Origin: a virus
Reading direction: 5' to 3' (one strand)
DNA length: 33,837 nucleotides
Virus record (IMG/VR): IMGVR_UViG_3300038682_000285
Coordinates: 1-33,837 of that record
Program-made: the position numbers and the translations under genes
Notes under the pieces: model-generated
The model's input: the letters and a program-made list of their open reading frames with translations, nothing else
What the model was told of the DNA's origin: nothing
Database searches by the model: none
Shown here: positions 1-33,837 of the stretch, one piece after another
Layout: the number at the start of each line of letters is the position of its first letter
How positions within the stretch are numbered: the first letter of the stretch is position 1

Positions 1-34
1 GTTTCCCAGTCACGATCCCGACGCCGATCGTGAC
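1..34. other. Amplification primer artefact, not phage DNA
   Basis: Bases 1-17 are GTTTCCCAGTCACGATC, the fixed part of the primer widely used for random-primed amplification of viral and environmental DNA. Bases 26-34 (GATCGTGAC) are the exact reverse complement of bases 9-17, with 8 bases between, as expected from a primer-derived fold-back. The coding frame of the next gene carries a TGA at 31-33 inside this segment, so that stop is artificial. Genuine phage sequence probably begins near base 35. Confidence 0.85.
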
Positions 35-600
35 AAAAAAAGTGGCGGAGTGATTTAGAGTATGCGAAGAAGATCTATGTTGATCAATTAAATACTATTA
101 ACTCTTTGCGTGATGAGATAGCGCGTAAACAGGAAGATTTAAAATCAGCAAAATCAGATTTAATAAAAGAGTTTGAGCAAAAAAACGTAAAGCTTCGCAA
201 AGCTTATAGAGTTGCACGTGAGCATCACCTTGACGCGCTTAATTCAACTGATAACAGAAAAGCTACCGAAAACAAATATCAGCAAGTAAAATCTCATTTA
301 CGCTTGTTCAGAATTGCAACTGCTGCACATTTAGATCGAATGGTTGACGCGATGGTATCAGTAAGAGATCAGATGCCTAAAAATCTATGGGACATGATGG
401 CAGAAGACAAAGAAGCCCTGGAAAGTATGGCGGCTATCAATGTCGATGGCAGAACGCTGCAGGATATTCGTCACGAGTGGCAAGAAAAGCAAAGAGATCA
501 ATTAATAGAGATCGCAGAAGATGAAACTAATCAAATGCTATCTGACCAACTACTTGGTATAAACGTTGACGATGCAGACAAGTTGAAGGTGGAAGTATGA
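34..600 (+). CDS. Partial coiled-coil protein, 5' end cut by the contig edge
   Basis: I do not recognise a family. The frame is open from the end of the primer artefact (first codons read QKKWRSDLEYAKKIY) to TGA at 598-600, about 188 residues. A TTG at 106 could act as a start, but coding-like sequence continues upstream without a good ribosome-binding site, so the real start is probably missing. The visible protein is very rich in K, E, Q and D and helical, with a likely coiled coil near its start, and an acidic tail. Its stop overlaps the next ATG by four bases (ATGA). Lying between TerS and TerL on a circular map, it may be a packaging or head-associated protein; that is inferred from position only. 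The N-terminal part may be the fragment at 33756-33837. Confidence 0.6.
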   Translation, partial: QKKWRSDLEYAKKIYVDQLNTINSLRDEIARKQEDLKSAKSDLIKEFEQKNVKLRKAYRVAREHHLDALNSTDNRKATENKYQQVKSHLRLFRIATAAHLDRMVDAMVSVRDQMPKNLWDMMAEDKEALESMAAINVDGRTLQDIRHEWQEKQRDQLIEIAEDETNQMLSDQLLGINVDDADKLKVEV

Positions 601-944
601 GCGACAAATTACACTCAGGAATAAGTGCATCAGAAGCCGTTAAAAAGGCGTCAGAGTGGTGGGATAAAATCGGTAAGGACTTGATTAGAAAACAAGCAAA
701 CGAAGAAGTACACGGAAGAAAGTTCCACGCTGCTGTAAGTGGTGCTCCAGCTATTGTAACACCCGGCGAAAAGAGAGCGCTAATACAGTCAGGTTTGCTG
801 CAGGGTTTTGTCTGGGAGAGATTGACACGCAGAGAGAGAGCTGAAGTCGTTAAACAGTGGCATGAGCATGTATTTGTGCCAGGCCGCGCAGTGCATAACG
901 AAGAAGGCATAGATGTTATTCAACGGTTAAAGCTGGATAGTTAA
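597..944 (+). CDS. Hypothetical phage protein upstream of TerL
   Basis: This 115-residue protein starts at an ATG that overlaps the previous stop (ATGA), so translation is probably coupled. It is basic and helical, with a WWDKIGKDLIRKQ segment around residues 21-33 and an RLTRRERAEVVKQWHEH helix in the C-terminal half. No signal peptide, membrane segment or metal site is visible. Two bases separate it from the TerL start. It could be a packaging accessory protein, but nothing in the sequence demonstrates this. Confidence 0.65.
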   Translation: MSDKLHSGISASEAVKKASEWWDKIGKDLIRKQANEEVHGRKFHAAVSGAPAIVTPGEKRALIQSGLLQGFVWERLTRRERAEVVKQWHEHVFVPGRAVHNEEGIDVIQRLKLDS

Positions 945-946
945 TC

Positions 947-2551
947 GTGGCTAAAATATTCCGCCCCCAGATCGATTTAACACACGCGCCAACAGTTGAG
1001 CGGGCAATATTTGACGAAGAATCACTTTATCGAATAGTCATCGGGCCTGTGGGATCTGGCAAAACTTTTACATTTATCTCTACTGAGATCATGCGTATAG
1101 CAATGATGCAGCACGTATTTCCCGGCACTGAAACTAGCAATACAGCAGGTGTAAGGAGATCACGATTTGCGATCATAAGGAACACATCTCCCGAGCTAAA
1201 AGCAACAACAATTAAAACATGGACTGAATTGTGGGATGAAGAAGCTGTTGGCCCAGTCGTTTACTCGTCCCCCATTACTCATAAAATTAACGTGCCAGCA
1301 ACAAGAACAACACCAGGGCTAGAAGTCGAAGTCATGTTTCTTGGTTTAGATCGGCCTGCTGATATAGCAAAACTGAAGTCGTTAGAAGTAACAGCAGTTG
1401 CATGCAATGAAATCTCAGAATTACCTGTTGAGGTAGTGCGCTATATTCGTCGGCGTGTTGGTCGTTTTCCTCCTAAGAGATTAGGAATCGAGGCTGTACG
1501 TCCCTGCGTCATTGGTGACAGTAACGCAGTTGATGAGGATCACTGGCTCGCTCAGATGTGCGATAACCCGCCACAAGGGTTCAGTTTTTATAGACAGCCT
1601 CCAGCCGTGCTCGAAGTAGAAAAAAAGGGTGACAAGTGGATTTGTAAAGAAAAATCATATCCAGAACATTACGGAAAAGAATTTGATGCTGGTGTAGTCA
1701 TTGATGGAGCGGGGCGTCAATGGGTTGTTAACCCAAAAGCTGAGAACCTGGCAAACCTGAGAAAAAATTATTATGAGGATCAGATAGCAGGAGCAACGCT
1801 CGCAGAGATACAACGTGATCTACAAGCTAAATGGGTTTACGTGCAGGACGGCAAGCCTTGTATTCCTGGGTATAACGATGATTTTCATAGCAGCGATGAT
1901 GTACCAATTCTCAAAAATGTCCCGCTACAAATCGGCATAGATATCGGTGGCGGCACACTCAATCCGGCTGCAATAATTGCACAAAGAAATAGCAGGGGAG
2001 GATGGTTAGTCCACGGGGAGTGCATTGGTACTAATATGGGTGTTAAAAATTTCGTTAAAGTGATACAAGCTGAATTAGCTGAAATAGCGCCAGATCACGA
2101 AATATTAACAATGTGGGGAGACCCTGCAGGAGAAAAAGGCGATGAATATTATAATACTGCCGTATTTGATCATTTGAGGCGAGACGGGAACTTCCCGGTT
2201 CGTGGCGCTCCTAGCCAGGAAATTGATTTAAGAATAGAAGTTGTTGAATCTGCGGCATCTAGGTGGATAGACGGAAAACCAGCATTGATGATAAATAAAC
2301 GATGCAAAAGGCTACGCAAAGCATTATCTGGTGGCTGGCATTTCAGACGCATGCAAGTTAGTGGCGGCGAAGCAAGATATCAGGACAAACCATTTAAAAA
2401 CCACCCTGATTCAGATCTTGGTGACGCAGCCGGTTATTTATTGCTAGGTGGCGGAGAGCACAGACTATTAACAAAAGGGCTAAGGGCTGGTCAACTGCCA
2501 GCTGGTCAGACACACCAGGCTAAAATCGACTTTGATATATTTAATCAATGA
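947..2551 (+). CDS. terL: Terminase large subunit (packaging ATPase and nuclease)
   Basis: This is the motor that pumps DNA into the procapsid and cuts it. The 534-residue protein starts with GTG two bases after the previous stop. Walker A GPVGSGKT is at residues 33-40 and a Walker-B-like stretch, LEVTAVACNEISEL, at 146-159 with Glu155 as the likely catalytic acid. The C-terminal RNase-H-like nuclease shows Asp332 in IGIDIGGG, Asp392 in MWGDPAG and the HPDSDLGDA segment at 486-494. Length and motif order fit large terminases of podovirus-type phages. Its stop overlaps the next start by four bases. TerS is at the opposite end of the contig, which supports joining the ends through a short missing piece. 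Confidence 0.93.
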   Translation: MAKIFRPQIDLTHAPTVERAIFDEESLYRIVIGPVGSGKTFTFISTEIMRIAMMQHVFPGTETSNTAGVRRSRFAIIRNTSPELKATTIKTWTELWDEEAVGPVVYSSPITHKINVPATRTTPGLEVEVMFLGLDRPADIAKLKSLEVTAVACNEISELPVEVVRYIRRRVGRFPPKRLGIEAVRPCVIGDSNAVDEDHWLAQMCDNPPQGFSFYRQPPAVLEVEKKGDKWICKEKSYPEHYGKEFDAGVVIDGAGRQWVVNPKAENLANLRKNYYEDQIAGATLAEIQRDLQAKWVYVQDGKPCIPGYNDDFHSSDDVPILKNVPLQIGIDIGGGTLNPAAIIAQRNSRGGWLVHGECIGTNMGVKNFVKVIQAELAEIAPDHEILTMWGDPAGEKGDEYYNTAVFDHLRRDGNFPVRGAPSQEIDLRIEVVESAASRWIDGKPALMINKRCKRLRKALSGGWHFRRMQVSGGEARYQDKPFKNHPDSDLGDAAGYLLLGGGEHRLLTKGLRAGQLPAGQTHQAKIDFDIFNQ

Positions 2552-3006
2552 CCGAATCACTAATAACCCGCAGACATCTATCTGATACATTGCCAAAATA
2601 CTGGTATGTAGTTTTCACTGATAACAGCAATGATCCCTTAAATACTGGCATCGTCGCATCATTCATCAAACTGTTTACATCACCTGGATACCGGCATTGT
2701 TTTGTATTCACGCCAAGCGAACTAGGTACCCTCGTTTTGGATCCGTCATGGACAGGATTAGCGGTATCATGGTCTCCAGCACCCCCTGAACGCATTGCAC
2801 AAGCGTGTTTATTGCACGGACACAAAGTGCTATTACTTGAGCAAAATCACATTCAGCGCTACTATTCGAGGGGTTTTATAACGTGTGTCAGCATAATTAA
2901 AATGACTATCGGTTTAAAAAGCTGGAAAATCATCACGCCTAAGCAGCTATTCAAGGCTATGCTTGCAGCAGGTGCACACATCATTCCTTTATCAAAATCG
3001 AGGTAA
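2548..3006 (+). CDS. Hypothetical protein, possible permuted papain-like fold
   Basis: The 152-residue protein overlaps the TerL stop (ATGA). It contains GYRHCFVF near residue 50 and FITCVSIIK near residue 110, followed by an ITPKQLFKAML segment. Phage proteins next to portal or terminase genes with a histidine-bearing strand first, a cysteine at a helix start later, and a TPxQLxK tail often belong to a circularly permuted papain-like group; I assign this only tentatively. No signal peptide or clear membrane helix is seen. A role as a virion-associated peptidase or amidase is possible but unproven. Confidence 0.5.
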   Translation: MTESLITRRHLSDTLPKYWYVVFTDNSNDPLNTGIVASFIKLFTSPGYRHCFVFTPSELGTLVLDPSWTGLAVSWSPAPPERIAQACLLHGHKVLLLEQNHIQRYYSRGFITCVSIIKMTIGLKSWKIITPKQLFKAMLAAGAHIIPLSKSR

Positions 3007-3011
3007 TTATC

Positions 3012-3296
3012 ATGACAGCAGCACTACCCTGGATCACAGCAGGAACCGCAGTTGTAGGGGCTAATGAGTCACGAATAAATGCTAGCACTCAACGAAAAGA
3101 AGCAAAAGAGGCAAAAGCGGAACAGGACGCTATTTTAGCTGAGCAGCAAAAAGTCGCCGATGCTGAACAAAGAACAACATCTAAACAAGTCCGCGCTCGT
3201 CGAGCAGTTAGACGCAGAGGTTCCAGTGGGTCTCAATTATTATTCGGCTCACAAGCAGGCACTCGAGCGCAAGGGTCGAGGGCTACATTAGGATGA
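3012..3296 (+). CDS. Small Ala/Arg/Gln-rich protein
   Basis: The 94-residue protein starts at ATG five bases after the previous stop. An N-terminal Ala/Gly-rich stretch (residues 4-17) precedes a charged helix of K, E, A and Q residues (about 25-60), then an Arg-rich segment (RARRAVRRRG, near 62-71) and a Gly/Ser-rich tail. This helix-plus-basic-tail layout resembles the small internal virion protein at 12450-12995, although here it lies before the portal. Function unknown. Its TGA overlaps the start of the methyltransferase gene. Confidence 0.6.
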   Translation: MTAALPWITAGTAVVGANESRINASTQRKEAKEAKAEQDAILAEQQKVADAEQRTTSKQVRARRAVRRRGSSGSQLLFGSQAGTRAQGSRATLG

Positions 3297-3877
3297 TGGA
3301 CGATATAGATAACACAGCTCTACTTGAGCGCGCAAAATATCAAAAGATCTGGGGTTTTGATCAATACCGGAAAACATCCCCTGGTGAGCGATATGTAAAC
3401 GAAGCAATCAAAAAACTTGGGATAAAACGGTATGAGAAGCTGATCGATTATGGGTGTGGAACTGGTCGTGCAGCGATGAAGTTTCTGGAAAAAGGGGTTT
3501 TTGTTACCGGAGTCGATATTGCTGATAATTGTACAGATCCAGAATCAAACCGGTTTCAGTTTATCAATGAGTGCATTTGGGATATGCCGGACAATATAAA
3601 ATCCGACTGGGCCTTTTGTACTGATGTTTTAGAGCATATCCCACCGGAGCGAGTCAGGGACACACTGGATTCGATCATCAGTCGCACTCAAAAGGGCGGC
3701 TTTTTTAGTATTAGTCATGAGCCTGACAGCATGGGCCAGTTAATTGATGATCAGTTACACATGACTATCCGCCCAGCACAGTGGTGGCTCATACAGTTTG
3801 AAATGCTGGGTGTTGATGCAAAACAGGAATTAATTGATGGTGGTGCACAATCTAAAATCTGGTATCTACGAGGTTAA
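3293..3877 (+). CDS. Class I SAM-dependent methyltransferase
   Basis: The 194-residue protein has the AdoMet-binding glycine loop DYGCGTGR at residues 52-59, an acidic residue closing strand 2 in TGVDIADN (72-79) and DVLEHIPPE after strand 4. These are hallmarks of class I methyltransferases of the UbiE/Methyltransf_11 type. There is no DPPY or PCQ motif, so a small molecule, sugar or protein is a likelier target than DNA. The ATG at 3293 overlaps the previous TGA, and a second ATG follows at 3296. It sits between terminase and portal, in a stretch otherwise given to head assembly, so modification of a virion component or of host metabolism are both possible. Confidence 0.85.
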   Translation: MMDDIDNTALLERAKYQKIWGFDQYRKTSPGERYVNEAIKKLGIKRYEKLIDYGCGTGRAAMKFLEKGVFVTGVDIADNCTDPESNRFQFINECIWDMPDNIKSDWAFCTDVLEHIPPERVRDTLDSIISRTQKGGFFSISHEPDSMGQLIDDQLHMTIRPAQWWLIQFEMLGVDAKQELIDGGAQSKIWYLRG

Positions 3878-3882
3878 AAGTC

Positions 3883-5562
3883 ATGGCTATGGATTCACAA
3901 CAGCAGCAGCAACAAAACCAGCAAAAGAAAACATCAGTCAGGTGTGACCCCAGTAAACTGCGTAAACGCTACGATAGAGCACTGAAACACAAAGATCAGT
4001 TTCGTTCTCTGTACGAAGATGCATATCAGTATGCACTGCCGAACCGGAATCTATTAAACAGCGAGACTCCCGGCGAAAAGAAAGTAGATCGTATGTTTGA
4101 TTCAACGGGCCAATCTGCTGTAATCGGGTTCGTTAACCGGCTGCATAATGATCTGACGCCACCTTTTCAAAAGTGGGTTGATATGGCCCCTGGCCCATTC
4201 GTGCCAGAGAAGCAGCGAACAGAGGTTAAAACAGCCCTGGAAGATGCAAATAACAAATTTTTTGCAGCATTACGGGCCTCTAATTTCGACACAGCAGCGC
4301 CAGAGGGCTACGCAGAATTAGCGATTGGAACCATGCCCATGCTGTTTCTTGAAGGTGATGACGCCAGCCCTTTCCAATTCGTCCCTGTGCCATTTGAGCA
4401 TATAGCGATTGAAGAGGGAGCCTGGGGTAATGTGTCTGGTGTTTTCAGAACCTGGAGACAGATTGAAATTAGAGTTATCAAGGACCAATGGAGTGATGCA
4501 CAAATACCGGAAGAAATGCAAAAGTTGCAACAGGATGACGATAGCGCAAAAGTTGATTTATTTGAGTCCACGTATTATGACAAAACCAGCGAGCAGTGGT
4601 TGTATGATGTTTGCTGGAAAATAGGTGGAGAAACCAAAGCAGAGAATACCCGTCTTGTTGAACGTGATTATCCTGAAAACCCATGGCTTATCACCCGATT
4701 GAATAAGCTACCAGGTGAAGCATACGGACGTGGCCCAGTCATATTGGCAATGCCTGATATCAAAACTATCAATAAAATCACTGAGCTGGTATTGAAAAAC
4801 GCTGCTTTGAATATTGCTGGTGTTTATACCGCTGTTGATGATGGTGTGCTTAATCCAAATGTTGTTGTTATTGCGCCCGGCGCAGTGATTCCAGTGGCAT
4901 CCAATGGCGGTTCTCGTGGTCCCTCGTTGCAGTCTCTCAGAAACCCATCAGATTTACAGTTTTCGCAGCTCGAAAAAGAAGAGCTGACTATGCGTATTAA
5001 GCAGATGCTGCTTGATAACCGGTTACCGCCAGAAGCTGGCCCCGTGCGTTCTGCCACTGAGATTGTGGAGCGTATCAAAGAGTTGGCTACTGATCGAGGC
5101 TCTTTGTTCGGTCGCATGATGCATGAATTTATATTGCCGCTGGTTCGTCGCGGCTTAGGCATCCTTTATCGTCGCGGTATTATTCAAACAGAGATTAAGC
5201 TGGATGGGTTGTTCGTGGAGGCCCAAGTACTTTCCCCACTGGCTAAAGATCAAAATCTCAACGAGGTTGAAGCAGTTGTAAGAGCTCTATCTATCCTCGC
5301 TGGTTTCGGTAACGAGATCCTGACTTTATCTGCAAAAATGGAAGATATCGGCCCCTGGATCATGGAGCAATTCGGCGTACCCGCGAAGCTGATCAGGTCT
5401 ACAGATGAGCGCGAAGCTTTGCAAAAGATGGCCGGTCAAATGGCTGCGCAACAACAACAGCAAGGGCAGCAAGGGGCTATTCCTATCGGTGGAGGTGCTG
5501 CACCAATGGCCCCAGAAATAGGCATAGCTGGACAGGCTGCAGGCATTCCGCTTGCTGCTTAA
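3883..5562 (+). CDS. Portal protein (head-to-tail connector)
   Basis: This 559-residue protein matches the head-tail connector family of T7-like phages (T7 gp8 type, about 535 residues), forming the dodecameric portal through which DNA enters and leaves. Recognisable parts are the YEDAYQYALPNRN region near residue 46, FDSTGQSAVIGFVNRLHNDLTPP near 68-90 and the C-terminal PEAGPVRSATEIVERIKE region. Both ends are glutamine-rich (QQQQQQ near the N-terminus, QQQQQGQQG near the C-terminus), a common low-complexity feature of these tails. It follows TerL in the same operon, as usual. Confidence 0.93.
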   Translation: MAMDSQQQQQQNQQKKTSVRCDPSKLRKRYDRALKHKDQFRSLYEDAYQYALPNRNLLNSETPGEKKVDRMFDSTGQSAVIGFVNRLHNDLTPPFQKWVDMAPGPFVPEKQRTEVKTALEDANNKFFAALRASNFDTAAPEGYAELAIGTMPMLFLEGDDASPFQFVPVPFEHIAIEEGAWGNVSGVFRTWRQIEIRVIKDQWSDAQIPEEMQKLQQDDDSAKVDLFESTYYDKTSEQWLYDVCWKIGGETKAENTRLVERDYPENPWLITRLNKLPGEAYGRGPVILAMPDIKTINKITELVLKNAALNIAGVYTAVDDGVLNPNVVVIAPGAVIPVASNGGSRGPSLQSLRNPSDLQFSQLEKEELTMRIKQMLLDNRLPPEAGPVRSATEIVERIKELATDRGSLFGRMMHEFILPLVRRGLGILYRRGIIQTEIKLDGLFVEAQVLSPLAKDQNLNEVEAVVRALSILAGFGNEILTLSAKMEDIGPWIMEQFGVPAKLIRSTDEREALQKMAGQMAAQQQQQGQQGAIPIGGGAAPMAPEIGIAGQAAGIPLAA

Positions 5563-5587
5563 TTTTTAACTAACCGGAGTAACTAAC

Positions 5588-5755
5588 ATGTTTCGATTTT
5601 TTGGAGCACTTACAGGCGTTTCTAGTGGCAACTTAATGGCTAGAATTCAACACGGCTATTCTTACCCGCCAGCTCAAACTAGTAACGCGGGTTTTAAACG
5701 TAACCGGCGCACACAACTTAAATTATCAGCACAACGCAAAAACAGGAGTAAATAA
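5588..5755 (+). CDS. Small basic protein, 55 residues
   Basis: A short reading frame fills the gap after the portal gene. It begins MFRFFGALTGVSSG and ends with a strongly basic tail rich in R, K and Q. The ATG is preceded by CCGGAGTAACTAAC, a good ribosome-binding site, and the stop lies one base before the GTG of the next gene, so the spacing is tight on both sides. No family is recognised. The hydrophobic first ten residues followed by basic sequence could bind nucleic acid or membrane; this is inference. Confidence 0.65.
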   Translation: MFRFFGALTGVSSGNLMARIQHGYSYPPAQTSNAGFKRNRRTQLKLSAQRKNRSK

Positions 5756-5756
5756 A

Positions 5757-6110
5757 GTGACAACAGAAAAGCAAATTCCTAACCCAATGGATACGATTAA
5801 TCAGTTACTTTCAGGAGGCTGGGAAGGGCTGGAAGATAAATCCACTCAATCAGCTAATACAGGTGCGCAGCAAGCGGCTTATGATAAAGCCCTTGTGATT
5901 GCCACTCCTTTTCGTAACGCAGCAGGCAAGGCTTGTCTGGACGCGCTGAGATCTATTACAACACTGGCCCCGACCTGGGATAGTGAGAGTAGAGATTTCC
6001 AAAGCGCTTCAGCTTATGGCTTTGCCAGAGAGGGTCAGAATTCAATCATTCGGCACATTGAACGATGCATTGATTTAGTCGATCAAGGGCCACCAGAGCA
6101 GTCAAAATAA
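5757..6110 (+). CDS. Bbp19-like small phage structural protein
   Basis: The 117-residue protein starts at GTG with AGGAG upstream. From about residue 43 it reads ALVIATPFRNAAGKACLDALR, then a tryptophan-bearing linker, then SAYGFAREGQNSIIRHIERCI. This pattern (terminus of a helix at a 'F-x-x-x-G-x-x-x-L-x-x-L' segment, short loop, then 'REGQ-x-x-x-x-x-I') resembles the Bbp19 structural domain found in small proteins between portal and scaffold genes of podoviruses. The assignment rests on pattern recognition only. Position between portal and scaffold fits a minor head role. Confidence 0.6.
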   Translation: MTTEKQIPNPMDTINQLLSGGWEGLEDKSTQSANTGAQQAAYDKALVIATPFRNAAGKACLDALRSITTLAPTWDSESRDFQSASAYGFAREGQNSIIRHIERCIDLVDQGPPEQSK

Positions 6111-6133
6111 ACCAATCATAAGAGGTTATACTC

Positions 6134-6343
6134 ATGTCAAAGAAAGCAGCAGTAAAGAAAGCAGAAACTGTACAACTCACAACAATAAGGGAAAAAATGA
6201 TCGAACTCGAAAACCTGATAGGTTATGTGATGCAGATTAATAAAAAGCAGCCTGGTCAGCTGGTGGCGTTACAGCGCGAACTACAGTCAGCCAGGACAAA
6301 TGATCATCCGCTACTTGATTTTGAATTAACAGAAACCGAGTAA
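6134..6343 (+). CDS. Small helical hypothetical protein
   Basis: The 69-residue protein starts at ATG after an AAGAGG ribosome-binding site. It has a Lys/Ala-rich start and then a continuous helix (LTTIREKMIELENLIGYVM), with leucine spacing suggesting a short coiled coil, and an acidic end. No family recognised. It lies between a Bbp19-like protein and the scaffold, so it is probably expressed with head genes. Confidence 0.6.
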   Translation: MSKKAAVKKAETVQLTTIREKMIELENLIGYVMQINKKQPGQLVALQRELQSARTNDHPLLDFELTETE

Positions 6344-6374
6344 TTTTTTTAATTAACACAGGAGAAGAAAAGCA

Positions 6375-7358
6375 ATGTTACGCGATTACTTGAATAGACT
6401 TTACTTTGAAGAAGCTGGAAAAGATGGCGCAGCAGGTGGCGGTGGAGAAGCTGAAACTGAAACCCCTGCTGGTCAACATCCGAGTACCGGAACTGGCAGC
6501 GATGACCTACCAGGGGGTCTACTCGGATCTGCTGCGCGGGCTGCTGCTGGTGGCAATGGTGAAGAAGGTGAGGGAGAAGGCGATAAGGGTAAAAAGGAGG
6601 GAGAGACCGAAACATCGCTCCTTGAACTGTCTGAAACAGAACTCAACTCAGTCCCCGAGCAATTCCGAAAAGATGGAAAGCTCAACTATGCAGCTCTACT
6701 GAAATCGTATAAAGACACACGGACAGAGCTTAAAAACGCCAAAGGTAAGCCAGGTAAAGCACCAGAAAAACCAGAAGATTACACTTTTGAAATGCCAGAG
6801 CTACCGGACGGTAAAAAGCTGGATATTCCAGAGGATGACGTGGGTTTGAATGCTGCCAGAGAAGCCGCGCATAAACACGGAATTCCACAGGAAGACTTTC
6901 AGGGTTTTGTCAGTGAATACCTAACCGCAATCGCGCCAATGCTACCAGAGCCTGCACCTGACGAAGCCAGCGAGAAAGCCAAACTTGGAAAGAATGCTGA
7001 TGCAATTATCACTGGCGTACTTAACTGGGGAGAAAAGCTGCATACAGACGGTATTCTTTCTGATGCTGAGCATGATGAAATCTTTTATATGGGGTCTACT
7101 GCTACAGGTATTAGTGCTCTGCAAAAACTTCGGACTCATTACACTGGCGAGCAAGGTATCCCGGTTGATGGTGATACCGTTGGTGATGGGCTGCCAAGCA
7201 AGGAAGAGCTCTATGCTGCAGCAGCATCTACAAAATACCAGGAAGATCCGGCCTATCGTGCAAAAATTGATAAACAATTTGATCAGGTATTTGGTAGTAA
7301 TTCATCAGGCACTAGTCCTCGAGGGCTTGGGGTTCGGTCATCTGCCAGGCGAGCTTAG
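6375..7358 (+). CDS. Capsid scaffolding (assembly) protein
   Basis: The 327-residue protein is acidic and low in hydrophobic residues, with a Gly/Glu-rich N-terminal third, a KAPEKPEDYTFEMPELPDGKK motif region near residue 130-150, and helical downstream sequence. The 'PEKPEDYxFE-P' signature and the place directly before the capsid gene are typical of podovirus scaffolding proteins, which guide procapsid assembly and then leave. The C-terminus is basic (RSSARRA), matching the usual coat-binding end of scaffolds. AGGAGAAG precedes the ATG. A terminator follows about 80 bases downstream. Confidence 0.88.
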   Translation: MLRDYLNRLYFEEAGKDGAAGGGGEAETETPAGQHPSTGTGSDDLPGGLLGSAARAAAGGNGEEGEGEGDKGKKEGETETSLLELSETELNSVPEQFRKDGKLNYAALLKSYKDTRTELKNAKGKPGKAPEKPEDYTFEMPELPDGKKLDIPEDDVGLNAAREAAHKHGIPQEDFQGFVSEYLTAIAPMLPEPAPDEASEKAKLGKNADAIITGVLNWGEKLHTDGILSDAEHDEIFYMGSTATGISALQKLRTHYTGEQGIPVDGDTVGDGLPSKEELYAAAASTKYQEDPAYRAKIDKQFDQVFGSNSSGTSPRGLGVRSSARRA

Positions 7359-7437
7359 GCGGGTTAGGTTGACAACACAAAATCTAACGCAAATAATACC
7401 CACCTTAGTTATTGGTTAATAGTTACTCAGTTTTTAC

Positions 7438-7465
7438 AGCCCTTCTGATTGCGGGGCTTTTTTTT
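7438..7465 (+). terminator. Rho-independent terminator after scaffold gene
   Basis: AGCCC at 7438-7442 pairs with GGGCT at 7454-7458 across an 11-base loop, and eight T residues follow (7458-7465). It separates the packaging/portal/scaffold unit from the capsid unit, which has its own promoter immediately downstream. Confidence 0.8.
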
Positions 7466-7474
7466 GCCATTAAT

Positions 7475-7503
7475 TTGACATTCTGAGAAATCTAGCTTAT
7501 AAA
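7475..7503 (+). promoter_or_regulatory. Strong sigma70-type promoter for the capsid gene
   Basis: TTGACA (7475-7480) is a perfect -35 box. After exactly 17 bases comes TATAAA (7498-7503), one mismatch from the -10 consensus. It lies ten bases past the terminator and would start a transcript near 7510, giving a leader of about 120 bases before the capsid gene. A dedicated strong promoter makes sense for the most abundant virion protein. Confidence 0.75.
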
Positions 7504-7516
7504 TCCATTAATCACA

Positions 7517-7600
7517 GGCGGCCCCGGACAGGTTGAAAGCCTACCGCTACCCTAGCGGCCCTTTCCGAATAATACGGCCTACCGCTGCGAAAAGAGATAA
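7517..7600 (+). promoter_or_regulatory. Structured leader with duplicated hairpin arm
   Basis: The capsid transcript leader contains CCGCTA (7544-7549), CCC loop, TAGCGG (7553-7558): a perfect 6-bp hairpin. The left-arm sequence GCCTACCGCT occurs twice, at 7539-7548 and 7577-7586, on either side of the single right arm. AGCGG at 7554-7558 can therefore pair with either copy but not both. The region is GC-rich in an otherwise AT-leaning stretch and has no reading frame. It could be a stabilising or regulatory RNA element; the function is inferred from pairing only. Confidence 0.5.
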
Positions 7601-7629
7601 TTTTATTCAATTTGCAGAGGTAAAGACAA

Positions 7630-8475
7630 ATGTCAAAATCCCTAACAGATAGTGCAATTGCCAGTTTTGATGCGCAGGTAAAACATGCGTATCAAGGCAC
7701 TGGTAAATTGCGTAATACAGTACGCCTAAGAACAGGTGTAACCGGCTCAACTCATCGATTTCCCAAGATGGGTAAAGGCACTGCAACACGCCGGATCCCT
7801 CAAACTGACGTGACCCCAATGAACGTCAGTCACACTAACTCAACCGCGACTCTGGAAGACTGGAACGCAGCCGAATATACTGATATTTTCGATCAGGCAG
7901 AAGTGAATTTCGAAGAAAAACGCGAGCTTGCAACGGTAATTGCTGGCGCTATCGGTAGACGTGAAGATCAACTGATCTTGGATGCTATTGACGCAGCCAG
8001 TACAACGCTGACAGTTTCCACAGATATTGGCGGTACTGGTTCAGATCTCAACACTTCAAAGGTTCGCCGGGCTAAAAAGCTGATGGTTGAGCAGGGGGTT
8101 GTATTCGAGAAAGGTCAGCAAACCTTTGTCATGGGTGCCAGTCAACTGGAATCATTGCTGGGTGATACCGATGCTAATACTATCGACAAAAACGCTATCA
8201 AGGCGCTTTATGATGGTGAGATCAAGTATTGGGTTGGTTTCGAGTTCATCACTATGGAAACCCGTGCAGAAGGTGGCCTGCCAGTTGCTACCAGTGTTCG
8301 TACTTGCTATGCCTATGACAAAATGTCCACAGGTATGGCTATCGGGCTGGATTTCAGAACTGAAATCAACTATGTGCCGCAAAAGACCTCCTGGTTATGT
8401 AACGGCATTTTCAAAGCTGGTGCTGTTGGTGTCGATGCCCTGGGTATTGTCGAAATCAGCTGTACTGAAGCTTAA
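7630..8475 (+). CDS. Major capsid protein
   Basis: The 281-residue protein follows the scaffold gene and has its own promoter, leader and an AGAGG ribosome-binding site. The sequence has the features of phage coat proteins of the HK97-like fold in this podovirus group: an N-terminal helical region ending in RLRTGVTGSTHRFPKMGKG, a W-N-A-A-E-Y-T-D-I-F segment near residue 77, a long helix EEKRELATVIAGAIGRREDQLILDAI, and a C-terminal SWLCNGIFKAGAVGVDALGIVEI strand region. The length is short but within the family's range. It forms the icosahedral shell. Confidence 0.9.
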   Translation: MSKSLTDSAIASFDAQVKHAYQGTGKLRNTVRLRTGVTGSTHRFPKMGKGTATRRIPQTDVTPMNVSHTNSTATLEDWNAAEYTDIFDQAEVNFEEKRELATVIAGAIGRREDQLILDAIDAASTTLTVSTDIGGTGSDLNTSKVRRAKKLMVEQGVVFEKGQQTFVMGASQLESLLGDTDANTIDKNAIKALYDGEIKYWVGFEFITMETRAEGGLPVATSVRTCYAYDKMSTGMAIGLDFRTEINYVPQKTSWLCNGIFKAGAVGVDALGIVEISCTEA

Positions 8476-8498
8476 CCGAACATAGAGAGGATTTTATT

Positions 8499-8762
8499 AT
8501 GGCTTTTTCTACTACTGGATGGGCACAGGGCGGCGATATCTCTAAGGGTGTCGGGGGTCTGCACGTCTATCGAACTGCTGACAATCAGGCCGTTGTTGAA
8601 GGTGCTGGATATTTTAATAGTATTCAGAGCAACATTCAGACGGGTGACGTAGTGCTAGCGATTATGGGTGATACCACGCTGTTTTATCAACTGACAAACA
8701 CAGCAGGCGTGATTACTTTCGCTACACTGACAGACGGTACTAACGACTGCGTATTTGCTTAA
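8499..8762 (+). CDS. Small capsid-linked protein, possible decoration protein
   Basis: The 87-residue protein lies 23 bases after the capsid gene, with AGAGAGGA upstream of its ATG, and is the last gene before a strong terminator. It looks all-beta: short strands with many G, T, N and V residues, no charged helices. It shares a transcript with the capsid protein and ends that transcript, as a decoration or head-stabilising protein would. I recognise no family, so the role is inferred from place and composition. Confidence 0.65.
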   Translation: MAFSTTGWAQGGDISKGVGGLHVYRTADNQAVVEGAGYFNSIQSNIQTGDVVLAIMGDTTLFYQLTNTAGVITFATLTDGTNDCVFA

Positions 8763-8791
8763 ACGCCAGTAAATAACGCAATGCTATTAAG

Positions 8792-8823
8792 AGGGCCAGG
8801 GCGGAAGTCTTGGCCCTTTTTTG
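8792..8823 (+). terminator. Rho-independent terminator closing the capsid unit
   Basis: AGGGCCA (8792-8798) pairs with TGGCCCT (8811-8817) over a 12-base loop, followed by a T run to 8822. The stem is 7 bp and GC-rich. It ends the two-gene capsid transcript. Confidence 0.85.
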
Positions 8824-8863
8824 TTTGTAAACAAGATAAGCAATAAGTTTAGGTACTTAAAAG

Positions 8864-9424
8864 ATGCATAAATGTTTAATAATTTGCGGTCCTTCTCCCT
8901 GCATCTATGATGATCTTAATCGCATCTGGAAGCACCGGCCACACGCTGTAACAGCAGCTGTGAACCTCGCTGCTTTAATCGTTCGCTCTGATCACATTAT
9001 CACGATGCACCCAGAGATATTGCCTGATTTGTTACGCGGTCGTGAGGAAGTCTTCCCGGGTAATGACTACCTGGTGCATTCTGTCGCTGGTGGCGGTCGA
9101 GATTATTCCCCCTTAGTCAATAAATGGTGGGCTGTGAATACCCCTGCCACCTCTGCCGGTGCTGCTGTCCTGATAGGATTAAAACTGAACTTTGATGAAA
9201 TCATTCTGTGCGGTTGTCCTTTGACCGGTGGGGATGGTTATGCCGTGGATAGTGCACTAAAAGGCGTGGGTCATATGATGCCTGATTCAAGTGTTTTAAA
9301 AGAGCACCAGTATGGCATGAGATTAATTGCAATGAACCAGGGCAATAAGGTTTTCTCCATGTCTGGCTATACGGCTGAATTATTTGGGCAACCAAAAATA
9401 GATAAGAAGAGGTTTTACAACTAA
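8864..9424 (+). CDS. Rossmann-like phage protein (DUF115-like)
   Basis: The 186-residue protein begins with a beta strand and glycine turn (LIICGPSPCIYDDL), then alternating strand/helix elements such as ALIVRSDHIITMHPE, and SAGAAVLIGLKLNFDEIILCGCPLTGG in the middle. The last resembles the 'SG...A..A..LG...I.L.G.DL' motif of DUF115/MptE-like proteins and some sugar-processing enzymes. Substrate unknown. It precedes the tail adaptor gene and overlaps it by one base, so it is co-translated with tail genes. A role in modifying a surface glycan or virion protein is speculation. Confidence 0.6.
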   Translation: MHKCLIICGPSPCIYDDLNRIWKHRPHAVTAAVNLAALIVRSDHIITMHPEILPDLLRGREEVFPGNDYLVHSVAGGGRDYSPLVNKWWAVNTPATSAGAAVLIGLKLNFDEIILCGCPLTGGDGYAVDSALKGVGHMMPDSSVLKEHQYGMRLIAMNQGNKVFSMSGYTAELFGQPKIDKKRFYN

Positions 9425-10035
9425 TGGCAACCGATATTGATATTTGTAATGTCGCATTAATCAGGTTAGGAAATGACATTATTACCGGGTTTGACGATGG
9501 CGACAAAGGGAGGGCCTGCAGCATAGTTTATCCATCAGTTAAAAAAATGCTGCTGACTATGCACCCTTGGCGGTTTGCTACCGGCAAGCGCCAGTTATCA
9601 CGCCTCACAGCATCACCAACGAATGAGTGGCTATATGCCTATCAACTCCCATCTGATTTGATTGCAGGGCCCTGGGCAGTGTTCAACTCAACAGATACCG
9701 GTATTAATCCATTTATGGACTGGGAAATATTCGAGGATAAGCTTTATTCGAATAGTGAAATAATAGTAATCGATTATCGCTACGATGTGACCGAAGGCAA
9801 GTTTCCTGGATGGTTTCAGCCACTTGTTGAATTGGCGTTATGTGCGGCTCTGGCACCTCAATTAACGGGTGACGAAAACGGCAATACGGCAAAGCATTAT
9901 CACGAGCTTGCTTTCGGCACCCCGAGCGAAAACATGCAGGGAGGGTATTTCTCAGCATGTAAAGGAATTAATGGCAGGACTAACCCGAATAGCAGAATCG
10001 TTTCAGATGATATCGTTGATGCGAGATTTTCATAA
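9424..10035 (+). CDS. Tail adaptor protein (T7 gp11-like, tail tubular A)
   Basis: The 203-residue protein starts DIDICNVALIRLGND, then has a KKMLLTMHPWRFATGKRQLSRL segment near residue 38-60 and YAYQLPSDLI near residue 72. This order ('N.AL..LG...I', 'L...PW.FA..R..L', 'Y.YQLP.DC') is typical of the tail tubular protein A / adaptor family that docks onto the portal and joins it to the nozzle. Its length is close to T7 gp11 (196). It overlaps both neighbours by one base and is followed by the nozzle gene as in T7-like phages. Confidence 0.88.
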   Translation: MATDIDICNVALIRLGNDIITGFDDGDKGRACSIVYPSVKKMLLTMHPWRFATGKRQLSRLTASPTNEWLYAYQLPSDLIAGPWAVFNSTDTGINPFMDWEIFEDKLYSNSEIIVIDYRYDVTEGKFPGWFQPLVELALCAALAPQLTGDENGNTAKHYHELAFGTPSENMQGGYFSACKGINGRTNPNSRIVSDDIVDARFS

Positions 10036-12434
10036 TGCCGAAGTTCAAACAACAACAATTCACGTTTAGTACTGGCGAGATCGACCCGCTTTTAATCAGT
10101 CGATCAGACCTTGATCGATATTTTGCCAGTGCCGAAACCATGAAAAATGTACTACCGCTTCCGCAAGGTGGTTTTGAGCGTTGCTATGGTCTTGAACATA
10201 TCGATACTCTGGCTTTCAAAATCACACGGGTAACCTCTGGTATAACTATCACAGCCCCTAACGGTGGCACGACTGCGAACGCAAACGATGACGACGTTTC
10301 AACACTGCTGACCACAACTACAGTCATTTCAACAACCAATCCTTATGTTGTTGTTCATTATGATCTTGGGTCAGCAAAAACAATTAAGCATGCTGATGTT
10401 TTAAATTTTGATATTGATTCTGGCGCAGCTACTTTCACAGAGTTTTTCATCCAATATTCTACGGATAACGTATCATGGACTAGTCTGGGTGACGCTATCA
10501 AATCCCCCAAAGTTGATGAAGTTGGTTCAAAATCTGCTCGTAGAACCGGCCCTGTGACCGCTCGTTATTGGCGTTTAGCGCGAATAGGGGCAATCGATTA
10601 CCCCACATCTTATGTGTCACTATCAGAGTTTGCGTTATGGGAAGAAACAACAACGCTTTCAGAATCCCGTCTAGCTTACTTCAACTTTGCGATTGATCAG
10701 CGTTATTTACTGGTATTCACAGATTATAACGTGGCTGTGTATAAATCAGGAGTTCTCCAAACCAATGTAAATAGCGCTTTTTCTAGCGATGAAATGCAAT
10801 ATATGGACTGGACTCACCAACAAGATTCTTTGATTTGTGTGCATGAAGATGTGCCACCCCAATTATTACAGCGTCAAGGTGCAGATGATGAGTGGCAAAT
10901 GCAGGCAATCGTTTTTGATAAATACCCAACTTATCGATTTGACGTTAATGAAGATTACTACCCACCGTCCGGTACTTTGACCCCTTCCGCTGTCGATGGA
11001 GAGGTGACATTAACAACAACAGGTACATTTTCATTTATTGGTTTAGAGAATCAGCACGTTGAGGGTAATGGCGGTTATGCACACATCATCGAGGTTATAG
11101 ACGCAACACACGCTAAAGCCAATGTTGAAATCCCTTTTTTTGATACCTCTGGTATTGCCAATGGAGACTGGTTTGTAGCAACTTACTGGGAAGAAGCCTG
11201 GAGCTCAACACGTGGCTGGCCCAAAACTGTGGCTATCCATGATTCCCGCCTCTGGTTTGGTGGCTCTAAAAGTTTGCCATCAAATCTATGGGGCTCTCGA
11301 ATTGATGATTATTTCAATTTTTCAACCGTCTTTATTCTTGATGATGACGGCATTGAATTTCAAATAGAAGCGGATGAATCGCCTGAGATTGTAGCTATTT
11401 ATTCGGGTCGTAATTTTCAGATATTTTGCACAACTCACGAGCGATATATTCCACAGTACAACGATTCGCCGATCACGCCTACAAACGTAATAACCAAACA
11501 AGGTAGCGGCAGAGGTTCAAGAGCTGGCATAAGACCGCAAGCTGCATCTGGTTTGACTATGTTTGTACAAGCCGAAGGAAAAGCGGTTAGAGATCTGGTT
11601 TTTGTGGATACTGAACAATCATATAATGCACCCGCTATCAGTGCTTTCTCATCTCATTTACTCAAATCACCCCGCGACATGGTGTTAAGAAAAGCAACCT
11701 CCACATCTGAAGCAGATTTATTAGTGATCGTGAACGATGATGATGGAAGCCTCGCAATAATGTCCAGGATCAGATACCAGGATGTGGCTGGCTGGGTTCC
11801 ACGTGAAACGCCGGGAGCATCAGGTAAGTTTTTACAGTGTGGATTCGATGGCGATGATATCTATTTTGTTGTTGAGCGTACTATCAATGGGGCAACGGTT
11901 CGATACCTCGAGAAATTCACTAGTGATGCGCTGCTAGACTGCTCGGTTGTTGGAACCGTAGGAGGTGCCACAACAACAATCACCGGACTGGAGCACCTGG
12001 AAGGTGAAACCGTTAAGGTTATTGGTGATGATTATGTGCAATCAGATCAAGTGGTATCAGGTGGACAGATAACGCTTGAAACCTCAATCGAAGAAAGTTA
12101 TCAGATCGGACTAAATTTCACACCCACCGTAGTCACTATTCCAATCTCACAACAACTACAGGACGGTACTATTTTAGGGCGCAGAAAGCGCATTGTTGAG
12201 GCTGTTTTGGAACTGCAAGACACGGTTAATATTACTGTTAATGGTAATCTGGTTCCGTTTCGGTCATTCGGTTCTGGTGCCAGCTCCCCTCTGGATGCGC
12301 CTATCACGCCTTACACGGGGCGTAAAACAGTTGAGGGTCTGCTGGGTTGGTCAGACAAAGGACAGATAACCATTAGCCAATCTGTGCCTGCTAAAATGCT
12401 GGTAAAAGCTATTGAACTGAAAATACAAATTTAA
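10035..12434 (+). CDS. Tail nozzle protein (T7 gp12-like) with inserted discoidin-like domain
   Basis: The 799-residue protein opens FKQQQFTFSTGEIDPLLISR and continues with MKNVLPLPQGGFERCYG, typical of the tail tubular B/nozzle family that ends the tail tube. The core resumes near residue 208 (SRLAYFNFAIDQRYLLVF) and includes KTVAIHDSRLWFGGSKSLPSNLWGS. Between about residues 63 and 207 (DNA near 10221-10655) is an extra module with VVVHYDLGSAKTIKHADV, FFIQYSTDNVSWTSLGD and ARYWRLARIG segments, the pattern of F5/8 type C (discoidin, galactose-binding-like) domains. Such a domain would face outward and could bind sugar at the cell surface. Confidence 0.88.
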   Translation: MPKFKQQQFTFSTGEIDPLLISRSDLDRYFASAETMKNVLPLPQGGFERCYGLEHIDTLAFKITRVTSGITITAPNGGTTANANDDDVSTLLTTTTVISTTNPYVVVHYDLGSAKTIKHADVLNFDIDSGAATFTEFFIQYSTDNVSWTSLGDAIKSPKVDEVGSKSARRTGPVTARYWRLARIGAIDYPTSYVSLSEFALWEETTTLSESRLAYFNFAIDQRYLLVFTDYNVAVYKSGVLQTNVNSAFSSDEMQYMDWTHQQDSLICVHEDVPPQLLQRQGADDEWQMQAIVFDKYPTYRFDVNEDYYPPSGTLTPSAVDGEVTLTTTGTFSFIGLENQHVEGNGGYAHIIEVIDATHAKANVEIPFFDTSGIANGDWFVATYWEEAWSSTRGWPKTVAIHDSRLWFGGSKSLPSNLWGSRIDDYFNFSTVFILDDDGIEFQIEADESPEIVAIYSGRNFQIFCTTHERYIPQYNDSPITPTNVITKQGSGRGSRAGIRPQAASGLTMFVQAEGKAVRDLVFVDTEQSYNAPAISAFSSHLLKSPRDMVLRKATSTSEADLLVIVNDDDGSLAIMSRIRYQDVAGWVPRETPGASGKFLQCGFDGDDIYFVVERTINGATVRYLEKFTSDALLDCSVVGTVGGATTTITGLEHLEGETVKVIGDDYVQSDQVVSGGQITLETSIEESYQIGLNFTPTVVTIPISQQLQDGTILGRRKRIVEAVLELQDTVNITVNGNLVPFRSFGSGASSPLDAPITPYTGRKTVEGLLGWSDKGQITISQSVPAKMLVKAIELKIQI

Positions 12435-12449
12435 AGAGGATTAAAACCA

Positions 12450-12995
12450 GTGGATTACTTTACAACAATGACAGCTGATACCAGTATTCCGACTTCTACG
12501 CTATATCCGGCTGACCCTGTTTCCGCGTCCGGTATTAGCCCCCAAACGCTGGATATTATCACAGGTGTAGCTACTGCATTCGGTCAGGTATCTGCAGGTC
12601 AAATGCAAAGGCAAAACTTGAAGTCAAAAGCTGATCAGGCAGACCTGGAATCTAAGCAAGCAAAACTTGTTGCACAGCAGGAAGTTAATACCAGGCGCAG
12701 GCAGTTACTGGAATCATTGGCACAGCAACGCGCTGCAGCTGGATCGAGCGGATTGGCTTTAAATTCTGGATCTGTGCAAGCCGGATTGAACCAATCAGAA
12801 GCTGTATTCAGACGTGAATCAAATATGATCAATCAAGAGGCTGAATTGGCATCAGTTACGGGTCAGGCTCGAAGACGTATATTGAACACAGAATCTAAAC
12901 AAGCATTGTTTTCAGGTGTGCAGCGTGCGGGTACAGGACTACTGGAACGCTCATACAATCGTCAACGCCGTGGCAGCGCTAGGGGTATCTACTAA
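12450..12995 (+). CDS. Internal virion protein, small (T7 gp14-like)
   Basis: The 181-residue protein starts at GTG with AGAGGA about ten bases upstream. After a Thr/Ser/Pro-rich start it has a hydrophobic segment (TLDIITGVATAFGQVSAG), a long Gln/Lys/Ala-rich helix (residues 50-95), the sequence RAAAGSSGLALNSGSV and a basic C-terminus. This layout is common to the small ejection protein that in T7-like phages enters the host outer membrane during DNA delivery. It directly follows the nozzle gene and precedes two longer ejection-type proteins, the canonical order. Confidence 0.8.
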   Translation: MDYFTTMTADTSIPTSTLYPADPVSASGISPQTLDIITGVATAFGQVSAGQMQRQNLKSKADQADLESKQAKLVAQQEVNTRRRQLLESLAQQRAAAGSSGLALNSGSVQAGLNQSEAVFRRESNMINQEAELASVTGQARRRILNTESKQALFSGVQRAGTGLLERSYNRQRRGSARGIY

Positions 12996-14758
12996 TGGTT
13001 GATCGTCGCGTGTTGAAGCCATCAGGCAGGCTGAGCAGGCAGGTAAACCTTGCGTTGCCGAATCGAACAGAGGGTATTAATGCTGCTGAGGTGTTTTCTC
13101 AGGGTATGGCGCGTCTGAATAGCGGAATACAGCAGACCCTTGATAATCAGGTTGTTAGGGACTCTGCCAGGCTGGGTACTATTGCGGGACAGAATCCCAA
13201 TTATCGACCACGGCAGGATAATACTATTGCTGCAGAGTCATTTAATCGGGCTGCTAACGAAGTTTATTTATCAAATCTGGAAATCAACACTCGAAAACAG
13301 CTTTCAGAACTACACGCGAAAAATCCAGCAAACCCGCAGGCATTCCAGGAAGCTGTTGACGCTTACACCAGCGAAGTATTGCAGAACCTGGAAATGGAAA
13401 ATCCTGACCTGGTTCAGCCTTACCGCGAATCAGTGTTCAGAGCTACACAGCCATTAATTAGTGACCTGACCACACAGCATCAGAAGATTGTCATTGATCA
13501 GGCAACCGCAGAGTCTCAGATTGCTTTAGATTCATCACTAGACGGGGCTTTAAATATGGCCCGTATGATGCCTTTGAATGATTCCTCTGCTGTCGATCTG
13601 GCACTTGAGCGAGACCAATACATTGCGCAATTGGCAAAACGTGGGCCTGCTGGTGAGTTTGAATTCAATGGACAGGTTTACGAACAGGATCCGACTCGCC
13701 CAAGTGTTTACAGTGTTGAAGATATTAACAATAAACTACGTCAGTTTGATGATGCGCTAACTATCGAAAGGGCAATGGGTGAATTTAATCGAGTCATTAA
13801 AAACGATGGTTTGACATCCGCCACGGTTGCCGCTGAAAGTTTTCGACTACAGGACACGCCCAACATTGAGCCAGATGTAAAAGAAATAATACTGAAGCGC
13901 ATGACAACCGATATTAGCCGGGCGCAACGTGCACAGCGATTGCTTGATGATTCAAGCGGTGATTTGCATGGTGCTGAGCAGGACGCACTAGCAAAGGATG
14001 GTTATCGTTTACAGGCTGAAGGGGGTTTAAATTGGCAATGGTTGGATGCAAACCAGAGTGATTTAAACAAGTCAGATTACAAAGCTCTAGTGTTATCCAT
14101 GCAGGGCGGGGCATCGAATGACAATAAGGATGTAGTTATAAGTCTGGAGGATTCCATTTTATCGGGTGAAAATGCATGGCCTTTAATTCGTGAAGCGTAC
14201 CTGTCTCACCAGTTAACAACAGGAACATTCAGAGATTTAAGAAACCGGAACGAAAAGGTTGCGGGTTCTGGTGGTAGTTCTGCTGGACCGGACAGTGACT
14301 ATAAGCAGGTGTCAAAATATCTTCACACTGTATTTGGTGGACAAGTTCAGTTTTCTAAATTTGATCCAATTATTGTCAGCGGTGCTGAGGCTCGACGCCG
14401 GTTTGATCGCTGGTATGATCAGACTACAGCAGAAACCGGAGCAGTACCCAGCTACGATGACCAGATGACGCAAGCTAAATCACTTGTTAATCAGTATATG
14501 AGCAAAATAGATTTAACTAATTATTTCAAGCGCACAGCGCCTCAGCCTTCTGGGAAATATCGCGTTATGAATCCCGATTTTTCAACGCTTAATCTGGATG
14601 AAACAGCCCGTAAAATATTTGCTGATTTTCCAGAGGTCGATTCACAGACTGACCCGGCAGACTATCCGCAGGAATTAAAGGATGAACTTGAGTCATTAAC
14701 CGAGTATGAAAATATGCTTGATGAATACAACCAGTTAAAAGGTGCCTTAGATGGATAA
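12995..14758 (+). CDS. Internal virion (ejection) protein, medium (T7 gp15-like)
   Basis: The 587-residue protein is largely helical and rich in N, Q, D and S, with a start (VLKPSGRLSRQVNLALPNRTEG) like other phage internal proteins and a long middle made of helical repeats. No catalytic motif is visible. Position between the small and the very large internal proteins, length near that of T7 gp15 (747) and composition support an ejection role: it would leave the capsid with the DNA and help build a channel across the cell envelope. It overlaps the next gene by eight bases. Confidence 0.78.
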   Translation: MVDRRVLKPSGRLSRQVNLALPNRTEGINAAEVFSQGMARLNSGIQQTLDNQVVRDSARLGTIAGQNPNYRPRQDNTIAAESFNRAANEVYLSNLEINTRKQLSELHAKNPANPQAFQEAVDAYTSEVLQNLEMENPDLVQPYRESVFRATQPLISDLTTQHQKIVIDQATAESQIALDSSLDGALNMARMMPLNDSSAVDLALERDQYIAQLAKRGPAGEFEFNGQVYEQDPTRPSVYSVEDINNKLRQFDDALTIERAMGEFNRVIKNDGLTSATVAAESFRLQDTPNIEPDVKEIILKRMTTDISRAQRAQRLLDDSSGDLHGAEQDALAKDGYRLQAEGGLNWQWLDANQSDLNKSDYKALVLSMQGGASNDNKDVVISLEDSILSGENAWPLIREAYLSHQLTTGTFRDLRNRNEKVAGSGGSSAGPDSDYKQVSKYLHTVFGGQVQFSKFDPIIVSGAEARRRFDRWYDQTTAETGAVPSYDDQMTQAKSLVNQYMSKIDLTNYFKRTAPQPSGKYRVMNPDFSTLNLDETARKIFADFPEVDSQTDPADYPQELKDELESLTEYENMLDEYNQLKGALDG

Positions 14759-17700
14759 TAATAACATTGATAATCCGGGGCCAATATTAACCCGACCAGC
14801 CGGTGATGGTGGTGTTTTACAGTCATCTTACGAAAGTTCGCGCAAAATAGCAGGACAACAGGCCGCTGCTAATCGCTGGGCAAGCGTTCTAGGTGATCCC
14901 GCTGCCAATGGGCCTGCTGACACTAACGCGCCTTATACAGGCTCTGAGGGCGCTACACAGATGGAGCAACAACAACGGCAGCAAGAACAAAACATTCAGC
15001 AAACACAGGAGCAAGATCAATATCCACAGCTATCCATTAGTGATATTGGTGGTGACCCATTAGCTGGGGATCAATCATCAGTCAGCGCGGGTGAGTACAT
15101 AGCCAAAACAATCACCGATATCCCATTGCAAACTATTGGCGCGTTACGTGACGCAATGCAGGGTGTTTATGATACGGCTGATGGTGTGGCAAATATGCTG
15201 AATGACTTGGGTATTCCTGATTTCGGAATCAAACTGTATGACGATAAAGGAGACCTTTCCCCTGAATTCGTTTTGATGCTAAAAGGTGAGCGCACTGAAT
15301 CCGGTGCCAGCCTGCCAGAGTTGCCGGGGATACCTGATGCAAAAACAGGAACGGGTGAATTTTACAGAAAAGTGATGCAATTTGTTTTACCTTTCAACCA
15401 GGTCAACAAAGCACTGCAAGGCACAAAAGCAGCCGCAACACTGGGTACTATAGGCACTGATTTGACCGCAGGCGTTATCACTGATTTCACATTCTGGGAG
15501 AAACAAGAAGAACGACTATCTGATTTAGTCCAGAGTATTGACGGATTACAAAACCCAGTTACAGAGTTTTTATCCAGTAACGAGGATGACCCTATTGTTC
15601 TGGACAAAATAAAGATAGCACTGGAAGGCGCAGCACTGGGCGGGCTGGTGCACACCGTTGTCGGTGGTTTACGCACATTGAAAGCAGCCAGGAACGCACA
15701 AAAAGCGAAGGCTGAAGTAGAAGCTACAGGTATAGATATCGATGTTGCAGCACAGCAGGCAAAGCAGGTTGAATCAGATCTAGCGGGCTCTGCTTTAGGA
15801 TTACCAGACCAGCCATCTGTCGAATTCAAAGCGCTGCAACCAGAAGAAGCACAGCAAGTCATGCAGAACCGTGCTGTCAACGATGAGTTAGGCGGGCTAG
15901 ATTATCTTTACCGCACTGGTGACCAGGTAACCCCTGAAGATGTTACTAATGCGGCTAAAGGTAGCGAGGTTTCAGCGTTATTCCCAGAATCGAATCGACT
16001 CAGCGAGATAGATAAAACTGGTGGAATGTGGGGAGCAATTAAAGAAGCAAATCCAAATATCCCAGAAACCGGAAAAGTAACGGTTTATAGGGCGTCAATA
16101 GGGGAAGGAATTCGGCCTAATGACTTTGTTGCAATAGATAAAAATATAGCTAATGAGCACCTAGCTAATTTAGCCGATAGAGGTGAAAAAGGAAAAATAA
16201 TAAAAGAAGAAGTGAATTTTAATGATTTACTTATGGCAAATGACGCAACTGAGTTTATTTATCATCCAAAACCTACCAAGCCACAAGTCCCACTTAACGA
16301 CATAGGCCGCCCTGTTATTAACTTTCGTACTATCGATGCGCCGGAGGATATCGATAACGTATTGCGCGAAATGACCGATAGACTGGAGGACACAGCGACA
16401 CAGGCCAAAGGCGGGATTATCTCGCACGAGGAAACAAAGGCGCTGGCTCGACAGGTTGGTATCAAAGAGTTAATGGACCCAACAATGGATGTGGCCCGCT
16501 TCAATCGTGCTGAACTGGTCGCACTGAAGGATCTGTATGTTTCGTCTGGTGAAAAATTGTTACAGGTTGCTGACCAGGCCAACGCTGCACCAACCTCTGC
16601 TAACCTCTGGGCCTTTCGCAAAATGATGGCAGTCCATAACGAAATATACGGGCGTTTCGTGGGTGCAAAAGCTGAGGCAGGACGAGCCCTTAACGCATTA
16701 AAAATACCTTCACAGGCGGGCAACTTGGAGCGCCTGCATATGATTCAGTCTTCACTAGATGGAATGGGCGGCGAAGAAGTAGCAAAAGAATTGGCTGGCA
16801 AAGTTTCAGCGCTGAAAAACGCTGAACCAGAAATGCTAACCGAGATTACCAGGCGCGGTGTGGGTGCTAAAACAATGGATGCAGTGCGCGAGGCATGGGT
16901 ATTAGGTTTGCTCTCTGGGCCAACTACACAAGCCAGAAACATTCTATCTAACGTAGCGTATATGTATCAGTCAGTTGTAGAACGTGGCGTAGCAGCCAGA
17001 ATACCGGGCTCACAGGTGCAAAAAGGTGAAGCTCTGGCCTATGCCTTCGGAACTATGCAAAGCATGAGGCAGGCTTTCACAAACGCTGGTAGAGCATTTA
17101 AAACCGGCGTATCTGGTTACGGTGTCGGAAAGATAGAAACCCCTCATCAACATGCGATCAGCGCAGAGGCTTTGGGTTTACGCGGTGGGCTGGGGTATCT
17201 GGCTGATGGCGTTGGAGAGTTTTACCGAGTATGGGGGCGCTTACTAACTGGCGGCGATGAATTATTTAAAACCATGAACTTTCACGGTGAGTTGTGGGCC
17301 CAGTCAGTCAGAAAAGCTTCACAGGAAGGTATAAGCAGCAAAGCAGAGTTTGCCGATAAAGTAGCTAAGTACGCAATGGAACCGGATGAAGCAATGAGGA
17401 TTGCCGGGCGTGATGCTGCCGAGTATGCAACTTTCACAAAAAAGCTTGGGCCATTGGGCCAGAAATGGCAATCAATGGTTAGTGAATATGCTCCCTTGGG
17501 TTTCCTGACTCCATTTATTCGCACCCCTGCCAATATATTCAAAGCTGGTTTCGAGCGCTCCCCAGTTGCTTTGGCAATGCCTGGGTTCTGGAGAGACGTT
17601 AAAGCCGGTGGCACCAAAAAGGATATGGCGCTGGCTAAATTCGCCTTTGGCTCCTCTGCTATGGCTTTATTCTCAGATATCACTATGCGCGGTTATATAA

Positions 17701-18716
17701 GTGGTTCCGGCCCTTCTGCCCCTGGTGAACGCGCACGGCTCAGAGATACCGGCTGGGCTCCTTATTCAATCAATATAGGCGCTATCCAGGGCGGTCCTGA
17801 TCAGTGGATAAATTACCGCTCAATTGAGCCTATAGGCATGGTATTGGGGCTGTCTGCAGACGTTACAGAACTGATGATGCAGCGAAATAAAATGATTGAA
17901 TCTGATAATCCAGAAGAGCAAGCAAAAGCTGATCGTTTATTTCTCTCTGCCATTGCTGCAGTTGGTAACTCGGTTACCTCTCAAACTTTTGTGAGATCTA
18001 TTTCAGAGTTTTTTAATATGATGTCTAATCCAGATATGTATGCAGGACGCTGGCTACAAAATTATGCAAGAACAGTTGTACCGCGATTGGGTGCCAGTGT
18101 TGAAAAAATTGTCGATCCAGAGTTGCGCGAGGTAAATTCTTTAATGGATGCTATGAGGCAGGACATTCCAGGACTATCTGATGAACTGCCAGCAATGAGA
18201 AGTACTTTCGGGCATCCAATAGAATTAGGTGGAGCACTTGGGCCAGACTGGATATCACCGATCTGGATGAGTGAGGACACGAATTCTCCGATTGCTAAAG
18301 AACTGGTATCACAGCAAATAGGACTGGGTAAACCTTCGCGGGTTACTACTTTTCAAGATAGTACTTTTGGGATGGGGGTCAGAATGAACTTAAGAGATTT
18401 CCCGAAAGCATACGAACGATTCCAGGTGCTTGCAGGTCATGAGTTAAAGCACCCAGCTTTTGGGTTAGGGCTTGAAGATTTATTGAATAAAATTGTGACC
18501 GGGAAACATCATTTATCAGCAATTTACAATCGACTAATGGACGGTGATGAAGCGGGTCTTGAAAACAAAGGCGCGTTTATTAAAGATCTGGCTGCTGAAT
18601 ACAGGCAATTAGCCAGAAATCAATTATTGAGAGAGTTCCCAGATCTGAAAGAGCAAGTACAGATCAGGGCAAGACGTAAATATCAACTGCAACTTCAGGG
18701 GGCAGCAGGATTATGA
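14751..18716 (+). CDS. Large internal virion (ejection) protein with ADP-ribosyltransferase-like insert
   Basis: This 1321-residue protein occupies the T7 gp16 position (1318 residues). The N-terminus is Gln-rich and disordered (about 68-90); the middle and C-terminus are helical with AWVLGLLSGPTTQARNILSN near residue 720 and FLTPFIRTPANIFKAGFERSP near residue 925. No lytic transglycosylase motif is evident. Residues about 440-506 read as a different unit: VTVYRASIGEGIRPNDFVAI, then IANEH, and ATEFIYHP at the end. That resembles ADP-ribosyltransferase-type domains of polyvalent phage proteins, with Arg447 and Glu501 in the expected R...E places. The corresponding DNA (about 16030-16270) is clearly more AT-rich than its flanks, suggesting later insertion. 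Confidence 0.8.
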   Translation: MDNNNIDNPGPILTRPAGDGGVLQSSYESSRKIAGQQAAANRWASVLGDPAANGPADTNAPYTGSEGATQMEQQQRQQEQNIQQTQEQDQYPQLSISDIGGDPLAGDQSSVSAGEYIAKTITDIPLQTIGALRDAMQGVYDTADGVANMLNDLGIPDFGIKLYDDKGDLSPEFVLMLKGERTESGASLPELPGIPDAKTGTGEFYRKVMQFVLPFNQVNKALQGTKAAATLGTIGTDLTAGVITDFTFWEKQEERLSDLVQSIDGLQNPVTEFLSSNEDDPIVLDKIKIALEGAALGGLVHTVVGGLRTLKAARNAQKAKAEVEATGIDIDVAAQQAKQVESDLAGSALGLPDQPSVEFKALQPEEAQQVMQNRAVNDELGGLDYLYRTGDQVTPEDVTNAAKGSEVSALFPESNRLSEIDKTGGMWGAIKEANPNIPETGKVTVYRASIGEGIRPNDFVAIDKNIANEHLANLADRGEKGKIIKEEVNFNDLLMANDATEFIYHPKPTKPQVPLNDIGRPVINFRTIDAPEDIDNVLREMTDRLEDTATQAKGGIISHEETKALARQVGIKELMDPTMDVARFNRAELVALKDLYVSSGEKLLQVADQANAAPTSANLWAFRKMMAVHNEIYGRFVGAKAEAGRALNALKIPSQAGNLERLHMIQSSLDGMGGEEVAKELAGKVSALKNAEPEMLTEITRRGVGAKTMDAVREAWVLGLLSGPTTQARNILSNVAYMYQSVVERGVAARIPGSQVQKGEALAYAFGTMQSMRQAFTNAGRAFKTGVSGYGVGKIETPHQHAISAEALGLRGGLGYLADGVGEFYRVWGRLLTGGDELFKTMNFHGELWAQSVRKASQEGISSKAEFADKVAKYAMEPDEAMRIAGRDAAEYATFTKKLGPLGQKWQSMVSEYAPLGFLTPFIRTPANIFKAGFERSPVALAMPGFWRDVKAGGTKKDMALAKFAFGSSAMALFSDITMRGYISGSGPSAPGERARLRDTGWAPYSINIGAIQGGPDQWINYRSIEPIGMVLGLSADVTELMMQRNKMIESDNPEEQAKADRLFLSAIAAVGNSVTSQTFVRSISEFFNMMSNPDMYAGRWLQNYARTVVPRLGASVEKIVDPELREVNSLMDAMRQDIPGLSDELPAMRSTFGHPIELGGALGPDWISPIWMSEDTNSPIAKELVSQQIGLGKPSRVTTFQDSTFGMGVRMNLRDFPKAYERFQVLAGHELKHPAFGLGLEDLLNKIVTGKHHLSAIYNRLMDGDEAGLENKGAFIKDLAAEYRQLARNQLLREFPDLKEQVQIRARRKYQLQLQGAAGL

Positions 18717-21433
18717 GTGAAATTATTATTGCAGACAATAACGCCTGGGTTCAGTACACAGCCACAGCGGGACAAACCCTATTTGATTATGACTTTCCAA
18801 TATTCGACCAGGATCATTTAGTCGTTGAAAAAACGAATGTAGACGGTGTCACGGTAACTACTCTGGTGCGCGGCACAGATTACACTGTTGCTGGTGTCGG
18901 TGTTGAGGCTGGTGGCACGATCACCCTGACCTTAGGAGCAACACTCAACGAAATATTTACGCTCTATAGAGATGTTCCTATCGCTCGTTCAACAGACTTT
19001 TCAACCGCTGGTGATTTCACAGCCGCAGCCGTCAATATCGAGTTTGATAAAATCATTCAGATGATGCAGCAGAACGAGCGGGATATTCTGCGCACGTTAA
19101 GGCTGAATAAGTCTGATACAGGATCAACCAGCGGTATGGAGCTGCCTTCTAAAAGCAGTCGAGCATCTAAATTTCTCGGTTTCGATTCCTCTGGTAACGC
19201 TATAGCTATAGAAGGCACTCCTTTTTTAGTGCAGTTTTATGGGGTGAATATCTATGATTCTATAGCTGATTTGATAAATGATGAATCAAATCTTGTTGAA
19301 GATAAAATCTATTATGTTGTTGAACGTAATGTTAACAATGGGGGGCCTGGGTGGTGGAAATATCAATCTGGAGGAACCGCAGACGGTTATAGCATTCTTT
19401 CGGGTAACGGGTCAAATACCTTCGCCTTGCAGCCGACTGTTGGGCTGACCCCGATGTGCTTTGGGTACATAGTATCAACTGATGGTTTAACGACCCCGGC
19501 GCTTGTTGATGCAAATTGGGACGCTATGAAGGCATACATTAACTACATTGACGTTAATAAATTACCACCCACTTTTGGCGGTAAAATACACACAATGCAA
19601 TCAATATATGCTAATTGGATTAGCGGCACAAAAACGCCGTTGGGCTTTTACTCTGATAGCACTACAGACGGCTATAGAACTACAGGGCATGTATCAAGCA
19701 CAGGGTCAGATAGTCCTTTTGGGGTAACAATAAATGTAAGTCCGAATGCATACCCAACAGTATTGCAAGGCTTAGCTGCTGCCATCGGGCCAGCCAAGAC
19801 TACTGCGCACTGCTATAACGGTGGATTCGATAGTCAATCCTACATCTACAATGATTTATTTGGTTTAAAGCATTGGTATAACACATGGTTTCGATCTGCT
19901 GGCAGCAATATGTCATGGACAGATGTAAAAGCTATAGTTTTAGGTTTTGGCACAAGTGATAGCGCAAACATTGATGATACAGCGTCTGTAATAGAAGCAT
20001 ATTCCGAAGCTGTTGAATGTAACATAATTGATTGTTTTATTCGCGGAGTACAACCGATATTGCAAACACCGGTCACTACAACGCAACACCTCGGAAACAC
20101 GTTGCTTGGCAGGAACGGTGATGAGAGCTTAACAATAATAAAATCAGCTTTGAGCAGATTAGCAGAGAAATACAACCTTGAGTTGTTGACTTATGGCGAG
20201 CCTCAGATAGACGCAATAGATGGATTTAATAGTATTCAGTATAATGATTTATTTAACAGCAGCACTTCTGACCAGGTTCACCCTTTAGACTACGGTCATA
20301 GACTACATGCATCTTATTTAATTACATTAATGAGTAATCAAATTAAGAGAGTTTCATCTGAAGCGGTGAAATTTTTCCCAGGATCTCCACATTACAAAAT
20401 AGTTGACGAATCACTTAATACATTTGAAGCTGCACCAGATACTATATTGCTTAGAGCTGTTACAGAGTATGGGGCTGCTGTTCAAACATTAACTAATTCA
20501 TTTTATAAGTTTCCAGCATCTACAGCAGCTTCTACATCCTTGTTAATATTACCTGTTTTTATTGATAGGCCTTCAGTTTTATTTTACATGCCAATAGACT
20601 CTAGTGACGATGGGCCAACATTTTTAATTAATAATAGATCAGTTGATGAAAATAGAACAGTAGGATCAATAGGAGTGATGAGTCAGCCAGTAACTACAAC
20701 GTATACAAAGATGAAACCTATTGCTAATTTAAAGCATGGGCTTAATTTTGTGTATGTGAAATCCAATGCAGCAGGAGGTGTGACCAGAGTTGGGGGAATA
20801 ATGGTAGTCCCAACAAAACTAGTAAATGAATACTCTTTAACAAGAACATCCGCTGGCGGCACTGTGAGAATAAATAGAATGTTTAGATTCCCAGATAATT
20901 GGACTCCAAAGTATTCTACATATGATGTAAATAAAATAATTCCCATCTGGGAAAGGTATAACTTATTGGACAACCAATACTCTACAATCAGCTTTACATT
21001 AATTAAAGGATTAACAGCAGCTACACAATATGAATTGTCAGCTTTTTATAATGATCATGAAGACCCTGGTGACTGTTATAACATCTTTCGTTTTAACGAC
21101 GGCGGCGTGACAGATGAATTTGCTGTTTACTCTGTGGTTACCGGTGGGGCAGCGACATTGCTTGCTACAACAAACATATCTGGTATTAATGCCGCAATGA
21201 TCGCCGGTGCTGTTATTGAAATTAGAATCAGGACGCGATTTTACCTTGGCGATCCTGCTGGTACGACTAATGTTAGAGTTTATATTGATGGAGTTGATCA
21301 AGGCGGGGTAACTCCAGCTTATGGCTCCATGTGGACTCAGGGCTATGGTTTAGTTATGAATACAATCATAGCGAAGGATATAGCCATAGCTAGCATAGAG
21401 GCAGCAACAGGACCTATAGTCGAGATTAATTAA
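18713..21433 (+). CDS. Tail spike/fibre with T7-like anchor and SGNH hydrolase domain
   Basis: The 906-residue protein starts with a T7 tail-fibre-type anchor (QYTATAGQTLFDYDFPIF, residues 14-31, to about 135) that fixes it to the tail. Residues about 290-545 form an SGNH/GDSL hydrolase: block I GFYSDSTTDG (311-320, nucleophile Ser316), a glycine block GGFDSQSY (370-377), block III-like GTSD (413-416, Ser instead of the usual Asn) and block V DQVH (Asp520, His523). These enzymes usually remove acetyl or other ester groups from surface polysaccharide. The C-terminal third (about 550-906) is beta-rich and looks like a carbohydrate-binding jelly roll; codons there are AT-rich (many AGA and ATA). 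ATGA overlap with the previous gene. Confidence 0.85.
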   Translation: MSEIIIADNNAWVQYTATAGQTLFDYDFPIFDQDHLVVEKTNVDGVTVTTLVRGTDYTVAGVGVEAGGTITLTLGATLNEIFTLYRDVPIARSTDFSTAGDFTAAAVNIEFDKIIQMMQQNERDILRTLRLNKSDTGSTSGMELPSKSSRASKFLGFDSSGNAIAIEGTPFLVQFYGVNIYDSIADLINDESNLVEDKIYYVVERNVNNGGPGWWKYQSGGTADGYSILSGNGSNTFALQPTVGLTPMCFGYIVSTDGLTTPALVDANWDAMKAYINYIDVNKLPPTFGGKIHTMQSIYANWISGTKTPLGFYSDSTTDGYRTTGHVSSTGSDSPFGVTINVSPNAYPTVLQGLAAAIGPAKTTAHCYNGGFDSQSYIYNDLFGLKHWYNTWFRSAGSNMSWTDVKAIVLGFGTSDSANIDDTASVIEAYSEAVECNIIDCFIRGVQPILQTPVTTTQHLGNTLLGRNGDESLTIIKSALSRLAEKYNLELLTYGEPQIDAIDGFNSIQYNDLFNSSTSDQVHPLDYGHRLHASYLITLMSNQIKRVSSEAVKFFPGSPHYKIVDESLNTFEAAPDTILLRAVTEYGAAVQTLTNSFYKFPASTAASTSLLILPVFIDRPSVLFYMPIDSSDDGPTFLINNRSVDENRTVGSIGVMSQPVTTTYTKMKPIANLKHGLNFVYVKSNAAGGVTRVGGIMVVPTKLVNEYSLTRTSAGGTVRINRMFRFPDNWTPKYSTYDVNKIIPIWERYNLLDNQYSTISFTLIKGLTAATQYELSAFYNDHEDPGDCYNIFRFNDGGVTDEFAVYSVVTGGAATLLATTNISGINAAMIAGAVIEIRIRTRFYLGDPAGTTNVRVYIDGVDQGGVTPAYGSMWTQGYGLVMNTIIAKDIAIASIEAATGPIVEIN

Positions 21434-21466
21434 CATGAGCTCACTAGCATGTTAATTGTGTTTTTA
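21428..21466 (+). terminator. Terminator at the end of the late operon
   Basis: AATTAACATG (21428-21437) pairs perfectly with CATGTTAATT (21448-21457) over a 10-base loop, followed by GTGTTTTTA. The stem includes the TAA stop of the tail spike gene. It is AT-rich but long. It lies between convergent operons. Confidence 0.6.
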
Positions 21467-21519
21467 TCTGTCATTATCATCAAAAACAAATAGTTATCCA
21501 AACCCCAAAAACAGCCAGA

Positions 21520-21546
21520 ACTCTCTACTTTACTATTGTAGAGAGT
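21520..21546 (-). terminator. Hairpin at the end of the leftward early operon
   Basis: ACTCTCTAC (21520-21528) and GTAGAGAGT (21538-21546) form a perfect 9-bp stem with a 9-base loop. Read leftward it is followed by TCTGGCTGTTTTTGG, so the T run begins eight bases past the stem. It probably ends the RecT transcript, about 70 bases after that stop codon. The rest of the 21434-21616 gap shows no convincing gene. Confidence 0.5.
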
Positions 21547-21616
21547 GTAAGCTGTATCTAATTGGGGAGTGTTCATTGAACAAGTATAGTGAAAAATCAA
21601 GCAGCAAAATAAGTGC

Positions 21617-22495
21617 TCAGCCAGTAATCATATCCTGACGCATACTAGATACCTCCCTGAGTTCATCCCGTTGATCATCATGGAGGTGCTCCAGGTTAGA
21701 ATTAGAAACTAAGGAAAGGCATTCCTTAACTGATTCAGCCTGGTTAATCTGGCTCATAATTTCCGCATAAGTCAGTTTTTTTGAATTCTCTTTTTCCTCG
21801 TTGCCTTTTTTTGGAGCATCTTTCTCCTTCTCTGGCTCTGGATCTGGCTTTCTTTCCTCCTGCTTCGGCTTCTGTTTGGGCTTAGGATTTTCTTTTTTCA
21901 ACGCGCTATTTAGTACTGATGCTTCCGAGCCTTCATCATTAACAACGCTGTAAGGTGTGTATTCTTTCGGCATATCTTCCGCTTCTTCTCTTGAGATAAG
22001 GCCCAGTAGTGCATCACCAAACACGTCACGCAAAGCAAACCCGCGAGCCCTGAGTTTTTGCATACGCTTACGGTACTGTTTCCACGGGCCTGGTTTATCT
22101 AAAAGCCCTGCTTCTTTTGCATCATCAAGACTGAATGTTTCGGTGTGTGGGTCGTTGCCTTTGCGTTTTACAATGCACGTTGCTATTTTTGTGCTGTCAT
22201 CGAATGTTTCTTTGATTGACTCAAAATCTGGATGCTTACGACATAGAGCGAGCATTGCATCACCCCACATAGAAGGTCTGCCATTGATCACTGCAATATT
22301 CTGCAACGACTGGATTGGATTCAAACCCAACTCATTACCGAGCATCATAGCAACCATGCAATTAGCCGGTTTTCCTTTGTAATCCTTTGGGGCCAGGTCA
22401 GAGCCAGCTATCATTGATGCCAGTTCTTTGCCTCGTTCAAAAGAGTCAATATTTATACTAAATCCGTTGTACTGTGTTGTTACTAAATCGTTCAT
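21617..22495 (-). CDS. recT: RecT-family single-strand annealing protein
   Basis: The 292-residue protein anneals complementary single strands during phage recombination, working with the RecE-like nuclease encoded upstream in the same operon. Family hallmarks: SDLAPKDYKGKPANCMVAM and LGLNPIQSLQNIAVINGRPS followed by WGDAMLALC in the N-terminal 90 residues, and RKRMQKLRARGFALRDVFGD near residue 142-161. Residues about 200-245 are a Lys/Glu/Pro-rich disordered linker before a short helical C-terminal domain, which could bind a host partner. GGAGT lies upstream of the ATG. It is the last gene of the leftward operon. Confidence 0.9.
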   Translation of the reverse strand: MNDLVTTQYNGFSINIDSFERGKELASMIAGSDLAPKDYKGKPANCMVAMMLGNELGLNPIQSLQNIAVINGRPSMWGDAMLALCRKHPDFESIKETFDDSTKIATCIVKRKGNDPHTETFSLDDAKEAGLLDKPGPWKQYRKRMQKLRARGFALRDVFGDALLGLISREEAEDMPKEYTPYSVVNDEGSEASVLNSALKKENPKPKQKPKQEERKPDPEPEKEKDAPKKGNEEKENSKKLTYAEIMSQINQAESVKECLSLVSNSNLEHLHDDQRDELREVSSMRQDMITG

Positions 22496-22521
22496 TTTTC
22501 TCTTACTCCAATTAATTAATT

Positions 22522-22848
22522 TTATTCACCGTAACCGTAACCGTCACCGTAACCGGAACCGTAACCGTCACCGTAACCGGAACCGTCACCGTAACCGGAA
22601 CCGTCACCGTCACCGTAACCGTAACCGTAACCGTAACCGGAACCGTCACCGTAACCGTAACCGTCACCGTCACCGTAACCGTCACCGTCACCGTAACCGT
22701 CACCGTCACCGTAACCGTAACCGTCACCGTCACCGTAACCGTCACCGTCACCGTAACCGTAACCGTCACCGTAACCGTAACCGTCACCGTAACCGTAACC
22801 GTCACCGTCACCGTCACCGTAACCGGAATCCTGCTGATTAACTTTCAT
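22522..22848 (-). CDS. Gly-Tyr/Asp/Ser dipeptide-repeat protein
   Basis: The 108-residue protein is MKVNQQD, then 50 dipeptides Gly-X or X-Gly in strict alternation, then Glu. In the variable position there are 24 Tyr, 21 Asp and 5 Ser. Its ATG lies inside the 3' end of the upstream gene (11-base overlap) and its stop is 26 bases before RecT, as for a normal operon member. Codons are GGT (constant) alternating with TAC, GAC or TCC, each one base apart; thus all unit-to-unit variation changes the amino acid. The other two open frames of the repeat (Val-Thr, and Asn/His-Arg on the other strand) lack this context. Such a sequence should be disordered and may condense. Function unknown. Confidence 0.65.
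   Translation of the reverse strand: MKVNQQDSGYGDGDGDGYGYGDGYGYGDGYGYGDGDGYGDGDGYGYGDGDGYGDGDGYGDGDGYGYGDGSGYGYGYGYGDGDGSGYGDGSGYGDGYGSGYGDGYGYGE
22529..22828. repeat. Hexanucleotide tandem array, 50 units in perfect register
   Basis: Read on the plus strand there are 50 uninterrupted units of CCGTAA (24), CCGTCA (21) and CCGGAA (5), with no insertion or deletion and no other variant. The first three bases of each unit apart from one position, and the last base, never change. The order is not simply periodic, though pairs and triplets such as TCA-TCA-TAA recur, as expected from past slippage or unequal exchange. It encodes the Gly-X repeat protein on the minus strand. Confidence 0.97.
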
Positions 22849-23218
22849 GGCTTTTCAACTGACTAATTGATTTAATAGCTTTGTCTGTACAGATGGTTAG
22901 TGAGTAATCCTCAATGATTACTTTTTCAACTGGCTCACTTATTTTGCTATCGGATGATATTCCATTATTTGCAATGGCTTCATACCATGATCCTTTGATG
23001 GGCTTGTGATACCAAATTCTTCTAGCATCGGTTAGTACAACACCTGTTTCATCGATCTTTTTAACTATCCCGGCGTTTATACCTTCATTTCTTGTCCGGC
23101 ATATCACATATTTACCGATGTACTCTTGCAACATATCAGATTTATCGGGTGCTACAATATTTAGTGCAGCAATCTGTTTTACTTGTCCAATTGTTAAATC
23201 ATCTATATTCATTTTCAT
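22838..23218 (-). CDS. DUF6948-like phage protein
   Basis: The 126-residue protein has an N-terminal helix (IDDLTIGQVKQIAAL), then YVICRTRNEGINAGIVKKIDETGVVLTDARRIWYHKP, which looks like a small beta-barrel around a nucleic-acid- or ligand-binding site, and a C-terminal VEKVIIEDYSLTICT. This matches phage early proteins classed as DUF6948, as I recall them from enterobacterial phages. Function unknown. GGAGAT precedes the ATG. Its 3' end overlaps the repeat-protein gene, so the two are likely translated together. Confidence 0.7.
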   Translation of the reverse strand: MKMNIDDLTIGQVKQIAALNIVAPDKSDMLQEYIGKYVICRTRNEGINAGIVKKIDETGVVLTDARRIWYHKPIKGSWYEAIANNGISSDSKISEPVEKVIIEDYSLTICTDKAIKSISQLKSHES

Positions 23219-23238
23219 TTATCTCCAGTGTAAAAAAA

Positions 23239-23427
23239 TTATTTGCTTATCGCTTCTTCAAATTCGATATCAGAGCACTCACTGATAATATAATCCAGCA
23301 GCTTAAGAGCATGTCTTGTGTGACCTGTATCACGTCCAAAGTTGATATTCCTACGGTTTTCAAGATCAATCTGCTGCCGGGCTTCCTGGACTTTTGACAG
23401 TATGCTGTTGATATTTTTAATCGCCAT
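23239..23427 (-). CDS. Small helical hypothetical protein
   Basis: The 62-residue protein begins MAIKNINSILSKVQEARQQ after a TAGGAGTAACAGCA ribosome-binding site. It is helical, with a charged middle (RRNINFGRDTGHTRHALKLLDYI). No family is recognised. About 70 non-coding bases separate it from the methyltransferase gene upstream. Confidence 0.6.
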   Translation of the reverse strand: MAIKNINSILSKVQEARQQIDLENRRNINFGRDTGHTRHALKLLDYIISECSDIEFEEAISK

Positions 23428-23499
23428 TGCTGTTACTCCTATTGTTTAGTTAATTGAAATTACTCAGTGATATTACTATAGCTGATTAGTTGAGTAAAT

Positions 23500-24237
23500 T
23501 CATTTGTTGTTTTTTTCAACCTCCATTATTGCGCGGCCTATTATCTCTGGTATCTGTGGAACAACCGCGTTCCCAAGAGCTTTTAATCGGTCCATTTCTC
23601 TGGATATCTCATCATTATTTCGACGCCAGTTGATGTAGGCATCAGCTGATATAAATGCATTAATTGTTCTTGTAAATTCCCGTCTGCGTGATTCTTCCGA
23701 ATAAGCGCATAAGGGTTTCTGAAAGTTAAAGCCTTGTGCATTTGTGCCGTTGGGGTAAGCAATAATCCAGACCCTATCTCTGTGGTGAGTCGCGCCAAAT
23801 TCGGAAGCTGGTATACAGTGCCATTCAGCATCCTGCCCGATCTCGGCCAGATCATAAAGAAATTTTGAAAACCATCGCCCATTTTCTCCAGTAAGCAGGT
23901 TTGTGACGTTTTCAAAAATTGAGTACTTTGGTCTACACTCGCTAATAAGGCGGAGCATTTCCCTGTATAAACTCGACCTTTTTCCTTCAAAACCTTTTTG
24001 TTGTCCAGAACCTGAGATGTCTTGGCATGGGAATCCCCCACAAATAACGTCAATTGTTCCAAGTTGATCACCTTTTAATTTTCTTACATCTTCAAAAATC
24101 GGCACATCAGGCCAGTGTTTTTTTAGTACCTGACGCGGGAATTCTTCAATCTCACAAAATGCGACTGTCTGCATTCCAGCTCTTTCTAAACCAAGCGAGA
24201 AACCACCGATACCGCTAAATAAATCAAGTACTTTCAA
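23500..24237 (-). CDS. DNA (cytosine-5) methyltransferase
   Basis: The 245-residue enzyme transfers a methyl group to C5 of cytosine in DNA. Motif I DLFSGIGGFSLGL is at residues 5-17, motif IV GGFPCQDIS at 67-75 (catalytic Cys71), motif VI FENV at 108-111, motif VIII ATHHRDRVWI at about 149-158 and motif X RLKALGNAVVPQI at 217-229. It is short for the family (usually above 300); the target-recognition stretch between motifs VIII and X is only about 55 residues and may be reduced. The start is TTG, overlapping the upstream stop (TTGA), because every later start would lose motif I. It probably shields phage DNA from host restriction. A second reading frame runs through it. Confidence 0.92.
   Translation of the reverse strand: MKVLDLFSGIGGFSLGLERAGMQTVAFCEIEEFPRQVLKKHWPDVPIFEDVRKLKGDQLGTIDVICGGFPCQDISGSGQQKGFEGKRSSLYREMLRLISECRPKYSIFENVTNLLTGENGRWFSKFLYDLAEIGQDAEWHCIPASEFGATHHRDRVWIIAYPNGTNAQGFNFQKPLCAYSEESRRREFTRTINAFISADAYINWRRNNDEISREMDRLKALGNAVVPQIPEIIGRAIMEVEKNNK
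23583..24071 (-). other. Long overlapping reading frame inside the DNA methyltransferase gene
   Basis: A 162-codon frame on the same strand, shifted relative to the methyltransferase, stays open through motifs IV to VIII. Its product contains SHAKTSQVLDNKKVLKEKG, FLKTSQTCLLEKMGDG and MIWPRSGRMLNGTVYQLPN, followed by GSGLLLTPTA. I recognise this 'K-T-S-Q ... WPRSGxMxNGT-Y-x-L ... G-S-G-L-L-x-TP' order from many phage database proteins. It may be either a true overprinted protein or the alternative-frame echo of conserved methyltransferase DNA. No ribosome-binding site stands out. Confidence 0.3.
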
Positions 24238-24440
24238 AATCCCATCCGACTTTCTGCGATACTGATCACTGCTTTTTTAATGCCGTCATACAAATCATTT
24301 TCGTGATACTGTTTATACAGCATATCCCGAACGGCCTCGGGGTCGCTCTCCATCATTTTTTCTATGATCTGGCTAACTCCGGTTTCTTTATCTACCAACT
24401 CATCGAAAAATGCTGGTACGTCTATTGATTTTGTGTGCAT
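24234..24440 (-). CDS. Small acidic hypothetical protein
   Basis: The 68-residue protein starts at ATG with TGAGG six bases upstream and overlaps the methyltransferase start by four bases (TTGA). It is helical and acidic in its first two thirds (FFDELVDKETGVSQIIEKMM). No family recognised. The half attC site lies directly upstream of its start codon, so it is the first non-cassette gene after the left cassette pair. Confidence 0.6.
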   Translation of the reverse strand: MHTKSIDVPAFFDELVDKETGVSQIIEKMMESDPEAVRDMLYKQYHENDLYDGIKKAVISIAESRMGF

Positions 24441-24452
24441 AGTTGCCTCAAT

Positions 24453-24475
24453 TCCGCTTAATAAAACTGTTATGC
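24453..24475 (+). other. Right half of an attC-like site (L' and R' boxes)
   Basis: TCCGCTTAAT (24453-24462) resembles an integron L' box, and GTTATGC (24469-24475) an R' core. The L' start is 16 bases before the R' start, the same spacing as in the complete site at 24781-24843. No matching L''/R'' half is present to the left, so the site is truncated. The base after the G of the core (24470) marks the expected left border of the ASCH cassette. Confidence 0.65.
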
Positions 24476-24784
24476 GTTACCAATCTCTAACACCTTTCCG
24501 AGACCGATAACAAAGTATTTCTGCTCTGGCTCCAGGGGTTCGCCGTTTGCTTGCTCACAGTATTTCCCTTCAATAATTGCCATGCCTTCAAATTCAACTC
24601 GCAAAAAAGGGCGGTGCTTGCCATATCCATTGGTAAACCGAATCTCGTCATAGTTTTGATAACCGCTGCGCCCCAACAATCGAGACATCCAGTGCGGCTT
24701 ATATTCACGATATTCAAATGCCTTCTCACCGCTGGCGATCAAGTCGAACCACTTCTTTTTTAATGTCAGTTGCAAAATACGCAT
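24470..24784 (-). CDS. ASCH-domain protein on an integron-type cassette
   Basis: The 104-residue protein starts MRILQLTLKKKWFDLIASGEKAFEYRE, the typical ASCH opening with a conserved Gly-Glu-Lys and a Tyr-Arg, then a W/R-rich helix, IRFTNGYGK and a C-terminal FVIGLGKVLEI strand. ASCH folds resemble PUA and bind RNA or modified nucleotides; the ligand here is unknown. The gene is antiparallel to the attC sites. Its stop codon TAA is the complement of TTA at 24470-24472 in the R' core, and its ATG lies in the R'' core of the next site, so it exactly fills a 368-base cassette (24470-24837). There is no clear ribosome-binding site upstream. Confidence 0.85.
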   Translation of the reverse strand: MRILQLTLKKKWFDLIASGEKAFEYREYKPHWMSRLLGRSGYQNYDEIRFTNGYGKHRPFLRVEFEGMAIIEGKYCEQANGEPLEPEQKYFVIGLGKVLEIGNA

Positions 24785-24843
24785 AACAAAATATTCAAAG
24801 CGGAACTCCGCTTCGCTCCGTCCGTTTAATGTCGCCGTTATAA
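24781..24843 (+). other. Complete attC-like integron recombination site
   Basis: In order: R'' GCATAAC (24781-24787), five-base spacer, L'' ATTCAAAGCGGA (24793-24804), a 16-base terminal part containing AAGCGGA/TCCGCTT complementarity, L' TCCGTTTAAT (24821-24830), six-base spacer, and R' GTTATAA (24837-24843). L'' and L' pair except for an extra C after ATT and an extra G; the unpaired C matches the extrahelical base that gives known attC sites their orientation. L'-to-R' spacing is 16 and R''-to-L'' spacing is 12, as in the attC of aadA cassettes as I recall it. R'' is the exact reverse complement of the core at 24469-24475. Confidence 0.75.
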
Positions 24844-25053
24844 AGAAATCTTGATCCCATCAAATGCCTTTTTCGCAACTTCCAGCCCATGTCTGTACCC
24901 GGCTTGCTCTGCATCACGAACTGCACTTTCTATCTGCCTAGCCAAATAAATATCCGGCACTGTCCCATCAAACAGCTTTTCATAGGTATGCCGTGCAAAT
25001 ATTTGAAGTTCGCCTGTTTTAACATAGTGGCTTAATGTTGTTTTCTGGTTCAT
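24838..25053 (-). CDS. Small hypothetical protein on a second integron-type cassette
   Basis: The 71-residue protein (MNQKTTLSHYVKTGELQIF at the start, RQIESAVRDAEQAGYRHG in the middle) is helical and of unknown family. AGGAT lies nine bases upstream of the ATG. Its stop TAA is the complement of TTA at 24838-24840, immediately after the G of the R' core, the same arrangement as for the ASCH gene. The start lies one base before R'' TTATAAC of the next site. The gene thus fills a cassette of about 285 bases in antiparallel orientation. Confidence 0.65.
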   Translation of the reverse strand: MNQKTTLSHYVKTGELQIFARHTYEKLFDGTVPDIYLARQIESAVRDAEQAGYRHGLEVAKKAFDGIKISL

Positions 25054-25129
25054 TTATAACAATCCTATTCACGCAGACGGCTTTACCGCCGTGCTGCTTC
25101 GTTTAAAGTTCTCGCCGCTGGTGTTACTT
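25054..25129 (+). other. Degenerate attC-like site
   Basis: TTATAAC (25054-25060) is the exact reverse complement of the R' core GTTATAA at 24837-24843. ATTC follows at 25067, close to the usual L'' place, and GCAGACGGC pairs with GCCGTGCTGC (one extra G) to form a strong terminal stem. The right side is unclear: GTTACTT at 25123 is the best R' candidate but lacks an L' box at the expected distance. The interval 25054-25160 holds no other convincing gene. Confidence 0.45.
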
Positions 25130-25160
25130 CTTTCATTCGCTCGTCCTCAAAGTTTAATCG

Positions 25161-25268
25161 TTACCAAAAAAAGTAAAAACCAAAACCAAGCATTAGCCAA
25201 AATAAAGTAATCATAAGGAAAGTTTTCCGCCTTTGTTTCATCACTTCGTCATGCTCACTTTTGTTCAT
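25161..25268 (-). CDS. Small single-pass membrane protein, 35 residues
   Basis: A short frame encodes MNKSEHDEVMKQRRK followed by about 18 hydrophobic residues rich in F, L, M and W, then a stop. This is a charged, positive N-terminus and one membrane helix, so the N-terminus should be cytoplasmic. The ATG lies within the end of the upstream gene (14-base overlap) after an AAAAGAG sequence. Phage early operons often carry such small membrane proteins; function unknown. Confidence 0.5.
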   Translation of the reverse strand: MNKSEHDEVMKQRRKTFLMITLFWLMLGFGFYFFW

Positions 25269-25446
25269 GTTTGCGCTCTTTTGATATCAATGCCTCGACA
25301 CGCTCTCCAACATCAATAATATCGTTAATGCTATTCTCAAGAGATAGCGTATGTATTTTATCGTTGATGGTTCTTAACTGTATCAACGCTTCTTTAATGT
25401 TCTGATGTGCGCTCAACAGATAGTGCTCTTGCATATTAAATGACAT
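25255..25446 (-). CDS. Small helical hypothetical protein
   Basis: I place the start at the ATG giving MSFNMQEHYLLSAHQ (63 residues), because ACGGGAGTAAAAACT immediately precedes it; an upstream start would add twelve residues without a ribosome-binding site. The product is helical (NIKEALIQLRTINDKIHTLSLE) with a Lys-rich end. No family recognised. It overlaps the end of the upstream gene by 11 bases. Confidence 0.6.
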   Translation of the reverse strand: MSFNMQEHYLLSAHQNIKEALIQLRTINDKIHTLSLENSINDIIDVGERVEALISKERKHEQK

Positions 25447-25678
25447 AGTTTTTACTCCCGTTTGAATTAAAAAAATCGACACTGACCCGATATTTTTTAA
25501 CGCCCGTTTTCCGATTCTCTTCTACATCAAGAATCCCTGTTCTTACCAGATCAGAAATAATGTAAGGCTGCCTGCTGATGATTAATGCAGGCTGAAAATT
25601 ATTAGTAGCTTTAGCGATAGCACTATCAACAGCCTGGTCATGTAGATGCCCCCACCAGTCGGGTTTTTTATCGGTCAT
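25436..25678 (-). CDS. Hypothetical early protein
   Basis: The 80-residue protein has a WWGHLHDQAVDSAIAKA helix, then PYIISDLVRTGILDVEENRKTGVKKYRVSVDFF, which could be a small winged-helix-like DNA-binding unit: a helix with a T-G-I-L turn followed by two beta strands. That is only a shape impression. GGGA precedes the start, which overlaps the stop of the YopX-like gene by four bases. Confidence 0.6.
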   Translation of the reverse strand: MTDKKPDWWGHLHDQAVDSAIAKATNNFQPALIISRQPYIISDLVRTGILDVEENRKTGVKKYRVSVDFFNSNGSKNYVI

Positions 25679-26238
25679 TTTTTTATTCCCTTGTGAGTAT
25701 TGCCTATTATTAATGCATTAATATACCGCTTTCCATACCCGTATTTTTCAGCCATAGGCTTGTAATAAGATTCAAAATCTTCTGGGTGTTTTGATCCGAA
25801 ACCTGTGCTTATATCAGCTAAGCATTTTCTTGGAACATTCCATGTACCATATTCGCCATAGCCAACTAGACACGCCCACGATCTAGATTTAACCCAATCA
25901 TGTTGCATATCCCAATCTTTGGGATTTTTTACTTGTTTAGCGGAAAGAATATCTACCGTATAAACGCCATCTTCAAAAATAACAGTGGCGTCCCAAATGT
26001 TACCTGTATGACAAGTGTGCGCAGGTGATGAAAAAAACCGAAGTCTATCATTTACAAAAATTAATTCTCCTTGCTTGTCGTACACCCCTGTAGATTCATC
26101 CAAAAATATAGAGTTGCCGCCTTCTTCACGCTTTTCGATTTCTTCAAAAAAAAGACTATTTGATTTAAAATTACAAGAAAAAAATAAATCATCATTGAAC
26201 TTATCATATGCTCTGTATGGTCGAACTGGCGATGTCAT
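25675..26238 (-). CDS. YopX-like phage protein
   Basis: The 187-residue protein begins MTSPVRPYRAYDKFNDDLF, then DESTGVYDKQGELIFVNDRLRFF and GNIWDATVIFEDGVYTVD. 'R-A-x-D ... TG-x-x-D-K-x-G-x-x-I-x-x-x-D' is the YopX family pattern, common in phage early regions. The C-terminal half (residues 100-187) is longer than usual and contains a Trp/Tyr-rich segment. Biochemical role unknown. An AGAGGTGATAT sequence precedes the ATG, which overlaps the RecE-like stop (ATGA). Confidence 0.7.
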   Translation of the reverse strand: MTSPVRPYRAYDKFNDDLFFSCNFKSNSLFFEEIEKREEGGNSIFLDESTGVYDKQGELIFVNDRLRFFSSPAHTCHTGNIWDATVIFEDGVYTVDILSAKQVKNPKDWDMQHDWVKSRSWACLVGYGEYGTWNVPRKCLADISTGFGSKHPEDFESYYKPMAEKYGYGKRYINALIIGNTHKGIKK

Positions 26239-27191
26239 GATATATCACCTCTTAATCCCCATGTCGCAATCTCAAGCGTTCTGATGCTTGGTTCAAAGAG
26301 CGTTGTTTCCCCAGGATATGTAGGCCATTCGTCACGCTCATAGCATTGCTTATATGTGTAGAGATTATCCCGGTACTGAATTCTTCCTACTCGCTTTGCT
26401 TCTTCATTGAGCACGTAGCAAGCGACAGCGTAAGGCGGTTCTTTTTCGACAGCGACAAAAATAAAAGATTGTACGGGTTGACCTACTGCAGACAGTCCAT
26501 CCCGATAGAATGCGTCCTGAACGTGATACCGATATGATGCAGCACTTTTACCAAATCCTGTGAAACTGGCGTCAATTGTCGTCTTAAGATCCACACAGAC
26601 ATTATGTGCATCGTTGATAAAATCAGGTCTGCATTTACAGAGCTTTCTATGCTCTGGATCAATCCAGAATACTGAGTTTTCAGCGCGGCCTTGACCTGGA
26701 TCAAGTAAGATTGACGCAACCGGATCTTTTTTCACTGACTCAGCCATAAAATGAATCCTATCCCAGTCTCCAGGACTCCAGAATTCATTATCTCCAGCTT
26801 TATTACTGATAACAATTTTTCCCTCTGTCTCTTTGTCAAAATCGCTCCACCATTTTATGGATTCAATAGCTTTAGCGCTGGGTTTTGCTGCATTTTGTTG
26901 TGCCGCCGTTGGTTTCCTTGGCGCATCTTTTGGAACAGTGATGTATTCAGTAGGAAATTTATCTGGTTCGAGCACCAGGCAATGAAACGCTGAACCAATA
27001 AGCATAGCGGGTGTTGATGGCTTTGGATGCGCCTTAATTGTCTTGTAATGCAATGGACTTCTGTTGATCAGATCCAATCCAGACTTAGAGATACCAACGC
27101 CACGGTGATAATCCTCGTTGCTGATATCGTCAAATATCCCCAGTTTTGGGCCATCATCATTTTGTACTTTTTCTAACTGTTTATCACTCAT
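26235..27191 (-). CDS. recE: RecE-like 5'-3' exonuclease (PD-(D/E)XK)
   Basis: The protein resembles the C-terminal nuclease of exonuclease VIII. It would resect double-stranded ends to give single strands for RecT, encoded at the other end of this operon. Starting from ATG at 27191 (318 residues), motifs are GISKSGLDLINRSP (helix at the start), GSAFHCLVLEP (His70, Glu75), CRPDFI (Asp190), VDLKT (Asp201, Lys203) and YHVQDAFY (Gln225). These are the active-site residues of the family. A TTG 18 bases upstream would add six residues; TTGAG before the ATG favours the ATG. It is the first gene of the leftward operon. Confidence 0.88.
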   Translation of the reverse strand: MSDKQLEKVQNDDGPKLGIFDDISNEDYHRGVGISKSGLDLINRSPLHYKTIKAHPKPSTPAMLIGSAFHCLVLEPDKFPTEYITVPKDAPRKPTAAQQNAAKPSAKAIESIKWWSDFDKETEGKIVISNKAGDNEFWSPGDWDRIHFMAESVKKDPVASILLDPGQGRAENSVFWIDPEHRKLCKCRPDFINDAHNVCVDLKTTIDASFTGFGKSAASYRYHVQDAFYRDGLSAVGQPVQSFIFVAVEKEPPYAVACYVLNEEAKRVGRIQYRDNLYTYKQCYERDEWPTYPGETTLFEPSIRTLEIATWGLRGDIS

Positions 27192-27203
27192 GTTTTTCTC
27201 AAG

Positions 27204-27232
27204 TTGCAATTAATAACTGAATTAATTAAACT
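27204..27232 (+). promoter_or_regulatory. Candidate rightward early promoter
   Basis: TTGCAA (27204-27209) and TAAACT (27227-27232) are spaced by 17 bases, each matching four of six consensus bases. It points toward the cro-like gene and overlaps the opposing promoter's -10 region, so the two may interfere and be repressed by one operator. TCAAGTTGCAA (27199-27209) and TCAAGTGGCAA (27250-27260) are near-identical direct repeats at the borders of this control region. Confidence 0.4.
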
Positions 27233-27253
27233 CTAGTTTCTGAAATAATTCAA
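27225..27253 (-). promoter_or_regulatory. Candidate leftward early promoter
   Basis: On the minus strand TTGAAT (27253-27248) is followed after 17 bases by TTTAAT (27230-27225), matching four and five of six consensus bases. It would drive the recE-to-recT operon. The short palindrome TTTCTGAAA (27237-27245) lies in the spacer and is a possible operator half. Confidence 0.5.
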
Positions 27254-27262
27254 GTGGCAAAT

Positions 27263-27475
27263 ATGAAAAAATCTGAATTTATTAACCTGTTTGGCTCAAT
27301 TGCTGATGTAGCAAATGCCCTGGGTGTCGTATCATCTGCTGTGTCGCACTGGCCCGAAGACCTGCCCAATAAGACTGCATGCACCCTGATGGGAGCGGCT
27401 ATACAGAACAATCTGGATATTCCGCCAGGCATGCTGAAGAGGTTTCGGGCTGGCAAACTGAACCGGTGGAAATAG
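27263..27475 (+). CDS. cro: Cro-like repressor (P22 Cro family)
   Basis: The 70-residue protein MKKSEFINLFGSIADVANALGVVSSAVSHW has a helix-turn-helix at about residues 11-30 and the 'LG...SAVS.W' signature of P22-type Cro. The ATG at 27263 has AAGTGG five bases upstream; a GTG at 27254 would add three residues and destroy that spacing. It lies first in the rightward operon, next to divergent promoters, so it likely represses one or both. There is no CI-type gene opposite it, unlike a lambdoid switch. Confidence 0.8.
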   Translation: MKKSEFINLFGSIADVANALGVVSSAVSHWPEDLPNKTACTLMGAAIQNNLDIPPGMLKRFRAGKLNRWK

Positions 27476-27477
27476 TG

Positions 27478-27735
27478 ATGGAGTTAGTATCTGATACAAA
27501 AACCTGCATGTTTTGCGGAAAAACAACCAAGCGGAAAATATACAACGGATCAAAAGAGCCAATACAACAATGGACACTTAGAGACTGGTGCGAAGCCCCA
27601 GAATGTGTAAAAAAAGGCCGCGCCTACGCTCTGAAACGATCTGATGTAAAGCCTGGGCCTAAATTGGATGTTAGCGCGAATAATAGCAGGTGGAGAGATA
27701 GCAGCACGATCCATTATTATCGGTCTAGCTGTTGA
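27478..27735 (+). CDS. Small zinc-binding-type protein
   Basis: The likely product is 85 residues from the ATG at 27478, two bases after the cro stop, with GGTGGA upstream (a GTG just before is in frame). It contains CMFCGK near residue 10 and WCEAPEC near residue 38, two Cys pairs that could hold one zinc ion, and a basic C-terminal half. No family recognised; nucleic-acid binding is plausible. A complete attC-like site follows 15 bases after its stop. Confidence 0.65.
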   Translation: MELVSDTKTCMFCGKTTKRKIYNGSKEPIQQWTLRDWCEAPECVKKGRAYALKRSDVKPGPKLDVSANNSRWRDSSTIHYYRSSC

Positions 27736-27750
27736 TTAATGATTAAATCC

Positions 27751-27809
27751 ACCTAACGATTTGTGTTAAGCGAGTGAGTGCGCGAATCCGCTAGAACTGA
27801 TTGTTAGCC
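27751..27809 (+). other. attC-like integron site downstream of the zinc protein
   Basis: R'' ACCTAAC (27751-27757) fits the RYYYAAC consensus perfectly. A TTAAGCGA L''-like stretch lies at 27766-27773, L' TCCGCTAGAA at 27787-27796, and R' GTTAGCC at 27803-27809 fits GTTRRRY except one base. L' starts 16 bases before R'. L''/L' pairing is weaker than in the site at 24781. The rest of the 27736-27911 gap holds a promoter. Confidence 0.55.
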
Positions 27810-27849
27810 TGTATGGTGGAAATTAACTGTAAATAGATGAATTAAAGTA

Positions 27850-27877
27850 TTGTGTTTTAATCTAATAGTGTTATTAT
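27850..27877 (+). promoter_or_regulatory. Candidate promoter within a cassette-like segment
   Basis: TTGTGT (27850-27855) and TATTAT (27872-27877) are 16 bases apart in a very AT-rich stretch, about 35 bases before the ATG of the 55-residue gene. It would give the two small genes downstream their own transcription inside the cassette-like segment. Confidence 0.4.
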
Positions 27878-27911
27878 AGATACATAGACAAACACAACAA
27901 AGGAAAACAAA

Positions 27912-28079
27912 ATGAAAGAATATTATTCAACATACAGCACAACACATGGCTTGAAGTTTTTCAAAGACCTAAAATCCGCGCTGGATCACATGCGGACAGC
28001 AAACGATCATTTCCCAAGAGGCGTAATTTTTCACAAAGAAGACGAAAATGGCAGATCTTTACTGCCTTCCGATCAATGA
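27912..28079 (+). CDS. Small hypothetical protein, 55 residues
   Basis: The frame begins MKEYYSTYSTTHGLKFFKDL and continues with KSALDHMRTANDHF. AAGGAAAACAAA precedes the ATG, a good ribosome-binding site, and the stop overlaps the next start (ATGA). The length, spacing and coupling support a real gene. It resembles small phage or cassette proteins with a short alpha/beta fold; no family recognised. Confidence 0.6.
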   Translation: MKEYYSTYSTTHGLKFFKDLKSALDHMRTANDHFPRGVIFHKEDENGRSLLPSDQ

Positions 28080-28258
28080 AAAAACACAACAGAGGCGGCC
28101 CCAGGGAAGGGGCTGGAAGACCAAAAGGCGCAACAGGGAAGGAATTGAAAAAAGTTTACAGCCTGCGAGCGTACCCTTCGGACGTGTCAAAACTTGAAAT
28201 TAAGCTTCAGAAGTTGCTGGATAAGGCGATAAGACAGCACTTAGAGAATACAGGCTAA
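28076..28258 (+). CDS. Small DNA-binding-type protein with GGPREGAGRPKG motif
   Basis: The 60-residue protein has GGPREGAGRPKGATGK at residues 7-22, an AT-hook-like arm common in small phage and plasmid proteins, followed by a strand-helix-helix segment (KKVYSLRAYPSDVSKLEIKL) like a ribbon-helix-helix fold. It probably binds DNA, perhaps as an autoregulator. Its TAA stop lies inside the R'' core GGCTAAC of the following partial attC-like site. Confidence 0.65.
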   Translation: MKKHNRGGPREGAGRPKGATGKELKKVYSLRAYPSDVSKLEIKLQKLLDKAIRQHLENTG

Positions 28259-28287
28259 CGATTTACATAAGCGGCGCAGTACGCGCC
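28253..28287 (+). other. Left half of an attC-like site
   Basis: R'' GGCTAAC (28253-28259) is the exact reverse complement of R' GTTAGCC at 27803-27809, which marks the other border of the same cassette-like segment. An L''-like ATAAGCGG follows, then GGCGC-AGTAC-GCGCC (28273-28287), a perfect terminal stem. No L' or R' half follows. R'' and its spacer share CTAACGATTT with the site at 27751. Confidence 0.5.
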
Positions 28288-28300
28288 AGAGGATAGCAAC

Positions 28301-28525
28301 ATGAGTGAGCAAAAAACAGAAGCAACGGCCAGCACAGGACGCGAAGCGTCCGACCTTAATGGACTTGTTAACTGTCTGTCGTGCGGATATGCAGGAACAA
28401 TTGATACATATAATCCAACATTTTCATTGTATAGCGATATTAGATGCCCGAAATGTGCCAGTACTAATAATCAACATAATAGTGATTATTTCGATCGGTT
28501 GTCAGCAGCAATGAAAGACAGTTAA
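28301..28525 (+). CDS. Small zinc-ribbon-type protein
   Basis: The 74-residue protein has CLSCGYAG near residue 25 and CPKCAS near residue 50, a classic pair of Cys-X2-Cys knuckles for one zinc ion, with a Tyr/Thr-rich strand region between them. AGAGGA precedes the ATG. Phage proteins of this type are often nucleic-acid-binding. Its stop TAA falls inside the R'' core of the attC-like site downstream, as is frequent for integron cassette genes. Confidence 0.7.
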   Translation: MSEQKTEATASTGREASDLNGLVNCLSCGYAGTIDTYNPTFSLYSDIRCPKCASTNNQHNSDYFDRLSAAMKDS

Positions 28526-28576
28526 CAAGCGTATTCAAGGGTAAAGCATGAACCCCTTGTAATCGCCCTGTTATGA
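28520..28576 (+). other. Complete attC-like integron site after the zinc-ribbon gene
   Basis: R'' AGTTAAC (28520-28526), L'' ATTCAAGGG (28533-28541), a 12-base terminal loop, L' CCCTTGTAAT (28554-28563) and R' GTTATGA (28570-28576). CAAGGG and CCCTTG pair perfectly. L' starts 16 bases before R'. The gene runs in the usual direction relative to the site, with its stop in R''. Confidence 0.6.
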
Positions 28577-28658
28577 TTTTAACCTTGCGCTGATTTGCTG
28601 CAGGGAGTATATTTTTTATTAAGCGCTGTGGAAAGCGCGCAAAACGCTGGAACGCTTC

Positions 28659-28759
28659 AAAATCTCTTTTAGTCAGTCGATCCGTTCCGTTTTTATAGAC
28701 AATCTCAGTCTGTTCCGGCTACGGCTTTCCACCGGATCGACTGAACTAAAGGAGATTTT
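28659..28759 (+). promoter_or_regulatory. Long hairpin enclosing the replication gene's ribosome-binding site
   Basis: The left arm 28659-28684 pairs with the right arm 28733-28759: 11 bp (CAGTCGATCCG with CGGATCGACTG), one bulged A at 28744, then 6 bp (TTTAGT with ACTAAA) and 9 bp (AAAATCTCT with GGAGATTTT, one G-T pair). The Shine-Dalgarno AAAGGAG at 28748-28754 is entirely inside the stem, six bases before the ATG. The loop contains a second AATCTC (28701-28706) that could pair with the same GAGATT. It may control translation or serve as a DNA cruciform at an origin. The upstream stretch 28577-28658 has no gene; TGTGGAAAG at 28627-28635 is an 8-of-9 DnaA-box-like match on the minus strand. 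Confidence 0.7.
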
Positions 28760-28760
28760 T

Positions 28761-29528
28761 ATGAACTTTTACCCTCATCATATTAAAGACTTTAACAACG
28801 CTACCAGGCATTTAACACGTGTTGAACGGAGCGTGTACAGAGATGCAATAGAGCACTACTACGATACAGAGTTAGCGCTAACAAGCGACATCAAGCGCTT
28901 AGAAAAGTTGCTTCTTTGCACTACCGAAGAAGAAAAAAACGCCTTAAATTTGATTTTAGAAGAGTTTTTCGAAGCTACAGAGGAAGGCTTTTATAACGAA
29001 AGATGCAATGAAGAAATCACAAAATACCGCGCCAACGCTAGCGCTAAAGCCAAAGCTGGCATTGCTAGCGCTGAAGCAAGGAGAAGAAAACGAACAGAGC
29101 GTCAACAGAATTTAACAGAGCGTCAACAGAATTTAACAGATGAGCAACAAACCAAGAACCAAGAACCATTAACCAATAAAGATATAAAAGAAAGTAAACC
29201 AAAGAAAAAAAAGATTTTTATCTTACCTGACTGGGTAAACAAGGCAGCATGGAACGAATTTGAAAAACATCGAAGAGATATCAGAAAACCACTCACAGAA
29301 TTGGCAAAGACAAAAGCCGCTAATTGCCTAAACGGTTTTTCCCCGGAAGAGCAACAAGCCGCAATTGATCAAACCATTCAAAATCGGTGGACGGGAATTT
29401 TTCCAAAAAAACTCAACGGAGCAAATTATGAAACTGATAAAAACAGGCAGAACACTGGCAACAACGGATCAGGATCAGGATCAGGACCAGGCCGGGAAGA
29501 AGTTGACTTCAATTCGATGGACTGGTGA
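28761..29528 (+). CDS. Replication initiation-type protein (DUF1376/YdaU-like)
   Basis: The 255-residue protein begins with a DUF1376 domain: FYPHHIKDFNNATRHLTRVE and ERSVYRDAIEHYYDTE in the first 45 residues, then the helix-turn region to about 100. A Gln/Thr-rich linker with a 7-residue duplication (ERQQNLT) and a Lys-rich stretch lead to a C-terminal domain (LPDWVNKAAWNEFEKHR, residues 152-168), which resembles the DNA- or helicase-loader-binding end of YdaU/DnaT-like proteins. Lambda-like phages place such a protein with a P-like loader directly after it, as here. Translation is probably limited by the hairpin over its ribosome-binding site. Confidence 0.82.
   Translation: MNFYPHHIKDFNNATRHLTRVERSVYRDAIEHYYDTELALTSDIKRLEKLLLCTTEEEKNALNLILEEFFEATEEGFYNERCNEEITKYRANASAKAKAGIASAEARRRKRTERQQNLTERQQNLTDEQQTKNQEPLTNKDIKESKPKKKKIFILPDWVNKAAWNEFEKHRRDIRKPLTELAKTKAANCLNGFSPEEQQAAIDQTIQNRWTGIFPKKLNGANYETDKNRQNTGNNGSGSGSGPGREEVDFNSMDW
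29094..29140. repeat. Tandem 21-base repeat, iteron-like, within the replication gene
   Basis: ACAGAGCGTCAACAGAATTTA occurs at 29094-29114 and again, identical, at 29115-29135, followed by a broken third copy (ACAGATGAGCAACA). A purine- and AT-rich stretch (about 29151-29225) follows. Repeats inside the initiator gene next to an AT-rich region are how the lambda origin is built; the same may hold here. Confidence 0.5.
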
Positions 29529-29868
29529 AGAGATCACGCTAAGCCAACAAAACAAAGATTTTATAAACCAGCTTTTCATGCAATTGAAAATAATATTTCC
29601 AGCCTGGAGAAACGCTTTCAAATCGACTGATGAGCTGAACAGAGCAAAACGAGGCTGGGCAGCTGCATTAATCCGCCATGGCAGGACATCACCGAAAATG
29701 ATCAAACGCGCATTGACGCGCTGTGAACTTAGTGATAGTCCATTTTTCCCGAGCATCGGACAATTTATCGCATGGTCACGACCTGGAGCCAACGAGCGCG
29801 ACCTGAGAGTATTTGACCCCTATGGGAACATGATCATCGACGAAGACGGGAAGAGGTGCCACGAATGA
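29428..29868 (+). CDS. Replication protein P-like helicase loader
   Basis: From the ATG at 29428 (CGGAG six bases upstream) the protein has 146 residues. IIFPAWRNAFKSTDELNRAKRGW near residue 55-77 and DSPFFPSIGQFIAWSRP near 103-119 match the replication protein P family, which loads the host DnaB helicase at the phage origin. It is shorter than lambda P (233). Its first 100 bases overlap the upstream gene in another frame: the same GGATCA repeats encode Gly-Ser dipeptides upstream and Asp-Gln dipeptides here. Confidence 0.8.
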   Translation: MKLIKTGRTLATTDQDQDQDQAGKKLTSIRWTGEEITLSQQNKDFINQLFMQLKIIFPAWRNAFKSTDELNRAKRGWAAALIRHGRTSPKMIKRALTRCELSDSPFFPSIGQFIAWSRPGANERDLRVFDPYGNMIIDEDGKRCHE

Positions 29869-30296
29869 GCGACGACGAAATCAGGCCCCCGAAAATCCAG
29901 AACGTGCTGGCAGCTGTCATGATCACACATCGAGAGCGCAATCGAAGATGGCCCCAGATGGCCCCGCATGATCCCTTTGAGTTTGCAGATTGGTGGACCG
30001 GTATCATGGAGCCGCCAAACATACCGTTTGACAACCCGCAGCGTGTGGTGGCCGATAAAAAAATAGGCTGGCATACGCCCTACGACGATAGATTGAAATC
30101 TTACCTGCAAAAGTTTTTAGCGTTCAATCACGCTCAACAGGTTTGGGTTTTGGCAAACGTTAATCGGGGTATCCCGTACCGTGGCGATGACGGGATTATG
30201 TACGCCAGGATTGTCAAAGAGCACGAGACAATGAAAAAAAATCCAGATGAGTACATCGGCAAAGCGTCTGCTGTGCTCGCGGCTTTTAAAAATTAA
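29865..30296 (+). CDS. Hypothetical protein of the replication region
   Basis: I start it at ATG 29865, which overlaps the previous stop (ATGA) and has GAAGAGG upstream, giving 143 residues. It has VLAAVMITHRERNRRWPQM near the start and FADWWTGIMEPPNIPF in the middle, then a helical C-terminus. No family recognised and no catalytic motif seen. Coupling to the P-like gene suggests a part in replication. Confidence 0.6.
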   Translation: MSDDEIRPPKIQNVLAAVMITHRERNRRWPQMAPHDPFEFADWWTGIMEPPNIPFDNPQRVVADKKIGWHTPYDDRLKSYLQKFLAFNHAQQVWVLANVNRGIPYRGDDGIMYARIVKEHETMKKNPDEYIGKASAVLAAFKN

Positions 30297-30334
30297 CCAG
30301 TTTTATCAACGAAAAAAAATCAGGAGTAACGACA

Positions 30335-30556
30335 ATGGCAAAAACAGATATTCAAAAACTTATGATTCGGGAGGACTACGAGCACTTTCATCAGCATTCC
30401 CGATTAATCCCAGAACTGACCGAGCAGCAGGCCTGGGCGGAGTATCAGCAGCGCTGGAGACAAGCGGCAGTCAGTGAACCGAATCCCAACAAACGCACGA
30501 ATTGTGGACGTAGAGCTGCAAATGAATGGATCAGAAGCGCAGCATCAGGGAGGTAG
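30335..30556 (+). CDS. Small helical hypothetical protein
   Basis: The 73-residue protein starts after AGGAGTAACGACA. It is polar and helical (LTEQQAWAEYQQRWRQA, residues 28-44), ending with a basic tail. No family recognised. Four bases separate it from the next gene, whose ribosome-binding site overlaps its last codons. Confidence 0.6.
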   Translation: MAKTDIQKLMIREDYEHFHQHSRLIPELTEQQAWAEYQQRWRQAAVSEPNPNKRTNCGRRAANEWIRSAASGR

Positions 30557-30560
30557 AGCT

Positions 30561-30998
30561 ATGTACAAATCAACGAGAACAGGGTTTAAATCGCGCACAG
30601 AGGCTCAAAACACCAGAAGGCATGCATGGGTATGCCTTGGGTGCCAAAAGTTGCACACAGCGAAAATTAAAGCGTGTGAGGAATGCGGTGGAACTGACAT
30701 ACATTACTTCCCCAGCCAGGCAGAAGTGAGGAGATTTGGACAGCTACGCATGCTGGAGCGCACCGGGCAGATTAAAAAACTGGAGTTGCAGCCCAGTTAT
30801 GAGATTTACGGTAAAAAATCAGGATTGAAGCTTTTTGAATACCGCGCTGATTTCAGATATATCGACAGCGATGGCGTGGAAGTGGTCGAAGATGTTAAGG
30901 GAACAATCAACGAAAAGTACCTTGACCCGGTGTTCAAACTGAAACGCCGGGCCATGAAGGCTGAGCTCGGGATTGATATCAAGTTGGTGAAGGCTTAA
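30561..30998 (+). CDS. DUF1064-type PD-(D/E)XK nuclease with zinc finger
   Basis: The ATG at 30561 follows AGGGAGG, giving 145 residues. Cys25, Cys28, Cys39 and Cys42 (CLGCQ and CEECG) form a likely zinc finger. The nuclease core has SQAEVRRF (Glu55), YRADFRY (Asp97) and EDVKG (Asp111, Lys113), then a helix KLKRRAMKAELGI. That order fits DUF1064/Holliday-junction-resolvase-like phage nucleases, which resolve branched DNA before packaging. The N-terminal zinc finger is an addition to the plain family core. A RusA or other resolvase is otherwise lacking in the window. Confidence 0.8.
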   Translation: MYKSTRTGFKSRTEAQNTRRHAWVCLGCQKLHTAKIKACEECGGTDIHYFPSQAEVRRFGQLRMLERTGQIKKLELQPSYEIYGKKSGLKLFEYRADFRYIDSDGVEVVEDVKGTINEKYLDPVFKLKRRAMKAELGIDIKLVKA

Positions 30999-31011
30999 TA
31001 GCTTCTCTCAA

Positions 31012-31040
31012 TTGATCACGTCTGAATTATCTAATACTAT
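31012..31040 (+). promoter_or_regulatory. Candidate promoter upstream of GapR-like and lysis genes
   Basis: TTGATC (31012-31017) and TACTAT (31035-31040) are 17 bases apart, each matching four of six consensus bases, in the only gap of this operon longer than 70 bases. It could drive the lysis cluster and TerS. Confidence 0.35.
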
Positions 31041-31075
31041 CAGCACTCAACTAAACAGATCGGAGATCGGAAACA

Positions 31076-31450
31076 ATGAACACAGCAGAAACAGAAGAAG
31101 AATTTGAAGGCGAATACGAAGACGAACCTACCCGTTTACAGCAGCTCATGGATCAAGACAGCGCTTTTTTGATCAAGCGATGCAGGTCTACCCTGGAGAA
31201 AATTTCTCAAACAGAGAGCAAGCGAACAGCTCTGAATGATGAGATCAAGGCGAAACGTGAAGAAATGGAGGCCATGGGGATCCCGAAAAAAGCGCTCTCA
31301 CTGGCTGGCCAGGTGGCTAAGATGTCTGAAGATCAGCTAGACGGATTTTGGTTGGCATTGCAGATACTGTTAGTTGCTATTGATAGACCGATCCGCACTG
31401 ATGACGTGCAAATGGATCTGTTTGCTAAACCTGAGTCTGACGCAGAATAA
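31076..31450 (+). CDS. GapR-like (DUF2312-type) DNA-binding candidate
   Basis: The 124-residue protein has an acidic N-terminus (residues 4-18), then a helical pair: IKRCRSTLEKISQTESKRTALNDEIKAKREEMEAMGIPKKALSLAGQVAKM. A charged helix with 'K-x-x-L-x-x-E-I-K...E-x-x-x-x-G-x-x-x-K' followed by a second helix is reminiscent of GapR, which clasps overtwisted DNA. The acidic extensions on both sides are unusual for that family. Place before the lysis genes does not reveal its role; the assignment is tentative. Confidence 0.5.
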   Translation: MNTAETEEEFEGEYEDEPTRLQQLMDQDSAFLIKRCRSTLEKISQTESKRTALNDEIKAKREEMEAMGIPKKALSLAGQVAKMSEDQLDGFWLALQILLVAIDRPIRTDDVQMDLFAKPESDAE

Positions 31451-31453
31451 ATC

Positions 31454-31855
31454 GTGGGCGATTTAACTGAGCGTCTTAGTCGTCACGAATTTGCGTGTAA
31501 ATGCGGCTGTGGCTTTGATACTGTCGATATCACGATGGCTAAGACGCTCGAACTCGCTGCAGATCATTTTCAAACTGAACTCAAATGCGGTCGGGTTAAA
31601 ATCATAATCACGTCCGGTTGTCGCTGTAAAAAACATAATCGATCAATCGGCGGCGCGGCAGACAGTCAGCATCTATTCGGACGCGCAGCAGATCATAAAC
31701 TCTATGTTGTAGAATTAGGCAGAGAGTCGCAGATCAATCCTGACCTGGTTGCTCAGTTTTATGAAGATATTGACGCTCCTGGGGTCGGTTGGTATCGAGG
31801 CCGAACACACGTAGATACACGCAGCAACGGCCCCGCCAGGTGGGATGAGCGATGA
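31454..31855 (+). CDS. Endolysin, M15-type peptidase
   Basis: The 133-residue enzyme starts at GTG. SQHLFGRAADHK (His73, Asp80) and RTHVDT (His119) supply the zinc ligands of M15 D-Ala-D-Ala carboxypeptidase-type peptidases, with FYEDIDAPGVGWY between. These cleave peptide cross-links in peptidoglycan. There is no signal peptide, so release needs the holin encoded next, whose start overlaps its stop (ATGA). No cell-wall-binding domain is present. No spanin pair was recognised nearby. Confidence 0.85.
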   Translation: MGDLTERLSRHEFACKCGCGFDTVDITMAKTLELAADHFQTELKCGRVKIIITSGCRCKKHNRSIGGAADSQHLFGRAADHKLYVVELGRESQINPDLVAQFYEDIDAPGVGWYRGRTHVDTRSNGPARWDER

Positions 31856-32373
31856 GTTGGAAAGATATAGTCAAATCTGTTGCGCCAGTTATCGGCACCG
31901 CATTGGGCGGGCCGCTTGGAGGCATAGCAACAAAAGCGATCAGTTCAGCGCTGTTCGGAGAAGATGAAAAACTAGAAGGGAAGGCGCTGGAAAAGAAAAT
32001 AGCTCTAGCAGTATCAAGCAACCCCGATGCTTTGCTGAAACTCAAGAAAGCCGATCAAGATTTTGAAACAAGAATGGCAGAGCTTGGTGTTGATCTAAAA
32101 AAAATTGCTGCTGATGATCGTAATAGCGCTAGAGATCTGCAAAAAAGTACTAAGTCGTTGATTGTCCCGACTTTAGCAGTATTAACAGTTGGGTGTTTTT
32201 TTGCTGTAGTATTCTGGGTGTTGAGCGGTAAAGTCACGTTAGAATCTACGCTGCTAGGCTTTGTGCTTGGTCAAGTATCAAGCAAAGCAGAGCAGGTGTA
32301 CAACTTCTTTTTTGGCTCGTCAGCTGGCAGTAAATCGAAAACAGAGCATTTAGCGAAAGTAAAGCAGTTATGA
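31852..32373 (+). CDS. Holin, three-transmembrane type
   Basis: The 173-residue protein begins SWKDIVKSVAPVIGTALGGPLGG, an amphipathic Ala/Gly-rich segment, then a charged helical middle, and two strong hydrophobic stretches (LIVPTLAVLTVGCFFAVVFWV near 103-123 and TLLGFVLGQV near 132-141). This fits the 3TM holin family found beside M15 endolysins. It would permeabilise the inner membrane to release the endolysin. Its stop overlaps the next gene's start. Confidence 0.75.
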   Translation: MSWKDIVKSVAPVIGTALGGPLGGIATKAISSALFGEDEKLEGKALEKKIALAVSSNPDALLKLKKADQDFETRMAELGVDLKKIAADDRNSARDLQKSTKSLIVPTLAVLTVGCFFAVVFWVLSGKVTLESTLLGFVLGQVSSKAEQVYNFFFGSSAGSKSKTEHLAKVKQL

Positions 32374-32624
32374 CAGAGCAACAAGAAATAGACCAGGATC
32401 TAATAATCAGCGCAGTCAATAAGGCGTTAGATAATCGCGATTCGATAGATAAGCTAACACATCGCAAACACCATGATTTTATTGACTCTTTGATACAAGC
32501 AAAAGAAAAGAAATTATTACGCTGGGAGAAAATCAGGGTCCAGGTAACTGGGTGGTCTATAATTACTGTGCTGTCAGGACTGGGTGCAGCTGTATATAAT
32601 TTTTTTATCAAAAACACTCATTAA
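32370..32624 (+). CDS. Small membrane-anchored lysis accessory candidate
   Basis: The 84-residue protein has a charged helical N-terminal part (residues 1-55) and one C-terminal membrane segment, GWSIITVLSGLGAAVYNFFI (about 61-80). It overlaps the holin stop by four bases. A single-pass protein right after the holin could be an antiholin, a second holin subunit or a spanin-like piece; the topology does not settle which. Confidence 0.6.
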   Translation: MTEQQEIDQDLIISAVNKALDNRDSIDKLTHRKHHDFIDSLIQAKEKKLLRWEKIRVQVTGWSIITVLSGLGAAVYNFFIKNTH

Positions 32625-32646
32625 TTCAACAACCGGAGTAAATACA

Positions 32647-33081
32647 ATGACAACACCAACAAAAACACGTGCAAAAACATCAGCATCAGCAACAATAAAA
32701 AAGCTCAGAGAAAGATTGGCAGCTCAGAAAATTGAAGTAAATCAACTATCGGAAAAATTAGCAACATATCAGTCAGTGATTGATAATTATGACCCTCTCG
32801 CGGCAGCAACCGCAGGCACAGAAGTGAGCCAGGAACTCTATGAAACTCTGTCCAGTGAGGGCATTAATTTTGCTGGTGGCAAGCTCTTTGCTACAGTTCT
32901 ACAGCCACGTCACGCCGAATTTTTAGAGCGCGCAGCAGAACGAGAAGGGCGCACCCTGGGGCAAATGATCGAGCGTCTTGTACGCATTGGTTATGCTCAA
33001 GATCCCTACAAAGCTGGTGCCGTGGATCCAGAAACTGAAAACGGATTCTCCGGGCGAGCATCTGACATGAAGATCGGGTAA
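32647..33081 (+). CDS. Hypothetical protein with coiled coil and C-terminal helical domain
   Basis: From ATG 32647 (CCGGAGTAAATACA upstream) the protein has 144 residues: a Thr/Ala/Lys-rich start, a coiled coil (IKKLRERLAAQKIEVNQLSEKLA, residues 18-40) and a C-terminal RHAEFLERAAEREGRTLGQMIERLV, which looks like ribbon-helix-helix type helices. DNA binding is plausible. It directly precedes TerS, so a role in packaging recognition is possible but unproven. Confidence 0.6.
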   Translation: MTTPTKTRAKTSASATIKKLRERLAAQKIEVNQLSEKLATYQSVIDNYDPLAAATAGTEVSQELYETLSSEGINFAGGKLFATVLQPRHAEFLERAAEREGRTLGQMIERLVRIGYAQDPYKAGAVDPETENGFSGRASDMKIG

Positions 33082-33103
33082 GGCTGAGTAACAGTGTCAG
33101 CTA

Positions 33104-33685
33104 ATGGCAATCATCAAACCAGGCGCGCTAAATCCACGTAATAAAAACCCCGTCAAAGTAAACGCAAAGACCGAAGCTTTTCTACAGCGTTATGCAGCCA
33201 ATGGAAGGGACGTAAACGAGGCGGAAGAATGGGCCGGTTATGCGCCGAATTACGGCAGAACGATACTCGCAAAAGAAAACGCTCGAGAGCGATTAGCAGA
33301 GATCATGCAGGTCAGCGCTGATGCGCTTGGCGTTTATCAAAAACAGGTTCTTGAAGAAGTCGCAGCACTCGCATTTAGTGACGTTTCTGAAACTGTTGAC
33401 ATTGAAACTCCAGAAGATTTGAAAGCTCTTCCGTGGCAAGTCAGGCACTCTATACAGCGCATTGAATGGGATACTAAAATCGTTTATCGCGGCACTGGGA
33501 ATAAAAAACGAGCGATAACGCAGCGATTTGTTAAACGCATACACATGTATCCAAAGCAGAAAAACCTTGAAATACTCGCGCTGGCAACTCGTTTAATAGA
33601 CAATCTCAGAACAGGTGACGCAGAAGAGAAGCCGCAGTTTACTGGGTTTGATGTGATAGCGGCAGATGGTACTAAGAAAGATTAA
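33104..33685 (+). CDS. terS: Terminase small subunit
   Basis: The 193-residue protein has an N-terminal TEAFLQRYAANGRDVNEAEEWAGYAP (helix-turn-helix-like 'A...F...Y...G....A...AGY'), then KENARERLAEIM and VLEEVAALAFSDVSETVDIE, the typical middle of phage small terminase subunits. It recognises phage DNA and starts packaging with TerL. On a circular map it would lie shortly upstream of TerL, with two small genes between. No strong ribosome-binding site precedes the ATG. Confidence 0.8.
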   Translation: MAIIKPGALNPRNKNPVKVNAKTEAFLQRYAANGRDVNEAEEWAGYAPNYGRTILAKENARERLAEIMQVSADALGVYQKQVLEEVAALAFSDVSETVDIETPEDLKALPWQVRHSIQRIEWDTKIVYRGTGNKKRAITQRFVKRIHMYPKQKNLEILALATRLIDNLRTGDAEEKPQFTGFDVIAADGTKKD

Positions 33686-33755
33686 CGAAAAATAGGGAGC
33701 ATCCGCACTCCTAATGGAGCTGGTCATTAGCTGACGGTCAGCGAAAATAGTATCA

Positions 33756-33837
33756 ATGCTTGTCATGGTGGCCCCTAATACTTCTAGTGTACTGTCACCA
33801 AAAACAGGGGAATGGAACATTTCAAAGGGGTGGATGC
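33756..33837 (+). CDS. Partial reading frame running off the right edge
   Basis: From ATG 33756 the frame is open to the last base (27 codons, MLVMVAPNTSSVLSPKTGEW at the start). It may be the beginning of the coiled-coil protein cut at the left edge, if the ends join across a gap. Between TerS and it, 33686-33755 holds CTAATG/CATTAG (33711-33716 and 33725-33730) and GCTGAC/GTCAGC (33730-33742) inverted repeats, possible packaging-site structure. The reading frame has no clear ribosome-binding site. Confidence 0.4.
   Translation, partial: MLVMVAPNTSSVLSPKTGEWNISKGWM

Follow-up and report, generated by a model that had tools for sequence, protein, structure and literature searches.

An integron question in a phage early region

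Does a phage early region carry genuine integron gene cassettes when it has no integron integrase of its own? The question is raised by a linear IMG/VR virus record of 33,837 bases (IMGVR_UViG_3300038682_000285), possibly a fragment, the whole of which is here termed the window. The initial annotation had read two of its genes, flanked by attC-like motifs, as integron-type cassettes, a reading that is supported by attC sites found with a covariance model, by the complementarity of cassette cores, and by the absence of an integrase. Indeed, we would give a probability of roughly four in five to there being at least three genuine cassettes here, i.e., those of an ASCH-like gene, of a 71-aa gene, and of a pair of genes of 55 and 60 aa, each attC-bounded and together placed in two divergent early operons.

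The window encodes terminase, a portal-type connector, lysis functions, and RecE/RecT-type recombination genes, with RecT-like and exonuclease VIII-like genes found on either side of the cassette region. Six-frame searches with PF00589 and TIGR02249 returned no tyrosine recombinase or integron integrase at E ≤ 10 in this linear, possibly fragmentary record, which is as the initial annotation had it. A cytosine DNA methylase gene stands two genes from the ASCH-like gene, and what can be said of cassette gene function in the window is limited to just that, ASCH-like and near a methylase gene.

Relatives offer little by way of comparison. DNA comparison with annotated phages gave no match for the cassette region and one weak structural match, and a distant relative (G397) has little of the early region in common and no attC match. 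The collections searched yielded no sibling phage in which the site is empty; the near-identical contig L315 (99.98%) ends at 22759, which is before the cassette region. That contig breaks within a long short-unit repeat (window 22512-22848), the minus strand of which reads as a Gly/Tyr/Asp repeat protein of 108 aa, and another frame as a Thr/Val repeat.

Finding attC sites with a covariance model

A scan of the window against Rfam reached the threshold of no family and was uninformative as regards attC. A covariance model, here R1, was therefore built from 27 aligned bacterial attC sites, that is, from plasmid class 1 and chromosomal integrons, the latter located via their TIGR02249 integrases. 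Held-out positives (Tetrasphaera phage TJE1, Pseudoalteromonas phage PH101, and a Vibrio phage array) are found by R1 at 14-37 bits. The three top-ranked R1 matches in the window are the same with filters on or off, and the first of these is the complete site of a plus-strand cluster, for which the initial annotation had proposed just such a search. The features of this cluster are:

24437-24475, plus strand: upstream half site, read from the sequence; L' GCTTAAT at 24456-24462, spacer AAAACT, R' GTTATGC at 24469-24475
24470-24837, minus strand: cassette A, 368 bp between its two G^TT cuts, with an antisense ASCH-like gene; outer cores GTTATGC and GCATAAC, exact reverse complements
24470-24784, minus strand: ASCH-like protein, 104 aa (phrog_625, E=6.5e-21)
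24781-24843, plus strand: complete attC; R1 23.2 bits, E=0.0067 in the window
24838 to about 25123 (outer end uncertain), minus strand: cassette B, with the 71-aa gene at 24838-25053; cores GTTATAA (24837) and TTATAAC (25054-25060), exact reverse complements
25054-25129, plus strand: degenerate terminal site, read from the sequence; no R1 match

The complete site runs R'' GCATAAC (24781-24787), five nucleotides (AAAAT), L'' ATTCAAAG, loop, L' GTTTAAT, six nucleotides (GTCGCC), and R' GTTATAA (24837-24843). Its orientation is plus because L'' carries an extra C, a feature that the initial annotation had likened to classical attC sites and that indeed matches the class 1 aadA layout. The other motifs cited by that annotation likewise are all in place, with both of its cross-cassette core pairs being exact reverse complements. 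Upstream, GCTTAAT-AAAACT-GTTATGC at 24456-24475 makes a good attC 3' arm, accompanied by a possible R'' remnant, GCATAGT at 24437, with the variable loop deleted; R1 does not detect this half site on its own. At the other end, the degenerate site proposed earlier at 25054-25129 stands only in part: its 5' arm (TTATAAC-AATCCT-ATTCACGC) is plausible, but the spacing of its 3' arm (GTTACTT at 25123) is poor, and R1 finds nothing there even with filters off. No more than a half site can be claimed here.

The ASCH-like gene overlaps the cores that bound it, its ATG being mostly within R'' GCATAAC and its TAA within R' GTTATGC. A match of its protein to PF04266 is sub-threshold (19.4 versus 21.2 bits). 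Among the loci of its relatives (27 viral and 5 genomic) none has an attC at E ≤ 10, and neither this gene nor the 71-aa gene could be traced to integrons in the loci searched. A protein search found no relatives of the 71-aa protein of cassette B, nor of a 68-aa protein.

A second cluster forms part of the opposite, rightward early operon and holds a two-gene cassette. Its features are:

27751-27809, minus strand: attC; R1 19.3 bits, canonical bottom-strand fold
27757-28258, plus strand: cassette C, with a pair of genes antisense to attC; outer cores GTTAGCC (28259-28253) and GGCTAAC (27809-27803), exact reverse complements
27912-28079 (55 aa) and 28076-28258 (60 aa), plus strand: genes of cassette C, as open reading frames
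28253-28373, minus strand: attC with a long variable region; R1 16.4 bits

The initial description is thus incomplete: the readable attC sites number three and fall into two clusters, and both sites of the second cluster had been missed. These two lie close together and are both on the minus strand, with the plus-strand cluster consisting instead of one full and additional partial sites. The stop codon (TAA) of the 60-aa gene falls within the R' core of the attC at 28253-28373, and a 74-aa gene (28301-28525) has its ATG inside the variable part of that same site. The 74-aa protein, that is, has an N-terminus encoded by attC sequence; it also bears CxxC pairs.

Might these sites be chance resemblances, i.e., unrelated intergenic hairpins which together with short inverted cores mimic attC? 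Each score is modest (16-23 bits, which is at the low end of the attC range), and the third site to have been named, 25054-25129, fails R1. Against this, R1 yields three sites in the 34 kb of the window versus zero matches at E ≤ 10 in 51 other phage loci totaling 792 kb. The cores, considered next, speak against chance as well, and we view such mimicry as very improbable.

The circle signature

A cassette enters as a circle at G^TT, such that the R' before its gene and the R'' after its gene derive from one attC. The R' and R'' of one cassette therefore should pair, since both come from the same circular attC, and the initial annotation had accordingly taken core complementarity as the mark of an inserted cassette. 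As a control, 178 R1-detected attC sites from outside of the window were scored at the four variable core bases. Complementarity is complete (4/4) for 60 of 97 adjacent attC pairs (62%) versus 5.6% of random pairings, and within single sites for 15 of 178 (8%). In the window the outer R'/R'' cores match at 4/4 in all three cassettes, with only 2/4 matching within each of the three attC sites. By random pairing, three exact cross-cassette core pairs out of three would be expected with a chance of about 2e-4.

Folding, and a possible role as RNA

Folded as single-stranded DNA, the second-cluster site at 27751-27809 is predicted to give, from its bottom strand and at minimum free energy, a hairpin whose R and L boxes are paired. 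For the bottom strand of 24781-24843, whose folding the initial annotation had also proposed, an R- and L-box fold is possible but is not that of minimum energy, with the canonical fold at -0.7 kcal/mol versus -7.2 for a structure with a competing GCGGA/TCCGC hairpin. Given this poor canonical fold, weakness or ongoing decay of the site is possible, as is partial decay of the window's attC sites more generally. Of the evidence against present activity, the predicted non-canonical fold weighs most. Along with the low-end scores, and an outer site of cassette B which R1 does not recognize, it counts against these being genuine integron cassettes, as do the failure to find an empty-site sibling, relatives of the ASCH-like gene that in the loci searched have no attC beside them, and the fact that evidence for movement is from other viral contigs.

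The same fold can be read differently, that is, as a sign that attC-derived hairpins have lost recombination and now serve the phage as RNA elements, whether as attenuator or as translation leader. Start codons do lie in or right behind attC sequence, and positions 24815-24796, when read as mRNA, give a terminator-like hairpin with AATATTTTGT after it. Yet the cores are intact, the extra L'' base is retained, and the fold of 27751-27809 remains canonical. Terminator-like matches in a scan moreover number 3 versus 4.0 in shuffles, that is, no more than in shuffled sequence, for which reason the attenuator version was rejected. A conversion to RNA elements overall seems to us distinctly unlikely.

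Gene-versus-attC polarity

With a canonical integron cassette, the gene is sense to its attC and its stop codon is beside R''. In the window, by contrast, every cassette gene is antisense to attC, and this is so in both clusters, with plus-strand attC sites among leftward genes and minus-strand attC sites among rightward genes. The initial annotation had made no remark on this polarity.

How general this is was surveyed using a strict attC pattern in viral contigs (105 stretches, 80 loci among the matches listed), followed by R1 scoring. The set includes TJE1 and PH101; the window is perhaps among its weakest entries or below the 150 best. Gene direction was assigned by three simple ORF rules rather than by a trained gene finder, and exact counts vary by rule. 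By the third rule, with the majority taken per locus, viral loci are 34 antisense, 18 sense, and 9 unclear (i.e., 34 of 52 classifiable loci antisense) versus 1, 11, and 1, respectively, for bacterial integron loci (1 of 12). By the second rule, and counting sites, there are 66 antisense and 55 sense viral sites versus 8 and 41 bacterial ones. Viral and bacterial polarity thereby differ with a Fisher p of 6e-4 by locus, where counts are partly dependent owing to overlapping or sibling loci (L184/L246, L185/L237, L197/L268), and of 5e-10 by site, a value inflated because sites are non-independent.

The antisense excess inside viral contigs is itself modest (34/52, p = 0.04), and so the safe claim is limited to viral arrays being without the bacterial sense rule. 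An outright antisense preference in viral arrays is at most suggested. Sense and antisense arrays both are present in contigs bearing phage hallmark genes. An exclusive rule equating phage with antisense was considered and rejected, as sense arrays are found also in terminase- or portal-bearing contigs (L211, L258, L235). Published phages as well go both ways, with the attC sites of TJE1 in the same direction as its genes, and those of PH101, as also one P12002L site (from a simple motif scan, having been missed by R1), opposite to them. The published PH101 cluster (L182, Pseudoalteromonas phage H101/PH101, 25919-27987) is antisense to annotated genes, on which no comment was found in the text of PMC9892861.

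A further array, L222:118-1630, has four consecutive antisense attC sites, at some of which the gene begins in GTTATG and is preceded by a run of purines (AAGGA, GGAG). There, as judged from these motifs, ribosome binding and translation start may both be provided for by attC sequence.

Cassette movement between viral contigs

Evidence for movement comes from other viral contigs, not from the phage of the window. Cassettes of viral arrays were compared with all of the viral loci collected. Two contigs, L209 (4166-4816) and L221 (7528-8178), have as their sole common segment 651 nt of 94.5% identity, with identity beyond its ends at 21-22%. The segment ends at CTAACG and GCATAACGC, at most 4 nt from the predicted cuts. 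The gene within it runs antisense to attC from a start in the core (GTTATG), and its product is a Mom-like DNA-modification protein (PF25680, E=4e-37). L191 and L286 have one cassette in common (396 nt, 90%), the ends again being at most 4 nt from predicted cuts, plus a 43-nt match elsewhere. In addition, sibling contigs from different samples, L184 and L246, are 99.7-100% identical over long stretches; their arrays part at a GCATAAC core, and in one of the two an additional 64-nt stretch is present at an attC. Among other cassettes, an antisense one in L208 carries another Mom-like gene, and L222 an N6/N4 DNA methylase.

The comparison shows that cassettes of this type, those of other contigs rather than of the window, move as units among viral contigs. 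Placement of the junctions points to an integrase as the probable agent of that movement.

How cassettes may come and go

By the reading of the window arrays as genuine cassettes, the integron integrase of some host would have inserted them, with attC folded as its bottom strand and cut at G^TT. As the genes are antisense to attC, the bottom-strand sequence is the 5' leader of each phage gene, with cores (RYYTAAC, GTTATG) able to supply stop and start codons. Co-infecting or successive phages might then swap cassettes via host integrases, an exchange that would bring to a phage small accessory and anti-restriction genes.

An unlikely alternative is that homologous or illegitimate recombination captured the attC arrays ready-made out of some bacterial integron, with no integrase ever having acted on the phage genome. 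The RecT-like and exonuclease VIII-like genes flanking the region would suit such capture, and off-target recombination has been raised as a source of phage clusters by Qi et al. (PMC9892861). Bacterial arrays, however, are nearly all sense, whereas those of the window are antisense. The window's two clusters, furthermore, are on opposite strands with the genes of each co-directional with their own operon, and exchange of single cassettes has occurred between unrelated viral contigs.

Going beyond the window, integrase-mediated insertion leads to a broader and more tentative idea, which we see as possible rather than probable. Phages may share a cassette pool of their own, of inverted polarity, with genes whose coding strand is the recombinogenic strand of attC and whose leader, start, and stop are provided by attC, anti-restriction genes (Mom-like proteins, DNA methylases) being traded singly via host integrases. 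If true, then host integrons double as a gene-swapping service for phages, anti-restriction genes included, and the reason for inverted polarity becomes a testable question. Phage attC clusters have hitherto been known from few cases. The window and a small survey together suggest that such clusters are not rare in viral contigs, that they may take a polarity which bacterial integrons avoid, and that there has been past exchange between phages.

Comparison with known systems

That phage attC clusters have been little reported, as the initial annotation put it, is fair; integrase-less phage clusters nonetheless have already been published, with functional assays. Qi et al. 2023 describe 17 phage attC clusters without integrase (CALINs), and 5 of 6 tested phage sites recombine with attI1 under IntI1 (PMC9892861). 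Cassette direction is discussed there; no statement on gene-versus-attC polarity was found in the text of PMC9892861. A literature search, outside of which were most subscription journals and all of bioRxiv, found no report of inverted polarity in phages or of phage-phage exchange of single cassettes, which is not proof that these two points are new.

A Vibrio anguillarum prophage (MK672802) resembles the window in having a cassette array in a phage genome, but there an integron integrase accompanies the array, which has been described as a subset of the chromosomal integron of its host. Class 1 and chromosomal cassettes share with those of the window the R''-spacer-L''-loop-L'-spacer-R' order, the extra L'' base, the G^TT core, and circle-derived complementarity, with the site at 24781-24843 being like the class 1 aadA attC also in its 5-nt spacer, L'' with extra C, and 6-nt spacer. 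Unlike in those integrons, no integrase was found in the window and its cassette genes are antisense. Closest are the CALINs of virulent phages (TJE1, PH101, P12002L; PMC9892861), which likewise consist of attC-bounded small genes with no integrase, and of which PH101 has attC sites antisense to annotated genes just as does the window. What differs in the window is that its two clusters occupy opposite strands, both of them antisense to the operon that holds them.
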